Of a stretch of 64,000 bases of DNA, positions 1 to 64,000 are shown piece after piece; position 1 is the stretch's first letter; each line of letters begins with the position of its first letter. The DNA comes from an uncultured Paraglaciecola sp. (GTDB lineage Bacteria > Pseudomonadota > Gammaproteobacteria > Enterobacterales > Alteromonadaceae): assembly GCF_913058035.1 (NCBI RefSeq), contig NZ_CAJXPA010000005.1, positions 1-64,000 of the forward strand, in the 5' to 3' direction. Under the pieces are notes generated by a model, which was given only the letters and a program-made list of their open reading frames with translations, made no database searches and was not told the origin of the DNA. The position numbers and the translations under genes were made by a program.

Positions 1-29
1 AACTCTTCCATTATATTGCGCTCTGAGGC

Positions 30-69
30 GCGATAGCCATCTTGACCGGTTGGTCAAGATGGCTATCGC
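30..69. repeat. Perfect 18-bp inverted repeat (hairpin)
   Basis: Two exactly complementary 18-base arms (30-47 and 52-69) are separated by the loop GGTT. The stem is GC-balanced and very stable as RNA. No strong T-run follows on either strand, so this is not a textbook intrinsic terminator. It may still end transcription of a gene lying left of the window. Confidence 0.85.
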
Positions 70-207
70 TTAATGTTGAGCATTAAAAATAGAGTGATAA
101 ATGCTTTGTTAAAGATGTTTGAAATCAATCATTATTTTGGCCCGCTTTTTGCCTTCCAATAACAAAAAATTTACATTTTACTTTCTAAATTGTCTAAAGA
201 GGTGAGT

Positions 208-2226
208 ATGGACGTTGTATTGGAAAAAAATAAGAATTGCTTAAAAGAGGAACTTTACGAAGTTAAAAATTATGAGTCTAAGCTGCAAGCACTCAGTGTT
301 TGGTGGGATAAAATCGCACTTTTAGGCAAGATAAACAGCTACAATATAGCCGAGACCATTATTAATGACATGGAAGAAACTAAATCTAAGTTTGCCGATT
401 TACAGCAAAGACTTATCCACAACCTGTTACTTGAGCATCTAAAAAAACGGGCTCACGATGATAGTTCCCGTGCCCAAGTTGCGATTGATATATTGATCCG
501 TAACCTCTTTGAAAGAACTGCAGATGTTGGATTTCTCTCAACAGATGCTGATATTCGTACCTTTCTAAAAAATCCTGAGCCCAATAATGAGGCACAGCAT
601 TTACTCCGTGAACGACTGCTTGAGTATGTGAAAAAGTACAGTGTTTATGATGAAATTATTATCCTTAGTCCACAGGGTGAGGTGCGCTGCCACCTAGATA
701 AAAACAATCCTATCAGTCATAGCAAAGATCCGCTTATTGAACAGACAATTAACTCCCATGACGAATATGTTGAGGTTTTCAGATACAGCGACTTGATGCC
801 AGATAAAAATCAATCACTGATTTACTCCTGTAAGATCACAGCTGATAACCTTATCAATTCGGAGGTAGTGGGTGTAATTTGCCTCTGCTTTCGTTTTAAT
901 GACGAGATGAAAGGAATATTCAGTGATCTTTTGCAAAATAATGACCCAAGTATTATCGCATTAGTTGATGGTAACGGAGTTGTTACTGCAAGCAGTAATG
1001 AGAGTTACTTAGGCATTGGTAAGCATATTAACTATCCTGAACCGCCTTGTATCGTCAAGTTTAGGGGGGAATATTGCTTATATACCTTATGTGAAACGAA
1101 TGGCTATCAAGGCTTCTTTGGTCTAGGTTGGCGTGGCATGGTAATGACACCTTTAAAGAACTTTAGTGGTAGCACTCAGACAAGTAAGATCTCAATTCCC
1201 TCTGAGTTGATTGAGCAAGGTAGGCTGTTTCCAACAGAGTTAAAACTGATCTCCAAAAATTCAGTTGAGGTGAATAACGACCTTAGTTTAGTGGTACTGA
1301 ACGGCAAGATTACCTCAGCGCGAAAAAAAGCTCGGGAATTTATGCCAGTACTGGAAGCAATTCAGGAAATTGGTACCAATATTTCTAATGTCTTTAGTTC
1401 TTCTATCAGTAGTTTGCAAGATACAGTGGTCTCATCACAATTAAACGACGCAAAGTTTTTAGCCTCACTGTCAGTCAATATTATGGATCGAAACCTTTTC
1501 GAACGTGCTAATGATTCTCGTTGGTGGGCATTAACCTCTGCCTTCCGCGAATTATTAGTGAAGCTTCAAACTAGTCAGCAAGAGCGCCAAGAAATCACAA
1601 ATATTCTCAGTCATATTAACGACTTGTATACGGTTTATACCAACCTATATTTATATGATAGTAAGGGGATAGTGGTAGCTGTTTCTAATCAGGATGAATT
1701 ACACATTATCGGTCAAAAACTAGATGATACAACAGGTTATCACAACGCGTTGAAACTCGAGAATAGTCAGTGCTATAGTGTTTCGTCGTTTGTTGTCACA
1801 CCCTTATATAACCATAGACCTACTTATATTTACAATGCGGCGGTGCGTGACTTAGCTGACTCAACCAAGATAGTGGGTGGCATAGGCATCGTGTTTGATA
1901 GTGAACCACAATTCAGTACAATGTTAGATGAATCACTTCCAAGTGATGAAAAGGGCCATGTTATGGAGGGCGCTTTTGCAGTCTATTGTCAGCGTGACGG
2001 TATGATTATTTCAGTATCGAGTAATAGCAATATTGAAGTTGGCAGTAAACTTGATATACCAAAACAATACCTGAATATCGAGGATGGTAAAAGTTTGTCA
2101 GTGATTTATGAATTTACACAACAATTTTATACTTTGGGTGTATCGGCAGCTAAGGGATACCGTGAGTATAAAACTACTAACGATTATAGTAACGATGTAA
2201 TCGCGTTAATTTTTCTACCCATGTAG
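208..2226 (+). CDS. Soluble protein with two Cache-like sensor halves
   Basis: Encodes about 672 residues. The ATG at 208 is preferred over an upstream in-frame TTG at 190 because AGAGG lies five bases before it. The protein has an internal duplication: each half contains an R-NLFER motif (near residues 104 and 430) followed by a PAS/Cache-like segment (for example DEIIILSPQGEV and TVYTNLYLYDSKGIVVAV). I see no signal peptide, no membrane helix and no methyl-accepting, GGDEF, kinase or helix-turn-helix domain, so it appears to be a cytoplasmic sensor without its own output. Family knowledge suggests a link to chemotaxis proteins, but no chemotaxis gene is in the window. Exact function unknown. 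Confidence 0.72.
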   Translation: MDVVLEKNKNCLKEELYEVKNYESKLQALSVWWDKIALLGKINSYNIAETIINDMEETKSKFADLQQRLIHNLLLEHLKKRAHDDSSRAQVAIDILIRNLFERTADVGFLSTDADIRTFLKNPEPNNEAQHLLRERLLEYVKKYSVYDEIIILSPQGEVRCHLDKNNPISHSKDPLIEQTINSHDEYVEVFRYSDLMPDKNQSLIYSCKITADNLINSEVVGVICLCFRFNDEMKGIFSDLLQNNDPSIIALVDGNGVVTASSNESYLGIGKHINYPEPPCIVKFRGEYCLYTLCETNGYQGFFGLGWRGMVMTPLKNFSGSTQTSKISIPSELIEQGRLFPTELKLISKNSVEVNNDLSLVVLNGKITSARKKAREFMPVLEAIQEIGTNISNVFSSSISSLQDTVVSSQLNDAKFLASLSVNIMDRNLFERANDSRWWALTSAFRELLVKLQTSQQERQEITNILSHINDLYTVYTNLYLYDSKGIVVAVSNQDELHIIGQKLDDTTGYHNALKLENSQCYSVSSFVVTPLYNHRPTYIYNAAVRDLADSTKIVGGIGIVFDSEPQFSTMLDESLPSDEKGHVMEGAFAVYCQRDGMIISVSSNSNIEVGSKLDIPKQYLNIEDGKSLSVIYEFTQQFYTLGVSAAKGYREYKTTNDYSNDVIALIFLPM

Positions 2227-2813
2227 TAAAATTCACTTATCGCGAGTAAATATATTTAACAAAACACGCATGGTAATTTGGTAAACGTTTGTGCTGATGT
2301 ACTGCTGCGTTTGACTATTTAGGGCATTTTTTGATGTTTATAGCCTTGAAAAGTCCAAGGTTTTGGGCTAAATGCCTAATCTGTTAAAATTACATTGTAC
2401 ACTCGGCTTTATTGTATCCTGAGGAGAATAGGTAAGAAGTATATCGACATTCATTTTATATCAATAATGTCCCGGCTGTTGGCGAGCTGTTGGTATTACT
2501 CAACTGTTTTTACGTCATTCAAAATTCAAAATAAGAACTTCCACCATTGTGCAAACCAGTTCTGAATATTGCTTATGTTTGTGATGATGAATTGCTTTTA
2601 TTCAAACAAACTTTCCTGAGGCAGCGCTCGTATTTGTGGGGAGAATAATTTAACGATTACGTCATTTTTTTAGCTGAATGTTTTTTGTTCACATTCATTT
2701 TGTAATGCAAGCAATGTTAGTGAAATAGTGGATTGAAATTTTAATATAGTTTTTGTTTAAACTTCTGAACCGAAACAACACAAGTTGCATGTTCATTATT
2801 AAAGAACATTGAA
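2227..2813. other. Gene-free stretch between Cache protein and DUF1329 gene
   Basis: About 590 bases, AT-rich, with no convincing reading frame, RNA gene or repeat. It separates two convergent genes and ends in the terminator at 2814-2849. I see nothing else in it. Confidence 0.5.
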
Positions 2814-2849
2814 GAAAAAAAAGGCTGAATATTTCAGCCTTTTTTTTTC
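2814..2849. terminator. Bidirectional intrinsic terminator
   Basis: A nine-base stem (AAGGCTGAA / TTCAGCCTT at 2821-2829 and 2833-2841) with a TAT loop is flanked by an A-run on the left and a T-run on the right. It can therefore terminate both strands. On the minus strand it lies a few bases beyond the stop codon of the DUF1329 gene. Confidence 0.9.
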
Positions 2850-2856
2850 TTACAAC

Positions 2857-4218
2857 TTAACGACTAAGACGTCGTAGAGCTGATGAGGAGAACGCTTTGC
2901 GCTGTTCCACTCCTCCCCAAGTCATGAATCTAGGTTCTTCATTACTTAGGCCTGTCACCAAATACCGTCCAGAATTTAGGTCATGCAGGGTCTCTGCTAC
3001 CATCCAAGGTGTATCTACATCATAAAACATCACATTGTGACCTTCAGACATACGCCACAATTCGTTACGACCATCGTAATGATCAATAACTGATGCACCC
3101 CATGTATCTTCATCTATAAAAAAGGTTCGCTTGGCATAAATATGACGCTCACCTTCAGCTAGTGTCGCTTCTACTTCCCATACGCGGTGTAACTCATAAC
3201 GTAAGTTGTCAGAATTTAAATGCCCCGGTTGTACAGCGTTTTCATAGCTTATATCAGTACTCATCAAGTTATAAGAATTGTACGGAATGTACATTTCTTT
3301 TTTGCCGACTAATTTCCAGTTGTATCTGTCTGGTGCTCCGTTATACATATCATAATTGTCCGTGGTTCTTAAACCATCAGTACCTGCTGCAGGTCCATCA
3401 TAGGAAACGTTAGGTGCACGTCGTACTCGTCTTTGTCCAGAGTTATATACCCAAGCTTTTCGGGCTTCTTCTACTTGGTCAATAGTTTCGTGAACTAATA
3501 AAGCAGTACCCGTTAAACGTGCAGGTGCCGTAATGACTTGTAGGTAATAAAAAAGAATATTCGCGTCTTTCTCGGCATCTCTGCCACCTTCAAGAAATTC
3601 AGGCCAAACTAATTGGTCATTCATTTTTACTTCTACAAATGAGCCGTCGGCTTGTACAGGTATAGTGGTAAATTCTCGTTTAGCGGTACCTCCACGAAAG
3701 CGAGTAATATGATTCCAAATTACCTCGTTAGCATCTTGTGGGATGGGAAAAGGAATTGCTGTATCAAAAGATTTTAACCCATTACCACCTTGCACTAGCA
3801 CTGAAGTCACTGCATTTTTTTTGATAACATCATAAATTTTTTCAGGATATGCAGCTGTGCGACGTGTTGGATACACTGGCATTTTATAATCAGGATATTT
3901 ATTAAACATCGCAATTTGGCCAGGGCTTAAATTAGCTTGGTAAGTTGACAAGTTTGCATTGGTTATTTCAAATAACACTTTATCAGAAGCAAAGGGATTC
4001 GATGGACGACCAGGGTCCTCGCTTGGCTTTGAGTTTTTAGTATTTAGGCCACCGGTCCATGCTGGGATTGTACCCGCAGCATTGCCCGCCATTTGTGCTC
4101 CAACTGGCGTTAGAGAAGTGCCTAGTTTTGCCGCTTCTTCTGCTGTTACTTTAGCAACAGCATTGTGCGCTGCTAGGCTCAAACATAATACACTTATAGA
4201 AGTGAATAATTTTTTCAT
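2857..4218 (-). CDS. DUF1329 periplasmic/outer-membrane protein
   Basis: 453 residues with a clear signal peptide (MKKLFTSISVLCLSLAAHNA, cleavage likely after AVAK or nearby). The mature part has DUF1329 features: the early KLGTSLTPVGAQMAGN segment, the IPAWTGGL motif, and aromatic-rich C-terminal strands. AAGGA sits seven bases before the ATG. It lies 12 bases downstream of the DUF1302 gene, so the two are almost certainly co-transcribed. In other proteobacteria this pair is found beside genes for hydrophobic substrates (fatty acids, alcohols, sterols), and a LolA/LolB-like lipid-handling role has been proposed. The substrate here is unknown; family assignment is firm, role is inference. Confidence 0.88.
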   Translation of the reverse strand: MKKLFTSISVLCLSLAAHNAVAKVTAEEAAKLGTSLTPVGAQMAGNAAGTIPAWTGGLNTKNSKPSEDPGRPSNPFASDKVLFEITNANLSTYQANLSPGQIAMFNKYPDYKMPVYPTRRTAAYPEKIYDVIKKNAVTSVLVQGGNGLKSFDTAIPFPIPQDANEVIWNHITRFRGGTAKREFTTIPVQADGSFVEVKMNDQLVWPEFLEGGRDAEKDANILFYYLQVITAPARLTGTALLVHETIDQVEEARKAWVYNSGQRRVRRAPNVSYDGPAAGTDGLRTTDNYDMYNGAPDRYNWKLVGKKEMYIPYNSYNLMSTDISYENAVQPGHLNSDNLRYELHRVWEVEATLAEGERHIYAKRTFFIDEDTWGASVIDHYDGRNELWRMSEGHNVMFYDVDTPWMVAETLHDLNSGRYLVTGLSNEEPRFMTWGGVEQRKAFSSSALRRLSR

Positions 4219-4230
4219 TGTTTTATCCTT

Positions 4231-6180
4231 TTAATACGTAATACCAATACTTAATGCAAGAAAGTCTTTATCTGACAAAATATTATAATCGCCACCACTA
4301 AAGCTCCTAAAGCTCATAGAGGCTGAATAAGTTTGCTGATAAACGGCTTCTAGAGATACGCCAAATGACTTAGCGCCTTCATTAAATTGTTGACCTGGAT
4401 CGGGTGAGTAACCAGACACATCATGCTGCCAATCAATTGTGGGTGAAAGAGATACACCAGCAAATACATTAGGATATGCAAGCTGGGCTCTAACACGATA
4501 ACCCCATGCAGTATCTGTTACATAACCATCATCTTTACAGTCACCCGAAAGAGCGCCTGCAGCGACTAAGTTTGTACAGTTAATGCCACCACCTGCATCA
4601 AAATCTCCTAATCCAAATACTGAGTTTCGACCATATTTTTGGTCTGCAGCTTCAATATCATCAGTCAAAATAACACCTGCTTCAGCGATGACAGTCATCC
4701 GAGATGAACCTAATACACGATCAAAAAACTGTAATGCAGTTATTTGAATTTGGGTGACATCAAACTCATCCCAACCTCTTGAAAGTTCTCCGGGGTTAAC
4801 AGCCAGGACTCGAGAGGAATAACGAAGAAATGGTTGTTCAGACAACACTCCGTTAAGAATTTCTGGCCCACTTATCTGAATGGGTGTGTCAGGTTTATAA
4901 GATACTTCACCAGACAAGGCAAAACCTGCAACATTGGTAGCAAAGCTAAGACCATAAAATTTTAAATCTTCTGGAAATTCGATTTTGTAACCAGGGTTAA
5001 GAGCATCGATGGTATCTCGTTCTACGCCTGTAGATTGTAAAAGGCTAGCTAAACCAAATTGTCCCATCTGCTCAGGTGTCAATACCCCTGCTTCGGCTCC
5101 AGCAGCCAGGGTAGGGAAGGCTGCATCTAATTCAACTGCATTAGCCCAAGGTAAAAATACCGGTAAGGCTGGATTAAATCCACGCCAGGAACCACGCACT
5201 GCACTGATTAACGGTAATCGAGAGTGAATATTCATATAGTAAAAACCAAACTCAGTATCATTCAATTCTTGTGCGTAATAACGAAAAGCAACACCATATT
5301 GGCCCCCGTCGTCGGGCTCTACGTCAGCTTGACGTTTTGCCGCAATTCCTGCTGCCAGACCGGCTTGATCGCCAAGAGGTCCAACTGATACAAAGTTACA
5401 GCCATCAGCCGCAAAATCAGCACCAGAGAAATATGTACCACAGCCGTCAATTTGGGTTTTTTCCCATTCATATTGGTAGAAAGCTTCAACACTAAGATTT
5501 TCAGTCAAACCCGCATTAACAAACAACATGCCAACCGGTAATAATCCTTCTTTTAGGCTAGCACCTGGGCGACGTAATGCGTTCACATCAAATGGGTTAG
5601 ATGAATTGAGTCCGCCTTGAATAAAGGTACTTTCACCCCAGCTGACAACTTGACGTCCTAAACGGACGTCTAATGGAACATCACCTATGTCAAAGGTACC
5701 AAAGATATAAGCATCCATTAACTCGATACCAGAAAACTGGCCAAATTGGGTAAAACCATCGTCACTTAATGGTTCACCAGGGGTATAACCATTACCAGAA
5801 TTACCATGGGGTCTGTCACCATCAGATAATTCAAAGTCATGCCAATATTTAACCCGTACAAACGCGCCAATGTTTCCTTTGGTTAGGTTAAAATCATGAG
5901 AGCCTTTTATGATTTGAGAAAAAGCGTCATTTTTACCAAAGTTAAGATTGCCATCGTCTGTGGTGGATGTGTTACCAGTGCCACCATTTGTTGTGCCAAT
6001 GTAATAAGGATCTGCATCTTGTAACCGCCAGCTAGAACCTATTGAAAGTCGTGAGGTGATTTGAAGACTAACATCGTCATCTTCACCAAAATAAAATTCT
6101 GCAGCTGTAGCTGAATAAGAAAATAAAGCTGTTGTTATTGCAGCAGCGAGTAACTTTTTTGTGTGTTTGCTAGTGGACAT
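4231..6180 (-). CDS. DUF1302 outer-membrane channel-like protein
   Basis: About 649 residues. The ATG at 6180 is chosen over an in-frame ATG at 6192 because GGGA precedes it and a normal signal peptide starts there (MSTSKHTKKLLAAAITTALF, cleavage near ATAA). The mature protein has DUF1302 features: an N-terminal FGEDDDVSLQITSRLSIGSSWR strand split over short turns, the RLGRQVVSWGES motif, many alternating aromatic strands, and a C-terminus ending in Y, as in outer-membrane beta-barrels. It is the first gene of the DUF1302-DUF1329 operon and is divergent from an AraC regulator. Probably takes up a hydrophobic compound across the outer membrane; substrate not visible from sequence. Confidence 0.87.
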   Translation of the reverse strand: MSTSKHTKKLLAAAITTALFSYSATAAEFYFGEDDDVSLQITSRLSIGSSWRLQDADPYYIGTTNGGTGNTSTTDDGNLNFGKNDAFSQIIKGSHDFNLTKGNIGAFVRVKYWHDFELSDGDRPHGNSGNGYTPGEPLSDDGFTQFGQFSGIELMDAYIFGTFDIGDVPLDVRLGRQVVSWGESTFIQGGLNSSNPFDVNALRRPGASLKEGLLPVGMLFVNAGLTENLSVEAFYQYEWEKTQIDGCGTYFSGADFAADGCNFVSVGPLGDQAGLAAGIAAKRQADVEPDDGGQYGVAFRYYAQELNDTEFGFYYMNIHSRLPLISAVRGSWRGFNPALPVFLPWANAVELDAAFPTLAAGAEAGVLTPEQMGQFGLASLLQSTGVERDTIDALNPGYKIEFPEDLKFYGLSFATNVAGFALSGEVSYKPDTPIQISGPEILNGVLSEQPFLRYSSRVLAVNPGELSRGWDEFDVTQIQITALQFFDRVLGSSRMTVIAEAGVILTDDIEAADQKYGRNSVFGLGDFDAGGGINCTNLVAAGALSGDCKDDGYVTDTAWGYRVRAQLAYPNVFAGVSLSPTIDWQHDVSGYSPDPGQQFNEGAKSFGVSLEAVYQQTYSASMSFRSFSGGDYNILSDKDFLALSIGITY

Positions 6181-6355
6181 GATAGTTCCCATGTTTAATT
6201 GTTAACCAAATAGGTCAGACCAGATTGAATTTAAACAAAATGCCTACATTAATGATACAAATAAAAAAAATAAAAAACATAATCTCTATGCCAATTACTT
6301 ATCATATGATGCAATATGCTAATTAATAACTTATTCAAAGCGACAAGTTTTTAGT

Positions 6356-7384
6356 ATGACAGATTATTTTTCAGTGCTCAGTGGCTGGCTTATCCCCATA
6401 AAACGAGCCATGGACGAATGGGGCATCGATTTTAATAGCGTCTTAGCTGATTGCGGTATTAAAACGTCTGATTTTAAAGTCCCAGAATCTAGGATTTCTG
6501 CTGAAAGAGTGTCTCAGTTAATCGAATATTGTAATCATTTAAAAAAACGTCATGATTTTGCAATAACTGTAGCTGAAAATTTTCATCCCGGCACCTTCCA
6601 TACACTAGGCTATGCAATGATGGCGTCTAACAATTTATATGACGCGTTCAAACGTATTGAACGCTATAAAAAAGTGGTTTCTAACACCTGTTCCATCAAG
6701 ATAGAAGAAGGTCCTAAGGTCTGTAAATTAGTACTCACGCCATTTCTTTATGAGTCTACTAATAGACCTGTTTTATCCCAAAATTCTATCATCATTTTTA
6801 TTGCGACCTTGGTTAAATTTGCCAGAGAATGCTCAAGCCACAATTTTAAACCCCAGGAAGTCAATCTGAATTGGTCGAATACCGGGGACACGTTTCAGTT
6901 TCTGGGTGATTTTTTTGATTGCCTAGTGAATTTTGACCAAGATGAAATTTCATTCAGCTGTAATACCACTATTTTGAAAGAACCTCTACTTGGGGGGAAT
7001 CCTTTGATCACTCAATCCCACGAAAAGATGCTGAATGAATTTCTTTCAAGGCTCGATAAGAATGACGTTGTGCAAATAGTTAAAAATAGTATCCATGACA
7101 TGTTGCCTTTAGGCACGCCGACTCAAACTGATATTGCTAAGCAGATTGGTATGAGTCTCCGAAATCTGCAAAGAAAACTAAGCGAGCAAGATGCGTGTTA
7201 TCGAGATTTATTAGAAGAAACGAGAAAGAAACTCGCACTGGAATACATTACACAAAGTCATCTATCTTTGAGTGAAGTGGGTTACCTAGTTGGTTTTGCC
7301 AATATTGGTAATTTCAACCGTGCTTTCAAACGTTGGACCAATTTTGCACCTGGCGAATACCGTAAAGATAAACATTTGGCATAA
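6356..7384 (+). CDS. AraC-family transcriptional regulator with arabinose-binding-like N-domain
   Basis: 342 residues. The N-terminal region (about 20-210) resembles the ligand-binding domain found in OruR/ArgR-type AraC proteins. Two helix-turn-helix units follow: DIAKQIGMSLRNLQRKL (259-275) and LSEVGYLVGFANIGNFNRAF (305-324), with the usual AraC C-terminal W-x-x-x-APGEYR. It is divergent from the DUF1302-DUF1329 operon (176-base shared upstream region) and upstream of the aldehyde dehydrogenase-ligase pair. It is therefore the obvious candidate to sense the substrate and control both transcripts. The inducer is unknown. Confidence 0.9.
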   Translation: MTDYFSVLSGWLIPIKRAMDEWGIDFNSVLADCGIKTSDFKVPESRISAERVSQLIEYCNHLKKRHDFAITVAENFHPGTFHTLGYAMMASNNLYDAFKRIERYKKVVSNTCSIKIEEGPKVCKLVLTPFLYESTNRPVLSQNSIIIFIATLVKFARECSSHNFKPQEVNLNWSNTGDTFQFLGDFFDCLVNFDQDEISFSCNTTILKEPLLGGNPLITQSHEKMLNEFLSRLDKNDVVQIVKNSIHDMLPLGTPTQTDIAKQIGMSLRNLQRKLSEQDACYRDLLEETRKKLALEYITQSHLSLSEVGYLVGFANIGNFNRAFKRWTNFAPGEYRKDKHLA

Positions 7385-7511
7385 ATTCATTTAATGGTTT
7401 GTCATCAATTAGTTATTATATTGGTTTTTATTTTAACAAATTCTTATTTCATCCATATCATCCTCGAGTATAAATTACTCTAGATATAACTTATTCGGAA
7501 AAGACAAACTA

Positions 7512-8927
7512 ATGACTGAAGACGCTATAAAAACCGATTTAACTGACATTTTAACAACACTCAAAAACACTTTTAAGAAAACGCCTTTTCCCGAAATTCA
7601 GCAAAGACAGCAAGATTTAAAAGCATTAAAAGCGTTATTACTGGAAAACCAGGATGCCTTAATAAAGGCAATGGATCAGGATTTTGGAAGCCGTTCTAGT
7701 GATGATTCAAAAATTGGTGATATCCTCACCACAGTTCAAGGGATTAACTACTCTCTTGACCATCTAAAGAAGTGGATGAGACCCAGTAAGCGACATTTAA
7801 GTTTGTTACTGCAGCCTGCATCTGCCAGAGTGGAGTATCAGCCACTGGGTGTGATAGGCATAATTGTACCTTGGAACTATCCGGTTTTTTTGGGCTTAGG
7901 CCCACTCACTGCTGCGCTGGCCGCAGGTAACAAAGCCATGATAAAAATGTCTGAATACACACCTCATACTGCGAGTATTATTAAGCAGTTAGTAGACAAA
8001 TATTTTGAGCCTAATAAAATAAGTATTGTCGAAGGCGATGCAAGTGTTGCAGCTGTATTTTCATCCTTACCTTTTGATCACCTATTTTTTACAGGCTCAA
8101 CTAATGTAGGAAAATTGGTGATGCGTGCTGCAGCCGAGCACTTGGTTCCCGTCACATTGGAATTAGGTGGAAAATCACCTGCTATTATTGCAGATGATAT
8201 GGATATTAATATTGCCGTAGATAGATTTATTTTGGGTAAAACTCTGAATGCCGGTCAAACCTGCGTCGCACCAGATTATATTTTTTGTCCTAAAGGAAAA
8301 ACCCAGCAGTTAATTGATGCGATCGAGAAAACATTTGAGCGTATGTACCCATCGGTAAAGGACAATAAAGATTACACCAGTGTTATCAATCCAGCTCAAC
8401 ATACTCGCTTGCAATCATTAATTGATGATGCTCTAGCCAAAGGAGCTGTTGTTAGACCTTTAGGTGGTGATCCGGGTTGTGCGAAAACCAGACAAATGCC
8501 GCTTACCTTAATCCATGGTGTTAATAACCAGATGCAGGTTATGCAACAAGAAATTTTTGGGCCGTTGCTACCTATTCTTGAATATGACACCTTAGATGAA
8601 GCGATTGAATATATAAACGATGGCGAACGACCACTCGCTTTGTATATATATAGTTTTAACAAAACCTGTCAAGACAAAATATTAAAAAGTACTCATTCAG
8701 GTGGTGTATGTATTAATGATGCGGCTTTTCATGTGGCTGCCGAAGACTTACCGTTTGGAGGAGTTGGCTCCTCCGGTATGGGAAGTTATCACGGCTCAGA
8801 GGGTTTTAAGACTTTTTCTCATGCTAAATCTATTTTGTCACGTGGACGATTAAGCTTTGGAAAATTATTATTTCCCCCTTTTGGCACAGCCGTGCATAAT
8901 CTTATCTACAAGCTTTATATTCGCTAG
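7512..8927 (+). CDS. Aldehyde dehydrogenase, coniferyl aldehyde dehydrogenase-like
   Basis: 471 residues, the compact class-3-like ALDH length. It oxidises an aldehyde to the carboxylic acid with NAD(P)+. Visible motifs are the cofactor-binding VPWNYP (119-124), FTGSTNVG (193-200), the general base in LELGGKSP (E217), the catalytic Cys in GQTCVAPDY (C251), and EIFGPLLPI. The pattern matches the coniferyl aldehyde dehydrogenase subfamily, whose members also act on medium/long-chain and terpenoid aldehydes, so the name should not be taken as the substrate. It lies 128 bases after the AraC gene and 21 bases before the acyl-CoA ligase, implying the acid product is activated to CoA. Confidence 0.9.
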   Translation: MTEDAIKTDLTDILTTLKNTFKKTPFPEIQQRQQDLKALKALLLENQDALIKAMDQDFGSRSSDDSKIGDILTTVQGINYSLDHLKKWMRPSKRHLSLLLQPASARVEYQPLGVIGIIVPWNYPVFLGLGPLTAALAAGNKAMIKMSEYTPHTASIIKQLVDKYFEPNKISIVEGDASVAAVFSSLPFDHLFFTGSTNVGKLVMRAAAEHLVPVTLELGGKSPAIIADDMDINIAVDRFILGKTLNAGQTCVAPDYIFCPKGKTQQLIDAIEKTFERMYPSVKDNKDYTSVINPAQHTRLQSLIDDALAKGAVVRPLGGDPGCAKTRQMPLTLIHGVNNQMQVMQQEIFGPLLPILEYDTLDEAIEYINDGERPLALYIYSFNKTCQDKILKSTHSGGVCINDAAFHVAAEDLPFGGVGSSGMGSYHGSEGFKTFSHAKSILSRGRLSFGKLLFPPFGTAVHNLIYKLYIR

Positions 8928-8947
8928 TACCAACTAAGAAGAAAAAT

Positions 8948-10507
8948 ATGACCCAAACATTGATTAATCTTGAGTTTAATAATATTGCTGACCTAATTGA
9001 GCACAGTTTATTGAAATATGCTGATAAGCCTGCTTTTTCTTGTTTAGGCCAAACCTTGAGTTTCGCTCAAATTGATGCAAAATCTAAGGCTTTAGCCTGC
9101 TGGCTTCAACAGCAAAAAAGTTTGTCGCCAGGTGACCGCATTGTTATTCAACTGCCCAATTTGAATCAATATCCGATTGCTGCTTACGCGGCGCTTCGTG
9201 CAGGATTAGTTATTGTTAACACTAACCCATTGTACACTCCCAGAGAAATGCAGCATCAATTCATAGATTCTGGTGCTAAAGCGATTATTCTATTGAGCGA
9301 TTTATTACCAAAATTTAATGAAGTTAAAGAACACACTGACATTGAATTGGTCATAACGACTGGCGCCACGGACTTGTTAACCGGCGATATGAATGCGCCG
9401 AGCGGCTGTGTCAGCTTTAATCAAATATTATCCGACTGTGCAGATGCAGTTTTAGCCACAAGGCCACCAAACTGTTTGAGTGACAACGCAGTGTTGCAAT
9501 ATACCGGAGGTACCACAGGTGTATCAAAAGGTGCTTGTTTGACTCATAGCAACGTTATGGCGAATGCAGAACAGACTCGATTAGTTTTGAAGGAAGGTTG
9601 TACTGAAGGTGAAGAAATATTTGTCTGTCCTTTACCTCTTTATCATATCTATGCATTTAGTGTAAATATGTTGGTATTTGCCACCAGTGGCAATCTTAAT
9701 ATCTTGATCCCTAATCCACGTGACATGGATGCTTTTGTGCAAGCCATCAAACCTTTTAAATTTACTGGTTTTGCGGGTATTAACACCTTATTTGTAGGTT
9801 TGTGTATGCATCCAGAGTTCAAAGCATTAGATTTTTCTGCATTAAAAATAACAATTTCTGGTGGTACCGCTCTCACTTCCACAGCGGTCAATATGTGGAA
9901 AACTACTACCGGTTGTTCTATTTCAGAAGGATATGGTTTATCTGAGACTTCACCGGTTGTGTGTTTCAATCGACCTGGAAAAGAGCGTCTTGGCACTGTA
10001 GGTAAGCCTGTAGAGGGTACTGAAATACAGCTTTGGGATGAAAACGATCAGATTGTTGAAGAAGGCCAAATCGTGGTTAGGGGTCCACAAGTGATGGCAG
10101 GTTATTGGAATATGCCCGAAGAAACTGCGAAGGCGATAACTAAAGACGGTTTTTTCAAAACAGGGGATGTAGGCATTTGTTTAGAGGATGGCACCATTAA
10201 GATTGTCGATCGTTTAAAAGACATGATTATTGTATCTGGCTTCAATGTATATCCGAATGAAATTGAAGATGTACTCTCGCAGCACGATGAAATATTAGAA
10301 GCCGCCGTTATCGGCGAGCCAGACGAAAAAACAGGCGAAAAAGTATGTGCTTATATTACTGTTAAATCTGAGGTGTCTGAAAGTGACATTTTAGCTCATT
10401 GTAAAGTGTTGTTAACGGCCTACAAAATCCCGAAAAAAATTGTATTCATGCAAGAGCTACCTAAGTCATCTGTAGGTAAATTATTACGCAGAGAACTCCG
10501 CAAATAG
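8948..10507 (+). CDS. Acyl-CoA ligase (FadD-like AMP-forming enzyme)
   Basis: 519 residues of the ANL superfamily; it activates a carboxylic acid to acyl-AMP and then to acyl-CoA. Visible are the phosphate-binding loop YTGGTTGVSKG (185-195), GYGLSETSPVV, the hinge region GDVGICLEDGTIKIVDRLKD in split form, and the C-terminal catalytic lysine in SSVGKLLRREL (K511). It resembles long-chain fatty acid ligases but is shorter than E. coli FadD. It follows the aldehyde dehydrogenase by 21 bases, so the two are probably translated from one message and carry out consecutive steps. The chain specificity cannot be read from sequence. Confidence 0.88.
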   Translation: MTQTLINLEFNNIADLIEHSLLKYADKPAFSCLGQTLSFAQIDAKSKALACWLQQQKSLSPGDRIVIQLPNLNQYPIAAYAALRAGLVIVNTNPLYTPREMQHQFIDSGAKAIILLSDLLPKFNEVKEHTDIELVITTGATDLLTGDMNAPSGCVSFNQILSDCADAVLATRPPNCLSDNAVLQYTGGTTGVSKGACLTHSNVMANAEQTRLVLKEGCTEGEEIFVCPLPLYHIYAFSVNMLVFATSGNLNILIPNPRDMDAFVQAIKPFKFTGFAGINTLFVGLCMHPEFKALDFSALKITISGGTALTSTAVNMWKTTTGCSISEGYGLSETSPVVCFNRPGKERLGTVGKPVEGTEIQLWDENDQIVEEGQIVVRGPQVMAGYWNMPEETAKAITKDGFFKTGDVGICLEDGTIKIVDRLKDMIIVSGFNVYPNEIEDVLSQHDEILEAAVIGEPDEKTGEKVCAYITVKSEVSESDILAHCKVLLTAYKIPKKIVFMQELPKSSVGKLLRRELRK

Positions 10508-10537
10508 ACAATATTCAGGATGACACTTCACTCACAT

Positions 10538-10572
10538 AAAAAAGCGAAGATTTTATTTACCTTCGTTTTTTT
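10538..10572. terminator. Bidirectional intrinsic terminator
   Basis: An A-run and GCGAAG (10538-10549) pair with CTTCG and a T-run (10561-10572) around an 11-base loop. It lies between the convergent ends of the ligase and the GMC oxidoreductase genes and can serve both. Confidence 0.8.
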
Positions 10573-10597
10573 GCGTGTATTTGTTTAAACCTGTTAG

Positions 10598-12196
10598 TTA
10601 GGCATTGGCTGCTAAGATCATATCTGCTGCTTTTTCAGCAATCATGATGGTGGGTGCATTGGTATTGCCACTGACCAAATTAGGCATGATAGAGGCATCG
10701 ACTACCCTTAATCCTTTTAGACCATGAACTCTCAGCTCAGAGTCAACCACCGCCAAGTTATCTGTCACAGGTCCCATCTTACAGGTTCCTACTGGATGAT
10801 ATTGGGTGTCAGCACGGTTACGTATGTCTTGCTCTAATTGTTGTGCATTATCTTTTTCGACCACATACAGCATATTTTTTCTTATATCACTGAAAGCATC
10901 TGCTTCTAAAATTGTCTGCATTTTTTGTGCACCAGCCATGATCGTTTGCATATCTTTTTCATCACCCAAGAAATTAGGATCGATCAACAACGTGTCTGTT
11001 GGATCGGTGCTCTGCAATTTCACTTCGCCGCGACTTTCAGGGCGACAGACCGTAATATGACAGCTATAGCCATGGCCCGTATTTATTTTTCGCGCATGAT
11101 CGTCAACAATCCCAGGAACAAAAACAAATTGTGCGTCTGGAGCACTCAATCCCTTTTTTGTATGGAAAAAAGCCCCTGATTCTGCCAAAGTACTGGTTAT
11201 CTTGCCAGTTCTACTTTTTTTCCATTGAAACATGGATCTAATAATCCTAAATCCTCCAGTTAGAGAAATACCGAATGTATCTGCCTTACTGGATACTTTG
11301 TAAGTTTGCACATAATCTATATGGTCTTGTAGATTTTGCCCCACGCCCGCTAAATCATGAACACTGGCTATGCCTTTTTCTGATAGGTGCTGGGTCGCTC
11401 CTACTCCAGATAACATTAATACTTGAGGGGATCCAAACGTCCCAGCACTGAGAATAACCTCTTTTGTGGATTTTATTTCCACTGCATGGTTACCTTTTTT
11501 ATAACGTACTCCTATGGCCTTGGTAGCATCAAACAGAATCTTTTCTGTCACAGCGTGCGTAATAACCGTTAAGTTAGGCCTAGATAAATTAGGAGTTAAA
11601 AATGCTTTCGCTGCACTGCAACGTTCACCATTTTTAACCGTTCTTTGATAAAAAAATGCACCTTCCTGCTTAGCACCATTAAAGTCGTCTACAAAAGGAA
11701 TACCATGTTCTTCGCATGCACTAAAAAACATATTATTAAGATTGCTAGCATCAGTAGGGTTCGATACGCCTAGGGGACCGTCGTTGTTATGAAATTCGTC
11801 GGAGTAGACTTCATTACCTTCTGATTTTTTAAAATAAGGTAGTACATCTTTATATGCCCAACCTTCATTCCCTAAATTGGCCCAAGTATCATAATCCCAC
11901 TTATTTCCACGCACGTATAGCATGGCATTAGTTGATGAGCTTCCCCCTAAAGTTTTGCCTCTAGGTTGATAACCTTGACGGCCGTTTAAGCCTTTTTGAG
12001 GAATAGTTTTAAATGCCCAATTATTGATTTTAGTTGGTAACATGGCAGCCACACCTATGGGCGCACGTATGAGAACACTGTTATCCGGACCACCTGCTTC
12101 GAGCAAACATACAGAATTTTCAGGGTTCTCAGATAAGCGAGCAGCTAATACGCAGCCGGCTGAACCGGCACCAATGATGATGTAATCGAAGTGCAT
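10598..12196 (-). CDS. GMC-family FAD-dependent alcohol/choline dehydrogenase
   Basis: 532 residues. The N-terminal Rossmann motif is GAGSAG (9-14), followed by LLEAG. The GMC signature [18 protein letters not shown] spans about 80-97. The C-terminal active-site motif is [10 protein letters not shown] (His467), with the second catalytic position Asn in SGNTNAPT. It resembles choline dehydrogenase and the AlkJ-type membrane-associated alcohol dehydrogenases, which oxidise alcohols to aldehydes and pass electrons to the respiratory chain. It is convergent with the aldehyde dehydrogenase and ligase genes, so it plausibly supplies their aldehyde. No betaine-synthesis gene is nearby, so I favour alcohol oxidation over choline oxidation, without certainty. 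Confidence 0.85.
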
Positions 12197-12740
12197 AGAG
12201 AATCTTATATTTAACTTCTTGTAATATCACATTAACATGTCAGGGTTGTGAAGAAAGAATCAATTGGTGCCAATTTATTATCCACAACAAAAAAACATTT
12301 AAATGGGTATTTTAATAAGCATACTGTTTTATGTCTGCAGTAATTGTCACTATTTTTAAACCTTTTCCCTTTAAACAATAAACATTAGTTAAAAATCTAC
12401 TGGCTGATATGCGTTAGTTTATCGTCAACGGGGGGGATTACATCATTTACCGTGTCTGGCGAGTACTACGTTTTTACTGTTGTTGTTACTGGACATTAAT
12501 AAAAATATTTCTTTTGTTTTTAACAAAATTTAGGTGCACATTTAGTCGAATTAAAGCTGCAGATTAAATCGCAAGATTATTGTTTTTATTACGCTTTTGG
12601 GTTTTAATTATAGTGAAATTTTTTTTAATTTATGAGTTGCGGCTTTTTGTCATTAGGTAAACCAGATTTTTAGAATTTTATTTATGTGATTTTAAACAAA
12701 ACTTTTAAATTTTAGTGGTTAGATAAAAGGGTAGTTTTGT
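12197..12740. other. Intergenic region upstream of the two-component genes
   Basis: About 540 AT-rich bases between the divergent starts of the GMC oxidoreductase and the response regulator. It must hold both promoters, but I cannot pick them with confidence. No reading frame of note. AAGGG at 12727-12731 is the ribosome binding site of the regulator gene. Confidence 0.5.
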
Positions 12741-13355
12741 ATGAATAAAGGCTCTATCTATATTATTGACGATGAATATGATGTTCGCTTTACTCTTGAA
12801 AATATATTCAGATTTGCAGGTTACACAGTGAAATCGTTTGCTACTGCGTCTGCTGCTTTAGAACACAGACTAAGTGACAGAGACAGCTGTATTGTTCTAG
12901 ATCTCCATATGCCAGAGATGGGTGGTTTAGAATTCCAAGAATTACTTAAAGATAGAAATATTAGAATACCTATTGTTATTTATACCGGAAAAGTAGACGT
13001 CCAAACTGCAGTGATGGCGATGACTGATGGGGCATATACGTTATTACAAAAACCTGCACCTAATCATGTGTTACTTGAAAAAGTTCAAAATGCCATGGTC
13101 ACTTTTAAAGAAATAGACAAACATCATGAACAATGTCACGAAGCTTATGCACTGCTTGAAAAGTTGTCAGCCAGGGAGTTCGAAATAGCAAAACTTATTG
13201 CTAATGGAAGCACTGCTTTAGACGTAGCAGACAAACTTTTTATCAGTAAGCGAACTGCAGAAGCACACAGAGCGAGTATATTTAATAAACTTGAAATAAA
13301 ATCAGTAGCGCTATTGGCACAATTAGTTTTGTTAGCAGATATGACTTTAGATTAA
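12741..13355 (+). CDS. FixJ/LuxR-type response regulator
   Basis: 204 residues. The receiver domain (1-120) has the acidic pair at D10-D11, phospho-acceptor Asp in VLDLHMP (D54), conserved Thr in YTGKVD (T82) and Lys in QKPAP (K104). The C-terminal LuxR helix-turn-helix (about 142-204) includes LSAREFEIAKLIANG and SKRTAEAHRASIFNKL. The sequence places it with FixJ/TtrR-like regulators. The histidine kinase gene begins 80 bases downstream, so the two form a pair. Targets are unknown; the neighbouring catabolic genes are candidates. Confidence 0.92.
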   Translation: MNKGSIYIIDDEYDVRFTLENIFRFAGYTVKSFATASAALEHRLSDRDSCIVLDLHMPEMGGLEFQELLKDRNIRIPIVIYTGKVDVQTAVMAMTDGAYTLLQKPAPNHVLLEKVQNAMVTFKEIDKHHEQCHEAYALLEKLSAREFEIAKLIANGSTALDVADKLFISKRTAEAHRASIFNKLEIKSVALLAQLVLLADMTLD

Positions 13356-13434
13356 TTATTGCTTGTTCATGTAATTTGAATTGCTTTTACAGGACTATGT
13401 CCACAGTTTAATGTTAGAAAATCATGGCGGTTAA

Positions 13435-14574
13435 ATGCATCATAATTCAGCTAATATTGATAAACAGCTAGAACATTTTTTATTCAATACATTTATGCTT
13501 AAAAGCAGCGATATCATCATGATAACTGATGGTGAAACTGACTTTACAAAGGCACGTATCCTGGGGGTTAATTCATCTTTTGAGTTTATTACTGGTTTAA
13601 GCCAAAAAGACTTAATCGACAGTCCCTGCTCAGAATGGATTAATACATCAGATTCCCAGCTTCTTAGTTTAAATTCTGCTTTCAAGACAAGTTCAGCTGT
13701 TCTAGAACAACTCGCGATTAAAAATAATGAAGGTGATCTGACACAAATACAATTTGAAATTTACCCCGTTCAACAAGAAACTAAACTTTGGATCTGGCAA
13801 GCTAAATTACTCATTCCAAGCCAATTAATCGTTCGCAACAAGCAGCTAAAACAGCAAGATATGATGCAAGCCTTAGAGAAAACAGCAGGCCAAACAGCTC
13901 ATGATTTTAATAACATTCTAGCGATCATCATGTGCAACAATGATTTGCTACTTGAAATTATTGAGGATTCCTCACCTTATTACCCTTTGTTATATTCGAT
14001 ATCCCGTGCGGTAGACAAAGGCACACATTTGACACGATCTTTGATGGTATTTGCTCAAAAAAATATATTAAACAACGAAGAGTTTAACCTGAATGACTGT
14101 TTATCATCTATGGCTAATGGGCTGCAAGAAAACATTGAAGCATATCATATCTTAAAATTAGAGCTCTGTGATCAACCCTGTAACGTTTATGTAGATCGGG
14201 TGATGCTTGAAGAATGTATTAGTAATTTAGTGCTCAATGCCTCACAGGCAATGTTCGAAAATCCATTAGGGAAATCAACGATATTTATCGATATAAAGAA
14301 AGTATTTATACCGCAGCAAAAAGACGCTTTTGAACAACTGATCTTACCTCAAGAATATGTGAAAATAACCATAACGGATACTGGAGCCGGCATCACTTCA
14401 ACCAATCTACCCTTAATCTTCACCCCTTTTTTTACTACGCGAAAAATTAATGCTGCTAAAGGTGTGGGTTTAAGCATGGTTTACGGATTCTTGAAAAGAA
14501 GTGCGGGTTATTGTTTAGTTAATACAGAAGTAGGTAAAGGTTCTTCTTTTAGTTTATTGTTTGACATTTCGTGA
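13435..14574 (+). CDS. Sensor histidine kinase (soluble, PAS-containing)
   Basis: 379 residues with no signal peptide or membrane helix. A PAS-like region (about 20-130) precedes the dimerisation/phosphorylation helix GQTAHDFNNILAII (H156). The ATPase domain shows the N box ECISNLVLNAS (Asn264 and Asn268), G1 box DTGAGI (315-320), F box FTPFFTT and G2 box GVGLSMVYG. The H-x-F-N-N form is typical of FixL/NtrB-like kinases that pair with FixJ-type regulators, matching the gene just upstream. Lack of membrane segments suggests a cytoplasmic signal. The signal is unknown. Confidence 0.9.
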   Translation: MHHNSANIDKQLEHFLFNTFMLKSSDIIMITDGETDFTKARILGVNSSFEFITGLSQKDLIDSPCSEWINTSDSQLLSLNSAFKTSSAVLEQLAIKNNEGDLTQIQFEIYPVQQETKLWIWQAKLLIPSQLIVRNKQLKQQDMMQALEKTAGQTAHDFNNILAIIMCNNDLLLEIIEDSSPYYPLLYSISRAVDKGTHLTRSLMVFAQKNILNNEEFNLNDCLSSMANGLQENIEAYHILKLELCDQPCNVYVDRVMLEECISNLVLNASQAMFENPLGKSTIFIDIKKVFIPQQKDAFEQLILPQEYVKITITDTGAGITSTNLPLIFTPFFTTRKINAAKGVGLSMVYGFLKRSAGYCLVNTEVGKGSSFSLLFDIS

Positions 14575-15013
14575 CTGCATCTTGATGGCTTTCTTTTTCT
14601 TAATAACCAATTAAAAGTAGTAAAAGCACCTATTTACTGAAGGACAGAATCTTCTAAAGTAGATTCATTAACTATTATCTTTGTTATTTAATCATGCTGG
14701 TCATAAATGAGATGGTAATTAATAGGCTCAGGGCAAACATAACACTGATAGCTTAAGACAAGCCTTAATAGCTAATTAAAAAATACAAACTTCTATTTTT
14801 ATTTAGTTTGTCATCTGTCGGGAATGGGTGACTCTAGACAATGTCAGTGGATAAAGAGCTCACTGAAAACAATCAACCTCAATATTCTGATCCTCACTGG
14901 TGGTTGTAGACAAAACTATATTATGGCTTACACCAGAACATCGACGAATGTTGTGGTGATAAGGTACCGAACGCTTTAATAGGAGACCATTAACCGTCAA
15001 ATATCAAGGTGAA
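14575..15013. other. Non-coding stretch between kinase and IS3 remnant
   Basis: About 440 bases with no convincing gene. The right part may include the left end of the decayed IS3 element, but I could not match a left terminal repeat to the right-end candidate. Confidence 0.4.
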
Positions 15014-16107
15014 ATGTCACAAAAATGTAGCTTCAAGCAATACCCAAAATGATTCAAAACTAAAGCCGTTGCATTGATGTTATATCAAGGTCATTCAGTG
15101 CCAGATTCGGCTAAATCATTTGGGATTGCCACTAATATGCTTACTGCGGGAAATAGCTGTACTAGCAACAGATAATCAGTAAATCGTTGGTTGAAGATAA
15201 CCACTTAAATCTAAAAGTGCCTTCTTCGCGAAGGAAAGGTATTGAAGTCAAGTTTTGTTATATAAAGGCACAAGCTATGAATTATCCGGTTCGTATCTTG
15301 TGCCGTGTTATGAAGCTAGGCAAGTCTGCGTTTTATACCTGGCATACGCCGCCTGAAGAAGTTGATAACGTGGCAGGAGTAATTATTGTGTCGACGGACC
15401 GTGGTGCTCTTCAAAGCCATTAGAGAGCAGTCTAAAAAACTGAATGAGGAAGGCTTTAACACCAGCCGATATTTAATCCGAAAGTCGATGAAAAAATTGA
15501 AGTTGAAGGTGGAACAAAGACTCGCTTATAAAGTCACTATAGAATGTAAACATGGCAATAAAGTTGCGGATAACTTCATAAAACAGAACTTCAATCCGTT
15601 GGCACTCAATGAGGTGGGGTGGCGACATCACCTATTTAAAGATAGCTCAAGACTGGATATATTTGGCAATAGTATTGGATTTATACTCACGCCAAATTGT
15701 GAGTTGGCACATAAAAAGCCTATGACGACGGATTTGATAAGTAAGGCTACTTGTTACCAAGGCGGTAAATTTGATACAGCCCAAACAGGATTCGTGTTCC
15801 ACAGTGACCGGGGCTCCTAATATACCAGACGGCGCTTTGGCAAAATGCTAAGGGGTGTTGGTATACGCGCTTCAATGTGCGGTTTGGGGCTTGCTGGGAT
15901 GATGCGGTGGGTGTACGTTTATTTGGCAGTTTGAAATATGACTGGATATTGTAAATTGCCCAACCGACTCGCGAAGATATAAGCAATATGTCACGACTTA
16001 GTAACAAGTACTCCAATCAGGAACGACTCAATACAGCCAGTACCAGTGTATAAACAATAAACTATGAAATGTCTTTACAAAATTGTCCGATTGGAGTTAA
16101 CCAAAAA
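15014..16107 (+). pseudogene. Decayed IS3-family insertion sequence (orfA and orfB relics)
   Basis: A transposase OrfA relic starts at 15014; its frame reads AVALMLYQGHSVPDSAKSFG with a stop in place and ends at 15175. OrfB follows from about 15187 in at least three frames: YIKAQAMNYPVRILCRVM, then a shifted frame from about 15400 (EGFNTSRYLIRKSMKKLKL), then another frame holding GDITYL and VLDLYSRQIVSWHI, then HSDRGS followed directly by a stop (15818-15820), and finally RRFGKMLRGVGIRASM and ACWDDAVGVRLFGSLKYDW. The third catalytic residue (normally Glu before R-F-F) is replaced by Val. It cannot make active transposase. Sequence family is clear; exact element ends are not. Confidence 0.85.
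16084..16103. mobile_element. Candidate right end of the IS3 remnant
   Basis: TGTCCGATTGGAGTTAACCA directly follows the decayed OrfB and resembles the terminal sequence of some IS3-group elements. No convincing matching left end was found near 14.9 kb, so this is tentative. Confidence 0.3.
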
Positions 16108-16189
16108 GAACAGAACAGGCATCAAGTATTCAGGGCACTATTTACAAATCATGCAAAAATAATTTGAATTTAAAGTATGTAAGACGTGA

Positions 16190-16215
16190 TTAGGGGTTAT
16201 TTAAATAACCCCTAA
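16190..16215. repeat. Perfect 26-bp palindrome
   Basis: Thirteen bases (16190-16202, core TAGGGGTTA) are exactly repeated in reverse complement at 16203-16215. It lies in the 300-base gap between the IS3 relic and the DMT transporter gene. No T-run follows, so it may be an operator, a recombination remnant or a weak terminator. Confidence 0.85.
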
Positions 16216-16411
16216 ATAGCCTTTAAAAAACACATATGCTGACATTAATAAATTATGCTTTATCTGTATATCAACTCATAGATTTTTATTTCACATTCTG
16301 CGAAAGCAATAAACTCTAGATTTACTCATTATTTAAATGGAATGTATCTGTTGGGTCTTCATTAGGCGAGGTAAACTAGGTTCTAAGTTTTTAGATGGAA
16401 CGTTGTACATA

Positions 16412-17335
16412 ATGAGAAGCACAGTTTTATATATTTTTACAGTACTTATATGGGGTTCTACATGGCTTGCTATCGAATACCAGTTAGGCGTTGTACCGCC
16501 AGAGGTATCTTTAGTCTACCGCTTTTCAATTGCTGCATTGCTGATGTGGGCATATTGCCTCATAAAAAAATTACCTATGCAGTTTTGCTTTAAAAATCAT
16601 CTTTTTTTTATGACGTTAGCTTGTTGCAACTTTGGTTTTAATTACTTAGTTTTGTATTGGGCGCAAGATTACCTAACCTCTGCTATGACCTCCATAGCGT
16701 TTTCTACTTTATTAATAATGAACATCATCAATACCCGAATTTTTTTTGGCAAACCTATCGCGCCTCGTATCTTCATCGGAGCAACCTTAGGCCTAGCAGG
16801 TATTGTAGGATTGTTTTGGCAAGACGTTAAAACCTTGGATTTTGCCAGTGAAGCAATAATCGGTTTAGGCCTTTCATTAGGTGGAACTTTTGTAGCCTCA
16901 TTGGGCAATATGACCAGCGTGCGTAACTCAAGAAATAATATTGGTATTATGCAGGGCAATGCATGGGGCATGTTATATGGTAGCTTATTTCTACTGGCTT
17001 TTACTTTGAACAGTGGCACTGAATTTAATATAGACACTCGGCTTCCATACATAGTGTCACTCTTGTACCTAAGTATATTTGGCACCGTCATCGCTTTTGC
17101 TTGTTATTTTGTATTGTTAAAAGACATTGGACCCGAAAAAGCGAGTTATTCGGTGGTGTTGTTTCCTGTAGTGGCTGTGACACTGAGTATGATTTTTGAG
17201 GGGTTTGTATGGCAGACGAGTACCGTGATTGGTTTTGTTTTGGTGCTTACAGGAAACGTAGTAGTACTGACGCCCATTGATAAAATTAAGGCATTAATTA
17301 TTGGCGTTAAGTCAATAGAGCAGGGTACCGGTTAA
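16412..17335 (+). CDS. DMT-superfamily (EamA) transporter
   Basis: About 307 residues from the ATG at 16412, which begins right at the first membrane helix (MRSTVLYIFTVLIWGSTWLA). An earlier in-frame ATG at 16337 would add a polar, unusual leader. About ten hydrophobic helices are present, arranged as two EamA repeats, with the hallmark WGSTW in helix 1 and GTVIAF in the second half. Family members export amino acids, metabolites or drugs. It stands alone, between the IS3 relic and the convergent GNAT gene, so context gives no substrate. Confidence 0.85.
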   Translation: MRSTVLYIFTVLIWGSTWLAIEYQLGVVPPEVSLVYRFSIAALLMWAYCLIKKLPMQFCFKNHLFFMTLACCNFGFNYLVLYWAQDYLTSAMTSIAFSTLLIMNIINTRIFFGKPIAPRIFIGATLGLAGIVGLFWQDVKTLDFASEAIIGLGLSLGGTFVASLGNMTSVRNSRNNIGIMQGNAWGMLYGSLFLLAFTLNSGTEFNIDTRLPYIVSLLYLSIFGTVIAFACYFVLLKDIGPEKASYSVVLFPVVAVTLSMIFEGFVWQTSTVIGFVLVLTGNVVVLTPIDKIKALIIGVKSIEQGTG

Positions 17336-17391
17336 GGCATATATAGTGAGGTGCAGCATTATAAATAGCAGACATTAAGAGTCACCTATAA

Positions 17392-17895
17392 CTATAACTT
17401 TTTAGCTAAATTATTTAATGCCTGACCTGTAATACGATTCACAGTCCATTCGTCCATAGGCTCTGCGCTTAAAGACCTATAGAAGTCGATTGCGGGTTTG
17501 TTCCAATCCAATACCCACCATTCTAGACGCCCGCATTTTAGTTCAAGGGCAAGGGTTGCTAAATAACCTAAGAGTATTTTACCTAACCCTTTACCGCGCA
17601 TATTAGGTTGCACGTATAAATCCTCTAAATAAATACCGGGTCGACCGAGAAATGTCGAAAAATTGTGAAAGTACAATGCAAATGAAACTGCGACTCCATC
17701 ATATTCACCAACTACTACTTTGGCGTGGGGTGTATCGCCGAATAGGCTTTCTTTCAGTGTGGCTTCGTCGGCAACGACTTCGTGTAATAGCTTTTCGTAA
17801 TCGGCCAACTCTCGAATAAATCTAAGAATAAGTGCCGTGTCTTTGACAGTTGCTGAGCGAATAGTAAAATTAGGATCACGGGTTTGGCTATACAT
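17392..17895 (-). CDS. GNAT-family N-acetyltransferase
   Basis: About 167 residues from the ATG at 17895. An upstream in-frame start at 17937 would overlap lnt and adds residues unlike the family. It has the acetyl-CoA binding motif RGKGLGKILLGYL, preceded by IYLEDLYVQPNMR, and the C-terminal LDWNKPAIDFYRSL motif, all typical of diamine/YhdJ-like GNAT proteins. It starts five bases after the lnt stop codon and is the last gene of the miaB-to-lnt transcription unit. The acceptor substrate is unknown. Confidence 0.86.
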   Translation of the reverse strand: MYSQTRDPNFTIRSATVKDTALILRFIRELADYEKLLHEVVADEATLKESLFGDTPHAKVVVGEYDGVAVSFALYFHNFSTFLGRPGIYLEDLYVQPNMRGKGLGKILLGYLATLALELKCGRLEWWVLDWNKPAIDFYRSLSAEPMDEWTVNRITGQALNNLAKKL

Positions 17896-17899
17896 TTGA

Positions 17900-19432
17900 T
17901 CAACTATCCTTCCATTTTTTTTTATTCCAACAGGCAATACAAAATATTACTAGAGACAAGCACCATGCAGGCCAATCACCAAAAGTTCGGTATGGTGTAT
18001 AACCCTTTACTTGTTGGATTATATCATTCAGAACAGCCGTCTCAAACTGCGGTAACCTACTTTGAATTTGACCTCGGTGATCAATAAAAGCCGTAATACC
18101 GTTGTTCGTTGCACGTAAAACAGGTAAACCAAACTCTTTGGCTCTCACTTGGGCAATTTCTAAGTGCTGTGCTGGTCCATGTGAGCCGCCAAACCAAGCG
18201 TCGTTACTGACAGTGATAATAAAGTCGGTGTTATGATATAAGTTGGCGGATATTTGCCTAGGAAAAGCGATTTCGAAACAAATTGCTGGAGCAAAGTGAT
18301 AACCTTTTGCTTCTAAGTTAACCTGCTGATAATCACCACGGCTAAAAGATGACATAGGTAAATCAAATATAGGTGCTAAACCACGTATCCAGTCTTCAAA
18401 AGGAATAAATTCGCCAATTGGTAATAGGTGGTGTTTAGCAAATCGATTGGCGTGAAAGTAATGATAGTGACCGCGAGATGTTTTCCCCTCATCTGTATCA
18501 TCTTGGTACCTCTGTCCTAAAGCAATTAAGTTGTTGTAGGCTTCTCGTGTTTCAAAATTGTAGTTAACTATACCCGTGATTAAACCCGTGTTTGTTTGTG
18601 CGGCGATGTTATCCATTTCACTAAGATAATCTGTGGCCACAGGTTCTAGTTTAGGAATAGCGGCTTCTGGCCATATAATAACGTCATTATCCCAATGATC
18701 GGCCGTCATGGTTTTGTATTTGTCCATCGTTGGCTGATCTTGTTCTGGGGTCCAGCGAAGGGCTTGTTCAATATTGCCTTGTACCATAGCGATACGCGCA
18801 CTTTCGCCCGTCGGTTTAGCCCATTGATATTGATTTAACGCGAATCCTGATACAAATATCACTGTGACAACAATAACACTAGGTAGCCATTTTTTATCAG
18901 TTAACCAGACTGCAATCACCGCACAGATTAAAATGATTAGACCAGAAACACCAAACTCTCCAATGACAGGAAACCACCCTGCAAGTGGACTTTGTATTTG
19001 ACTATAACCTAGAGAGAGCCAAGGGAAACCTGTTAGTAACCAACTTCTTAGCCACTCAACAACTAACCAAATAAAGGGGAAGGCCAAAGGCCAAAGTTTA
19101 GGAGTAAAAAATTTAGCAACTAAATAACAACTCAAAGCAGGGAATAAGGCTAAATACGCGCTTAACAGTAACATCAAACTGATGGAGCCAATCAGTGGTA
19201 TACCACCAAAATCGGCGATACTGACATGCACCCAACTCACACCTGCACCAAACCAACCTAGACCGAAAACAAAACCAAGCTTAAAACTTTGTTTGGGTAA
19301 GGAGTGGCTGAGTAAATAAATCAAGCCAGTAATGCTGACGAAAGTAACCAACCAAAACGAAAACGGTGCGTAAGCTAACGTCAGTAACGCACCAAATAAG
19401 CATGTTAGTAGCAGCTTCAGATTGAACGACAC
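17900..19432 (-). CDS. lnt: Apolipoprotein N-acyltransferase
   Basis: 510 residues, starting with GTG at 19432. It adds the third acyl chain to the N-terminal cysteine of lipoproteins in the inner membrane. Several hydrophobic helices occupy the first ~200 residues (for example LAYAPFSFWLVTFVSITGLIY in two halves). The periplasmic nitrilase domain carries the catalytic triad contexts WPEAAIPK (Glu), LLPIGEFIPFE (Lys region; the segment is preceded by FAKHH) and FAPAICFEIAFP (Cys). A last hydrophobic helix is at the C-terminus. It follows corC by 29 bases in the order conserved in gammaproteobacteria. Confidence 0.95.
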   Translation of the reverse strand: MSFNLKLLLTCLFGALLTLAYAPFSFWLVTFVSITGLIYLLSHSLPKQSFKLGFVFGLGWFGAGVSWVHVSIADFGGIPLIGSISLMLLLSAYLALFPALSCYLVAKFFTPKLWPLAFPFIWLVVEWLRSWLLTGFPWLSLGYSQIQSPLAGWFPVIGEFGVSGLIILICAVIAVWLTDKKWLPSVIVVTVIFVSGFALNQYQWAKPTGESARIAMVQGNIEQALRWTPEQDQPTMDKYKTMTADHWDNDVIIWPEAAIPKLEPVATDYLSEMDNIAAQTNTGLITGIVNYNFETREAYNNLIALGQRYQDDTDEGKTSRGHYHYFHANRFAKHHLLPIGEFIPFEDWIRGLAPIFDLPMSSFSRGDYQQVNLEAKGYHFAPAICFEIAFPRQISANLYHNTDFIITVSNDAWFGGSHGPAQHLEIAQVRAKEFGLPVLRATNNGITAFIDHRGQIQSRLPQFETAVLNDIIQQVKGYTPYRTFGDWPAWCLSLVIFCIACWNKKKWKDS

Positions 19433-19461
19433 GTGGTACGCGCTTTGTGTAATGCTCAGAG

Positions 19462-20322
19462 CTATGCTTCCGTTTCTGGCAAAGTGACTTTTAACTGCAA
19501 CAAGCGCCTTTTATCTGAATTAGTTACTTTAAACTTGATATTATTGATAGTGACTTTTTCATCACGTTCCGGCATATGCCCAAAAGCTTTTAAAACAATA
19601 CCTCCTATAGTGTCTGCTTCTTCCTCATCAAATTTGGTTTCAAAGAATTTATTAAAATCCTCCAGAGATGTGAGTGCTTTAACCGAAAAAGTATATTTGT
19701 TTAGTGGGCGAATACCTTCGTTTTCGTCCTCTTCCACATCATGTTTATCTTCAATTTCACCAACAATAAGTTCAAGAATATCTTCAATGGTGACTAAGCC
19801 TGATACACCACCATATTCATCTACTACTATGGCCATGTGATAGCGTTTCTGCTGAAACTCTTTGAGTAAGACATCTACTCGTTTGCTCTCTGGCACTATG
19901 ACGGCTGGACGAAGAATATTTTTTAACTCAAATTTTATTTCAGGAGCAAAGGCATATTTAAGGAGATCTTTCGCTAACAATATTCCTTCAATATGGTCTT
20001 TGTCTTCGTTAATAACAGGAAAGCGGGAGTGGGCAGAGTCAAGGAGGATAGGCAAAAATTGTTCAACAGTTTGTTCAATGTCAATGGTGCGCATCTGCGC
20101 TCTTGGGATCATTATCTCCCTTACCCGCATCTCACTGACCTCCATTACTCCTTCAATCATCGCTCTGGTTTGAGGGTTAATGACCTCTCGCTGTTCGGCA
20201 TCAGTGATGACTTCAAACAATTCTTCTTTGTTTTTCGGCTCTCCCGTGAAGGACTGGACTATCTTTTCAATCCAGCCTTTATTGGCAGAACCGCTAGTAG
20301 ATGGGGGGTTATCTTCGCTCAT
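19462..20322 (-). CDS. corC: CorC/HlyC-family CBS-domain protein (YbeX)
   Basis: 286 residues with no membrane segment. Two CBS domains (about 65-190) include VREIMIPRAQM and the second-unit motif MAIVVDEYGGVSGLVTIEDI. The C-terminal CorC/HlyC transporter-associated domain spans about 205-280 (TIGGIVLKAFGHMPERDE). In enterobacteria ybeX sits in this same operon; it has been tied to Mg/Co efflux and, more recently, to ribosome metabolism. Position between ybeY and lnt matches. High confidence in identity, moderate in biochemical role. Confidence 0.93.
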   Translation of the reverse strand: MSEDNPPSTSGSANKGWIEKIVQSFTGEPKNKEELFEVITDAEQREVINPQTRAMIEGVMEVSEMRVREIMIPRAQMRTIDIEQTVEQFLPILLDSAHSRFPVINEDKDHIEGILLAKDLLKYAFAPEIKFELKNILRPAVIVPESKRVDVLLKEFQQKRYHMAIVVDEYGGVSGLVTIEDILELIVGEIEDKHDVEEDENEGIRPLNKYTFSVKALTSLEDFNKFFETKFDEEEADTIGGIVLKAFGHMPERDEKVTINNIKFKVTNSDKRRLLQLKVTLPETEA

Positions 20323-20387
20323 GATCTCGTTATTTAGGTTAGTTTAAGTAAAAAGCTTTATGCATTGAATATTATATGTATGTATCT

Positions 20388-20903
20388 TTAATGATTATGG
20401 TACGGGTCGTCAATGGCTAATTTTTGTAATATAGCAATTTCAATGCTTTCCATTTCCTCAGCTTCTTGTTCTTCAATGTGATCATAGCCTAGCAAATGCA
20501 AGGTTCCATGGATCAACATATGTGCCCAATGATGTTTAAGTAATTTGTTTTGTTGCTTTGATTCTTGTTTGACAACTTGTGCGCTGATCACAATATCACC
20601 TAAAAAATTAGATATCGACTCGTCCATTTCAATACCTTCTGGCAAAACTAGTTCAGGCATTTCAAAAGGAAAAGACAACACATTGGTTACTGTGTCTTTG
20701 CCACGATATTGTTGATTAAGTTGTTGGATTTCCGCGTCATCAACAATACGCACCGTCATTTCTTTATCAGTAAGCTGCTGATAAGACAATAATGTATCTA
20801 GCCATAATTGAATCTCTTCTTGTGTAGGCATGTCAGTACAATCACTGGCAAGTTGTAGATCTAAAATAGCGCTCACAGATAATTCACTTAGTGGAATTTT
20901 CAT
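20388..20903 (-). CDS. ybeY: Endoribonuclease YbeY (rRNA maturation factor)
   Basis: 171 residues. The zinc-binding signature HGTLHLLGYDH gives the three histidines (H-x3-H-x5-H) of the UPF0054 family. Upstream are RGKDTVTNVLSFPFE and the NFLGDIVIS motif. YbeY takes part in 16S rRNA 3'-end processing and ribosome quality control. Its start overlaps the phoH stop by 20 bases, indicating translational coupling. Confidence 0.95.
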   Translation of the reverse strand: MKIPLSELSVSAILDLQLASDCTDMPTQEEIQLWLDTLLSYQQLTDKEMTVRIVDDAEIQQLNQQYRGKDTVTNVLSFPFEMPELVLPEGIEMDESISNFLGDIVISAQVVKQESKQQNKLLKHHWAHMLIHGTLHLLGYDHIEEQEAEEMESIEIAILQKLAIDDPYHNH

Positions 20904-21933
20904 CCTTTTTAGCCACGGCTTCTTGCTGTGCTTTTTTTTCTAGTCGCTCTTTTTCTTGTTTGCCTTCATATTCTTCATAAGCCATAACTATTCGTCCTAC
21001 AACCGGATGACGTACTACATCATTAGCACTAAAGAAGTTAAAAGAAATATCATTCACATCCTTCAATACCTCTATGCTGTGGCGTAAACCTGAACGTACA
21101 CCACGGGGTAAATCAACTTGAGTAATATCCCCTGTGATTACCGCCTGAGAATTAAAACCAATCCTAGTTAAGAACATTTTCATTTGTTCTACTGTGGTGT
21201 TCTGTCCTTCATCTAAAATAATAAAGGCATCATTTAAAGTACGACCACGCATATAGGCCAAAGGCGCCACCTCTATTACACTACGCTCGATTAATTTTTC
21301 TACTTTTTCAAAACCTAACATTTCAAATAATGCATCGTATAAAGGGCGAAGATAAGGGTCAACTTTTTGTGATAGGTCGCCCGGTAAAAAGCCTAATTTT
21401 TCACCGGCTTCCACAGCAGGGCGAGTCAATAATATACGGCGAACTTCTTGACGCTCTAATGCCTCTACCGCACAAGCAACGGCTAAATAAGTTTTACCTG
21501 TACCTGCAGGGCCCACACCAAAACTAATATCGTGATTAATAATGTTAGTCACATACTGTGATTGATTAGGATTACGAGGCTTGATAACTCCTCGCTTTGT
21601 TTTAATGTGCACTTCTTTACCGTATTGACCCGCTTCGGCCCGCTCCAAACATTTTGCTTCTTGAATAGCTAAATGTACCTTGTTTGGCTCGATATCTGGA
21701 ACCTCACCGCGAACTGGCTGCGTTTCCATGTACAGTAACTTGAGAAGTTGCGCTGCACCGCTAGATTGTTGTGATTGCCCCATCACTTTAAATTCGTTAT
21801 TACGATAAGTGATTTCTACACCCAAGCGGCGCTCAATTTGTTTGATATTATCATCCAGTGGTCCACACAAGCTGGATAAACGTTTGTTGTCTGAAGGCTC
21901 TAATACAATTTCACTGCTTACAAGATTACTCAA
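20884..21933 (-). CDS. ybeZ: PhoH-like ATPase (YbeZ)
   Basis: 349 residues. An N-terminal KH-like region is followed by the PhoH ATPase domain with Walker A GPAGTGKT (141-148), Walker B FIILDEGQN and MRGRTLNDAFIILD. The C-terminus is charged (Glu/Lys-rich tail). YbeZ partners YbeY and is thought to act on RNA. It lies between miaB (42-base gap) and ybeY (overlapping), as in relatives. Confidence 0.94.
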   Translation of the reverse strand: MSNLVSSEIVLEPSDNKRLSSLCGPLDDNIKQIERRLGVEITYRNNEFKVMGQSQQSSGAAQLLKLLYMETQPVRGEVPDIEPNKVHLAIQEAKCLERAEAGQYGKEVHIKTKRGVIKPRNPNQSQYVTNIINHDISFGVGPAGTGKTYLAVACAVEALERQEVRRILLTRPAVEAGEKLGFLPGDLSQKVDPYLRPLYDALFEMLGFEKVEKLIERSVIEVAPLAYMRGRTLNDAFIILDEGQNTTVEQMKMFLTRIGFNSQAVITGDITQVDLPRGVRSGLRHSIEVLKDVNDISFNFFSANDVVRHPVVGRIVMAYEEYEGKQEKERLEKKAQQEAVAKKDENSTK

Positions 21934-21974
21934 ATGTTTAGTCTCTTTACTGATAGGTTTTGCTGGGATTATTT

Positions 21975-23405
21975 CTAAACGACGGCAACTTGTCCGACAC
22001 CTAAGTCGTCAACTTTATTTGGGTTTTTAGCTAAAATAGTATGGGGTGCTAATTCGTTTCGCAAGTCCATCTGGTCTTCGGTTCTTATAACATGACCTCT
22101 TAATGAATTAGCAAACACATCTGTTATTTTAACATCAACAAAATGGCCAATCATTTTGGGTGTACCTTCAAAGTTCACCACACGATTGTTTTCTGTACGT
22201 CCAGATAACTCCATTGGATTTTTCTTACTTGGACCTTCCACCAAAATACGTTGCTCGCTGTCCACCATACTGCGGGCAATACGCAAAGCCTGCTGAGTGA
22301 TACGTTGTTGTAACAAACTTAAACGTTGCTTTTTTGTTTCTTCAGTAACATCGTCAGGTAAGTCAGCTGCAGGTGTGCCGGGACGTGCGCTATAGATAAA
22401 ACTAAAGCTCAAATCAAAGTCCATAGCTTGAATCAAGTCCATTGTGGCTTCAAAGTCAGCATTGGTTTCGCCAGGAAAACCAATTATAAAGTCAGATGAC
22501 ATGCTTAAATTAGGACGGATTTTTTTAAGTCTTCTAATTTTAGATTTATACTCAATCGCAGTATGTCCGCGTTTCATCAAGTTTAAAATTCGATCAGCAC
22601 CCGATTGTACCGGTAGGTGCAAATGGTCAACTAGTTCAGGAATTTGTGAGTAAGCGTCAATTATATCGTCAGTAAACTCCACAGGATGTGAAGTAGTATA
22701 ACGAATTCGGTCTATGCCATTAATAGAAGCAACTAATTCTAATAATTCTGCAAAGGTACAAATACTGCCATCGAAATTTGGTCCTCTGAATGCGTTTACG
22801 TTTTGACCTAACATATTAACTTCACGCACACCTTGTTCTGCTAGTTGTGCAATTTCTAATAATACATCATCTACTGGGCGGCTGACTTCTTCACCACGTG
22901 TGTAGGGCACAACACAGAAGGTACAGTATTTGGAACAACCTTCCATGATTGATACAAATGCACTTGGGCCATCTGCTTTGGGTTCTGGTAAGCGGTCAAA
23001 CTTTTCAATTTCTGGAAAACTGATATCAATAACTGATTTACTTCCACCTTTGATCTGATTGATCATTTCTGGCAAACGATGCAGGGTTTGTGGCCCAAAA
23101 ACAAGATCAACAAACGGTGCACGTTTACGGATAGTATTACCTTCTTGTGATGCTACACAGCCACCGACACCGATGATGAGATCGGGTTTATCTTTTTTAA
23201 GGTTTTTCCAGCGACCTAACTGATGAAATACTTTTTCTTGCGCTTTTTCGCGAATTGAGCAGGTATTAAGCAATATGATATCCGCATCTTCAGCTGTGTC
23301 TGTAGCTTGATAACCATGTGTCGAGTTCAATAGGTCGGCCATTTTATCCGAGTCATACTCGTTCATTTGGCAGCCCCAGGTTTTAATAAATAGCTTTTTT
23401 GTCAT
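21975..23405 (-). CDS. miaB: tRNA-2-methylthio-N6-dimethylallyladenosine synthase
   Basis: 476 residues, full length. The N-terminal UPF0004 domain carries cluster cysteines C12, C49 and C83 ([27 protein letters not shown]). The radical-SAM motif is GCSKYCTFC (C157, C161, C164). A TRAM domain lies at the C-terminus ([17 protein letters not shown]). The enzyme methylthiolates i6A37 of tRNAs reading UNN codons. It is the first gene of the operon running left to the GNAT gene, and its promoter must lie in the 300-base gap shared with kdsA. Confidence 0.97.
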
Positions 23406-24557
<1,152 letters not shown>

Positions 24558-24700
24558 TGGTTGAATGGAATTGATGGTTGAGTGGTATTAACAGCGGCGT
24601 AAGTTTTGCTGTACTAGGCTCTTAATACTTTTTACGGCAGCCTTTGCACAGCGATAACTTACTAATAGGTAATAACAGGCAGATAAACCCTTGGAACAAT

Positions 24701-25003
24701 TTACTCTGCGATAATAACTTTAAATTTGAACTCAGGTAATTTTTTACCAACGTTTTGAACTAATTCGTTCGCTTGTGATTCAAGTGTTTCGATATCAAAC
24801 TGTTTCACTAAATCTGCTTGAGTGGAGTGCGATTGAACATTTGCTAACATCAAATTAATGTTGTTTTCTATTTCGCTCTCAATATTTATACCAATTGTAT
24901 TTTCAAATTGAAGTTTAATGCGATTAACCCCAAGCTTTGCTGTTGCACTTTGAGTAAATAATACTGAAGCTAAAATAGCCAATATTGTGTAAGTTGTTTT
25001 CAT
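24701..25003 (-). CDS. Small exported protein of unknown function
   Basis: 100 residues. It has a clean signal peptide (MKTTYTILAILASVLFTQSA, cleavage after ATA) and an acidic mature part of about 77 residues with predicted helices and no cysteines. A purine-rich AAAGGTTAAC stretch precedes the ATG. It lies alone between kdsA and the LysR gene. I recognise no family. The signal peptide and start context support it as a real gene. Confidence 0.6.
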   Translation of the reverse strand: MKTTYTILAILASVLFTQSATAKLGVNRIKLQFENTIGINIESEIENNINLMLANVQSHSTQADLVKQFDIETLESQANELVQNVGKKLPEFKFKVIIAE

Positions 25004-25222
25004 TTTGTTAACCTTTAGTTTAGTAATGTTAAATGTTAAGTTTTTTTTATTTAAAAAAAAGTTGTGAAGGTTTTATTTGTTGTTTTAAAACAATAAATAT
25101 TTACCACGAGCAGGATTGTATACCCATGCATGAAGCTAATAAAATGACATTTTGTATGCTTGTGCATTAGAAAAACTAATGCTTTAATGGTGTTTGATAA
25201 ATTATTAGTTGACATCTTATTT

Positions 25223-26131
25223 ATGCATCGCAGATTACCTCCTCTAAATTCCCTTAAAGCCTTTGAAGTGGCAGCTAGACATCTTAGTTTTACGCGTGCA
25301 GCCGATGAACTATTTGTTACTCAAGCAGCAGTGAGTCATCAAATAAAAGCGTTAGAAGAGTTTTTATCTATGAAACTTTTTGTACGTAAAAATCGTGCGT
25401 TGTTTTTAACCCAGGAAGGGCAAAGTTATTATCTTGACTTGAAAGATATTTTTAATTCGCTCAATGACGCAACAGAACGTTTGGTGGCAAAAGGTGGAAA
25501 GGGCGCAATTACTGTTGCGTTACAAACAAGCTTTGCAATTCAGTGGTTAGTTCCTAGGATCAGTAAATTTAGTCAACTAAATCCAGATATTGATCTTCGG
25601 ATAAAAGCGGTAGATGGTGATGAAGGGTTTTTAACTGATGATGTGGATGTGGCAATTTATTTTGGCAAGGGAAAATGGTCTGGTTTAATAGCGGATAAAC
25701 TGCATACCGAATATCTTACCCCTATGTGTTCCCCTTTGCTGTTTCAAGGCGACAAACCCCTAATGAAGTTAGACGATCTTGGTCGACATACTCTATTACA
25801 CGACTCCTCAAGAGAATCTTGGCAAGAATGGATACGCCATTTTAACGTATTAGGCGTGAATGTGAACCACGGTCCTATTTTTAGTCATTCTTTGTTAGTT
25901 CAGCAAGTCGCAGCTTTAGGGCAAGGGATCGCTCTAGGATACAGTTTTTTAGCGAGACCAGAAATTGAAGCAGGGCGACTAATATGTCCATTCGAGGAAA
26001 AGTTAATCACTAGAAGTGCTTATTATTTAGTTTGCCATCAGTCACAGGCCGATTTAGGAAAAATCTCGGCATTTCGAGAATGGTTATTGGCACAAGTAAA
26101 AGAAGAGGAAGATGATCAATACTTTGATTAA
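25223..26131 (+). CDS. LysR-family regulator, GcvA-like
   Basis: About 302 residues from the ATG at 25223, the position matching the family start (MHRRLPPLNSLKAFEVAARH). The helix-turn-helix is LSFTRAADELFVTQAAVSHQIKAL in two parts, followed by a LysR substrate-binding domain. The N-terminal pattern is that of the GcvA/AmpR subgroup. No glycine-cleavage gene is nearby. Its last 20 bases overlap the alpha/beta-hydrolase gene, so the two are co-translated and may be functionally linked. Confidence 0.87.
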   Translation: MHRRLPPLNSLKAFEVAARHLSFTRAADELFVTQAAVSHQIKALEEFLSMKLFVRKNRALFLTQEGQSYYLDLKDIFNSLNDATERLVAKGGKGAITVALQTSFAIQWLVPRISKFSQLNPDIDLRIKAVDGDEGFLTDDVDVAIYFGKGKWSGLIADKLHTEYLTPMCSPLLFQGDKPLMKLDDLGRHTLLHDSSRESWQEWIRHFNVLGVNVNHGPIFSHSLLVQQVAALGQGIALGYSFLARPEIEAGRLICPFEEKLITRSAYYLVCHQSQADLGKISAFREWLLAQVKEEEDDQYFD

Positions 26132-26732
26132 TACAGCACAAAATCCTATTGCAACGTTTGTTTTCGCTCATGGCGCGGGCGCGGGTCAAAATAGTGAATT
26201 TATGCAATTGATGGCGAAAGGCATTGCCGAACATAAAATTAATGTAGTACGTTTTAATTTTGCATACATGCAGCTAGCTGAAGAGTCAGGAAAGAGGCGG
26301 CCGCCGGACCGAGCTGATAAATTACTGTCACAGTTTACCGAGTTGCTTAATCAAATTGACAATAGCTTACCTATCTTTATTGGCGGAAAGTCGATGGGTG
26401 GAAGAATAGCAAGCATGTTATTAGAAGAGTCGACAGCAGAAGGCTGCGTATGTATGGGGTACCCTTTTCATCCGCCAGGTAAACCTGACAAGTTACGTAC
26501 TCAACATTTATTAAGTATCAATAAACCACTATTAATACTGCAAGGCGAAAGGGATACCTTTGGCAAGCGTGAGGAGATTGCTAGCTTTAATTTGTCTCAG
26601 CAGATTCAAGTTAGTTATTTAGCTGATGGTGATCATAGTTTTAAACCGCGCAAGGCATCTGGCCACAACTTAGAAGTAAATTTACATAAGGCAATTGAGC
26701 ATAGCGCTGCGTTTATCAGAACGCATCTTTAA
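26112..26732 (+). CDS. Alpha/beta-hydrolase of the KANL3/Tex30 type
   Basis: 206 residues, a compact hydrolase. Motifs are the oxyanion-side FAHGAGAG (18-25), nucleophile elbow GGKSMGGR (Ser), the acid after LLILQGERDTFG, and the catalytic His in DGDHSF. This small family of predicted dienelactone-hydrolase-like enzymes has no firmly established substrate. It begins inside the LysR gene (20-base overlap), so expression is probably coupled. Confidence 0.82.
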   Translation: MINTLINTAQNPIATFVFAHGAGAGQNSEFMQLMAKGIAEHKINVVRFNFAYMQLAEESGKRRPPDRADKLLSQFTELLNQIDNSLPIFIGGKSMGGRIASMLLEESTAEGCVCMGYPFHPPGKPDKLRTQHLLSINKPLLILQGERDTFGKREEIASFNLSQQIQVSYLADGDHSFKPRKASGHNLEVNLHKAIEHSAAFIRTHL

Positions 26733-27041
26733 GTCATTGTCACTAATATGATCCCAAGAATTGATGTGTATTAGCCTGTTTAATCCAGCATTTACATTCA
26801 AACTATCATAATTCTCAAATATCGCTACCTAACTATCTTATTTAGACAGCGAGCGCTTCGAATATTGAATGTCTCCCTCAAACTCATTTAATTACCGTTT
26901 TGCTTTTCTTTAAAGCTTAATTTCAATGCAATATTAATGACACAAAACTAACTCATTATGCCCTTGTGCTGTAGGCGTCTTTCGGTCAAAAGACCAGAAC
27001 TGCGTCTGATTCTATTTATCTAATAATTTGAAAGGGTTTTT
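26733..27041. other. Intergenic region upstream of TonB receptor
   Basis: About 300 bases without a gene. AAAGGG at 27031-27036 is the ribosome binding site of the receptor. No Fur-like palindrome was convincing to me. Confidence 0.45.
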
Positions 27042-29366
27042 ATGAGTAAGTTGCCGATATTGATATTCAGCTTAAGTACCATTGGTATGTTAATTTCTCA
27101 TGCAGTTAAAGCTGAGAGTAGAGAAGGCGGTATTGAAAAGATTACCGTTACAGCGCAGCAACGCGAACAATTTATTTTGGATGTGCCTGTCACTATGGAT
27201 GTTATCCAAGGAGAGTTTTTAGATCGTACCAACACCACAGAATTAGATGACTTATCCCGTTTTTTACCTAATGTTGTGATCCAAGAGCAAGGTGTGAGCT
27301 TGCCATCATTTAACATCAGAGGCATTACCGACGATTCAGCCAGTGTTACTTCGACACCGCGTATTTCTGTTTATCAGGATGGTATTGACGTCAGTAAAAA
27401 AACAGTAGCGAGTGTGGGCCTATATGATATTGATCGTATTGAAGTCTTAAAAGGTGCTCAACCAACATTATTCGGCGCAGCTGCTGCAAATGGCGCTATT
27501 AGCATTATCTCTGCTCTTCCTTCTGATAAGTTTGAAGCGAGTGTAAGACTGGCTACAAACACTGAGGGGGCAGTGGAATTCCGCGGTATGGTCAACACCC
27601 CTATTAACGATATTCTGGCATTTCGTTTAGCGACGATGTACCGAGAACAAGATGGCATTATTGAAAACAAAGGGTGTGGACCTGACTCTTATAATCCTTC
27701 TGGCTTTATTACCGATCAAAATGGTGTGTCTCAATCGTGTGCAGGAGGAGATTTAAATGGAGTATCGGTCGAAGCAGTCAGAGCTACTCTAAGAGCTGAT
27801 TTCGAACATAGCAACGTTGTACTGCGTGCATCTATAGAAAATAATGATCAGCCTGGCATATCTTTCAAAAGTGGCTCGATTGCACCGCTAAACGGAGATA
27901 CTAGCCCTTTTTCTGCAGCAGAGCTAGGTTTCGGTTCATTGATTGGTATTGATCGAGAACTGCAATCTTATGATGTCGCAGTGACCCATTATCTTAATGA
28001 CAGTTTAACGTTAACTGTCAATGGTTATGTTAAAAATGTAGATGTGGAAGAGTATTTTGATGCGGATGGTACTGGGTTACGTATCCAAGATGCATTTTTC
28101 GAAAACAATGCTGATTTATCCGGATTCGGTGCACGTTTGGTATATACCCCAGATGGACCCTTTGCAGGTTTTATTGGTTTTTCTTCTACAAATGACGAAT
28201 CGGTCCTTCCCTTTGTGCAGTTGGTTGATCCTGTTTTACGCGGTGCTCTTGACGCAAAGTTAGCTGAACTTGCGGTTCAATTTCCTAATATTTCTTTGAC
28301 CAATGATGTCCGCACTGACGCAACTATTGAAGAAACCGCTGCAGTGAGGCAGTTGTTAATTGCTTCTTTATTTAATGCAGACGGAACGCCTATAAGTGAT
28401 CCATCTACTTCGACCACAACGATTAATGGGCCATTCGTTTTTGAAGGTAAATTGGATATCAACTCTTTTGTTGTCGAAGGCACTTATGAATTGACTGACG
28501 ACTTAGCTATTACAGCTGGCGTGCGCTACATAGATGAAACACGATTTTCGAAAGATACGTTTTTTAATACATTTAGCGCATCTGCTAAAGAGGATTTTAC
28601 AGCAACGCTACCGCGATTATCTTTGAATTATAACTATTCAAATAATATGTCAATTTACTTCAACTACGCAGAAGGTCGGCGTTCACCTGTGGTAGACGCC
28701 AATGCTTTTGGAGAAAATTCTATTGTCGAAGCCGAAACCGTAGACAGTTATGACATTGGTCTGAAGTATTATGCTAAAGACCTGTCATTTACTGCGGCGC
28801 TATTTGCTTACACCTATCAAAATTTCCAGCAAAGCTTTACAGATAACCAAACATTAGAAAGTCAAACTGTGACTGTGGGCGATTCGAATATGTTTGGCTT
28901 TGAATCTACCATTGATTACGTGTTTGATGATAGTTTGCGGGTAGGGGCAAACTTGGGTTTATTGGATGCCGAGTTTGACAAAAATACAAATGTTGGTTCA
29001 AGGTTTGATTATGGTGGTAATACTTTCCGATTGGCACCAGAACTGAGCGCAGCGTTCTTCTTTAATAAGTCGGTCAAAATACAGCATTTCAATGTTGCAT
29101 TTGATTTAATAAGCTCTTACCAGACTGAGACCTTTTTTGAGAGCAGTAATCGTCCTGATTTAGCGCAAGATGCTTATTGGCTGACAGATGTATCTATCAA
29201 GTTGAGTAAAGAGAACAGCCCTTGGAAAGTCGAACTATACGCCGACAACTTGTTGGATGAAGATTATATCATTGATGCAGGAAACACTGGCGGTGGCTTC
29301 GGCTTACCGACGTTTGTTGCGGGTATGCCCTTTATCGCAGGTGTTCGTGTGTACGCAGACTTTTAG
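27042..29366 (+). CDS. TonB-dependent outer-membrane receptor
   Basis: 774 residues. Signal peptide MSKLPILIFSLSTIGMLISH ends near AVKA. The plug domain follows (EKITVTAQQREQFILDVPV, FNIRGITDD, IEVLKGAQPTLFGAAAANG), then a 22-strand-type barrel and a C-terminal aromatic end VRVYADF. Two cysteines in the loop near GCGPDSYN and QSCAGGD may form a disulphide. It resembles the siderophore/organic-compound receptor class common in Alteromonadales. The substrate cannot be told; nothing nearby encodes a periplasmic binding protein or siderophore synthesis. Confidence 0.92.
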   Translation: MSKLPILIFSLSTIGMLISHAVKAESREGGIEKITVTAQQREQFILDVPVTMDVIQGEFLDRTNTTELDDLSRFLPNVVIQEQGVSLPSFNIRGITDDSASVTSTPRISVYQDGIDVSKKTVASVGLYDIDRIEVLKGAQPTLFGAAAANGAISIISALPSDKFEASVRLATNTEGAVEFRGMVNTPINDILAFRLATMYREQDGIIENKGCGPDSYNPSGFITDQNGVSQSCAGGDLNGVSVEAVRATLRADFEHSNVVLRASIENNDQPGISFKSGSIAPLNGDTSPFSAAELGFGSLIGIDRELQSYDVAVTHYLNDSLTLTVNGYVKNVDVEEYFDADGTGLRIQDAFFENNADLSGFGARLVYTPDGPFAGFIGFSSTNDESVLPFVQLVDPVLRGALDAKLAELAVQFPNISLTNDVRTDATIEETAAVRQLLIASLFNADGTPISDPSTSTTTINGPFVFEGKLDINSFVVEGTYELTDDLAITAGVRYIDETRFSKDTFFNTFSASAKEDFTATLPRLSLNYNYSNNMSIYFNYAEGRRSPVVDANAFGENSIVEAETVDSYDIGLKYYAKDLSFTAALFAYTYQNFQQSFTDNQTLESQTVTVGDSNMFGFESTIDYVFDDSLRVGANLGLLDAEFDKNTNVGSRFDYGGNTFRLAPELSAAFFFNKSVKIQHFNVAFDLISSYQTETFFESSNRPDLAQDAYWLTDVSIKLSKENSPWKVELYADNLLDEDYIIDAGNTGGGFGLPTFVAGMPFIAGVRVYADF

Positions 29367-29499
29367 ATAATATCAAAAGCATAGTTATATATGTTAAATA
29401 TACCGTAAAGTGAGAGAGGATAAAGGTTAATGTCCATTCTCATATTTTAACGAGTAGCCTTTTACCCAGCTCTAACCACACAGCATCAACAATTTTGTT

Positions 29500-29540
29500 G
29501 CTATTGAGTGTCATGTCGCTTGGCAAGAACACTCAATAGC
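29500..29540. repeat. 12-bp inverted repeat, stem-loop
   Basis: Exact complementary arms GCTATTGAGTGT (29500-29511) and ACACTCAATAGC (29529-29540) enclose a 17-base loop. It lies between the TonB receptor and the DUF423 gene. No T-run follows, so a terminator role is uncertain. Confidence 0.75.
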
Positions 29541-29638
29541 AGGCAAATAACTTATTTGATAACTAACAAGGCCTGGTTTTGTTATGATCATCGCTTATGC
29601 AAACACAACAGGGTGTTTGCTAGATATCAATCTATCTT

Positions 29639-30025
29639 ATGAGTCAATTTCTGATGAAAATCCTACTAAGTCTCGCTGCTTGCAGCGCTATGATATCAGT
29701 TGTTTTAGGTGCATTCGCGGCTCACGGCCTCAAAAGTAAGTTATCTGAAACACTTTTAAACACCTTTCAAACAGGTGTGCAGTATCAGATGTATCATAGC
29801 CTCGCTTTAATATTGTTAGCTATTTTGTATCGCCAAGTGCCCCAATCATTACTTTTTTACAGTGCAGGCTTTATGTTCGCGGGTATTATTTTGTTTAGTG
29901 GCAGTTTGTATATGTTGGCCCTGACTCAACTGAAGTGGTTTGGACCGATCACGCCGATTGGTGGGGTGTGTTTTATTGTGGGTTGGGCGCTGTTAATTGC
30001 TGCGGCTTTAAAAGGGGCAAATTAA
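29639..30025 (+). CDS. DUF423 small inner-membrane protein (YgdD-like)
   Basis: 128 residues with four hydrophobic helices. The family signature is GAFAAHGLKSKL near residue 22-33, with QYQMYHSLALILL and FGPITPIGGVCFIVGWALL in split form. Function is unknown in any organism I know of. Its TAA overlaps the ATG of rlmM by one base (TAATG), the same adjacency found in enterobacteria. Confidence 0.92.
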   Translation: MSQFLMKILLSLAACSAMISVVLGAFAAHGLKSKLSETLLNTFQTGVQYQMYHSLALILLAILYRQVPQSLLFYSAGFMFAGIILFSGSLYMLALTQLKWFGPITPIGGVCFIVGWALLIAAALKGAN

Positions 30026-31110
30026 TGGCTGGATTATTGTTGTATTGCCGCAGTGGTTTTGAAAATGATGTAGCTAATGAAGTGCAAGAGAAAGCCGCTC
30101 TATTGGAGGTTTTTGGTTATACGAAAACTAAAGCCAACAGTGGCTTTGTTTTATTTAATTGTAATGAGGAAGAACATGCTGAGTTATTAGCAAACAAGCT
30201 GATATTAAACAACCTAATTTTTGCACGCCAGCAATTTGCTTGTAAACAAGTGATTGAAGATATGGATGTTGCAGACCGTATTACTCCACTTTTAGACGCT
30301 TGCGAAGGATTTCCGCTATGTGGTGAGTTACGAGTTGAATATGCCGATACAACAGATGGCAGAGAACTGTCGAAATTTTGTAGAAAGATAAGCGTACCCT
30401 TTAGACAAGCTTTACGTAAAAAGAGCAGACTAACGACTAAAGATAATAATAAAAAGCCTGTTTTACATGTGTTTTTCACAAAAACTGATAAGGCTTATAT
30501 TGGTTATTCATTTACCCATAATAATTCATCCTTAGCGCTAGGTATTTTGCGCTTAAAGTTTCCTCACGATGCGCCAAGTCGCTCTACATTGAAACTGGAT
30601 GAAGCTTTTCAGACCTTTATACCTAAAGAAGAGCATGACGTGCGTCTGCAGGGTGGCCTCTATGCCGTTGACTTGGGCGCGTGCCCCGGTGGATGGACCT
30701 ATCAACTTGTGCAGCGAGGCATGTTTGTACAGGCTGTTGATAATGGAGCTATGGATGCAGGGTTAATGGAAACAGGGCAGGTGACCTATTGCCCAGAAGA
30801 TGGATTTAAATTTCAACCTAAGAAGAAAAATGTTTACTGGTTAGTCTGCGATATGATTGAGCAACCGCAAAAAGTTGCAAAACTGATGGCTAATTGGGTG
30901 GCAGATGGTCGTTGCAAAGAGGCTATGTTCAACCTGAAATTACCCATGAAGAAACGTTATGAGTCAGTTCAGGGTGCTTTAGGGATTATTGATGAGGTGA
31001 TGCAGGCCAATCAAGCAGGTAAGTATTTATTGCAAGCCAAACATTTATATCATAATAGGGAAGAGGTAACTGTTCATTTGCGCTTAAAGTCAGGCGAAAA
31101 TAAAGTTTAA
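30025..31110 (+). CDS. rlmM: 23S rRNA 2'-O-methyltransferase RlmM
   Basis: 361 residues from the ATG at 30025, close to the E. coli length. An upstream in-frame start would overlap the DUF423 gene by 90 bases and is rejected. The N-terminal THUMP-like region begins LLLYCRSGFENDVANEVQ. The Rossmann methyltransferase domain has YAVDLGACPGGWTYQLVQRG in its first motif (glycine-rich SAM site), with later motifs VYWLVCDMIEQP and FNLKLPMKKRYE (catalytic Lys). It methylates C2498 of 23S rRNA in E. coli. Confidence 0.95.
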   Translation: MAGLLLYCRSGFENDVANEVQEKAALLEVFGYTKTKANSGFVLFNCNEEEHAELLANKLILNNLIFARQQFACKQVIEDMDVADRITPLLDACEGFPLCGELRVEYADTTDGRELSKFCRKISVPFRQALRKKSRLTTKDNNKKPVLHVFFTKTDKAYIGYSFTHNNSSLALGILRLKFPHDAPSRSTLKLDEAFQTFIPKEEHDVRLQGGLYAVDLGACPGGWTYQLVQRGMFVQAVDNGAMDAGLMETGQVTYCPEDGFKFQPKKKNVYWLVCDMIEQPQKVAKLMANWVADGRCKEAMFNLKLPMKKRYESVQGALGIIDEVMQANQAGKYLLQAKHLYHNREEVTVHLRLKSGENKV

Positions 31111-31466
31111 ATGAAGTAGTAAAATATGTGAGACACCTAGAAGTTAATTTGCTAATAGCTTTCTCTGCTTTTTTAGCCTCACATGAATAGCATATCCTTG
31201 TACAAGGACTGACCAGTAAAAAGTATTTGAGAAATATTGAGGGCAGATAAAATATAATTAGGCAGTAAATATTCGAATATAAAATTATCCACTACACCTA
31301 AAAAATACTGTTTAGGCAATAGTCCGGACTATTGCCTATGAGCATCAGGTTAATATGCCAATGCCCAATAAGACGTGTTCAACCTATTAAAGTAATTAGG
31401 TAAATCAGAATCCAGCTTATTCAAAATTCAAAAGCTGGGCACTGACAATTAATTTAAATTAGAAAC
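31111..31466. other. Intergenic region between rlmM and bamE
   Basis: About 356 bases between convergent genes with no reading frame of note. The only structure seen is the palindrome at 31313-31338. Confidence 0.5.
31313..31338. repeat. Perfect 26-bp palindrome
   Basis: The 13 bases TAGGCAATAGTCC (31313-31325) are followed directly by their exact reverse complement. As RNA it gives a ten-pair stem with a six-base loop. It lies between the 3' ends of rlmM and bamE, so it may act as a terminator for either, although a T-run is missing. Confidence 0.85.
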
Positions 31467-31823
31467 TTATTGGTCCAGAGGTATATCAAAATCTTCGGAC
31501 AATTCAAAATCACCTGTGACTTCAGTAATGTTGCCATTAACAAATTTAATTGTGAGTTCCTTGCGAAAATCTTCACCGCGCTGCTTCATACCGCGTTTCA
31601 TTTGGTACAAGTAATACCAAGTGTCATGGTCAAATGCATCTTCCAGAACAGGTTTGCCTAACACATACGCAACTTGCTCCTTTGTCATGTCAATCCTAAG
31701 CTTTTCAACATCTTTTTCGTCCAAAAAGTTACCTTGAGGTATGTCAATTCGGAAAATCCAATCAGCGCAAGCTGACAACATGATGGTGGCGGCTAATATA
31801 ACCAGTAAATTCTTAAACTTCAT
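31467..31823 (-). CDS. bamE: Outer-membrane assembly lipoprotein BamE (SmpA)
   Basis: 118 residues. The lipoprotein signal is MKFKNLLVILAATIMLSAC, with the lipobox LSAC giving the acylated cysteine. The SmpA/OmlA fold motifs are DVEKLRIDMTKEQVAYVLGKP and DTWYYLYQMKRG, the latter matching the Y-Y-x-Y region of the family. It is a subunit of the BAM complex for inserting outer-membrane proteins. It lies downstream of recN on the same strand, the conserved gammaproteobacterial order. Confidence 0.93.
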   Translation of the reverse strand: MKFKNLLVILAATIMLSACADWIFRIDIPQGNFLDEKDVEKLRIDMTKEQVAYVLGKPVLEDAFDHDTWYYLYQMKRGMKQRGEDFRKELTIKFVNGNITEVTGDFELSEDFDIPLDQ

Positions 31824-31938
31824 TATTACTCAATATCTCAGCATATAAAAAACAAAAACGGCTAGATAAGAGACTAACTCTCACCTAGAGGGCGGAGCAT
31901 CCTAACCCAGCCGTATAAGCGCAATCAATGCTTAATTG

Positions 31939-33612
31939 TTATGAATTGCTGATTTGTAACAATTCTTTGGCGTTTTCTATGGCTGTTTGGGTAATAGTGT
32001 CTCCAGCTAGTAGACGTGCTAACTCTTCAATTCGTTCACTTTCTTGTAAACAAATCATATGTGTTTCTGTGGTTTTTTTATCACTAAACTTTGTGACAAA
32101 CATTTGATTGTGCGCTCTGGCTGCTACTTGGGGTAGGTGAGTGACACAAATGACTTGTACATTATCGCCTAATTCTCGTAACAATTGACCTACTACCGAA
32201 GCTGTTGAACCACTGATACCGCTGTCAACTTCATCAAATATCATGGTGGCAACATCATTGTTGCTTGAACTAATGACTTGGATAGCTAAACCAATCCGGG
32301 ACAATTCACCACCTGATACAACCTTCTCAAGGTTATCTAAAGCTTGCCCTAAGTTAGTCGATACTAAAAACTTCACAGAATCTAACCCGAGTTTGTTAGG
32401 TGTGCCCTCTATGTGATGCTCAACATTAATCTTAAATACTGCATCGGCCATATTCATTTGGTGTATATGCTTTTCTACTTGTTTAGCAAAAGACTTGGCT
32501 GCTTTTTGTCTTGATAAACTAAGTTTTTGCGCAGCCTGATGATACTGTTTATCATGCTCGCGAAGTTGCTCTTTCAATTCTTCTAACAATGAATCGTCTT
32601 TGACTAATTCACTAAACTCAGTGGCGAGTTGTTGATGAAAATTATATAACGTCTCGGGTTGAACATTATGCTTTCTGGATAAATCTAAAGCTTGCGAATA
32701 ACGAACTTCAACGTTCTGCATGCGCATGGGGTCTATTTCAAGTTGTTCAGTGTAAGCTCTGAGTTCGTTAGAGGCTTCGTCTATTTGAATGCAAGCTTCA
32801 GCTAGCATAGTTACAATAGGAGCCAGACTTGGGTCATGCTCTTGCAACTCGGTTAAGCGGTCAATACTACTTTGAACGGCAGACAAAGCATTGAAGTCTT
32901 CTGCTTCATAAAGTTGGTGAAAACTAATTTGGCTCTGTTCTAGTAATGTTTGACTGTGGCTGAGTTTTTTATGTTCAAGTTCTAAAGAGATAAATTCACC
33001 TTCTGCCAAAGCATAATCGTCTAGTTCTTGGATTTGATAAGATAACAGTCTGCCACGGTCTTCACGCTGCTGCTGACCTTCCAATAAATTTTGATAGTGT
33101 TGACGTTGTGTTTTTAATACCTGATAAGAATCTGCAACCTTATTCAGCAATGTGTCGTGTTCAGCATATTGGTCGAGGAGGTTACGTTGATTGTCACCTT
33201 TTAATATTTGCTGATGGGCATGTTGCCCATGAATGCTTAATAAAAATTGACCTAAGATTTTCAGTTGCTGTAAAGGTACAGGTATTCCATTAACAAAAGC
33301 TTTTGAGCGTCCCTCTGAAGATATTACGCGTCTTATGAGCACTTCATCATGATCTAACAATTCATGTTCTTCAAGCCACCTTTGTGCTGCGGGTAGTTGC
33401 CTCACATTAAAACCTGCACTTACTTCGGCTTTGTCTGCACCTGTGCGAACCATCCCACTGTCAGCTCTGTCACCTAAACACAACCCTAATGCATCAACTG
33501 ATATCGACTTACCCGCACCTGTTTCACCGGTAATGGCTGTCATGCCTTGTCTAAAATCAACATCTAGTGTTTTAACAACAGCAAAATTACGAATAGATAG
33601 GTGGGTAAGCAT
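31939..33612 (-). CDS. recN: DNA repair protein RecN
   Basis: 557 residues from the ATG at 33612 (MLTHLSIRNFAVVKTLDVDF), the usual family start. An in-frame start 33 bases upstream would add a leader not seen in relatives and would run into the LexA-like box. SMC-like architecture: Walker A GETGAGKS (29-36), a long central coiled coil, signature VSGGELSRIGLA and Walker B ATMIFDEVDSG. RecN acts in double-strand break repair and is a strongly SOS-induced gene in many bacteria. LexA-like boxes lie just upstream. Confidence 0.96.
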   Translation of the reverse strand: MLTHLSIRNFAVVKTLDVDFRQGMTAITGETGAGKSISVDALGLCLGDRADSGMVRTGADKAEVSAGFNVRQLPAAQRWLEEHELLDHDEVLIRRVISSEGRSKAFVNGIPVPLQQLKILGQFLLSIHGQHAHQQILKGDNQRNLLDQYAEHDTLLNKVADSYQVLKTQRQHYQNLLEGQQQREDRGRLLSYQIQELDDYALAEGEFISLELEHKKLSHSQTLLEQSQISFHQLYEAEDFNALSAVQSSIDRLTELQEHDPSLAPIVTMLAEACIQIDEASNELRAYTEQLEIDPMRMQNVEVRYSQALDLSRKHNVQPETLYNFHQQLATEFSELVKDDSLLEELKEQLREHDKQYHQAAQKLSLSRQKAAKSFAKQVEKHIHQMNMADAVFKINVEHHIEGTPNKLGLDSVKFLVSTNLGQALDNLEKVVSGGELSRIGLAIQVISSSNNDVATMIFDEVDSGISGSTASVVGQLLRELGDNVQVICVTHLPQVAARAHNQMFVTKFSDKKTTETHMICLQESERIEELARLLAGDTITQTAIENAKELLQISNS

Positions 33613-33640
33613 TTTCGGTCCTCGGTAATACATACAGTAA

Positions 33641-33680
33641 AGCATGTTTATATATACAGTGCTGTGAATATAAACATGCT
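33641..33680 (-). promoter_or_regulatory. Two LexA-like (SOS) boxes in an imperfect 40-bp inverted repeat upstream of recN
   Basis: On the minus strand 33659-33644 reads CTGTATATATAAACAT, and on the plus strand 33662-33677 reads CTGTGAATATAAACAT. Both match the LexA pattern CTGT-N8-ACAG except for the last base. The two form an imperfect inverted repeat (17 of 20 positions) spanning 33641-33680. The distance of 30-70 bases to the recN start fits an operator. LexA control of recN is established in other gammaproteobacteria; here it is inferred from the sequence. Confidence 0.65.
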
Positions 33681-34769
33681 TTTGGTCAGTGTCTACATAT
33701 CTGTAAATTTTTATTGCAGTATTATTTTCATAATTATATTTAATCTATATATATCAAAAGGATAGGTTGATACAGTAATAAAATTAAAATTATATAAATT
33801 GGAGGGTACTTTTAGCTACTGCTCAATCTTAAATCTAAATAAATAACTGTACAGTAGTTAAATAACAAAAAACCAATTTTTATTGTTAAAAAGAACTGAA
33901 TAAGATTGAAACAGTCCTAAGAAACGTGAAATTAAGAGGTACTTTAAATTCATTAACACTAGTCGATGATACTTTGCTATTGGATTATTTTTGGTACTAA
34001 ACTACCCAATAGCCAGCCCAATCTTTGTAAGGCTTAGGTTGAGAAAAAGAGCGTTGTTAGAGTGGCAGATAGCTATTCTTCGAAAAAATAAAGTTACTCA
34101 TTTTATTAAGCGTCACGAATCAACAGTGATCAAAAACAACACTGAAATACTGTTTTGAAAATGTTGACGTAGACGTTGTCACAAAACAGTAAAAGGGCTC
34201 GGTTCTGACTTGAAAACTCGGAAGCCGACTCAGCAGTTGTCAATTAATTCAATTTGGTTTGGCGCCGAAGTTCCTTTGGGTAAATTCAAGATTGTTGCAC
34301 TGACCCTAATGGAATCTGATGTTATAATTCGAGCAATAAGAACATATTACCTAGTACCTAGTACCTAGTACCGCTTCGTGCAAAGAACTTATTATTAAAG
34401 TTGGTTCGGATCCACAATTAAGCTTTAATCTTGCGATAACAGCTAAAAGCATTGCTGAAATATCTTAATTTACGAGATGATTATTGAATTTTACATGTTC
34501 AACCGTTCGCTCGAGCTCGTTAGTAAAACAGCAATATTAAGCACTGAATTTTATCAGCTGTTTATCAGTATTGGTACTCAAACCCCCCGTGAAACATAAT
34601 GGATGCTCTACATTAAAATTTAGCCAGCTTTTCTAACTGAACAGCATTGAATTTTATATAGTATTGCGAGATCAATTTGGCCGTTGGATTTTCTTCATAG
34701 TTTAGTTACTAAGACAAATGTCACTAGTGATTGCTCAGGGGGACAGTCGCGTTGTTCCAACAAGTATTA
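33681..34769. other. Long gene-poor stretch between recN and the GGDEF-EAL gene
   Basis: About 1.1 kb upstream of recN and downstream of the GGDEF-EAL gene, with many stops in all frames. I see no RNA gene and no recognisable decayed protein. The only clear structure is the 7-bp tandem repeat at 34348-34372. Confidence 0.5.
34348..34372. repeat. 7-bp tandem repeat
   Basis: The unit TACCTAG is repeated about 3.6 times head to tail. Such a short array in non-coding DNA is a potential slippage site. No function is evident. Confidence 0.85.
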
Positions 34770-37514
34770 CTATCGCTTGCTCGAAGGAGACAGTAGGTTC
34801 GTATGATCAGTTTCCCAATGAGTAATCCATGCTGGTATATCACTAGCCAACATTGGTCGGGCAATGCCATAACCTTGAGCCAACTGACAACCCAATCCCA
34901 ATAGTGCTGTTCCATGAGCAATGGTTTCTACACCCTCAGCTATCACATCACGTCGGAATGCTTTGGCGAGACCTATTACGCCTTCAACAATCGCGCAATC
35001 GTCAATATCGTCTAGCATGTCGCGCACAAAGCTCTGATCGATTTTAATCAATTGTGCTGGCAAACGTCTCAGATGAGTAAGTGATGAATACCCAGTTCCA
35101 AAATCATCTAAAGCAAAGCGTAAGCCTAGCTTATGGCATGCGTTCATCGTTGAAGACACTTTGCTGATGTCATGTAACGCGCTGGTTTCCAGTATCTCAA
35201 ATTCTAAATAGTCTGGGCTAACCTCAGGATAAGCTGCCAATAGATCCGCTATGCGAGTTGCGAAATTACTTTGTTGTATTTGGTAACCACTGATATTGAC
35301 ACTGATAAGTAGATTAATGTCCATTTGTTGCCATTGACTTATTTGACTCAATGCACTGGTTATGACCCATTCACCTAGTTCTAGACTCAGGTCTTGACCT
35401 TCAATTACCGGTAAGAACTCTAAAGGTAGCAATAAACCAAGCACCGGATGTTGCCAGCGAATTAAAGCTTCTACGCCTATTACTGCACCAGTTTGCATGT
35501 TTACTTTTGGTTGGTAATGCAGCACAAATTCCCGCAATTTCATGGCTGAACGAATATCACCTATACTTTCTGACTGAGTTTTGCTCGCATTCTCTTGTTT
35601 GGTATCAAATAGGCGATAACGGTTTTTACCTTCTTGTTTAGCAATATACATAGCTTGGTCTGCATGGCGCATCAGTTGGTCTGCATCTGAGCCGTCTTGT
35701 GGATAAAGGGTAACACCAATACTTGCTGAAATATTCATAGCCTTACCATTCAAACTAACCGGGGCAGCCGCGGCTTTTAATAGACGATCTAGTACTGGCT
35801 TACTCTCCTCATAGCTTTCTAAATCTATCATTACAGCAATAAATTCATCACCGCCAATACGTGCTAACGTATCTCCTTCACGAAGCGCTTCTTTCATACG
35901 TTGAGACACAGTAATGAGTAATTCATCTCCCTCTTTATGGCCATGGTTGTCATTGACTTCTTTGAAGCCATCTAAATCCATAAACACCACTGCTAATGAC
36001 AGATTTCGACGTCGACATTGTGCCATAGCTTGGCTTAAACGTTCTGCCAATAATACACGGTTGGGCAGATTGGTCAGAACGTCATAGTAAGCAATATGTT
36101 CTAGTTGCCCCTGGTACGCCTTCATTGTTGTAATATCAGTGCATAATGAAACGTAATGCTGCACAAAACCGGCAGCATTTTTTACAGCACTAATGGTGAG
36201 CATTATGGGGAAAACCTCACCATTTTTTCGGCGATTCCATAGTTCGCCACGCCAGCGGCCTCGTGTTAGTAGTGTATGCCACATTTCGTTATAGAATTCT
36301 GGCGAGTGACGACCTGATTGCAGAATTTTTGGGTTTTTTCCTAACACTTCATCAGAGGTGTAACCCGTGATGCGGCTAAATGTGCTGTTAACTTCAGTAA
36401 TCTTAGCCGTGGCATCGGTAATCATGATGCCCTCATTGGCGTGGCTAAATACACTGGCCGCGCGCTGTAGTTTGCGCAGAAGAAGTTCCTTCTCTTTATT
36501 GGCGATGACTAATTCATGTGCCCGCTTGTCTTTCTCCTTGTTTTGAAAGGCAAGTTCATTGTTCGCAATAATTAACTCATCTGCTCGCTTATCTTTTTCT
36601 TCGTTTTGAAAAGCAAGTAATTTGTTCGCAACAATTAATTCATCTGCCCGTTTAGATTGCTCTTCTTTAGCAATGTCTAATTCATCTACTCGCTTAGCTT
36701 TCTCTTCTATAGCAATGTCTAGTTCATCTAACAGCTCAGCTTTCTCTTCTCTGACAATAACTAATTCATCTGCTCGTCTAGCTTTCTCTTCTCTGACAAC
36801 GACTAATTCATCTACTCGCTTAGCTGTCTCTTCTATAGCAATGTCTAGTTCATCTAACAGCTCAGCTTTTTCTTTTTTGGCAATGTCTAGTTCATCTGCT
36901 CGCTTAGCTTTCTCTTCTATAGCAATGTCTAGTTCATCTAACAGCTCAGCTTTCTCTTCTCTGACAATAACTAATTCATTTGCTCGTCTAGCTTTCTCTT
37001 CTTTGGCAATGACTAGTTCATCTGCTCGCTTAGCTTTCTCTTTTTTGGCAATGACTAATTCATCTACTCGCTTATCTTTTTCTTCGTTTTGAAAAGCAAT
37101 CTCTTCGTTAGCAATGTCCAGTTCATCAGCTCGAAAAGTGATGTCTTCGATAGCCAGTAAGATAATACTTTCTCTGTCTTCAGCTTGTGCCATTTGTCGA
37201 GCGTTCAACAGCAGGGTTCGACAACCAGTAAGAGCAAAATTGTGCTCAATCACAAAATCGTAAAAACTAGCCTTCTGCGGTAAAACAGTTTCTAGTAGTT
37301 TTCGCAATAAAGGGATTTCGAACTGTTGATTTCCTAGATCATAAATAAGTTGCCCAATGGTATTTTCAGGTTTAACCATAAAAAGCTTATAAAAAGCAGA
37401 GCTCACATTGACTACCCTTAAATCCTGATCCAACATTATTAAGGGTTCGCGCACCATGTTAATAACAATATTGACGTAATCAAACATATCCTGATTACTT
37501 TTTGAATCGAACAT
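34770..37514 (-). CDS. PAS-coiled coil-PAS-GGDEF-EAL cyclic-di-GMP enzyme
   Basis: About 914 residues from the ATG at 37514; the GTG just before it is not needed. Order: PAS-like domain (about 12-125); coiled-coil ladder of 14- and 21-residue repeats (about 128-344); second PAS with PAC (350-465); GGDEF domain with intact GGDEF (554-558) and the allosteric RxxD (545-548) five residues before it; EAL domain with EAL (682-684), DDFGTGYSS (803-811), IDQSFVRD and EGVETI. Both catalytic domains keep key motifs, so it could make and degrade c-di-GMP. No signal peptide or membrane helix is seen. It stands alone in the accessory block between recN and nadK. Confidence 0.93.
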   Translation of the reverse strand: MFDSKSNQDMFDYVNIVINMVREPLIMLDQDLRVVNVSSAFYKLFMVKPENTIGQLIYDLGNQQFEIPLLRKLLETVLPQKASFYDFVIEHNFALTGCRTLLLNARQMAQAEDRESIILLAIEDITFRADELDIANEEIAFQNEEKDKRVDELVIAKKEKAKRADELVIAKEEKARRANELVIVREEKAELLDELDIAIEEKAKRADELDIAKKEKAELLDELDIAIEETAKRVDELVVVREEKARRADELVIVREEKAELLDELDIAIEEKAKRVDELDIAKEEQSKRADELIVANKLLAFQNEEKDKRADELIIANNELAFQNKEKDKRAHELVIANKEKELLLRKLQRAASVFSHANEGIMITDATAKITEVNSTFSRITGYTSDEVLGKNPKILQSGRHSPEFYNEMWHTLLTRGRWRGELWNRRKNGEVFPIMLTISAVKNAAGFVQHYVSLCTDITTMKAYQGQLEHIAYYDVLTNLPNRVLLAERLSQAMAQCRRRNLSLAVVFMDLDGFKEVNDNHGHKEGDELLITVSQRMKEALREGDTLARIGGDEFIAVMIDLESYEESKPVLDRLLKAAAAPVSLNGKAMNISASIGVTLYPQDGSDADQLMRHADQAMYIAKQEGKNRYRLFDTKQENASKTQSESIGDIRSAMKLREFVLHYQPKVNMQTGAVIGVEALIRWQHPVLGLLLPLEFLPVIEGQDLSLELGEWVITSALSQISQWQQMDINLLISVNISGYQIQQSNFATRIADLLAAYPEVSPDYLEFEILETSALHDISKVSSTMNACHKLGLRFALDDFGTGYSSLTHLRRLPAQLIKIDQSFVRDMLDDIDDCAIVEGVIGLAKAFRRDVIAEGVETIAHGTALLGLGCQLAQGYGIARPMLASDIPAWITHWETDHTNLLSPSSKR
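36483..37133 (-). repeat. 42-bp coding repeat array (coiled-coil ladder)
   Basis: Inside the GGDEF-EAL gene, about ten 14-residue units of the type R-x-DEL-x-IA-x-EEKA-(K/R) are flanked by 21-residue variants containing AFQNEEKDK. Each unit is two heptads, 42 bases. Segments 36691-36792 and 36901-37002 are nearly identical over about 100 bases with one mismatch seen, offset exactly 210 bases (five units). This shows recent duplication within the array. Confidence 0.92.
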
Positions 37515-37517
37515 CAC

Positions 37518-38159
37518 TATCTCTCCCTAGGTTAAGTCATGTCAAACATTGCTTAATGGTTAAAGAAGTGGCCTCGACTTTAATTAACCATAATTTAATG
37601 ACTTTACAAATTTGATATCTCATTATGGCTGATTTTTAGCAAACTTCTCAAATTATAGAAACTTAACTTAGCATTATTATGCTAAGAGTATCAGCGTGTT
37701 ATAAACAGCAATCTTTAATTTTTTTCATTTACCAATCTACTAGTTTTTGTTTAATAATTAGAAACTACTTTTATTTAAACACAATTATCTATAGCGGTGT
37801 TCAATTTACACTGTTAAAAACTTGCTTTGAGCGCGTACTTTGTATTTATACTTTTAGAAAAGCTAATTTTCCTTCCTTCTGCAATTAACTCGGTTGAGTC
37901 AGATATCATTTTATTATGAAAGGTCACAAATAGCCATTTATAGACCTTCAACCTCAATTATCTTCACTTAGATTGTTTAGCTTATGTGCTCGTTGTATAC
38001 AAATATTGAGCGATATACATTCGACAATTGCCGCTTTTCTGTCGATGTAAAAAGTGACTTTACTCATAACGAATACTCAGGGCTCGCCATTAAGCGCAGC
38101 CTGTATTTTTTTCGAAGAATAAATAACACATAAAAAAGTTCCACCCCTAGAGGTTTGTT
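37518..38159. other. Gene-poor stretch before the IS110 relic
   Basis: About 640 bases. A short open frame (37679-37888, plus strand) has no ribosome binding site and a composition unlike its neighbours. I see no RNA gene. The right part may be the former left end of the IS110 element. Confidence 0.4.
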
Positions 38160-38674
38160 ATGTGTTGTGATGTTTTAAGGTATGTACTCAATTTTTTTGG
38201 GTTTAGATTGGGTAAAAAAAGCATGATGTGTGTGCAAATTGATGACAGTGAGAAACATCGTTTTAACGTTGTTTCTCAGACACTCAAATCCATAGATAGC
38301 TGGTTAAATGAACTGCGTAAAAACGACAAGGGTAAGATTGCTGTTGCGATCGAATTGTTTAAAGGCCCTGATGTATATGCGTTGCATAAATACAGTTTCG
38401 TCAGCATCTTTCTTATCCATGTGTTAACACTGGCGCGTTATAGTCAGGCAATGTTTCCAGGTGGTGCCAAAGACGACCTATCTGATGTTGATTTGGCCTT
38501 AGATATGATATTTAACTACTCGAACAAAGTGAAAGCTTTACGTCCGAGTAGTCACCACAACTAAACAGTGGCGCCTTCAGTTTAGCAGCGCCATTCGGCA
38601 GTCGATATAAGGGTTACAAAGCTAATCGCCTCATAGATGCACTCAAGCAGTATTATGCGCAACAATGTGCAAAG
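38160..38674 (+). pseudogene. IS110-family transposase relic (N-terminal part)
   Basis: The frame from 38160 to 38564 reads like the N-terminal DEDD region of IS110 transposases: IELFKGPDVYALHKYSFVSI, then YSQAMFPGGAKDDLSDVDLA and KVKALRP. After its stop, another frame (38618-38674) continues the family pattern with KANRLIDALKQYYAQ. The rest of the protein, including the C-terminal transposase_20 domain, is missing. The element is dead. Family recognition is by eye and fairly strong. Confidence 0.75.
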
Positions 38675-38885
38675 GAAAGTCTCACCAGTCAGCGGCATAA
38701 AAGATATGTTGAATGACACAGGGCGTGAAGCAAACGGTGGGGTAATTAGTTTTCTACCGTTAATGCCCGCATCTTTGAACTGCAAAGTCTCAGCATAACT
38801 GCATTAAAAAATACACCTATATTGTATAAAATAACAGTTTCGGGGTGGTGGTTGTCAATCGTAAATGATGCCATAAAAGAGGACG

Positions 38886-39260
38886 GTGAAGTACGATCGT
38901 CATAAACCAGAGCAGATCCTTCGTTGTCAAATTATTGAAAAATATGACTCCCAGTCTCTGACCTGCATAGGTCAACAAGATAAAAATTTACCTAAGTATG
39001 TACGGTCAGAATTTAAAGCGTAGCTCAAGTCCGGTCCTTTGAAATATGGTGTTTTACAAATACGCTGTGTAGGTCGTCACCAAGCACCTGGTTGTATTCA
39101 GTTTTAAAAGCCGATGGTTTTAGTTGCAGGCGGCCATCCCGAGCTGCAGTGGGCGGCGAATAACAGAAAGCGCCGCCTTGTTGGTTGATGATGTGTCTAA
39201 TAAACATCCATTGGTGACTCAAAAAATACTCAGCCACCTGATTACAAATAATGACGAAGT
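38886..39260 (+). pseudogene. IS91-family transposase relic (zinc-ribbon region)
   Basis: From the GTG at 38886 the frame reads QILRCQIIEKYDSQSL, then NLPKYVRSEFKA, a stop, and LKSGPLKYGVLQIRC. Two frames later it gives FSCRR and PSCSGRRITESAALLVDDV. Together these match the N-terminal zinc-finger region of IS91-type transposases (YVRREFEAYLxCG, FSCKRRGFCPSCGARRMAESAALLVDEV split). Only this part remains, with at least two stops and one frameshift. Confidence 0.7.
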
Positions 39261-39693
39261 CATCGAATTAATGCCCTGAAAAGAAGATTGTCGTTTCAAG
39301 TAAGTCTGTTTGAATAAAAGGTGTTCATCAACATAATCAAAAGCAATATTCAAAATTAGTTTGCACAACACCGACAACAGGGGACACGTATTTTAAGTTT
39401 TGAATTTCGTAAAACAGTTGATTAATAGATGCCAGTTCGTCGACAGTCCGAGCACTACTGATATAAAAGGGATGTCGATATATAAAATACTAAGAAAAAT
39501 ATAACTTCATTTTATTAAAGATAACGTTTTATTTTACCTATACCTAATAAAATGTAGACATCTCAAGAGCCTCAAAATATGTACTTTCACCTAATGTCAT
39601 GGACGTGTTGTTAAGTATGTCATATGTTTAAGAGTCTTTTTTATTGTGCTGAACTTTGATATGTTATCCCAAAAATAGAATTATAAATAAATA
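39261..39693. other. Non-coding stretch upstream of the M23 peptidase gene
   Basis: About 430 bases with no gene. It probably holds the end of the IS91 relic and the promoter of the M23-bactofilin operon. No motif is identified with confidence. Confidence 0.4.
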
Positions 39694-40812
39694 ATGGTAA
39701 AGCAGTTCAATAAAATTACTCAAGCGTATTTCCCATACAGGCAGTTATTAATTCGCCAAAATGGTGAAATTAAATATCTCCCTATCACAACTTCTATTCA
39801 ACTTGTTTTGGCTTTATTTCTGTTAACTATTTTTTCTTGGTTTAGTTATTCAACCATCAAATATTTTTCTTTGAATGAAAAGGTCTCACAGGCTAAAGAC
39901 AATTTAAAACAATCTCAAACTGATTTAAATATGTTATCAGCAGAATACCAGACAAAAAACATACAATTAAATCAACAATTATCTCAACTGCAACAACAGC
40001 AAGTAATGTTGCAAGACTTGTTAGATTCACTGCCAGAAAAAATTGCACCTACCGATACATCAGATGCATCGAAGCCTATCAGTCATTCAAATGCTCATAT
40101 GCAAACTAATCATGATTCCGTTTTAAAAAGTTTAATTCAGGTAGAGAATCGACTGAATTCACTTGAAGCAGCGCAAAATAATAGCTTTGAAAACATGTCA
40201 TCAAGGATCAGAAAAAGAAAACAGCAACTGGTTAAAGTATTCAATTTAACGGGCATTAGTATAGATATGATTCACCATCAATCCACTCAACCCGTCTACG
40301 CCCAAGGGGGACCATTATTTGAACTTAGTAAAAATACAACAGATAAGTATCATCAACTTACTAATGAACTAATTGATTTAAGGCAGTTGGAGAATTCGCT
40401 AAAGAATGTGCCAGTAAAACTACCTGTAAAAGATTATTATATTTCGAGTGGATATGGTTATCGAAAAGACCCAATTTTTAATAAAAAAGCCATGCATAAA
40501 GGGATTGATCTGGCTGGATGGCACAAAACTGAGATTTATGCACCGGCCAATGGAAAAGTTAAACGAGCAGGTAAAAATGGCAGTTATGGTAATTATATAG
40601 AAATAGATCATCTAAATGGTTTTACCACACGCTATGGTCATTTATACAAGATAAAAGTTAAAGAAGGCGAATATGTTAGTGAGAATGTTGTTATCGGCCT
40701 TATGGGCAATACAGGGCGCAGCACCAGTACTCATTTGCATTATGAAGTTCTTTTTGATGCTAAGACAATCAATCCACTAAAACTTACAAAGGCGCTCAAA
40801 CATGTTCTCTAA
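39694..40812 (+). CDS. Membrane-anchored M23 peptidoglycan endopeptidase
   Basis: 372 residues. A short cytoplasmic N-terminus is followed by one membrane helix (about 33-55), then a Gln-rich coiled coil (60-112) and a second helical part (140-180). The C-terminal M23/LytM domain has all zinc and catalytic positions: MHKGIDL (H268, D272), YGHL (H316) and THLHYEV (H347, H349). It should cut peptide cross-links in the periplasm. The bactofilin gene starts inside its last 11 bases. Pairing of M23 peptidases with bactofilins is known from Helicobacter (Csd1-CcmA) and other curved or stalked bacteria, suggesting local cell-shape control. Confidence 0.92.
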   Translation: MVKQFNKITQAYFPYRQLLIRQNGEIKYLPITTSIQLVLALFLLTIFSWFSYSTIKYFSLNEKVSQAKDNLKQSQTDLNMLSAEYQTKNIQLNQQLSQLQQQQVMLQDLLDSLPEKIAPTDTSDASKPISHSNAHMQTNHDSVLKSLIQVENRLNSLEAAQNNSFENMSSRIRKRKQQLVKVFNLTGISIDMIHHQSTQPVYAQGGPLFELSKNTTDKYHQLTNELIDLRQLENSLKNVPVKLPVKDYYISSGYGYRKDPIFNKKAMHKGIDLAGWHKTEIYAPANGKVKRAGKNGSYGNYIEIDHLNGFTTRYGHLYKIKVKEGEYVSENVVIGLMGNTGRSTSTHLHYEVLFDAKTINPLKLTKALKHVL

Positions 40813-41215
40813 AAATAAAGACGCACAAAGCCCTGCAGTCATAAACAAAAATAGCACTCCCTCTATTATTGGAGGAGATGTGGTGATTCAAGGTAATGTT
40901 ACCAGTCAAGGTTTGGTGCAATTAGATGGTAAATTTGAAGGTGAAATTCGTATTCACAGCCTTACAGTTGGAGAACAAGGCTGGGTTGATGGTCTAATTT
41001 ACGCACAAGAAGTTGTCATTAAGGGTAAGGTTACTGGTGCTATTAATGCGATTGAAGTGACGTTAGAAAAGACAGCTGATGTCAGTGGTGACATTACGCA
41101 TCATTCCATTAGTATTTCAAGCGGAGCAAAAGTAAATGGAAGTATTACACAAATAAATGAAGAGCAGAAAGTAGCTGATCTGAACAGTAAAAAAGTATCT
41201 GTAAAATCCGGATAG
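40802..41215 (+). CDS. Bactofilin (polymer-forming cytoskeletal protein)
   Basis: 137 residues. The central bactofilin (DUF583) beta-helix spans about 20-115 and is built of short repeats (VVIQGNVTSQGLVQLDGKFE, EVVIKGKVTGAI, DVSGDITHHS, AKVNGSI). Polar tails flank it, as in BacA and CcmA. It forms cytosolic filaments that position cell-wall enzymes. Its start overlaps the M23 peptidase gene by 11 bases, so the pair is made together. Confidence 0.94.
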   Translation: MFSKNKDAQSPAVINKNSTPSIIGGDVVIQGNVTSQGLVQLDGKFEGEIRIHSLTVGEQGWVDGLIYAQEVVIKGKVTGAINAIEVTLEKTADVSGDITHHSISISSGAKVNGSITQINEEQKVADLNSKKVSVKSG

Positions 41216-41220
41216 CATCT

Positions 41221-41243
41221 CAAACCAGTTAAAAACTGGTTTG
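41221..41243 (+). terminator. Hairpin after the bactofilin gene
   Basis: CAAACCAGT and ACTGGTTTG form a perfect nine-base stem with a TAAAA loop, starting seven bases past the stop codon. A T-run is lacking, so it is a weak or Rho-assisted terminator at best. Confidence 0.55.
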
Positions 41244-42252
41244 CACATCAACCTGAGGTGCTTGTCTTAAATTATGAATAACGTAGATACAGTTGATTAG
41301 TAAAAGAAAAATATCCGACTTTCACTCCATTATGAACATTAAGTGGACGTCAATTTAGAAAACATAAGGCACCATGTCATCTGATTTTATGAAAAATGAC
41401 GTTCTACTTTACCACCACTAAGGGAAGTGATTTTATGGCATAAGACCGAATTTATTATTGGCGATGCATCTTTTAGCAGCTTTGACAAAATGGTGAGATA
41501 CTTTTCGAATTTCTTTCTGGTCAGTTTCAAACATTAGTTTTTAGTGTTAAACATTAATACTCTCGAACATTTTTCAACGTCTGGGCGCAAAGTGATTTTC
41601 AAATTTCAGCATTTACAGAAATTGACTGCCCGAAGTCTAGGGCAGATTAGCCAGTTGAACTGAACTAAATCAGTATGATACTTCCCCCGCCAATCCCGCA
41701 TTTTGTCCATAAATTAACTATTCGGCAAGCTCAACGTAAGATCCTGTCTTGTTGCTCTAACAGTGACTGGGTAATCTGAAGAATTTGGCTCCATATTAAG
41801 CCAATCTTTTTATTCAACTCCAATACTTATGTTTTTGTCATCCATTTTAGTTCTCTGCTAATCACATCATTATGGTTAATTGTATTTTTGACCCGTTATT
41901 AAAGTAACCTATTTGTAAATACTGCCGATATTGGGATACAAATTAATATCTTAACGCTCATCTTCCAGCGTTTCAAAAATGTAAATATTCTAATTGAACT
42001 GAATTGTTCATGAATACTCGCCATTATTTTAGCATTTAGCACTGTTTTGTTCACTGAATAACGCTTAAGGTCTGCTTTGGATCTTGGAGGGGGCCTTTGG
42101 AAGTTAGTTCTTGTGACGCTGATATGTAGAAACTCAATGAATGCTCAAATGTAAATTTTTCAGTCAGTGACTGCAATATGTAGTTTCTATCGTTTCCAAA
42201 AATTAAACTTTTAACTACTACCACCATGTTTCTTAAAAAATACATAAATTGA
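41244..42252. other. Long gene-poor stretch downstream of bactofilin
   Basis: About 1 kb between convergent bactofilin and nadK. No full gene. Around 41440-41525 a short frame reads HKTEFIIGDASFSSFDKMV, which might be a worn transposase fragment, but I cannot place it in a family. The rest shows stops in all frames. Confidence 0.4.
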
Positions 42253-43140
42253 TTAATATAATTTACTACCCCAACCAAGTTTTGTACGTAACACATTGAA
42301 ATAATTATAGTCTTTGGGGTGAATCAGAGACAACTTCGCTGGGTTTTTACTTATAACAATTTCGTCACCTGGTAACACTGTTAGTACAATATGACTATCA
42401 CAACTGACTTGCATATTATCGGTATTCTCAGGCGATACTTTTAACTTTACTATGCTGTTGGCATCTACCACTATGGGGCGGCTGCTTAATGTGTGAGGAA
42501 ACATCGGTACCAAGGTTAAAGCATCTAAGTTAGGCGTAAGGATCGGACCTCCACCGGATAACGAATAAGCCGTAGAGCCTGTTGGGGTAGCCACGATTAA
42601 CCCATCTGAGCGCTGGCTAAATACAAAGTTATCATCGAGGTACACCTCAAATTCCATCATATGTGCTACTTTACCGTGATGAATAACCACTTCGTTTACC
42701 GCAGAGTCTTTGCTTTGTACTTTACCATCTCGATAGACTTCCACTTCTAGCAAGAAACGTTGTTCTATTTGGCATTCGCCATCAAAAATACTGTCAAGTT
42801 GTGGTTCAAAATTTTCAGGAGCAATGTCGGTCAGAAAACCTAAGTTACCTCGGTTAACACCGACGACAGCTACATTAAACTCTGCCAGGATCCTAGCCGC
42901 ACCAAGCATATTACCATCACCACCCACAACTATAGCTAAGTCAGCTTGTTTACCAATATCTGTTATATCTGTAGGTTCAAAACCATTAGTATCTAATTTA
43001 TGTGCGGTTTGTTTTTCGACTAGCACCCGACAACCGCGTTTAGTCAAATAAACTATTAACGCCTTGAGACTTAAATTTGCACCTTGATGCGCTTGTTTGC
43101 CAATTAAACCTACGGTTTTAAACTTCATTGAAAACAACAT
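42253..43140 (-). CDS. nadK: NAD kinase
   Basis: 295 residues if started at 43140; an ATG at 43128 is equally possible, giving 291. It phosphorylates NAD to NADP. Motifs are [11 protein letters not shown] (the GGDG ATP/NAD site), [22 protein letters not shown], and the C-terminal [20 protein letters not shown] in split form. In many gammaproteobacteria nadK directly precedes recN; here both are on the minus strand but 8.6 kb apart, separated by accessory DNA. Confidence 0.96.
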
Positions 43141-43282
43141 AAATTACTATTTGTTAGAGTATAACCATGGGAGAGATTGAAAGTCATATTTTTCGTTTGG
43201 ATTATTTGATTGACTACAGGAAATGATCCTCCCTATAGTGTGACTTTAAATTTGTGTACCAATAAAAGAAGAGCGTTAATTA

Positions 43283-44308
43283 ATGGGGCCATTAATGTTA
43301 GACGTGTCAGGCTTTGAACTGACACATGAAGAGATAGATATCCTCGACCATCCCTTAGTTGGGGGACTTATCTTATTCAGCCGTAACTACCACGACCAAC
43401 AACAACTTTCTGACTTGGTTCGGCACATAAGAAGTGTTACGCGTAACGACATTATTATTGCTACAGACCATGAAGGGGGAAGGGTGCAGCGCTTTCGTCA
43501 AGGATTTAGTGAAATTCCTGCAATGGGTAGTATCATCCTTCAAACAAATGAAAATATTATAGAATCAGGCTATTTATGCGAGCAATTTGGCTGGTTAATG
43601 GCTGCAGAATTACTCGCGTTCGATATTGATATTAGTTTTGCTCCTGTGCTCGACATACAGGGTGTATCTGAAGTGATTGGTGATCGTGGTTTTCATCAAG
43701 ACCCTGAAATAATTGTTCAATTAGCCAGCGAATTTATTAAAGGGATGCACCGAGCTGGTATGTCTGCCACCGGTAAACATTTCCCAGGCCACGGAAACGT
43801 TCGTGAGGATTCTCATATAGCAACACCGGTTGATCACCGTAGTAAAGAAGACATATTTGCCCTTGACATGTCAATTTTCACATCAATTCACCAACAAGGT
43901 TTACTTGACGCGGTGATGCCTGCACATGTTATTTATCCTGATGTAGACAACTTACCTGCGGGTTTTTCAAAAATCTGGATCAATCAGATTTTACGCCAAG
44001 AATTGGACTTTAATGGGGTCATATTTTCTGATGATTTGTCTATGCAAGGTGCGGTACAAATAGGCAATATTGTAGAGCGTGCCGAGCAGGCTATAAAAGC
44101 AGGTTGCGACATGGTGTTAGTGTGCAATGATCCCAAAGGGGCAGTAAAGGTGATTGATGGTTTACCCTTAGGTTTGAGCTTACATAAAAAGAGTTTAGAT
44201 AGAATTAAACGCCTCATGAAAAATCCTAGTTTAGATTTTTCTAACCTGAAAAAAAATACTGACCATCAAGTTGCTTGTAAAGTATTGGACCAATTTTATG
44301 CAAACTAA
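43283..44308 (+). CDS. nagZ: Beta-N-acetylhexosaminidase NagZ
   Basis: 341 residues, glycoside hydrolase family 3, full NagZ length. It removes GlcNAc from anhydro-muropeptides in the cytoplasm during peptidoglycan recycling. Motifs visible: HPLVGGLILFSRNY, TDHEGGRVQRFR, KHFPGHGNVREDSHIATP (the His-containing loop used for catalysis) and the nucleophile Asp in GVIFSDDLSMQGA. It has no signal peptide, as expected. Its last 11 bases overlap the DASS transporter gene. Confidence 0.95.
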   Translation: MGPLMLDVSGFELTHEEIDILDHPLVGGLILFSRNYHDQQQLSDLVRHIRSVTRNDIIIATDHEGGRVQRFRQGFSEIPAMGSIILQTNENIIESGYLCEQFGWLMAAELLAFDIDISFAPVLDIQGVSEVIGDRGFHQDPEIIVQLASEFIKGMHRAGMSATGKHFPGHGNVREDSHIATPVDHRSKEDIFALDMSIFTSIHQQGLLDAVMPAHVIYPDVDNLPAGFSKIWINQILRQELDFNGVIFSDDLSMQGAVQIGNIVERAEQAIKAGCDMVLVCNDPKGAVKVIDGLPLGLSLHKKSLDRIKRLMKNPSLDFSNLKKNTDHQVACKVLDQFYAN

Positions 44309-45725
44309 CAATAAACTAATCTTACTTTCGGCTATTAGTTCCATTGTTATGTATTTTGGGCTAATAGCTGTTGGTCAGCCCCACTTGATTGCTTCTACAG
44401 CCTCTATCACGCTGTTAACTGCCATGTTGTGGGTAACTGAAGCGCTGCCTATTCCTGTTACGTCGCTTATTCCATTTTTTGGCTTTCCTATGGCGGGGGT
44501 GTTGACTCATAAAGAGTCTGCATCAGCGCTGGGCAGTCACGTTATTTTATTATTGATGGGTGCTTTTATGCTCTCAAAGGCATTGGAAAAATCTAATGTA
44601 CATAGCCGATTGGCTTTTTACCTAGTAAATCTAACTGGCGGTAAAAGTGCTAAACGGTTGGTATTTGGTTTTATGCTGACCGCTGCCATTCTCAGTATGT
44701 GGATTTCCAATTCAGCCACAACCTTAATGCTTTTACCTATTACGCTTGCAGTTTTACAGCATGTAAAAGATCCTAAGCTGACTATTGCTATGTTGCTGGG
44801 TATTGCTTATGCAGCCAGCTTAGGTGGGGTTGGTACCCCAGTCGGCACACCCCCAAATATTATTTTTATGAGTGTTTATCTTGAAACACAAGGTAAAGAA
44901 ATCAGTTTTATAGAATGGATGAAAACAGGTGTACCTATAGTTGTTATAGGTATTCCGATTATTGCGTGGTGGTTAACCCGTAATCTGGAGAGCAGTCAAG
45001 AATATATTTTACCCAGATCCGGCGCTTGGCAACCAGCTGAAAAGCGGGTGCTAATAACATTTGTTATGGTTGCTTTAGCATGGATGTTTAGACCCTATTG
45101 GACAGTATGGCTAAATATGCCAAGTATCGGCGACAGCAGCATTGCTTTGGCCGGGGTGGTGCTAATGTTTATTATTCCTAATGGAAATAAAGTTGAAACA
45201 ATAAAGACCCCTGTTAAAAATAGTAAATTTGGTGAAGTAACCAATAAACTCAAGTCAGATAAATTACTTGACTGGGATACCGCTGTGTCCATTCCATGGG
45301 GCATGTTGTTGTTATTTGCAGGTGGTATATGTATAGCAAAAGCGTTTTCTGCCTCCGGACTAAGTACTTTGATGGGAGACGGTTTAACGGGATTATCTGA
45401 CCTACCAGTGCCCTTGTTAATTTTGTGTATATGTTTGTTTGTGACTTTTTTAACTGAAATCACCTCAAATACGGCCACTGCAACATTGTTGATGCCAATA
45501 CTCGCCGCAGCTGGTGTTGCAGCTGGTATTGATCCTGCTTTAATGATGATGCCAGCAGCTATCAGTGCTAGTTGTGCATTTATGTTACCTGTTGCTACTG
45601 CTCCTAATGCCATAGTTTATGGCATGGATAAATTCAGCATTAAGACCATGGCCAGAGAAGGTTTAATGCTCAATATAATCTTAGCATTTATAATAACTGC
45701 AGTGAGCTACGTGACTTTATCTTAA
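44298..45725 (+). CDS. DASS-family (SLC13) anion transporter
   Basis: About 475 residues from the ATG at 44298, inside the end of nagZ. About 11-12 hydrophobic helices. The two SNT-type substrate/Na+ motifs are visible as ISNSATTLMLLP and ITSNTATATLLMP, each followed by a helix hairpin, and GTPVGTPPN is also characteristic. The family takes up di- and tricarboxylates, or sulfate in some members, usually with sodium. Overlap with nagZ suggests co-translation, though no metabolic link is obvious. Confidence 0.9.
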   Translation: MQTNNKLILLSAISSIVMYFGLIAVGQPHLIASTASITLLTAMLWVTEALPIPVTSLIPFFGFPMAGVLTHKESASALGSHVILLLMGAFMLSKALEKSNVHSRLAFYLVNLTGGKSAKRLVFGFMLTAAILSMWISNSATTLMLLPITLAVLQHVKDPKLTIAMLLGIAYAASLGGVGTPVGTPPNIIFMSVYLETQGKEISFIEWMKTGVPIVVIGIPIIAWWLTRNLESSQEYILPRSGAWQPAEKRVLITFVMVALAWMFRPYWTVWLNMPSIGDSSIALAGVVLMFIIPNGNKVETIKTPVKNSKFGEVTNKLKSDKLLDWDTAVSIPWGMLLLFAGGICIAKAFSASGLSTLMGDGLTGLSDLPVPLLILCICLFVTFLTEITSNTATATLLMPILAAAGVAAGIDPALMMMPAAISASCAFMLPVATAPNAIVYGMDKFSIKTMAREGLMLNIILAFIITAVSYVTLS

Positions 45726-45994
45726 GTTAGTACGTCTTCTAATAAGCTATGTTTTAACTTGGTAACGATTGATATCTGTGACCAATTTGTTGTCAGTTAA
45801 TAAAGTAATCACATAGTTCCTTTTGCATCATTTTTGCGCACTAGATAACTAGTTTAGTGCAAATCAAAATTAGATCTTGATCACTCTCCGTGTAAATAGT
45901 GGCCGTACAAGGCTGGCATCAATTCTGCTATGTAGATTTGGTACAGCACTTTCTCCTGTATTCCCATTTATAGAAAATTTTGCTAAGGGGTGTT

Positions 45995-46813
45995 ATGGAA
46001 GTTGAACTGTTGTTGTTTGTAGGCACGCTATGTATAGCGGGTGCAATTGCGGGTATTACAGCTGGATTGTTTGGAAATGGTGGTGGATTTGTTGTGGTTC
46101 CAGCTTTATTAGCGGTTTTTCCATTTTTTACTGAATCGTCGGGGGAACTCATTAAAGTCGCTATTGGTACTTCTTTGGCATCAATTGTTGTCTCAAGTGC
46201 CCGTTCTGTGCAAGCACATAAAAAAATGAATACCGTTGACTTTGCAATTTTGAAAGACTGGTCAGTCTGGTTGGTTATTGGGGTGTTAATTGGTTTATAT
46301 ATAGCCTCGAAAACAAGTCCAGAGAGTTTAATACTTGTGTTTGCTACAGGTGTTTTATTTTATTCAATATATTTTTTATTTCCAGGAATTTTTAGTGGTT
46401 CTTCAAACACCTTAACTATGCCGCAAGGCGCATTTAAAGCAGGGTTAGCTTCTTTTTTAGGTGGGTTTTCGGCTTTGCTTGGGATAGGCGGTGGAACGAT
46501 TACAGTCATGACAATGGTGATTTGTAATCGCAGTGTTCACCAAGCAGTCGCCACGGCTGCAGGTGTTGGCTTTATTATTGGTTTACCTGGAGCAATTGGA
46601 TTTTTGCTGATGGGGCACAACGTCATCAATCTTCCATACGGTACAGTTGGGTATATCAATATACCTGCGCTTGTTGCCATCAGTGCGGGTTCAATATTGA
46701 CAGCACCTATAGGTGCTAAATGGGCGCATAGTTTGGACGAGGTCAGTCTAAAGCGAATGTTTGGACTTTACTTGGTGGTGGTGTCCATTTCTATGTATTA
46801 CAAAGCATTTTAA
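45995..46813 (+). CDS. TSUP (TauE/SafE) family membrane transporter
   Basis: About 272 residues from the ATG at 45995, preceded by AAGGGG. About eight hydrophobic helices are arranged as two repeats; GLFGNGGGFVVVPAL and LLGIGGGTITVMTM carry the paired GxGGG-type motifs of the family. Members export sulfite or organosulfur acids or take up small anions. The gene lies 31 bases upstream of a Tat-exported aminotransferase, so the two probably form an operon. Confidence 0.88.
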   Translation: MEVELLLFVGTLCIAGAIAGITAGLFGNGGGFVVVPALLAVFPFFTESSGELIKVAIGTSLASIVVSSARSVQAHKKMNTVDFAILKDWSVWLVIGVLIGLYIASKTSPESLILVFATGVLFYSIYFLFPGIFSGSSNTLTMPQGAFKAGLASFLGGFSALLGIGGGTITVMTMVICNRSVHQAVATAAGVGFIIGLPGAIGFLLMGHNVINLPYGTVGYINIPALVAISAGSILTAPIGAKWAHSLDEVSLKRMFGLYLVVVSISMYYKAF

Positions 46814-46844
46814 ATCTAATTAGAGACAACGAAAGGATAATGAC

Positions 46845-48011
46845 ATGACAGACAATTTAAGTAGACGATTATTTTTACGCGGGACTATAGCAACCGTTTC
46901 TGCAGTAGCAGCAGGTGGGTTGGTTTCTTTGTCGGGTAACGCGCTTGCGGGACATCATACTGCTCCGGTTATTAACTATGGACCAACTGCGGGTATTGCT
47001 AAACTTAACGCCAATGAAAATCCTTATGGCCCAAGCCCAAGTGCAATGAAAGCTATCATGCAAGCTAGCGCTAAGGGCGCATATTATGCTGCAGAGCCCT
47101 ACAAAGTATTGGTTGATATGATAGCCGAGAAAAATGGCTTGAATAGTAGCCAAATTTCATTGAGTGCTGGCTCCAGCGGTGTGTTGTCTTATGCTGCTAA
47201 CGCTGCTGCTACAAAAGGCCTAATACTAGGACCTGATTTGTTTTGGGATACCACGGCTAAGGCTCCACAGAAAACTGGCGGACCAAAAATCAAACGTATA
47301 GCCAAAACTGCTGATTTAAGTATTGATTTAGATGCCATGTATGCTGCTATTGATAGTGATGTCGCTATGGTACACGTTACTAATCCAAATAATCCTACTG
47401 GGTGTTTATTGGATGCTGGAAAGTTAAGGGATTTTTGTATAAAGGCTTCTAAGAAAACATTAGTGTTGGTGGATGAAGCTTATAATGAAGTCACCGATAT
47501 GCCTGAGACCAACTCAATGGTTTCTTTGGTCAGAGAAGGGCATAACGTAATAATCGCTAAAACTTTTTCTAAGATATATGGCCTAGCAGGTATGCGTGTG
47601 GGTTATATGATGGCGTCTGAAGAAAATACCGCTAATATTAACCGCTTTAGTTTGGGCGGGTATGCCATGAACCAAGCTGGATTAGCTGCGGCTATTGCCA
47701 GTTATAACGATGAAGCCTTTTTGAAGATGTCCAAATCAAAAATTGTTGAGGGACGCGAAATGGTGTTGGATGCACTTAAGGCAAATGGGTTAAAGGCACT
47801 GCCTTCTTCGACTAATTTTATATTTGTCGATTTGGCACAAGGCAATGCTGAAATATTTCGACAAAAAATGGCTGAACAAAATGTGTTAATTCGAGGCATT
47901 TATCACGATTATGATCATTGGTCTCGAGTGAGTATGGGTCTCATCCCTGATGTGCAAAAATATGTCAATGCATTGCCAAGAGCATTGGAACAGACATTAG
48001 CATTATCTTGA
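46845..48011 (+). CDS. Tat-exported HisC-like PLP-dependent aminotransferase
   Basis: 388 residues. A twin-arginine signal (SRRLFLRG, Arg7-Arg8, then a hydrophobic stretch and ALAGHH) precedes a complete fold-type I aminotransferase. HisC-like motifs are LNANENPYGPSP (54-65), NPNNPTG (180-186), VDEAYNE (209-215), the PLP lysine in FSKIYGLAGMRVGY (K243) and the phosphate-binding R251. Export of a PLP enzyme is uncommon, and Tat is suited to cofactor-loaded proteins. A role in histidine synthesis is unlikely in the periplasm. GAAAGGA precedes the start. The substrate is unknown. Confidence 0.9.
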   Translation: MTDNLSRRLFLRGTIATVSAVAAGGLVSLSGNALAGHHTAPVINYGPTAGIAKLNANENPYGPSPSAMKAIMQASAKGAYYAAEPYKVLVDMIAEKNGLNSSQISLSAGSSGVLSYAANAAATKGLILGPDLFWDTTAKAPQKTGGPKIKRIAKTADLSIDLDAMYAAIDSDVAMVHVTNPNNPTGCLLDAGKLRDFCIKASKKTLVLVDEAYNEVTDMPETNSMVSLVREGHNVIIAKTFSKIYGLAGMRVGYMMASEENTANINRFSLGGYAMNQAGLAAAIASYNDEAFLKMSKSKIVEGREMVLDALKANGLKALPSSTNFIFVDLAQGNAEIFRQKMAEQNVLIRGIYHDYDHWSRVSMGLIPDVQKYVNALPRALEQTLALS

Positions 48012-48025
48012 ATACACCCTTAAAT

Positions 48026-48049
48026 ATTATCTTGCACATTATCTTGCAC
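48026..48049. repeat. 12-bp tandem duplication
   Basis: ATTATCTTGCAC occurs twice head to tail in the short gap between the convergent aminotransferase and LysR genes. A partial third copy (ATTATCTTG) lies at the end of the aminotransferase gene. Confidence 0.8.
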
Positions 48050-48057
48050 ATAACTAT

Positions 48058-49005
48058 TCAAAATAATAACTGACCTCTCCAGTCGCCCAAGGAATGGGCT
48101 TTTTTTACTAAATTCAAAACAGTTTTACTGACCACTTGCATAGCAAGGCTTGACGTTTTCTTTGTGTTGTTTTGCAATAGAACTGTGCGTGTAAGCTCTG
48201 GATTTATAACAGATATAGCCTTTAATTGTTTCGCCTTCTCTAAATGAAAGACAGCTGAGGATGGTAAAAGCATCAACCCAAACCCGTCGGTAACGTAGCG
48301 TAAATTTGTCATCAACAAACCAAAGTTGGGTTTGCCCCAGATCCTCACTCCGGTTTGAGTTTCGTAACGATTCAACATTTGTACTATGGGATCATTTTGT
48401 TGCGGTAGAATAATTTCAAATTCTGTTAACTGCTTTAATTCAATTTTATCTTTTTTGACAAGCTCTTGATACATGTTAGATTTTTTTTCAGTACCAACGA
48501 CAAGATAAATATTTTCTTTAATTAGCGGTGTGCTGAAAAAGTTTTTATCCAAATGAGTATTTTCATAGGTGATGGCTAAGTCGATTTGCCCGCTGCTCAG
48601 CCATTGATTTATAAAATCAGTTGTTCCACATTGCAATGTCAGTTCTATATTGGGGTAATTTTTCTGAATGGCCTGAGTTAATGGAATAGCTAATACATTA
48701 CAAGCGGCCTGAGTTATACCGAGAGATATGTGACCTGATGGATTTGCTTCATTATCAACAATTTCACTCTTAGCGATGCTCATCTGACTTACAATAGATT
48801 TAGCTCTAAGATAGAATTTTTTACCACTTATAGTTAACCTCACCCCTCTGAAGTCTCGCTCGAACAATTGCACTGATAATTCGTGTTCCAAGTTAGAGAT
48901 TTGCTGACTTACAGCCGGTTGCGCTATATCCAGTGCTTTCGCCGCCGCAGTAATACTGCCTTTTTCCGCCGTTTTTAAAAAGTATCTAAGCTGCTTACTA
49001 TTCAT
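48058..49005 (-). CDS. LysR-family transcriptional regulator
   Basis: About 315 residues from the ATG at 49005 (MNSKQLRYFLKTAEKGSI), the family-like start; an ORF start further upstream adds an atypical leader. The helix-turn-helix is SITAAAKALDIAQPAVSQQI. The effector domain begins near residue 90 (GHISLGITQAACNVLAIPL). The N-terminus resembles the Nac/CysB-type group. It is convergent with the aminotransferase operon and divergent (410 bases) from the large TonB receptor, which it may control. Confidence 0.88.
   Translation of the reverse strand: MNSKQLRYFLKTAEKGSITAAAKALDIAQPAVSQQISNLEHELSVQLFERDFRGVRLTISGKKFYLRAKSIVSQMSIAKSEIVDNEANPSGHISLGITQAACNVLAIPLTQAIQKNYPNIELTLQCGTTDFINQWLSSGQIDLAITYENTHLDKNFFSTPLIKENIYLVVGTEKKSNMYQELVKKDKIELKQLTEFEIILPQQNDPIVQMLNRYETQTGVRIWGKPNFGLLMTNLRYVTDGFGLMLLPSSAVFHLEKAKQLKAISVINPELTRTVLLQNNTKKTSSLAMQVVSKTVLNLVKKAHSLGDWRGQLLF
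48085..48106 (+). terminator. Intrinsic terminator inside the 3' end of the LysR gene
   Basis: On the plus strand GCCCA-AGGAA-TGGGC is followed by seven T. It sits 74 bases past the aminotransferase stop and within the coding end of the convergent LysR gene. It would end the TSUP-aminotransferase transcript. Confidence 0.65.
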
Positions 49006-49068
49006 TCGGTGTTCATACCTGTTAATTGAGTCTTGCAACATAGCTGTGCAATCGAGCCTGTAATGCAC

Positions 49069-49415
49069 ATTTAGTCGTTATTTTATGAATGTTTACCTAG
49101 TTTTAACTACACGTTTTATAGCTCGATACTTTTTGGATACAATTACCATGCCACTGAATTCTTTCAATGTCAGTAATATAGAGGACTTTAATGGGCATAA
49201 GAAAAACAAGGGGGGAAGACATGAAATTTGCATGTCTGATTGGCATTTGTGTTGCTAAATATAATTGATAAGCCGGTTTTATTAATGTTTTGCTACCTAA
49301 AAAGGTGCAGTGCACGAACTCACCCCACTTTTCAAAAATAGTGTTTAACGTTTATTAAAGTGTTAGGCACTTCGTTTCCAGAAACACACATATCAGACAT
49401 AATAAGAGGTTAAAC
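49069..49415. other. Intergenic region upstream of large TonB receptor
   Basis: About 350 bases between the divergent LysR and receptor genes, with no gene. LysR proteins often bind such shared regions, but I could not pick out a clear T-N11-A operator. AGAGG lies just before the receptor start. Confidence 0.45.
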
Positions 49416-52052
49416 ATGCTCAAACTTCATAAACTTAGTCAATCTATCAGGCGAACATTGCCTGCAATTGCAGCGACTTCAGGACTAATATTTGTATCAC
49501 AGAGCATTCTTGCACAAGACACAGACCAGACAGACAAACCTAATTTAGAAAAAATTGTTGTAACTGGTTCCAGAGGAGCGCCTAGATCTCTTGCTGATTC
49601 ACCTGTACCGGTGGATGTTTTTACTGAGAGTGACTTAGTATCTGTTCCTTTTTCAGATACTAACGACATTTTAAAAACGTTGGTGCCTTCTTATTCTTTG
49701 ACACGTCAACCTATTTCCGATGGTGCTTCATTTATTCGTCCTGCGTCTTTGCGCGGTATGCCGACTGATAAAACATTAGTGTTAGTTAATTCAAAACGCC
49801 GACACCGTTCAGCTCTGGTGCAGATTGGAGGTTCTGGCACACAAGGACCTGATGTAGCTACTATTCCTGCTTCAGCACTTAAGGCAGTAGAAGTGCTTCG
49901 CGATGGTGCCGCCGCTCAATATGGCTCAGATGCGATTGCTGGAGTCATCAATTTTGTATTGAAGGATAATGACGAAGGCGGTTCATTCTCCCTTAACACT
50001 GGGCAGTTTTATGAGGGGGATGGTGAACAAATTACCATGACCGGTAATATGGGTTTTGCTTTAGGTGATAAAGGTTTCTTTAGCCTTTCAGGTGAATATT
50101 CTGATACTAAATCTACGTCGCGTTCAGTGCAATACTGTACTGGCAACGCTTGCTTAGATCCCAATAACGATAATTATTTAGGGGGTGGCCGTTTCGATAA
50201 TACACTTTCTGGATATTCTGATGAAACGTATGTTGCTGGTCTAAGCACTGCCAACTTAGGTGGAGAGAGTGTCGTCCAACCTTGGGGCCAACCTAATAAC
50301 TCTGCGGTGCGTCTTTTCTTTAACTCTGGTTATGAAATCAGCGACAGCATGAAGTTTTACGCATTTGGTAATTATTCTGAAAGTGAAGGAGATGGTAGTT
50401 TTTATTATCGTTATCCTGGCAATGGCACGATTGAAAATTTACGAACCGAAGATGGGGGACTCTATAGTCCTTTAGAAAAATTCCCAGGTGGTTTTACACC
50501 GCGATTTTTTGGTGACATCACCGATATGTCAATTTTGAGTGGTCTGGAAGGTGAATTTTCTAATGGAATGACTTATGATTTCAGCGGTCGTTTTGGTTCA
50601 AATGAAATTCAATATACACTCAAGAATACTATTAATCCTTCAATGGGTCCTGATTCGCCTACTTCATTTCGCCCAGGTGATTTGATTAACGAGGAATTAC
50701 AGTTCTCTGCAGATTTTGTCCAAATTATTGATATGGGTATGGAAAACGAAGTGCTGTTTGCCTTTGGTCTAACCTACATGGAAGAAAGCTATGAGTTAGT
50801 AGGTAACGATGTGGATTCCTATGCGGCAGGACCTTATTCTTTAGGTGACCCTTGGGGTTTCTGTGACAATGATGTTGCAACTGCAGCCGGCTTAGCAGTA
50901 ATTGCAAACGGCTCAACCTTGGATTGTGCTGATAGCAGTGATGCGGTTTACACAGCGGTTGGAGTCGGTTCAAACGGTTTCCCAGGGTACTCGCCTGAAT
51001 ACTCAGGTAAATACGAACGTGACATGGCTGGTATCTATATAGACGTGAGTACTGATGTTTCTGATGCATTGTTTGTTCAAGGTGCATTACGTTATGAAGA
51101 TTATTCTGATTTTGGTTCCGAGTTAGTAGGAAAAGTTGCGTTTAAATACAGCTTAACTGACGATTTTAATTTGCGTGGTTCTATGGGTACGGGTTTCCGT
51201 GCACCCACCCCTGGTCAACAAGGGACAACAAATGTTTCGACTCGACTGCCCAACGGATTCCCAGTTGCCACGGGTTTATTCCCTGCTATCAGTCCTGTAG
51301 GCCAAGCATTAGGTGCAGAAGCTTTAAGACCAGAAACATCGGTTAACTACTCCATCGGTTTTACGGGTAATGTTGATGATTTGAATATTACTTTAGATTT
51401 CTATAGCATTGCTCTAGAAGACCGTTTTTATGCTGTTTCAACCTTAGCTGTGTCAACTGATACGACATCAGGTGAAGCTTATAATAACTTTTTAGCTCTT
51501 GATGCTGCCGGCGTTGATGGGGCAAATACTATTGGTGGTGTAAACTATTTTCAAAATGCATTTGATACAACCACTTCAGGTTTTGATTTTGTAGCCACTT
51601 ATACAATGGGTGATACTTTGCTGACCGGTTCAGTTAACTATAATTCAACAGAAATCGATACAAACATTGATGTAGTGTCTGAATATTTGAATGGCGAAGA
51701 TCAATTTGATTTAGAAAATGCCCTTCCAGAATGGCGCGGTGTGCTTTCAGCAAAACATGATTTCGATATGTTGACTTTACTGGTGAGGGCAAATGTATAT
51801 GGTGCTTATGAAAACGCCACTAATTCAGCCGGTACTAACATCCAAGAGTACGATGCTAGTGTATTATTTGATGTGGAAGTGAACTATCAAGTCAGTGATA
51901 GTTTGAGTGTTTCTGCTGGTGCCCGAAACATATTAGACACTTACCCAGACGAAGATGAAGGCGACATGTGTTGTGGCGCTATTTACTGGTCTGCTAACAT
52001 TGTTGATTGGCAAGGTGGTTACTACTATGCGCGGTTGAACTACTCATTTTAA
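49416..52052 (+). CDS. Large TonB-dependent outer-membrane receptor
   Basis: 878 residues. A long N-terminal signal region (MLKLHKLSQSIRRTLPAIAA, then a hydrophobic stretch ending at ILAQ) precedes the mature protein. The plug shows EKIVVTGSRGAPRSLADSPV, ASLRGMPTDKTLVLVNSKRR and VEVLRDGAAAQYGSDAIAG. The barrel includes LRGSMGTGFRAPTPGQQ, RPETSVNYSIGFTG and ends YYYARLNYSF. Sequence type is that of receptors in Alteromonadales and sphingomonads for organic nutrients rather than classical siderophores; this is an inference. Neighbours suggest control by the divergent LysR. Confidence 0.93.
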   Translation: MLKLHKLSQSIRRTLPAIAATSGLIFVSQSILAQDTDQTDKPNLEKIVVTGSRGAPRSLADSPVPVDVFTESDLVSVPFSDTNDILKTLVPSYSLTRQPISDGASFIRPASLRGMPTDKTLVLVNSKRRHRSALVQIGGSGTQGPDVATIPASALKAVEVLRDGAAAQYGSDAIAGVINFVLKDNDEGGSFSLNTGQFYEGDGEQITMTGNMGFALGDKGFFSLSGEYSDTKSTSRSVQYCTGNACLDPNNDNYLGGGRFDNTLSGYSDETYVAGLSTANLGGESVVQPWGQPNNSAVRLFFNSGYEISDSMKFYAFGNYSESEGDGSFYYRYPGNGTIENLRTEDGGLYSPLEKFPGGFTPRFFGDITDMSILSGLEGEFSNGMTYDFSGRFGSNEIQYTLKNTINPSMGPDSPTSFRPGDLINEELQFSADFVQIIDMGMENEVLFAFGLTYMEESYELVGNDVDSYAAGPYSLGDPWGFCDNDVATAAGLAVIANGSTLDCADSSDAVYTAVGVGSNGFPGYSPEYSGKYERDMAGIYIDVSTDVSDALFVQGALRYEDYSDFGSELVGKVAFKYSLTDDFNLRGSMGTGFRAPTPGQQGTTNVSTRLPNGFPVATGLFPAISPVGQALGAEALRPETSVNYSIGFTGNVDDLNITLDFYSIALEDRFYAVSTLAVSTDTTSGEAYNNFLALDAAGVDGANTIGGVNYFQNAFDTTTSGFDFVATYTMGDTLLTGSVNYNSTEIDTNIDVVSEYLNGEDQFDLENALPEWRGVLSAKHDFDMLTLLVRANVYGAYENATNSAGTNIQEYDASVLFDVEVNYQVSDSLSVSAGARNILDTYPDEDEGDMCCGAIYWSANIVDWQGGYYYARLNYSF

Positions 52053-52075
52053 TTGGGTAAAGATTGTGTGTTAAA

Positions 52076-52104
52076 ACAAAAAACCGTCTTTAAGACGGTT
52101 TTCT
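52076..52104. terminator. Bidirectional intrinsic terminator
   Basis: AAACCGTC and GACGGTTT (52081-52088, 52094-52101) form an eight-base stem with a TTTAA loop, flanked by A-rich sequence on the left and T-rich on the right. It serves the TonB receptor on the plus strand and the mfd-csiV unit on the minus strand. Confidence 0.85.
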
Positions 52105-52216
52105 TAATGCTCTACCATTAAGGCGAAGTGGTTATGGTAACAACTGTAGCCTAATTATGATTGATACCCTTAAGGTCGACCTCGAGCTGCTATAAATATA
52201 CATTTATTTCTTCAGT

Positions 52217-53917
52217 TTATAGTTCGTTTTTGTTAATTTCGGTGTCTTCTTCTGGCCATCGATAACGATTAAGGCGCACAATCATACCAAATAGTGGATG
52301 GTCAAAATAATGCACTTGTTTACTGATAACGCGTCTGAGCTGATTAAAATTAACGCTTTGTAAAAAATTCGGTTCTTGAGAGCCCGGTTCCTGAAGGTTG
52401 GGTTGAAAAGCCATTGATTGTGGTAGTTCGTTCACAATTATTACACTTTGGTCAGGCAAACTAGATGGCAAACCTTTTACTTGCTGAACTTTATCTGGGT
52501 CAAATATTGGCTGTCTAAAATCCAAAGTGCTATCGATGTGCAAATAGGGTATGCGATTTATATTACGAAGATATACAGTTATCCCCCCGTCTAACTGCCA
52601 GAGTTCTTTGAGCATGACTGAGTCAGCAATTTTGCCCTGCTGGTTAGTATTCATGTCTTGCTCAAGGTTAACTGGTGTATCATCTGCTAAAGCAGTGGCA
52701 ATCCTTGTCAATAAGTCATCTGTAACCGCTTCTCGTTCTTCGCCACTAACACGTGTTAATATTACTTGTTGCTGTTCTGGTGTTAAACCTGCCAGTTCCT
52801 GCTTGGGTATGTAAAAGTCGTCTGTTGGTTGATTCAATTTATCAAACAAACTATCCGTGTCATCAACAGCAGCTAAACCGTTAGCATCAAATTTCTGAGC
52901 AAAATTTTCACCTGCAAATAGCCTGAATGTTTGGCCTTTAGCTCGACTAAACTTGACTTCTTGGCGCCAGTTTAGATGTAATATTGGGGTGATATCTCGC
53001 TGCCTTTTAATTTTTTCATAAAGGTCGCGCATATACATCGTCGAAGTAGGCAACAAAAATGCGCTGCGTCTTTTTTGCCACTCAACACCATTGATGATGT
53101 CTGGAACGCGCTTGATTGTATATGCTGATTGAGCAATCGGTGTATCTTCTTTCAAAGCGTTCATTGACGCAAAAGATGGGTCAATCTGTTCTGCGTAAGC
53201 ACAAAGAAATTCGCTAGGTATCTGCCATTCAATAAATTCAACTTTAATGGGTTGTCGAACTAAATCAAATTCAGCAGGTATATCACTATTTGTTTGTAAC
53301 GCTAAGTCAGTACTATTATTTTGGGATGAGTCAAATAGGCTAATATTTTCGACATCAGAACTGGCATCGGTTGACTGTATTGGAGACCCTTCGTCAGTGG
53401 GCTGAACAAAGATATTTGTTGTAGTAACTTCATATTGAACAGTGTTTTCAGTTACTTCATCAGGGTTAATAGATAAATTAAGACCTGATTGTTGATTTGG
53501 TTGTTCTAGTTGTTTGTCTGTCTGCGTTACGGATGACTTTTCTGTTTCGGGCGCTGGTAAGGGAAAACTAAAGTCTTGTTCATATTGAGTTTTTACTGCT
53601 AATCGATTTGAATTTCGGCAATAAGGTAAACCCGCCCGTAGATAGCTTAAATTGGGATTCAAATAGGGTGTAATTAAATCTATAACGTCATTTGCAGGTT
53701 GCTCAAGTCGAGACTGTTTGAATTTTTCAGATATATCAGCGGCATCTATATTACGTTCAAAAATAATCACTTCAACATCAAACCACCATTCCTGCTCAGC
53801 TGCATGAACAGCCTGAGTTAAAGCGCTGGTACTGAGTAAAAAAGCAATTGCCCAGCTTACAGAAAAAGCACCCAAAACTATTTTTTTTATAGGATGCACG
53901 GTTATTTTATCTGTCAT
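52217..53917 (-). CDS. csiV: CsiV-family peptidoglycan-associated protein (extended)
   Basis: 566 residues. An N-terminal signal anchor (KKIVLGAFSVSWAIAFLLST) is followed by WWFDVEVIIFERN, the hallmark start of the CsiV domain, and C-terminal SLDFRQPIFDP-like and QVHYFDHPLFGMIVRLNRY segments. Between them is a long low-complexity acidic/Gln/Ser-rich part (about 110-210). As I recall, Vibrio CsiV is about half this length. CsiV is a periplasmic protein needed to survive D-amino acid stress in Vibrio. Its ATG overlaps the mfd stop by one base, and the mfd-csiV order is conserved. Confidence 0.82.
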   Translation of the reverse strand: MTDKITVHPIKKIVLGAFSVSWAIAFLLSTSALTQAVHAAEQEWWFDVEVIIFERNIDAADISEKFKQSRLEQPANDVIDLITPYLNPNLSYLRAGLPYCRNSNRLAVKTQYEQDFSFPLPAPETEKSSVTQTDKQLEQPNQQSGLNLSINPDEVTENTVQYEVTTTNIFVQPTDEGSPIQSTDASSDVENISLFDSSQNNSTDLALQTNSDIPAEFDLVRQPIKVEFIEWQIPSEFLCAYAEQIDPSFASMNALKEDTPIAQSAYTIKRVPDIINGVEWQKRRSAFLLPTSTMYMRDLYEKIKRQRDITPILHLNWRQEVKFSRAKGQTFRLFAGENFAQKFDANGLAAVDDTDSLFDKLNQPTDDFYIPKQELAGLTPEQQQVILTRVSGEEREAVTDDLLTRIATALADDTPVNLEQDMNTNQQGKIADSVMLKELWQLDGGITVYLRNINRIPYLHIDSTLDFRQPIFDPDKVQQVKGLPSSLPDQSVIIVNELPQSMAFQPNLQEPGSQEPNFLQSVNFNQLRRVISKQVHYFDHPLFGMIVRLNRYRWPEEDTEINKNEL

Positions 53918-56900
53918 TAAGCAACTCGTAATTGTTGGCTAAACTCGGTTAGTATTCTATTGAACAGCTCAAGTCTATCTTTGGCTGATTCAGTAGGCAC
54001 GTTAAATTTAAGTTTTTGTGGGCCATCTAGTTTGTAAATTTTCGGTTGTGATTGTATCAACTTAATAATAAAACTCGGGTCAATTTGGGTTTTCTGTGAG
54101 AACTCAACAAATCCACCTTTATTCGTGCCTTCTATTTTGGAGATACCAATTTGTTTGGCTTTTATTTTAAGCATGGCCATATCTAATAGATTTTTAGCAC
54201 TTTGTGGCAACAAACCAAATCTGTCTATCAGTTCTATTTGTAGCTCATTGACAGCTCTTTCATCTTTGCAGCCAGCAAGTTTTTTGTATAAGGACAAACG
54301 TGTATTCACATCAGGAATGTAGTCATCAGGAAACAATGCGGGTAGACGTAAGTCAATATCAGTTTGTTCAGCAAGTGCGGATTCTAAAGAGGGTTCTTTT
54401 CCTTCTTTGAGTGCTTCAACCGCTTGGTCCAACATGTCCATATATAAAGTGAAGCCGATACTTGAAATTTGGCCTGATTGACCATCACCTAATAATTCAC
54501 CTGCACCACGAATTTCTAGATCGTGTGTTGCCAGCGCAAAACCAGCTCCTAACTCTTCTAAGGATGAAATCGCATCTAGACGTTTTGCTGCATCTTTGCT
54601 TAAACGTCTTGGATGAGGTGTTAATAAATAAGCATAAGCTTGGTGATGAGAACGCCCAACGCGGCCACGTAATTGGTGAAGTTGCGCTAGACCAAGATGG
54701 TCAGCTCTGTCCATCACTATTGTATTGGCTGAGGGTACGTCAATACCAGTTTCAATAATCGTAGTACACAATAATACATTAAAACGTTGATGATTAAAGT
54801 CTGACATGACCTTCTCTAAATCACGTTCGCGCATCTGACCGTGGCCAATAGCGATACGTGCTTCTGGCACTATTTCAGCAATTTCTTCAGCAGTACGTTC
54901 AATGGTGTCTACTTCGTTATGTAAAAAGTAGACTTGTCCACCACGCAAGATTTCTCGCATGATGGCTTCACGTATTAATCCTTTATTACGTTGTTGCACA
55001 AAGGTCTTGATTGGTAAACGTTTAGCTGGAGGTGTGGCGATGATAGACAAGTCGCGCATACCACTTAAGGCCATGTTTAATGTTCTTGGTATCGGTGTTG
55101 CAGTTAAGGTTAAGATATCAACGTCTGAACGAAGCGCTTTAAATTTCTCTTTCTGGCGAACACCAAATCGGTGTTCCTCATCGATGATGACTAGACCTAA
55201 ATCTTTAAATTTAAGGCGGTCTTGCAGTAAAGTATGAGTGCCAACCACTATATCCACTTTACCTTCACCGATAGCTATAACGGTTCCTTTCGCATCTTTG
55301 GCACTGACAAAACGCGACAACACTTCAATTCTAAAAGGACAGTTGACAAAACGTTCTTTAAAATTTTCAAAATGTTGACTAGCAAGCAATGTTGTAGGAA
55401 CTAATATGGCAACTTGTTTACCCTGGTTAGCAGCGATGAAGGCCGCACGCATTGCAACCTCGGTTTTACCAAAACCTACATCACCACAGACTAATCTGTC
55501 CATCGCATTGCCTGACCCCATATCTTGGATAACAGCGTTGATGGCTTTTTGCTGGTCAATGGTTTCTTCAAACGGGAAACTATCACTAAAGGCTTGGTAT
55601 TCATCCCAAGCAATTTTAAAAGCATGTCCAGGCTTGGCTGCTCGTCTGGCGTAAACATCTAATAACTGGGCAGCTATATCTCGCACTTTTTCAGCTGCTT
55701 TTTTCTTGGCTTTTGTCCAAGTGTCGGTACCTAAATGATGCAGAGGCGCATGGTCAATATCACCACCACTATAACGACTGATCAAATGAAGAGACGCTAC
55801 AGGCACGTATAATTTGGCTTGTTTGGCATACTCTATGGTTAAATATTCTGTTGTAATCCCGCCTGCGTCTAATGTTTGCAAGCCTAAATAACGACCCACG
55901 CCATGGTCAAAATGAACCACTGGCTGGCCTACTTGTAATTCTGCCAAATTACGAATGATGGCATTTTCGTCAGTGCCTTGGCGTTTATCACGCTTGCGAC
56001 GATGGCTGATTTTATGCCCAAGTAACTCAGTTTCAGTAATAAAAGCGATAGCACATTTAGGCTCATTCAGTAAAAAACTAAATTCGGCCGCTCCCACTGA
56101 AATACCAATCGTCTCAGCACTTTTCATAAAGTCATTAAAATGTTCAAAAACCTTGGGCTTAATTTCAGCTTTTGACAGTATTTCTAACAGCCCTTCTCGG
56201 CGTCCAGCAGACTCAGCGCTAAACAACACTTTAACTTTTCGTTGTTGCCACTCTTCTACTTGTTGTTTGAGTGATGCCCAAGGTAATTTATTTTGTGGTT
56301 TAAGCGCGACGTCACCCACTGATGCAGTGGCAAAGTTATAACTCCCGCTTTTAGCATCTAGAACTTCGTTTTGTATCTGAACTCTTGGCCACTCTTTTAG
56401 AGCTCCAAAAAGTTCTTCATAACGCATATAAATATCGGCTGGATGGAGTAAAGGCCTTGCAAGGTTATAGCGTAATTGTTCGTACCGGTGAGTAACATCT
56501 TTCCAATAATTTTCATGGGCTACTTGTAAATCACCGTGCATTAATATGGTTGTATCTTGGTTAAGATAATCAAATAAAGTTGCGGTCTTGTCGAAAAATA
56601 AAGGCAAATAATATTCGATACCACCTGGCATCAGACCTTTGCCTACTTGGTAATAAATAGACTCTTTAGAGTTATTTGCAGCAAACTTGCCGAGATATTG
56701 TTGCCTAAACAATAAACTGGCATCCTTATCCGTAGGGAATTCTCTTGCAGGTAAAAGTTTAATTTCATCAACTTTGTCACCAGATCGCTGAGTTTCTGGA
56801 TTGAAGTGCCTGATGGTGTCTATTTCATCATCGAATAAATCAATTCGATAGGGGTGTTGGCTACCCATTGGAAATAAATCAATAATACTGCCACGAATAG

Positions 56901-57411
56901 AAAACTCACTATGTCCCATCACTTGATTGACATGCAAATATCCAGCACGCTCCAACCCTGAGCGAAAGTCATCAATATTTATCTTTTGATTGATTTTTAA
57001 TATTAATAAATATTTACTAATATAATCTACGGGTGCCATACGCATCATTAAGGTATTGATGGGTACAATAAATACTCTTCGCTCGTTTTGGGTAAGTTGA
57101 TACAGTGTTTCTAGGCGCTGGGAAACGATATCTTGATGAGGAGAAAAATTGTCATACGGTAACGTCTCCCAATCTGGAAAAAGTTGCACATCAACGGCTC
57201 GACCCTGTAAAAAATAATCGAGTTCTTTTTCGAGCTTAATAGCACTCGGCGTATCTGCGGTAACTAATAATATCGGGCCGGTGGCTAGTTTTGCTGCATT
57301 AGCTAATATTAATGCCGTGCTGCTGCCTTGGAGATTACCCCAATGACGAACATCATTTTTTGATTTAAGAGTATTGTGCGGTAAAGGTGGCGAAAAAATA
57401 CTGTGAGTCAT
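53917..57411 (-). CDS. mfd: Transcription-repair coupling factor Mfd
   Basis: 1164 residues, full length. The UvrB-like N-terminal modules include FPDWETLPYDNFSPHQD. The RNA polymerase-interaction domain shows VVHFDHGVGRYLGL. The RecG-like motor has Walker A GDVGFGKTE, VPTTLLASQHF, DEEHRFGVRQKE, TATPIPRTL, and motif VI QLRGRVGRS. The C-terminal TRCF domain is DIDLRLPALFPDDYI. It releases stalled RNA polymerase and recruits repair proteins. csiV follows with a one-base overlap. Confidence 0.97.
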   Translation of the reverse strand: MTHSIFSPPLPHNTLKSKNDVRHWGNLQGSSTALILANAAKLATGPILLVTADTPSAIKLEKELDYFLQGRAVDVQLFPDWETLPYDNFSPHQDIVSQRLETLYQLTQNERRVFIVPINTLMMRMAPVDYISKYLLILKINQKINIDDFRSGLERAGYLHVNQVMGHSEFSIRGSIIDLFPMGSQHPYRIDLFDDEIDTIRHFNPETQRSGDKVDEIKLLPAREFPTDKDASLLFRQQYLGKFAANNSKESIYYQVGKGLMPGGIEYYLPLFFDKTATLFDYLNQDTTILMHGDLQVAHENYWKDVTHRYEQLRYNLARPLLHPADIYMRYEELFGALKEWPRVQIQNEVLDAKSGSYNFATASVGDVALKPQNKLPWASLKQQVEEWQQRKVKVLFSAESAGRREGLLEILSKAEIKPKVFEHFNDFMKSAETIGISVGAAEFSFLLNEPKCAIAFITETELLGHKISHRRKRDKRQGTDENAIIRNLAELQVGQPVVHFDHGVGRYLGLQTLDAGGITTEYLTIEYAKQAKLYVPVASLHLISRYSGGDIDHAPLHHLGTDTWTKAKKKAAEKVRDIAAQLLDVYARRAAKPGHAFKIAWDEYQAFSDSFPFEETIDQQKAINAVIQDMGSGNAMDRLVCGDVGFGKTEVAMRAAFIAANQGKQVAILVPTTLLASQHFENFKERFVNCPFRIEVLSRFVSAKDAKGTVIAIGEGKVDIVVGTHTLLQDRLKFKDLGLVIIDEEHRFGVRQKEKFKALRSDVDILTLTATPIPRTLNMALSGMRDLSIIATPPAKRLPIKTFVQQRNKGLIREAIMREILRGGQVYFLHNEVDTIERTAEEIAEIVPEARIAIGHGQMRERDLEKVMSDFNHQRFNVLLCTTIIETGIDVPSANTIVMDRADHLGLAQLHQLRGRVGRSHHQAYAYLLTPHPRRLSKDAAKRLDAISSLEELGAGFALATHDLEIRGAGELLGDGQSGQISSIGFTLYMDMLDQAVEALKEGKEPSLESALAEQTDIDLRLPALFPDDYIPDVNTRLSLYKKLAGCKDERAVNELQIELIDRFGLLPQSAKNLLDMAMLKIKAKQIGISKIEGTNKGGFVEFSQKTQIDPSFIIKLIQSQPKIYKLDGPQKLKFNVPTESAKDRLELFNRILTEFSQQLRVA

Positions 57412-57436
57412 TAATTAATTTCGTTCTCGTTCTTTT

Positions 57437-58030
57437 TTAAGTTTTTTCTTGGCTCTTGCGTTTGCGTAAATTTGCTGCCTGCAAGTGTAAACTGGCTTTG
57501 ACTAATAAGTCTTGGTCTTCTTCACGGATGCGAGTAAAAATGATAGACACATGGTACTTATCCTCCACAGGCTTACAAGCAATAACTTCAGCAAAACAAA
57601 AAATGGCTGTGGCTTCTTCTTTGATAAATAACTTGAGTTCGATCGTATCGCCTACTGATAACTGGTTTTCACTGTCAAGTATTATGCCACCGCCACCAAA
57701 TTGAACTGAATGATAGGTATGCTCTTGTGCTGAATGTTGTTGAAGAATTAAAGACATCATCAAATCAATTTTTCTAGATTGATGATTAAGAAACTCAGCT
57801 AATTCAATAGCATGTTCACCTAAGCCGCGAAGCGGTCTTAGTGCCTTGGTATCGATACTTGATAGTTCACTTGCTATTTGGAATTCATAAGGCATATGTT
57901 GGTGTAAATCATCAGTTTCAGGTAACTCAAAATCATCTGCCACTAAACGCATATTGACTAAAATATTGTGTTTAATCATAAAAAACTCATCAAATTGTTG
58001 ATGTTTTTCTTCTAGCGTCATGTCTTGCAT
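57437..58030 (-). CDS. PilZ-like protein with degenerate c-di-GMP site
   Basis: About 197 residues from the ATG at 58030. A GTG at 58075 would add 15 residues, so the start is uncertain. An N-terminal helical part (EKHQQFDEFFMIKHNILVN) precedes a C-terminal PilZ-like barrel with HSVQFGGGGIIL in place of the canonical (D/N)xSxxGG, then VGDTIELKLFI and YHVSIIFTRIREEDQD. The RxxxR motif is not visible, so c-di-GMP binding is doubtful. It lies between mfd and lolC; I recall a similar PilZ gene in this position in Vibrio. Family call is moderate. Confidence 0.75.
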   Translation of the reverse strand: MQDMTLEEKHQQFDEFFMIKHNILVNMRLVADDFELPETDDLHQHMPYEFQIASELSSIDTKALRPLRGLGEHAIELAEFLNHQSRKIDLMMSLILQQHSAQEHTYHSVQFGGGGIILDSENQLSVGDTIELKLFIKEEATAIFCFAEVIACKPVEDKYHVSIIFTRIREEDQDLLVKASLHLQAANLRKRKSQEKT

Positions 58031-58160
58031 TTTTAAACCCAACTTAGCTTTACTTGTGAGATTTACTCGGAGCACGTATTATTCAACATCATTCACCACT
58101 ATACCAACAGTTAAAGCTAAATATTTTAACTGATTTGTTGTTATAAGAGTTTCCTTGTTA

Positions 58161-59372
58161 ATGTTTTACCCACTCTCAGCTTTTATTGGTTTACGTTACG
58201 CTAAAGCATCGAAAGGCAGTCATTTCATTGCTTTTATCAATTTCTTCTCAGTTGCAGGTATCGCCCTCGGATTGATGGCATTGATCACAGTGCTGTCTGT
58301 AATGAATGGTTTTGAGGGCGAACTTAAGTTACGTAATTTAGGGATCACACCGCATATATTGGTACAAAATAAACCTGATGCAGATATCAGCGCTGATATG
58401 TTTAATCGCATTGAAGGTGTCGTAACCAGTGTCCAACAGATAGACTCAGAAGGTATAGTACAGTCTTCAGAGGGACTTAAAGGTGTTATATTTCAGGGTA
58501 TTCAACCCGATATCATGCAACGCTCCTCTATTATTGCCAAAAATATGTTGGTTGGTCAGTTTACTGACTTGGTCAAAGGTGAATATGGGATCGTCATCGG
58601 CCGCGCTCTTTCTATCAAGTTAAATTTACGCATTGGCGAACAAGCTCGACTAATTGCCTCAGAAAATAGTTATTTTGGTCCCTTTGGGCGAATTTATAGC
58701 CAGAGAGTGTTTCGTGTTGTCGGTATTTTTAACATGGGCTCTGCTTTGGACGACAAAGCAATATTGATGCATATTGATGATCTCGCTAGATTGTTAAGAA
58801 GCAAAACACCAAGTTTAGCCCAAACTCGTCTATTCTTAAAAGATGCTTTCGATTATAAAAGCGTGGTTCAAGCATTAGATAAAGAAGGTTACAGCTCTAC
58901 AAACTGGCGAGATCAACAAGGTGTGTTATTTGATGCGGTGAAGATGGAAAAAAATATGATGTCGCTGATGTTACTACTTATTATTTCGGTGGCAGCGTTT
59001 AATATAGTATCGGCTTTAGTCATGGTGGTTACTGAGAAACAAGGTGATATCGCTATACTTCTAACACAAGGTATGACAAGAAGTAATATAATGGGTATAT
59101 TTTTGTTTAATGGTGTATACAACGGCATAAAAGGGACGGCAATCGGTGTTGTTGCCGGTGTATTGTTCGTGTCTCAAATCAATAATTTGGTCAAGTTATT
59201 TAATTTACCAATATTTCTTAGCCCAGATGGGCAGGGTGTTCCTACCGATTTACAATGGCAACAAGTTGTTTTTCTCATTGGCACATCACTTATTTTGTGT
59301 TTTCTGGCCAGTCTTTATCCTGCGTATCGTGCCGTAAAAGTTAATCCGGCAGATGCTTTAAAATATGAATAA
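58161..59372 (+). CDS. lolC: Lipoprotein-releasing ABC transporter permease LolC
   Basis: About 403 residues from the ATG at 58161 (MFYPLSAFIGLRYAKASKGS), matching the family start. The first membrane helix contains GIALGLMALITVLSVMNGFE, a hallmark of LolC/LolE. The periplasmic domain is followed by KMEKNMMSLMLLLIISVAAF, TEKQGDIAILLTQGM and C-terminal ASLYPAYRAVKVNPADAL. It should act with LolD and LolE in extracting lipoproteins from the inner membrane. Unusually, neither lolD nor lolE follows; the next gene is a phosphoribosyltransferase. Confidence 0.9.
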   Translation: MFYPLSAFIGLRYAKASKGSHFIAFINFFSVAGIALGLMALITVLSVMNGFEGELKLRNLGITPHILVQNKPDADISADMFNRIEGVVTSVQQIDSEGIVQSSEGLKGVIFQGIQPDIMQRSSIIAKNMLVGQFTDLVKGEYGIVIGRALSIKLNLRIGEQARLIASENSYFGPFGRIYSQRVFRVVGIFNMGSALDDKAILMHIDDLARLLRSKTPSLAQTRLFLKDAFDYKSVVQALDKEGYSSTNWRDQQGVLFDAVKMEKNMMSLMLLLIISVAAFNIVSALVMVVTEKQGDIAILLTQGMTRSNIMGIFLFNGVYNGIKGTAIGVVAGVLFVSQINNLVKLFNLPIFLSPDGQGVPTDLQWQQVVFLIGTSLILCFLASLYPAYRAVKVNPADALKYE

Positions 59373-59450
59373 GTTGAGCTTCGGTATACAATAGAAGACA
59401 TAAAGTTTTACTTTGCGGTACCCGCGCTACAAATTTCTAAGGTTTATTTA

Positions 59451-60014
59451 ATGGAAAAAACGTTTATCACTGCACAACAGCTACTTGAAGATTCATTTCG
59501 TGTAGCAGCTCAAGTTTATGAAAGTGGCTTTCGTCCACATTTTATAATTGGTATATGGCGTGGTGGCGCGCCTATTGGCATTGCAGTGCAAGAGTATTTT
59601 GATTTCAAAAAAGTACAAACTGATCATATAGCGGTTCGAACCTCGTCTTATTATGGAATTGATCAACAATCAAAAACTATTAAAGTGCATGGTTTACATT
59701 ATTTGATTGAAAACGCTAATGCACAAGACAGCCTGCTGATTGTGGATGACGTATTTGATACAGGGCGCAGTGTTGAAGCCTTAATCAAACAAATTAAACA
59801 TTTATCTCGCGCAAATATGCCAAAAGACGTGCGTATAGCTTGTCCTTATTACAAACCAAAAAATAACAAAACTGATATCGAGCCTGATTATTTTGTTCAT
59901 GAAAGTGACGAGTGGTTGGTGTTTCCCCATGAAATATCAGGATTAACACCAGATGAAATAATTAAAGGCAAAACAGATTTAAAAAATGTTATGCATTTGT
60001 TACAACAAGATTGA
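59451..60014 (+). CDS. Phosphoribosyltransferase (hypoxanthine-type)
   Basis: 187 residues. The PRPP-binding motif is LLIVDDVFDTGRSVEAL, and the N-terminal HFIIGIWRGGAPIGI matches the purine phosphoribosyltransferase fold. The C-terminus, YFVHESDEWLVFPHEI, fits the extended hypoxanthine/xanthine-type group. It would add phosphoribosyl to a purine base in salvage. It lies 78 bases after lolC; no purine gene is nearby. Confidence 0.85.
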   Translation: MEKTFITAQQLLEDSFRVAAQVYESGFRPHFIIGIWRGGAPIGIAVQEYFDFKKVQTDHIAVRTSSYYGIDQQSKTIKVHGLHYLIENANAQDSLLIVDDVFDTGRSVEALIKQIKHLSRANMPKDVRIACPYYKPKNNKTDIEPDYFVHESDEWLVFPHEISGLTPDEIIKGKTDLKNVMHLLQQD

Positions 60015-60085
60015 TCCTATCAAACGTAGAATAATTTACAGATTGGGGTAGGTGGCTACCCATTCTTAATGTATGAGGAAAATAG

Positions 60086-60484
60086 ATGGACCAGCAACAA
60101 GTCAGAGAGTACCTTTCAAACAAACCTTTTACGGTAGAAACTTTTCCTTTTGGAGATGATATTTCAGTGTTTAAAGTTAAACATAAAATGTTCGCAACTT
60201 TAGCCGTGGACAAAACGGGTAAGGGAGAAAAATTATCTATTGATGAAGAAGATAGTTCTTGGCGGGTAAACCTCAAGTGTGATCCACAAGAAGCCATCGC
60301 ATTGCGCAACAAATTTCCTTCTGTTATCCCTGGATATCATATGAGCAAAGTGCACTGGAACACCATCAAGCTAGATGGTTCGGTCCCAAACAGCGAAATA
60401 CAGCGAATGATGGATAATTCTTTTAACTTAGTGGTTAATAATATGATTATGGAAGACCAACAAGCGATCCTAGATAGACTTTAA
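60086..60484 (+). CDS. MmcQ/YjbR-family DNA-binding-like protein
   Basis: 132 residues, cytoplasmic. Family features are an N-terminal VREYLSNKPFTVETFPFGDD, KMFATLAVD, NLKCDPQEAIALRNKFPSV and YHMSKVHWNTIKLDGSVP, then a helical tail. This MmcQ/YjbR fold resembles a CyaY-like domain. Function is unknown. GAGGAAAATAG precedes the ATG by a good distance. It follows the phosphoribosyltransferase by about 70 bases and may be co-transcribed. Confidence 0.9.
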   Translation: MDQQQVREYLSNKPFTVETFPFGDDISVFKVKHKMFATLAVDKTGKGEKLSIDEEDSSWRVNLKCDPQEAIALRNKFPSVIPGYHMSKVHWNTIKLDGSVPNSEIQRMMDNSFNLVVNNMIMEDQQAILDRL

Positions 60485-61220
60485 CGGTCAATAACCAAAA
60501 GTGCTAGCAAGGTTAAAAGCGATTGAGCTGGCCTCAATTTGAAGGTGTTTTAACATTCATGGTTTATGAAAGTTTTTTGAATTGTTAACTAACGATGATG
60601 ACTTTAGTTAAGTCATTTTTTTATAACATCGTGTGATGAGCATTACAGCGGGTTCAAATAGGCTGTTTTGGGTCTTGTTATGGGTTTTGGATGGCGAGAT
60701 GTGTAAAGATCAGTGGCTATTTGATAAGTTTTCTCGGCAACTAATGATTAAATTTTTTGACGACAACCGTTACTTTGTAATCCTGTCACTGCAAATTAGA
60801 AGAACATTAAACGCCGCAAAATCCGAATAAATTCGTAGATTTTACATCATTAGTTTTTATCAAAAATTTCTCTATTTTGATACAGACCTGAGATTAAGAG
60901 ACAAGTTAATTTAGAAAATATAAAATCAAACTCGTTATTATTGTTAGGTGTTTGAATATTTTGTTAATGTGTGAGTTTTTACTGAAGTAAGAATATCTTT
61001 TAGAAAACTCTAGTAAAATTCAGCTTGAAAATTCGAAAAATCACTTAACAACATTCAAACCATACCTTGGAAAATTTTCATTACTTATTAATGATGAGGC
61101 TATCCTTTACTCTGATTATTCTTAATAAAATAAGAATGTTAATCTTAAGAAAAGCTTTTATTTAACTGCCAAGTTTTTGTGTGTACTTCCACAAATTTAA
61201 TAACAAGATTAAGGAATAAA
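60485..61220. other. Gene-poor region upstream of the catalase-like gene
   Basis: About 735 bases, strongly AT-rich. One 64-residue frame (60636-60830) lacks a ribosome binding site and any recognisable domain. The rest has no gene; the catalase ribosome binding site AAGGA is at 61211-61215. Confidence 0.45.
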
Positions 61221-62216
61221 ATGAAGTTTAATCTCATCACCTCAACCATCACTGCTGGTTTTCTCATTGTAGGTGTAGCTGCAAATTTGAGTGCAGAAAC
61301 AAATGATAAACAAGTACAGGCAATAGACTTAGTTGAAATGTTTGAAAAGCTAGGTGGTAAACACCCAGGCTTTAGAAAAGCTCATGCTAAAGGAATGTGT
61401 GCAGCTGGAACATTTGTTCCAGCATCGAACAAACACTTTACAGATTCTGCTTTGTTATCAAGCGGTGAATTACCAGTATCTATACGCTTTTCAGTTGGGG
61501 GTGCTAGCCCGAGCAGTGATGAGAAAGCACCAGGTACTCGTGGTATGGGCATACAAATTAAGCTGCCTGACGGTTCTTTGCACACGTTCACAGGCAACAA
61601 TTTCCCGGTATTTGCTGGCAAAGATCCTGAAACCTTTTTAGGCTTTCTATCTACATTCCTTCCTGATGAAAATGGAAACGCAGATCCAGCCAAAACCATG
61701 GATTTTGTCCAGCAAAACCCCAGCGTATTAGCTAATGTGATGTGGAATCAAACAGCTAAAACTCCTGCTTCTTACGCCAATACCGCATTTTTTGGTATTC
61801 ACACATTTTACTTTGAACAGCCTAATGGTCAAAAAACTAAATTTCGATGGAGTATTCAGCCAAGTTTAGGTGTAAAGACGTTGGAAAAAGAAGATGCGAT
61901 TAAAATGCCAACTGAATTTTTAGCTGATACTTTTAGTCAACAACTTAAAGAAGAAACAGTTAGTTTTACAATTATGGCAAGCTTAGGTGAGGCACAAGAC
62001 AGCGATATTGACCCATCACAGCAGTGGCCCAGTGAACGCCCACAGGTTTCGCTTGGCGAAGTGATCATCACAACCAGTGGTGGTGATGCATGTAAAAATA
62101 CTAACTTTGATCCTAATATGATGTCCGCAGGTTTCACACCAAGCGCAGACCCAGTGTTGAGAATGCGTTCACCTGCTTATGCTATTTCTTTTGGCAAAAG
62201 ATTGAGTAATCAATAA
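61221..62216 (+). CDS. Exported catalase-like peroxidase
   Basis: 331 residues from the ATG at 61221, with AAGGA five bases before it. The signal peptide is MKFNLITSTITAGFLIVGVA, cleaved near LSAE. The mature part is a mini-catalase fold: RKAHAKGMCAAGTF has the distal His (H55), IRFSVGG and GTRGMGIQIKLPDG continue the core, and RSPAYAISFGKR carries the RxxxY proximal heme ligand (R316, Y320). Such SrpA-like catalase-related proteins act as peroxidases in the periplasm. It stands alone. Substrate unknown. Confidence 0.9.
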   Translation: MKFNLITSTITAGFLIVGVAANLSAETNDKQVQAIDLVEMFEKLGGKHPGFRKAHAKGMCAAGTFVPASNKHFTDSALLSSGELPVSIRFSVGGASPSSDEKAPGTRGMGIQIKLPDGSLHTFTGNNFPVFAGKDPETFLGFLSTFLPDENGNADPAKTMDFVQQNPSVLANVMWNQTAKTPASYANTAFFGIHTFYFEQPNGQKTKFRWSIQPSLGVKTLEKEDAIKMPTEFLADTFSQQLKEETVSFTIMASLGEAQDSDIDPSQQWPSERPQVSLGEVIITTSGGDACKNTNFDPNMMSAGFTPSADPVLRMRSPAYAISFGKRLSNQ

Positions 62217-62251
62217 ATAGTTAACTCACTATTTATTCTAACGGATACAAG

Positions 62252-62275
62252 CGTTTACCAGAAGGTAGACGTTTT
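62252..62275 (+). terminator. Weak intrinsic terminator after the peroxidase gene
   Basis: CGTTTACC pairs with GGTAGACG (one G-T pair) around an AGAA loop, followed by four T. It lies 35 bases after the stop codon of the catalase-like gene. Confidence 0.5.
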
Positions 62276-62570
62276 GCTGCAAACAACTAATCAACTTGAG
62301 ATTGTTGAACTATCGCTAGGTATGTCTAACAATCCAATATATTTAACTAATCAGACATCAATTTTAAACTCTATTTTAAACTCTATTTATACAATAACTA
62401 ATTCAGCTTAAATTCCCAGCATGCTCAACTGCATATAAAAATGTCTGCTTCAAAAGATAAACATTACTCTGATTATCAAGCTACATTTAACAATGTGTCT
62501 GATTATTAAAGGCCGTTGAGCAATCATTATTATATCTATTTTTATATAGAATCAGGAAGACTCCCCCAGT

Positions 62571-63000
62571 TTGTTATAACAAAAATTGATGTTTAAAACT
62601 GATACTCTGCGAACACAAAACTGAATGTATAATCATTACTGTTGCTATTATCTTGGTGAATTGAAATATTTGATTTAGAACCTTACCTATTAATGTCATT
62701 GTAAGGATAAGTGAACCTGGGCCATAAAGCATAAATATTTTCTTTATCGATATTTTTAAAGTTATTATATTCAAAGTGGATCCTTCATGCACTTTACTAG
62801 GACAATACCGACGCCGTGCTTAATGGTTTGTGCGTTAAATAAATGGATTCATATTGCACTAATATCAACGCCATATTTATAACCATCACTCGATGCGATA
62901 GTTGTGCACTCATAAGATTGATTATTCATACCCTGTTAATTAACCCAATCTAAATCAGTACCAAAGTAAATAAAACCAATGCCTTAGCCTAAAGAAAAAT
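62571..63000 (-). pseudogene. Probable relic of an outer-membrane beta-barrel protein gene
   Basis: On the minus strand, broken frames read GIGFIYFGTDLDWVN, then a stop and CTTIASSDGYKYGVDISAI, and after a frameshift ALWPRFTYPYNDINR and NDYTFSFVFAEYQF. Alternating aromatic strands, and a last strand ending in F at the stop (about 62608), are typical of the C-terminus of outer-membrane proteins. There are at least four stops and one frameshift. No family is recognised; this is pattern reading by eye. Confidence 0.35.
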
Positions 63001-63140
63001 AAGGGGCAATGTTTGGTTATTGATATAGTGCAGACGTCGACAAAAAATAATGATGTGGCTATTTTTAAAATAATCAAAAATGATTAACCTTATAAATTGG
63101 GTCGAGGTTAATTCGCAGTAAGCATAAGCTTGTAAGCAAA

Positions 63141-63165
63141 AAATAGGCGGCTAAGAAGCCGCCTA
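63141..63165 (-). terminator. Intrinsic terminator of selO
   Basis: Exact arms TAGGCGGCT and AGCCGCCTA (63144-63152, 63157-63165) with an AAGA loop. On the minus strand the stem is followed by a T-run. It lies 37 bases beyond the selO stop codon. Confidence 0.88.
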
Positions 63166-63201
63166 AAGTGTCTCAACCTTAGTTAAATCTTTTTCTAAAA
63201 A

Positions 63202-64000
63202 TCACGACGAACAACTATAATAAGATAAGCCACCCACTTCGAAGAACTCGGGTGGTTTTAGTCTGTAATATTTATCTTCCATATCTTTTGATTGCTCGGC
63301 GTATGGTTGTGTCATTACTTCTTGTAACTCTCGCACCAAGGTGTAGTCCCCTTCGGCCGCTTGCTGATAAGCAGGTACAACAAACCATTCTCTCAAAATA
63401 TATTTTGGATTGACTTGTTTCATCCGCTCAGAAACTTGCGCATGAGAAAGTGGTGAAGTAAGTTCATCACTGCCTATGAGCGACTTCCATTTTGTCAGCC
63501 ACTGTGACCAGCGTTGATTAATGTCTTCTAGATCTGCCATGGCGTGTTTTGTGTTTTTGTAAAAGCTCTTTTTGAGTGGGACTATGTCATCAGGTACATT
63601 TGAAAGTTCACGAAAGAAGATGGTGTAATCTACTGGCGTTTGCGTCATCAGTTTTTCAAGCTCAATAAACAGCTGTTCATTAAAAGTGCTGAGTCCAAGT
63701 TTGGCAGCCCACATTTTATGCATTTGAGTTTGCATCACTTTTGAAAAATCAGTTTGGATCTCATCGAGTTGTAGCATGTGATTTTTATGTGACGTCATCA
63801 GAGGAAGCATTGCCTTACAAAACATTTGAAAGTTGCGTTGTGCTGCCATGGGTTGGTTCAAAAACGAGAAATGGTGACCTCCACCTATCCAAGACTGAAA
63901 GTGCGGATTAAATTCATCGCAAAAACCAAAGGGTCCATAATCAAGTGTGAAACCACCGACAGCACAGTTATCACTGTTAAAATTGCCTTGGCAGAAACCA
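63202..64000 (-). CDS. selO: Protein adenylyltransferase SelO (partial, C-terminal part)
   Basis: The reading frame continues upstream of an internal ATG at 63861 to the window edge, so the gene is cut at its 5' end. The visible part starts with [19 protein letters not shown] and [15 protein letters not shown], the pseudokinase active-site region (Asn and the DYGPFGF metal-binding motif), and ends with [19 protein letters not shown]. SelO transfers AMP to proteins; many forms end in a selenocysteine or Cys. Here the C-terminus is SYYSCSS with a Cys, which fits that pattern. Confidence 0.93.

Follow-up and report, generated by a model that had tools for sequence, protein, structure and literature searches.

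A GGDEF-EAL gene of an uncultured Paraglaciecola sp. carries, between two PAS domains, a tandem repeat array of a kind that differs in copy number between species, keeps a constant phase to its flanking domains and recurs on several sorts of protein. In our view the array is probably a portable coiled-coil stalk that has been amplified in tandem, with a constant phase and loose constraint on its length. Two chains would pair into a parallel coiled coil, and the resulting stalk would hold the PAS-GGDEF-EAL module as a dimer in a fixed rotational phase; a signal from the N-terminal PAS domain, in the form of a register change or a rotation, could in principle pass along it. The array would grow and shrink by in-register block duplication, tolerating wide changes in length, and may additionally serve as a spacer or docking rod. 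If function needs the phase and constrains length only loosely, length would be at most a secondary tuner. The window referred to throughout is the whole stretch of 64,000 nucleotides that was analysed.

The window gene and its repeats

The coordinates of the gene and its parts are given in Table 1. A GTG start at 37517, which would give 915 aa, was rejected; the ATG at 37514 is better and is also the start of an aligned relative of 1225 residues. The GGDEF and EAL domains score 170 and 220 bits, against Pfam cut-offs of 23.8 and 31.3. The catalytic motif set of GGDEF-EAL proteins comprises GGDEF, the RxxD I-site, EAL and DDFGTGYSS, and the window translation contains REGDTLARIGGDEF, EALIRW and DDFGTGYSSL. 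Domains and motifs are those of a dual-domain c-di-GMP protein, whose activity is predicted. Pfam matches to PAS fall in two stretches of the protein, the second PAS domain being the stronger. Scanned alone, the N-terminal domain matches PAS, PAS_9 and PAS_4 at 20.7-21.2 bits (E 3e-4 to 5e-4), just under the curated cut-offs of 22.6-27, and is therefore named PAS-like. A plus-strand open reading frame at 36622-37092 (156 aa) looks like an antisense shadow of the repeats.

Table 1. Coordinates of the features of the GGDEF-EAL gene in the window
Feature	Position	Strand	Details and basis
PAS-like/repeat array/PAS/GGDEF/EAL gene	34770..37514	-	914 aa from ATG 37514; ORF and Pfam
N-terminal PAS-like domain	37134..37514	-	Residues 1-127; Pfam scan of domain alone
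Repeat array	36498..37127	-	30 heptads in a single register: 10 x 14 aa, 3 x 21 aa and one closing heptad; Tandem Repeats Finder, heptad parsing
First 21-residue unit	37065..37127	-	Heptad string
Ten 14-residue units	36645..37064	-	42 bp each; Tandem Repeats Finder, heptad string
Two 21-residue units	36519..36644	-	63 bp each; Tandem Repeats Finder, heptad string
Closing heptad	36498..36518	-	After the two 21-residue units; heptad string
81-base exact repeat, one copy	36689..36769	-	Self-comparison at offset 210
81-base exact repeat, other copy	36899..36979	-	Offset 210 bases = five 42-bp units; self-comparison
Second PAS domain (PAS_9)	36129..36434	-	Residues 362-463 of the 915-aa frame; Pfam
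GGDEF domain	35619..36092	-	Residues 476-633 of the 915-aa frame; Pfam, E 3.5e-50
EAL domain	34854..35558	-	Residues 654-888 of the 915-aa frame; Pfam, E 2.6e-65

Three types of heptad (type 1, approximately DELVIAN; type 2, approximately KELAFQN; type 3, approximately KEKDKRA) combine into units of 14 and 21 residues, and the heptad string of the window array reads 123, ten times 13, 123, 123, 1. Tandem Repeats Finder reports periods of 42 (36636-37085), 63 (36510-36665) and 126 (36628-37085). A preliminary description of this DNA had counted about ten 14-residue and three 21-residue units between two PAS domains, and heptad parsing makes that count exact, the first of the two domains being PAS-like. 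It had also noted about 100 bases repeated at an offset of exactly 210 bases; in the best 100-base stretch 99 positions are identical, and 81 bases are exact. This is the longest exact in-frame self-match of the array; 300 codon shuffles gave at most 19, and 300 synonymous-codon reshuffles that kept the protein gave at most 35. The match is far above both controls, so this is a real duplication of a DNA block, beyond protein-level periodicity.

No Pfam repeat family was found over the window array. Among 10 relatives, Pfam gave three matches on arrays (PH_SLA1 in G147 at 37.5 bits and in G404 at 23.3, cut-off 27; DUF1827 in G012 at 24.6, cut-off 23.4), two of them above the whole-protein cut-off. 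No single stretch passes alone, and these matches are taken for effects of repetitive sequence.

The composition of the arrays points to a helix. Among 5551 array residues there are no prolines and 30 glycines, and in each of the four arrays tested the dominant hydrophobic period is 3.5, a value that a repeat in sevens itself favours. One heptad position holds leucine in types 1 and 2 and lysine in type 3; another position that is likely to lie in the core is asparagine in types 1 and 2 and alanine in type 3. The lysine in place of leucine implies that pairing may be weak. A seven-residue hydrophobic periodicity free of helix breakers is what is expected of a coiled coil, here with a charged residue in place of the leucine in one of the three heptad types, and the sequence suggests a weak or metastable one. 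The array may instead be a single charged helix; the leucine of heptad types 1 and 2 and the period of 3.5 speak against this. The coiled-coil-like array between two PAS domains that had been proposed is supported.

An AlphaFold model of window residues 1-470, as one chain and with one relative only, folds the array into two long helices, interrupted only at 237-240; its mean pLDDT of 51 gives weak support for helix. A search with a long relative found no solved structure of the array at E <= 1. At 0.1485 nm per residue, and assuming a full helix, the two PAS domains would lie about 34.5 nm apart in the window protein and 8.5 to 81 nm apart across the family.

Phase and length among the relatives

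The same PAS-like domain and second PAS domain occur in seven genes. Their PAS-to-PAS distances, counted between the DIT-like motif and the phenylalanine in the second PAS domain, are 57, 71, 99, 106, 232 (the window), 281 and 547 residues, all of them 1 modulo 7. Three genes with a different N-terminal PAS domain have 158, 158 and 333 residues (the last in G194), all 4 modulo 7. Within the arrays, 704 strict heptad motifs in 29 pieces lie in one register each and none lies out of it. These pieces represent at most 28 genes, one being split by a frameshift (G002) and two cut pieces of G493 perhaps belonging to one gene. The count leaves out G1075 and the weak arrays in G157 and G000:C216, where no open frame has three or more motif hits, and since it uses the largest motif cluster per protein, it would not register a shift lying beyond 45 unmatched residues. 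The phase of the array to the second PAS domain is identical in all 14 proteins with that anchor, and its phase to the DxLT motif, an anchor that is not independent of the second PAS domain, in all 15 proteins of this type. Where the array runs straight into GGDEF, the phase is the same in three of three closely related proteins. G012 and G013, which have common neighbours, are one heptad apart (99 versus 106 aa). Lengths that differ by multiples of seven are the mark of heptad-quantised linkers of the PadC and YF1 type, among which the relatives would be placed. That a change in unit number keeps both frame and heptad phase, as had been predicted from the window alone, holds for all seven distances and all 704 motifs.

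Unit number varies between species, in phase, with one genome per species compared. One case is a pair of sister species, G281 and G291, whose array-PAS-GGDEF-EAL genes have 20 and 9 units at the same locus; seven neighbouring genes are 91-98% identical and the cores of the two proteins agree at 502 of 566 residues. The same genomes also have array-only genes, of 12 and 16 units, with five upstream neighbours in common (88-97% identical); 3' of the G281 gene lies an array kinase with no counterpart in the examined stretch of G291.

Such numbers could reflect repeat collapse or misjoining in short-read drafts. The window genome is a draft of 4.9 Mb in 348 contigs, contigs end within arrays in G000:C49, G493:C111 and G493:C166, and exact self-repeats of 167 bases in G226 and 395 bases in G194 make those two arrays less safe. 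However, arrays are also found in the single-contig genomes G012, G305, G404 and G147, and the longest exact self-repeats that matter most are short: 81 bases in the window, and 54 and 42 bases in the G281/G291 pair, which short reads should therefore resolve. We consider an assembly artefact highly improbable.

A second alternative is neutral slippage: the repeat would expand by itself and be tolerated as long as it remained helical and in frame, with selection on neither length nor phase. Exact self-repeats of at least 40 bases occur in 21 of the 29 array pieces, length differs even at the syntenic locus, and the N-terminal part of two relatives is split by a frameshift (G002 in the array, G012 in the first PAS domain). 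Moreover, duplication of a whole 42- or 63-bp unit keeps the phase for free, so that constancy of phase is weak evidence of selection. As a yardstick we took the PAS-GGDEF-EAL cores of 15 relatives, in which 17,889 pairwise substitutions are accompanied by 86 gap events, one per 208 substitutions. At this rate the 625 residue differences between neighbouring units predict about three off-phase indels where none is seen, but all 86 gap events come from just two distinct two-residue alignment gaps, so that the number really expected is smaller and the absence of such indels is uninformative. Against neutrality, pN/pS between units of one array is below 1 in all 28 pieces with unit pairs (0 to 0.79, without a significance test, some pieces resting on only 1-3 unit pairs), the window array being among the higher values at 0.52; proline is absent from the arrays; and the phase at the junctions is constant. 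We think unselected slippage rather doubtful. Selection for phase, as part of the stalk that we favour, would be expected from knowledge of such linkers.

Distribution and settings of the array

A scan of named genome contigs gave 53 loci, one of which, in Colwellia sp. C1TZA3, aligns over residues 2-912 of the window protein; this relative has 1225 residues and an array far longer than that of the window, and a protein of G226 has the same length and start. The N-terminal PAS-like domain was found in 9 of 295 genomes of the family at E <= 1e-15, its own genome counted, and in G014, G182 and G284 it is followed by a kinase without an array. Searches with an array, its own genome again counted, gave matches at genus level in 4 of 22 genomes (1e-10), at family level in at least 14 of 395 (1e-9), at order level in at least 5 of 394 (1e-15) and at phylum level in at least 2 of 398 (1e-15), the latter two genomes lying inside the order; the last three counts are lower bounds because at most eight candidates per genome were scored. 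No plasmid copies were found at E <= 1e-5. Orthology of the window locus by synteny was not found in the examined stretches of G226, G250, G107, G012, G013, G002 and G000:C194. Among the matches listed in searches by repeat sequence and by topic, judged by title and covering few subscription journals, there was no literature on this tandem array.

The settings of the array are diverse. It stands before PAS-GGDEF-EAL without an upstream sensor (G281, G291, G088, G226:C119), directly before GGDEF-EAL (G404, and G493, which is cut by the contig end), before PAS-PAS-histidine kinases (G107:C2, G281, G194:C7), before a kinase with a receiver (G147) and ahead of HisKA or HisKA_2 domains (G000:C143, G012), and it stands alone in frames that measure 216 and 277 residues from stop to stop. 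In a quick tree of 41 GGDEF-EAL cores, which included 23 of the 26 loci labelled array-lacking, the presence of the array changes at least three times on well-supported branches and five times in all; one row so labelled, L021, is truncated at the end of its contig, and some array residues are included in the rows of G404 and G493 because both proteins are without a second PAS domain. The many protein contexts identify the array as a portable module whose role is not solely to carry a signal from an N-terminal domain.

These settings bear on the idea, raised in the preliminary description, that the array is a length tuner, in which unit number sets the control of the N-terminal PAS domain over GGDEF-EAL output and lineages adjust it by gain or loss of units. 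Relatives do differ widely in unit number at constant phase, the linker does sit between a sensor-like and an output domain, and in phytochrome-regulated diguanylate cyclases linker length is reported to influence dynamic range (PMC9587094). An effect of length on c-di-GMP output is possible. In favour of the idea, species differ in unit number while the phase is kept, even at a syntenic locus; against a pure sensor-arm role, arrays are also N-terminal with no sensor ahead of them, lie directly before GGDEF-EAL, belong to other enzyme families, kinases included, or form the whole protein. As a full account of the array, we think tuning by length unlikely.

Several array genes may occur in one genome: at least four in G000 (C5, C49, C143, C194), three in G107 and three in G281, where the set includes the array-only protein adjoining the array kinase. 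This could mean that arrays on kinases, GGDEF-EAL enzymes and array-only proteins of one cell pair with each other as a homotypic docking rod and gather the enzymes into complexes. Units of different proteins are, however, hardly more alike within a genome than between genomes, with a best DNA identity of 0.775 versus 0.747 and a residue identity of 0.673 versus 0.694 (15 same-genome pairs versus 333 different-genome pairs), and docking of this kind seems very unlikely. By the same DNA figures, and with residue identity lower within a genome, concerted exchange of arrays within a genome is unsupported. A broader conjecture is that a hypervariable, self-expanding coiled-coil module on c-di-GMP enzymes and histidine kinases of this order acts as an evolvable rod, fixed in phase and free in length, and that arrays on different proteins, including array-only ones, pair, wire enzymes together and set their spacing; this too would be a long shot.

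Linkage to an M23-bactofilin pair is a tentative lead, the pair being adjacent in four loci. M23-bactofilin matches are present in 38 genomes; of 30 places examined, only three have a GGDEF-EAL match within about 1.5 kb. The window gene, 2.2 kb from its M23-bactofilin pair, is not among the three, and in G013 no linkage of the pair with GGDEF-EAL was seen within the 17 kb examined.

Relation to known signalling linkers

Long signalling coiled coils are known to change length by heptads in nature: the length classes of chemoreceptors differ in this way. The chemoreceptor coiled coil is an antiparallel hairpin with paired indels, unlike the window array, which is a tandem DNA repeat. Heptad steps have also been studied in YF1, an engineered kinase. 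The window array would belong with the known heptad-quantised linkers, from which it differs in its tandem-repeat build and, across its family, in the range of length.

A close comparison is with PadC, in which, according to PMC9587094, a coiled coil likewise stands between sensor and GGDEF, its length often changes in seven-residue steps and this length affects output. In the same paper, 54% of PadCs have linkers that differ by multiples of seven from a reference of 28 residues and 38% are at -4, whereas no off-phase case was seen in the window family. The PadC linker, moreover, follows a phytochrome sensor, while the stalks of the window family have 57-547 residues, are built of tandem repeats and lie between two PAS domains with no phytochrome. 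For the LOV histidine kinase YF1, PMC6798134 describes activity and light response that track linker length with a seven-residue period; there a single linker is concerned, as against a natural tandem array in the window family. Coiled-coil register switching before GGDEF is a subject of PMC12805367.

The S-helix is also a helical dimer linker between signalling domains, including two PAS domains, and in this the window array, whose chains would pair, resembles it (PMC1592074). As described there, an S-helix has about 40 residues, mostly five heptads, and a conserved ERT signature, whereas the window array is built of repeated units totalling 30 heptads, and ERT is absent from it and from all 29 array pieces. 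The window array was for these reasons rejected as an S-helix.

The linker studies considered here show that phase matters, with linkers that are a few heptads apart. The family described here extends this to a natural series, in which relatives of one enzyme have stalks of 57-547 residues in the same phase, together with sensorless and array-only forms. Such a series makes it possible to test directly whether a signal in a coiled coil can persist across tens of nanometres and whether length is a tuner of output, and it also bears on how repeat expansion shapes signalling proteins.

Gene neighbourhood of the array protein

In the window, the array gene lies 2.2 kb from a gene pair encoding an M23 peptidase and a bactofilin, and in the two sister species (G281 and G291) and on a third relative's contig (G226:C119) a related M23-bactofilin pair adjoins a different array-PAS-GGDEF-EAL gene. 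The pair is also found at other places in the family, where 38 of 395 genomes have the M23 match; at 27 of the 30 places examined, no GGDEF-EAL match was found within about 1.5 kb of it. The short ORF between the array and M23 genes barely exceeds the cut-off for an IS110 transposase domain (29.2 versus 29) and is probably a transposase remnant.

Features at the array loci
Feature	Position	Strand	Size or location
M23 peptidase and bactofilin gene pair	39694-40812 and 40802-41215		window
Short ORF, IS110 transposase domain match	38160-38564		between array gene and M23 gene
Antisense ORF spanning array	36622-37092	+	156 aa
Array-only protein, one species	L178:2612-3259		216 residues stop to stop
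Array-only protein, second species	L181:2311-3141		277 residues stop to stop

Reading frames across the array

Similar antisense ORFs are present in three relatives (G226, G002 and G107); the one in the window probably arises as a side effect of the repeat's codon pattern. A frameshift inside the array splits the G002 gene (L122:4660-7298), and the split in G012 (L120) falls inside the first PAS; these splits may represent either real decay or sequence error.

Array-only and sensorless proteins

The two array-only proteins have similar ends, and their loci share upstream neighbours; in G281, the adjacent gene encodes an array histidine kinase. The N-terminal arrays of sensorless GGDEF-EAL proteins (L179:2417, L182:515 and L183:473) open with MFGWIKNK-like or MFGLKTNN segments, which, as a guess, are perhaps a membrane-binding end.
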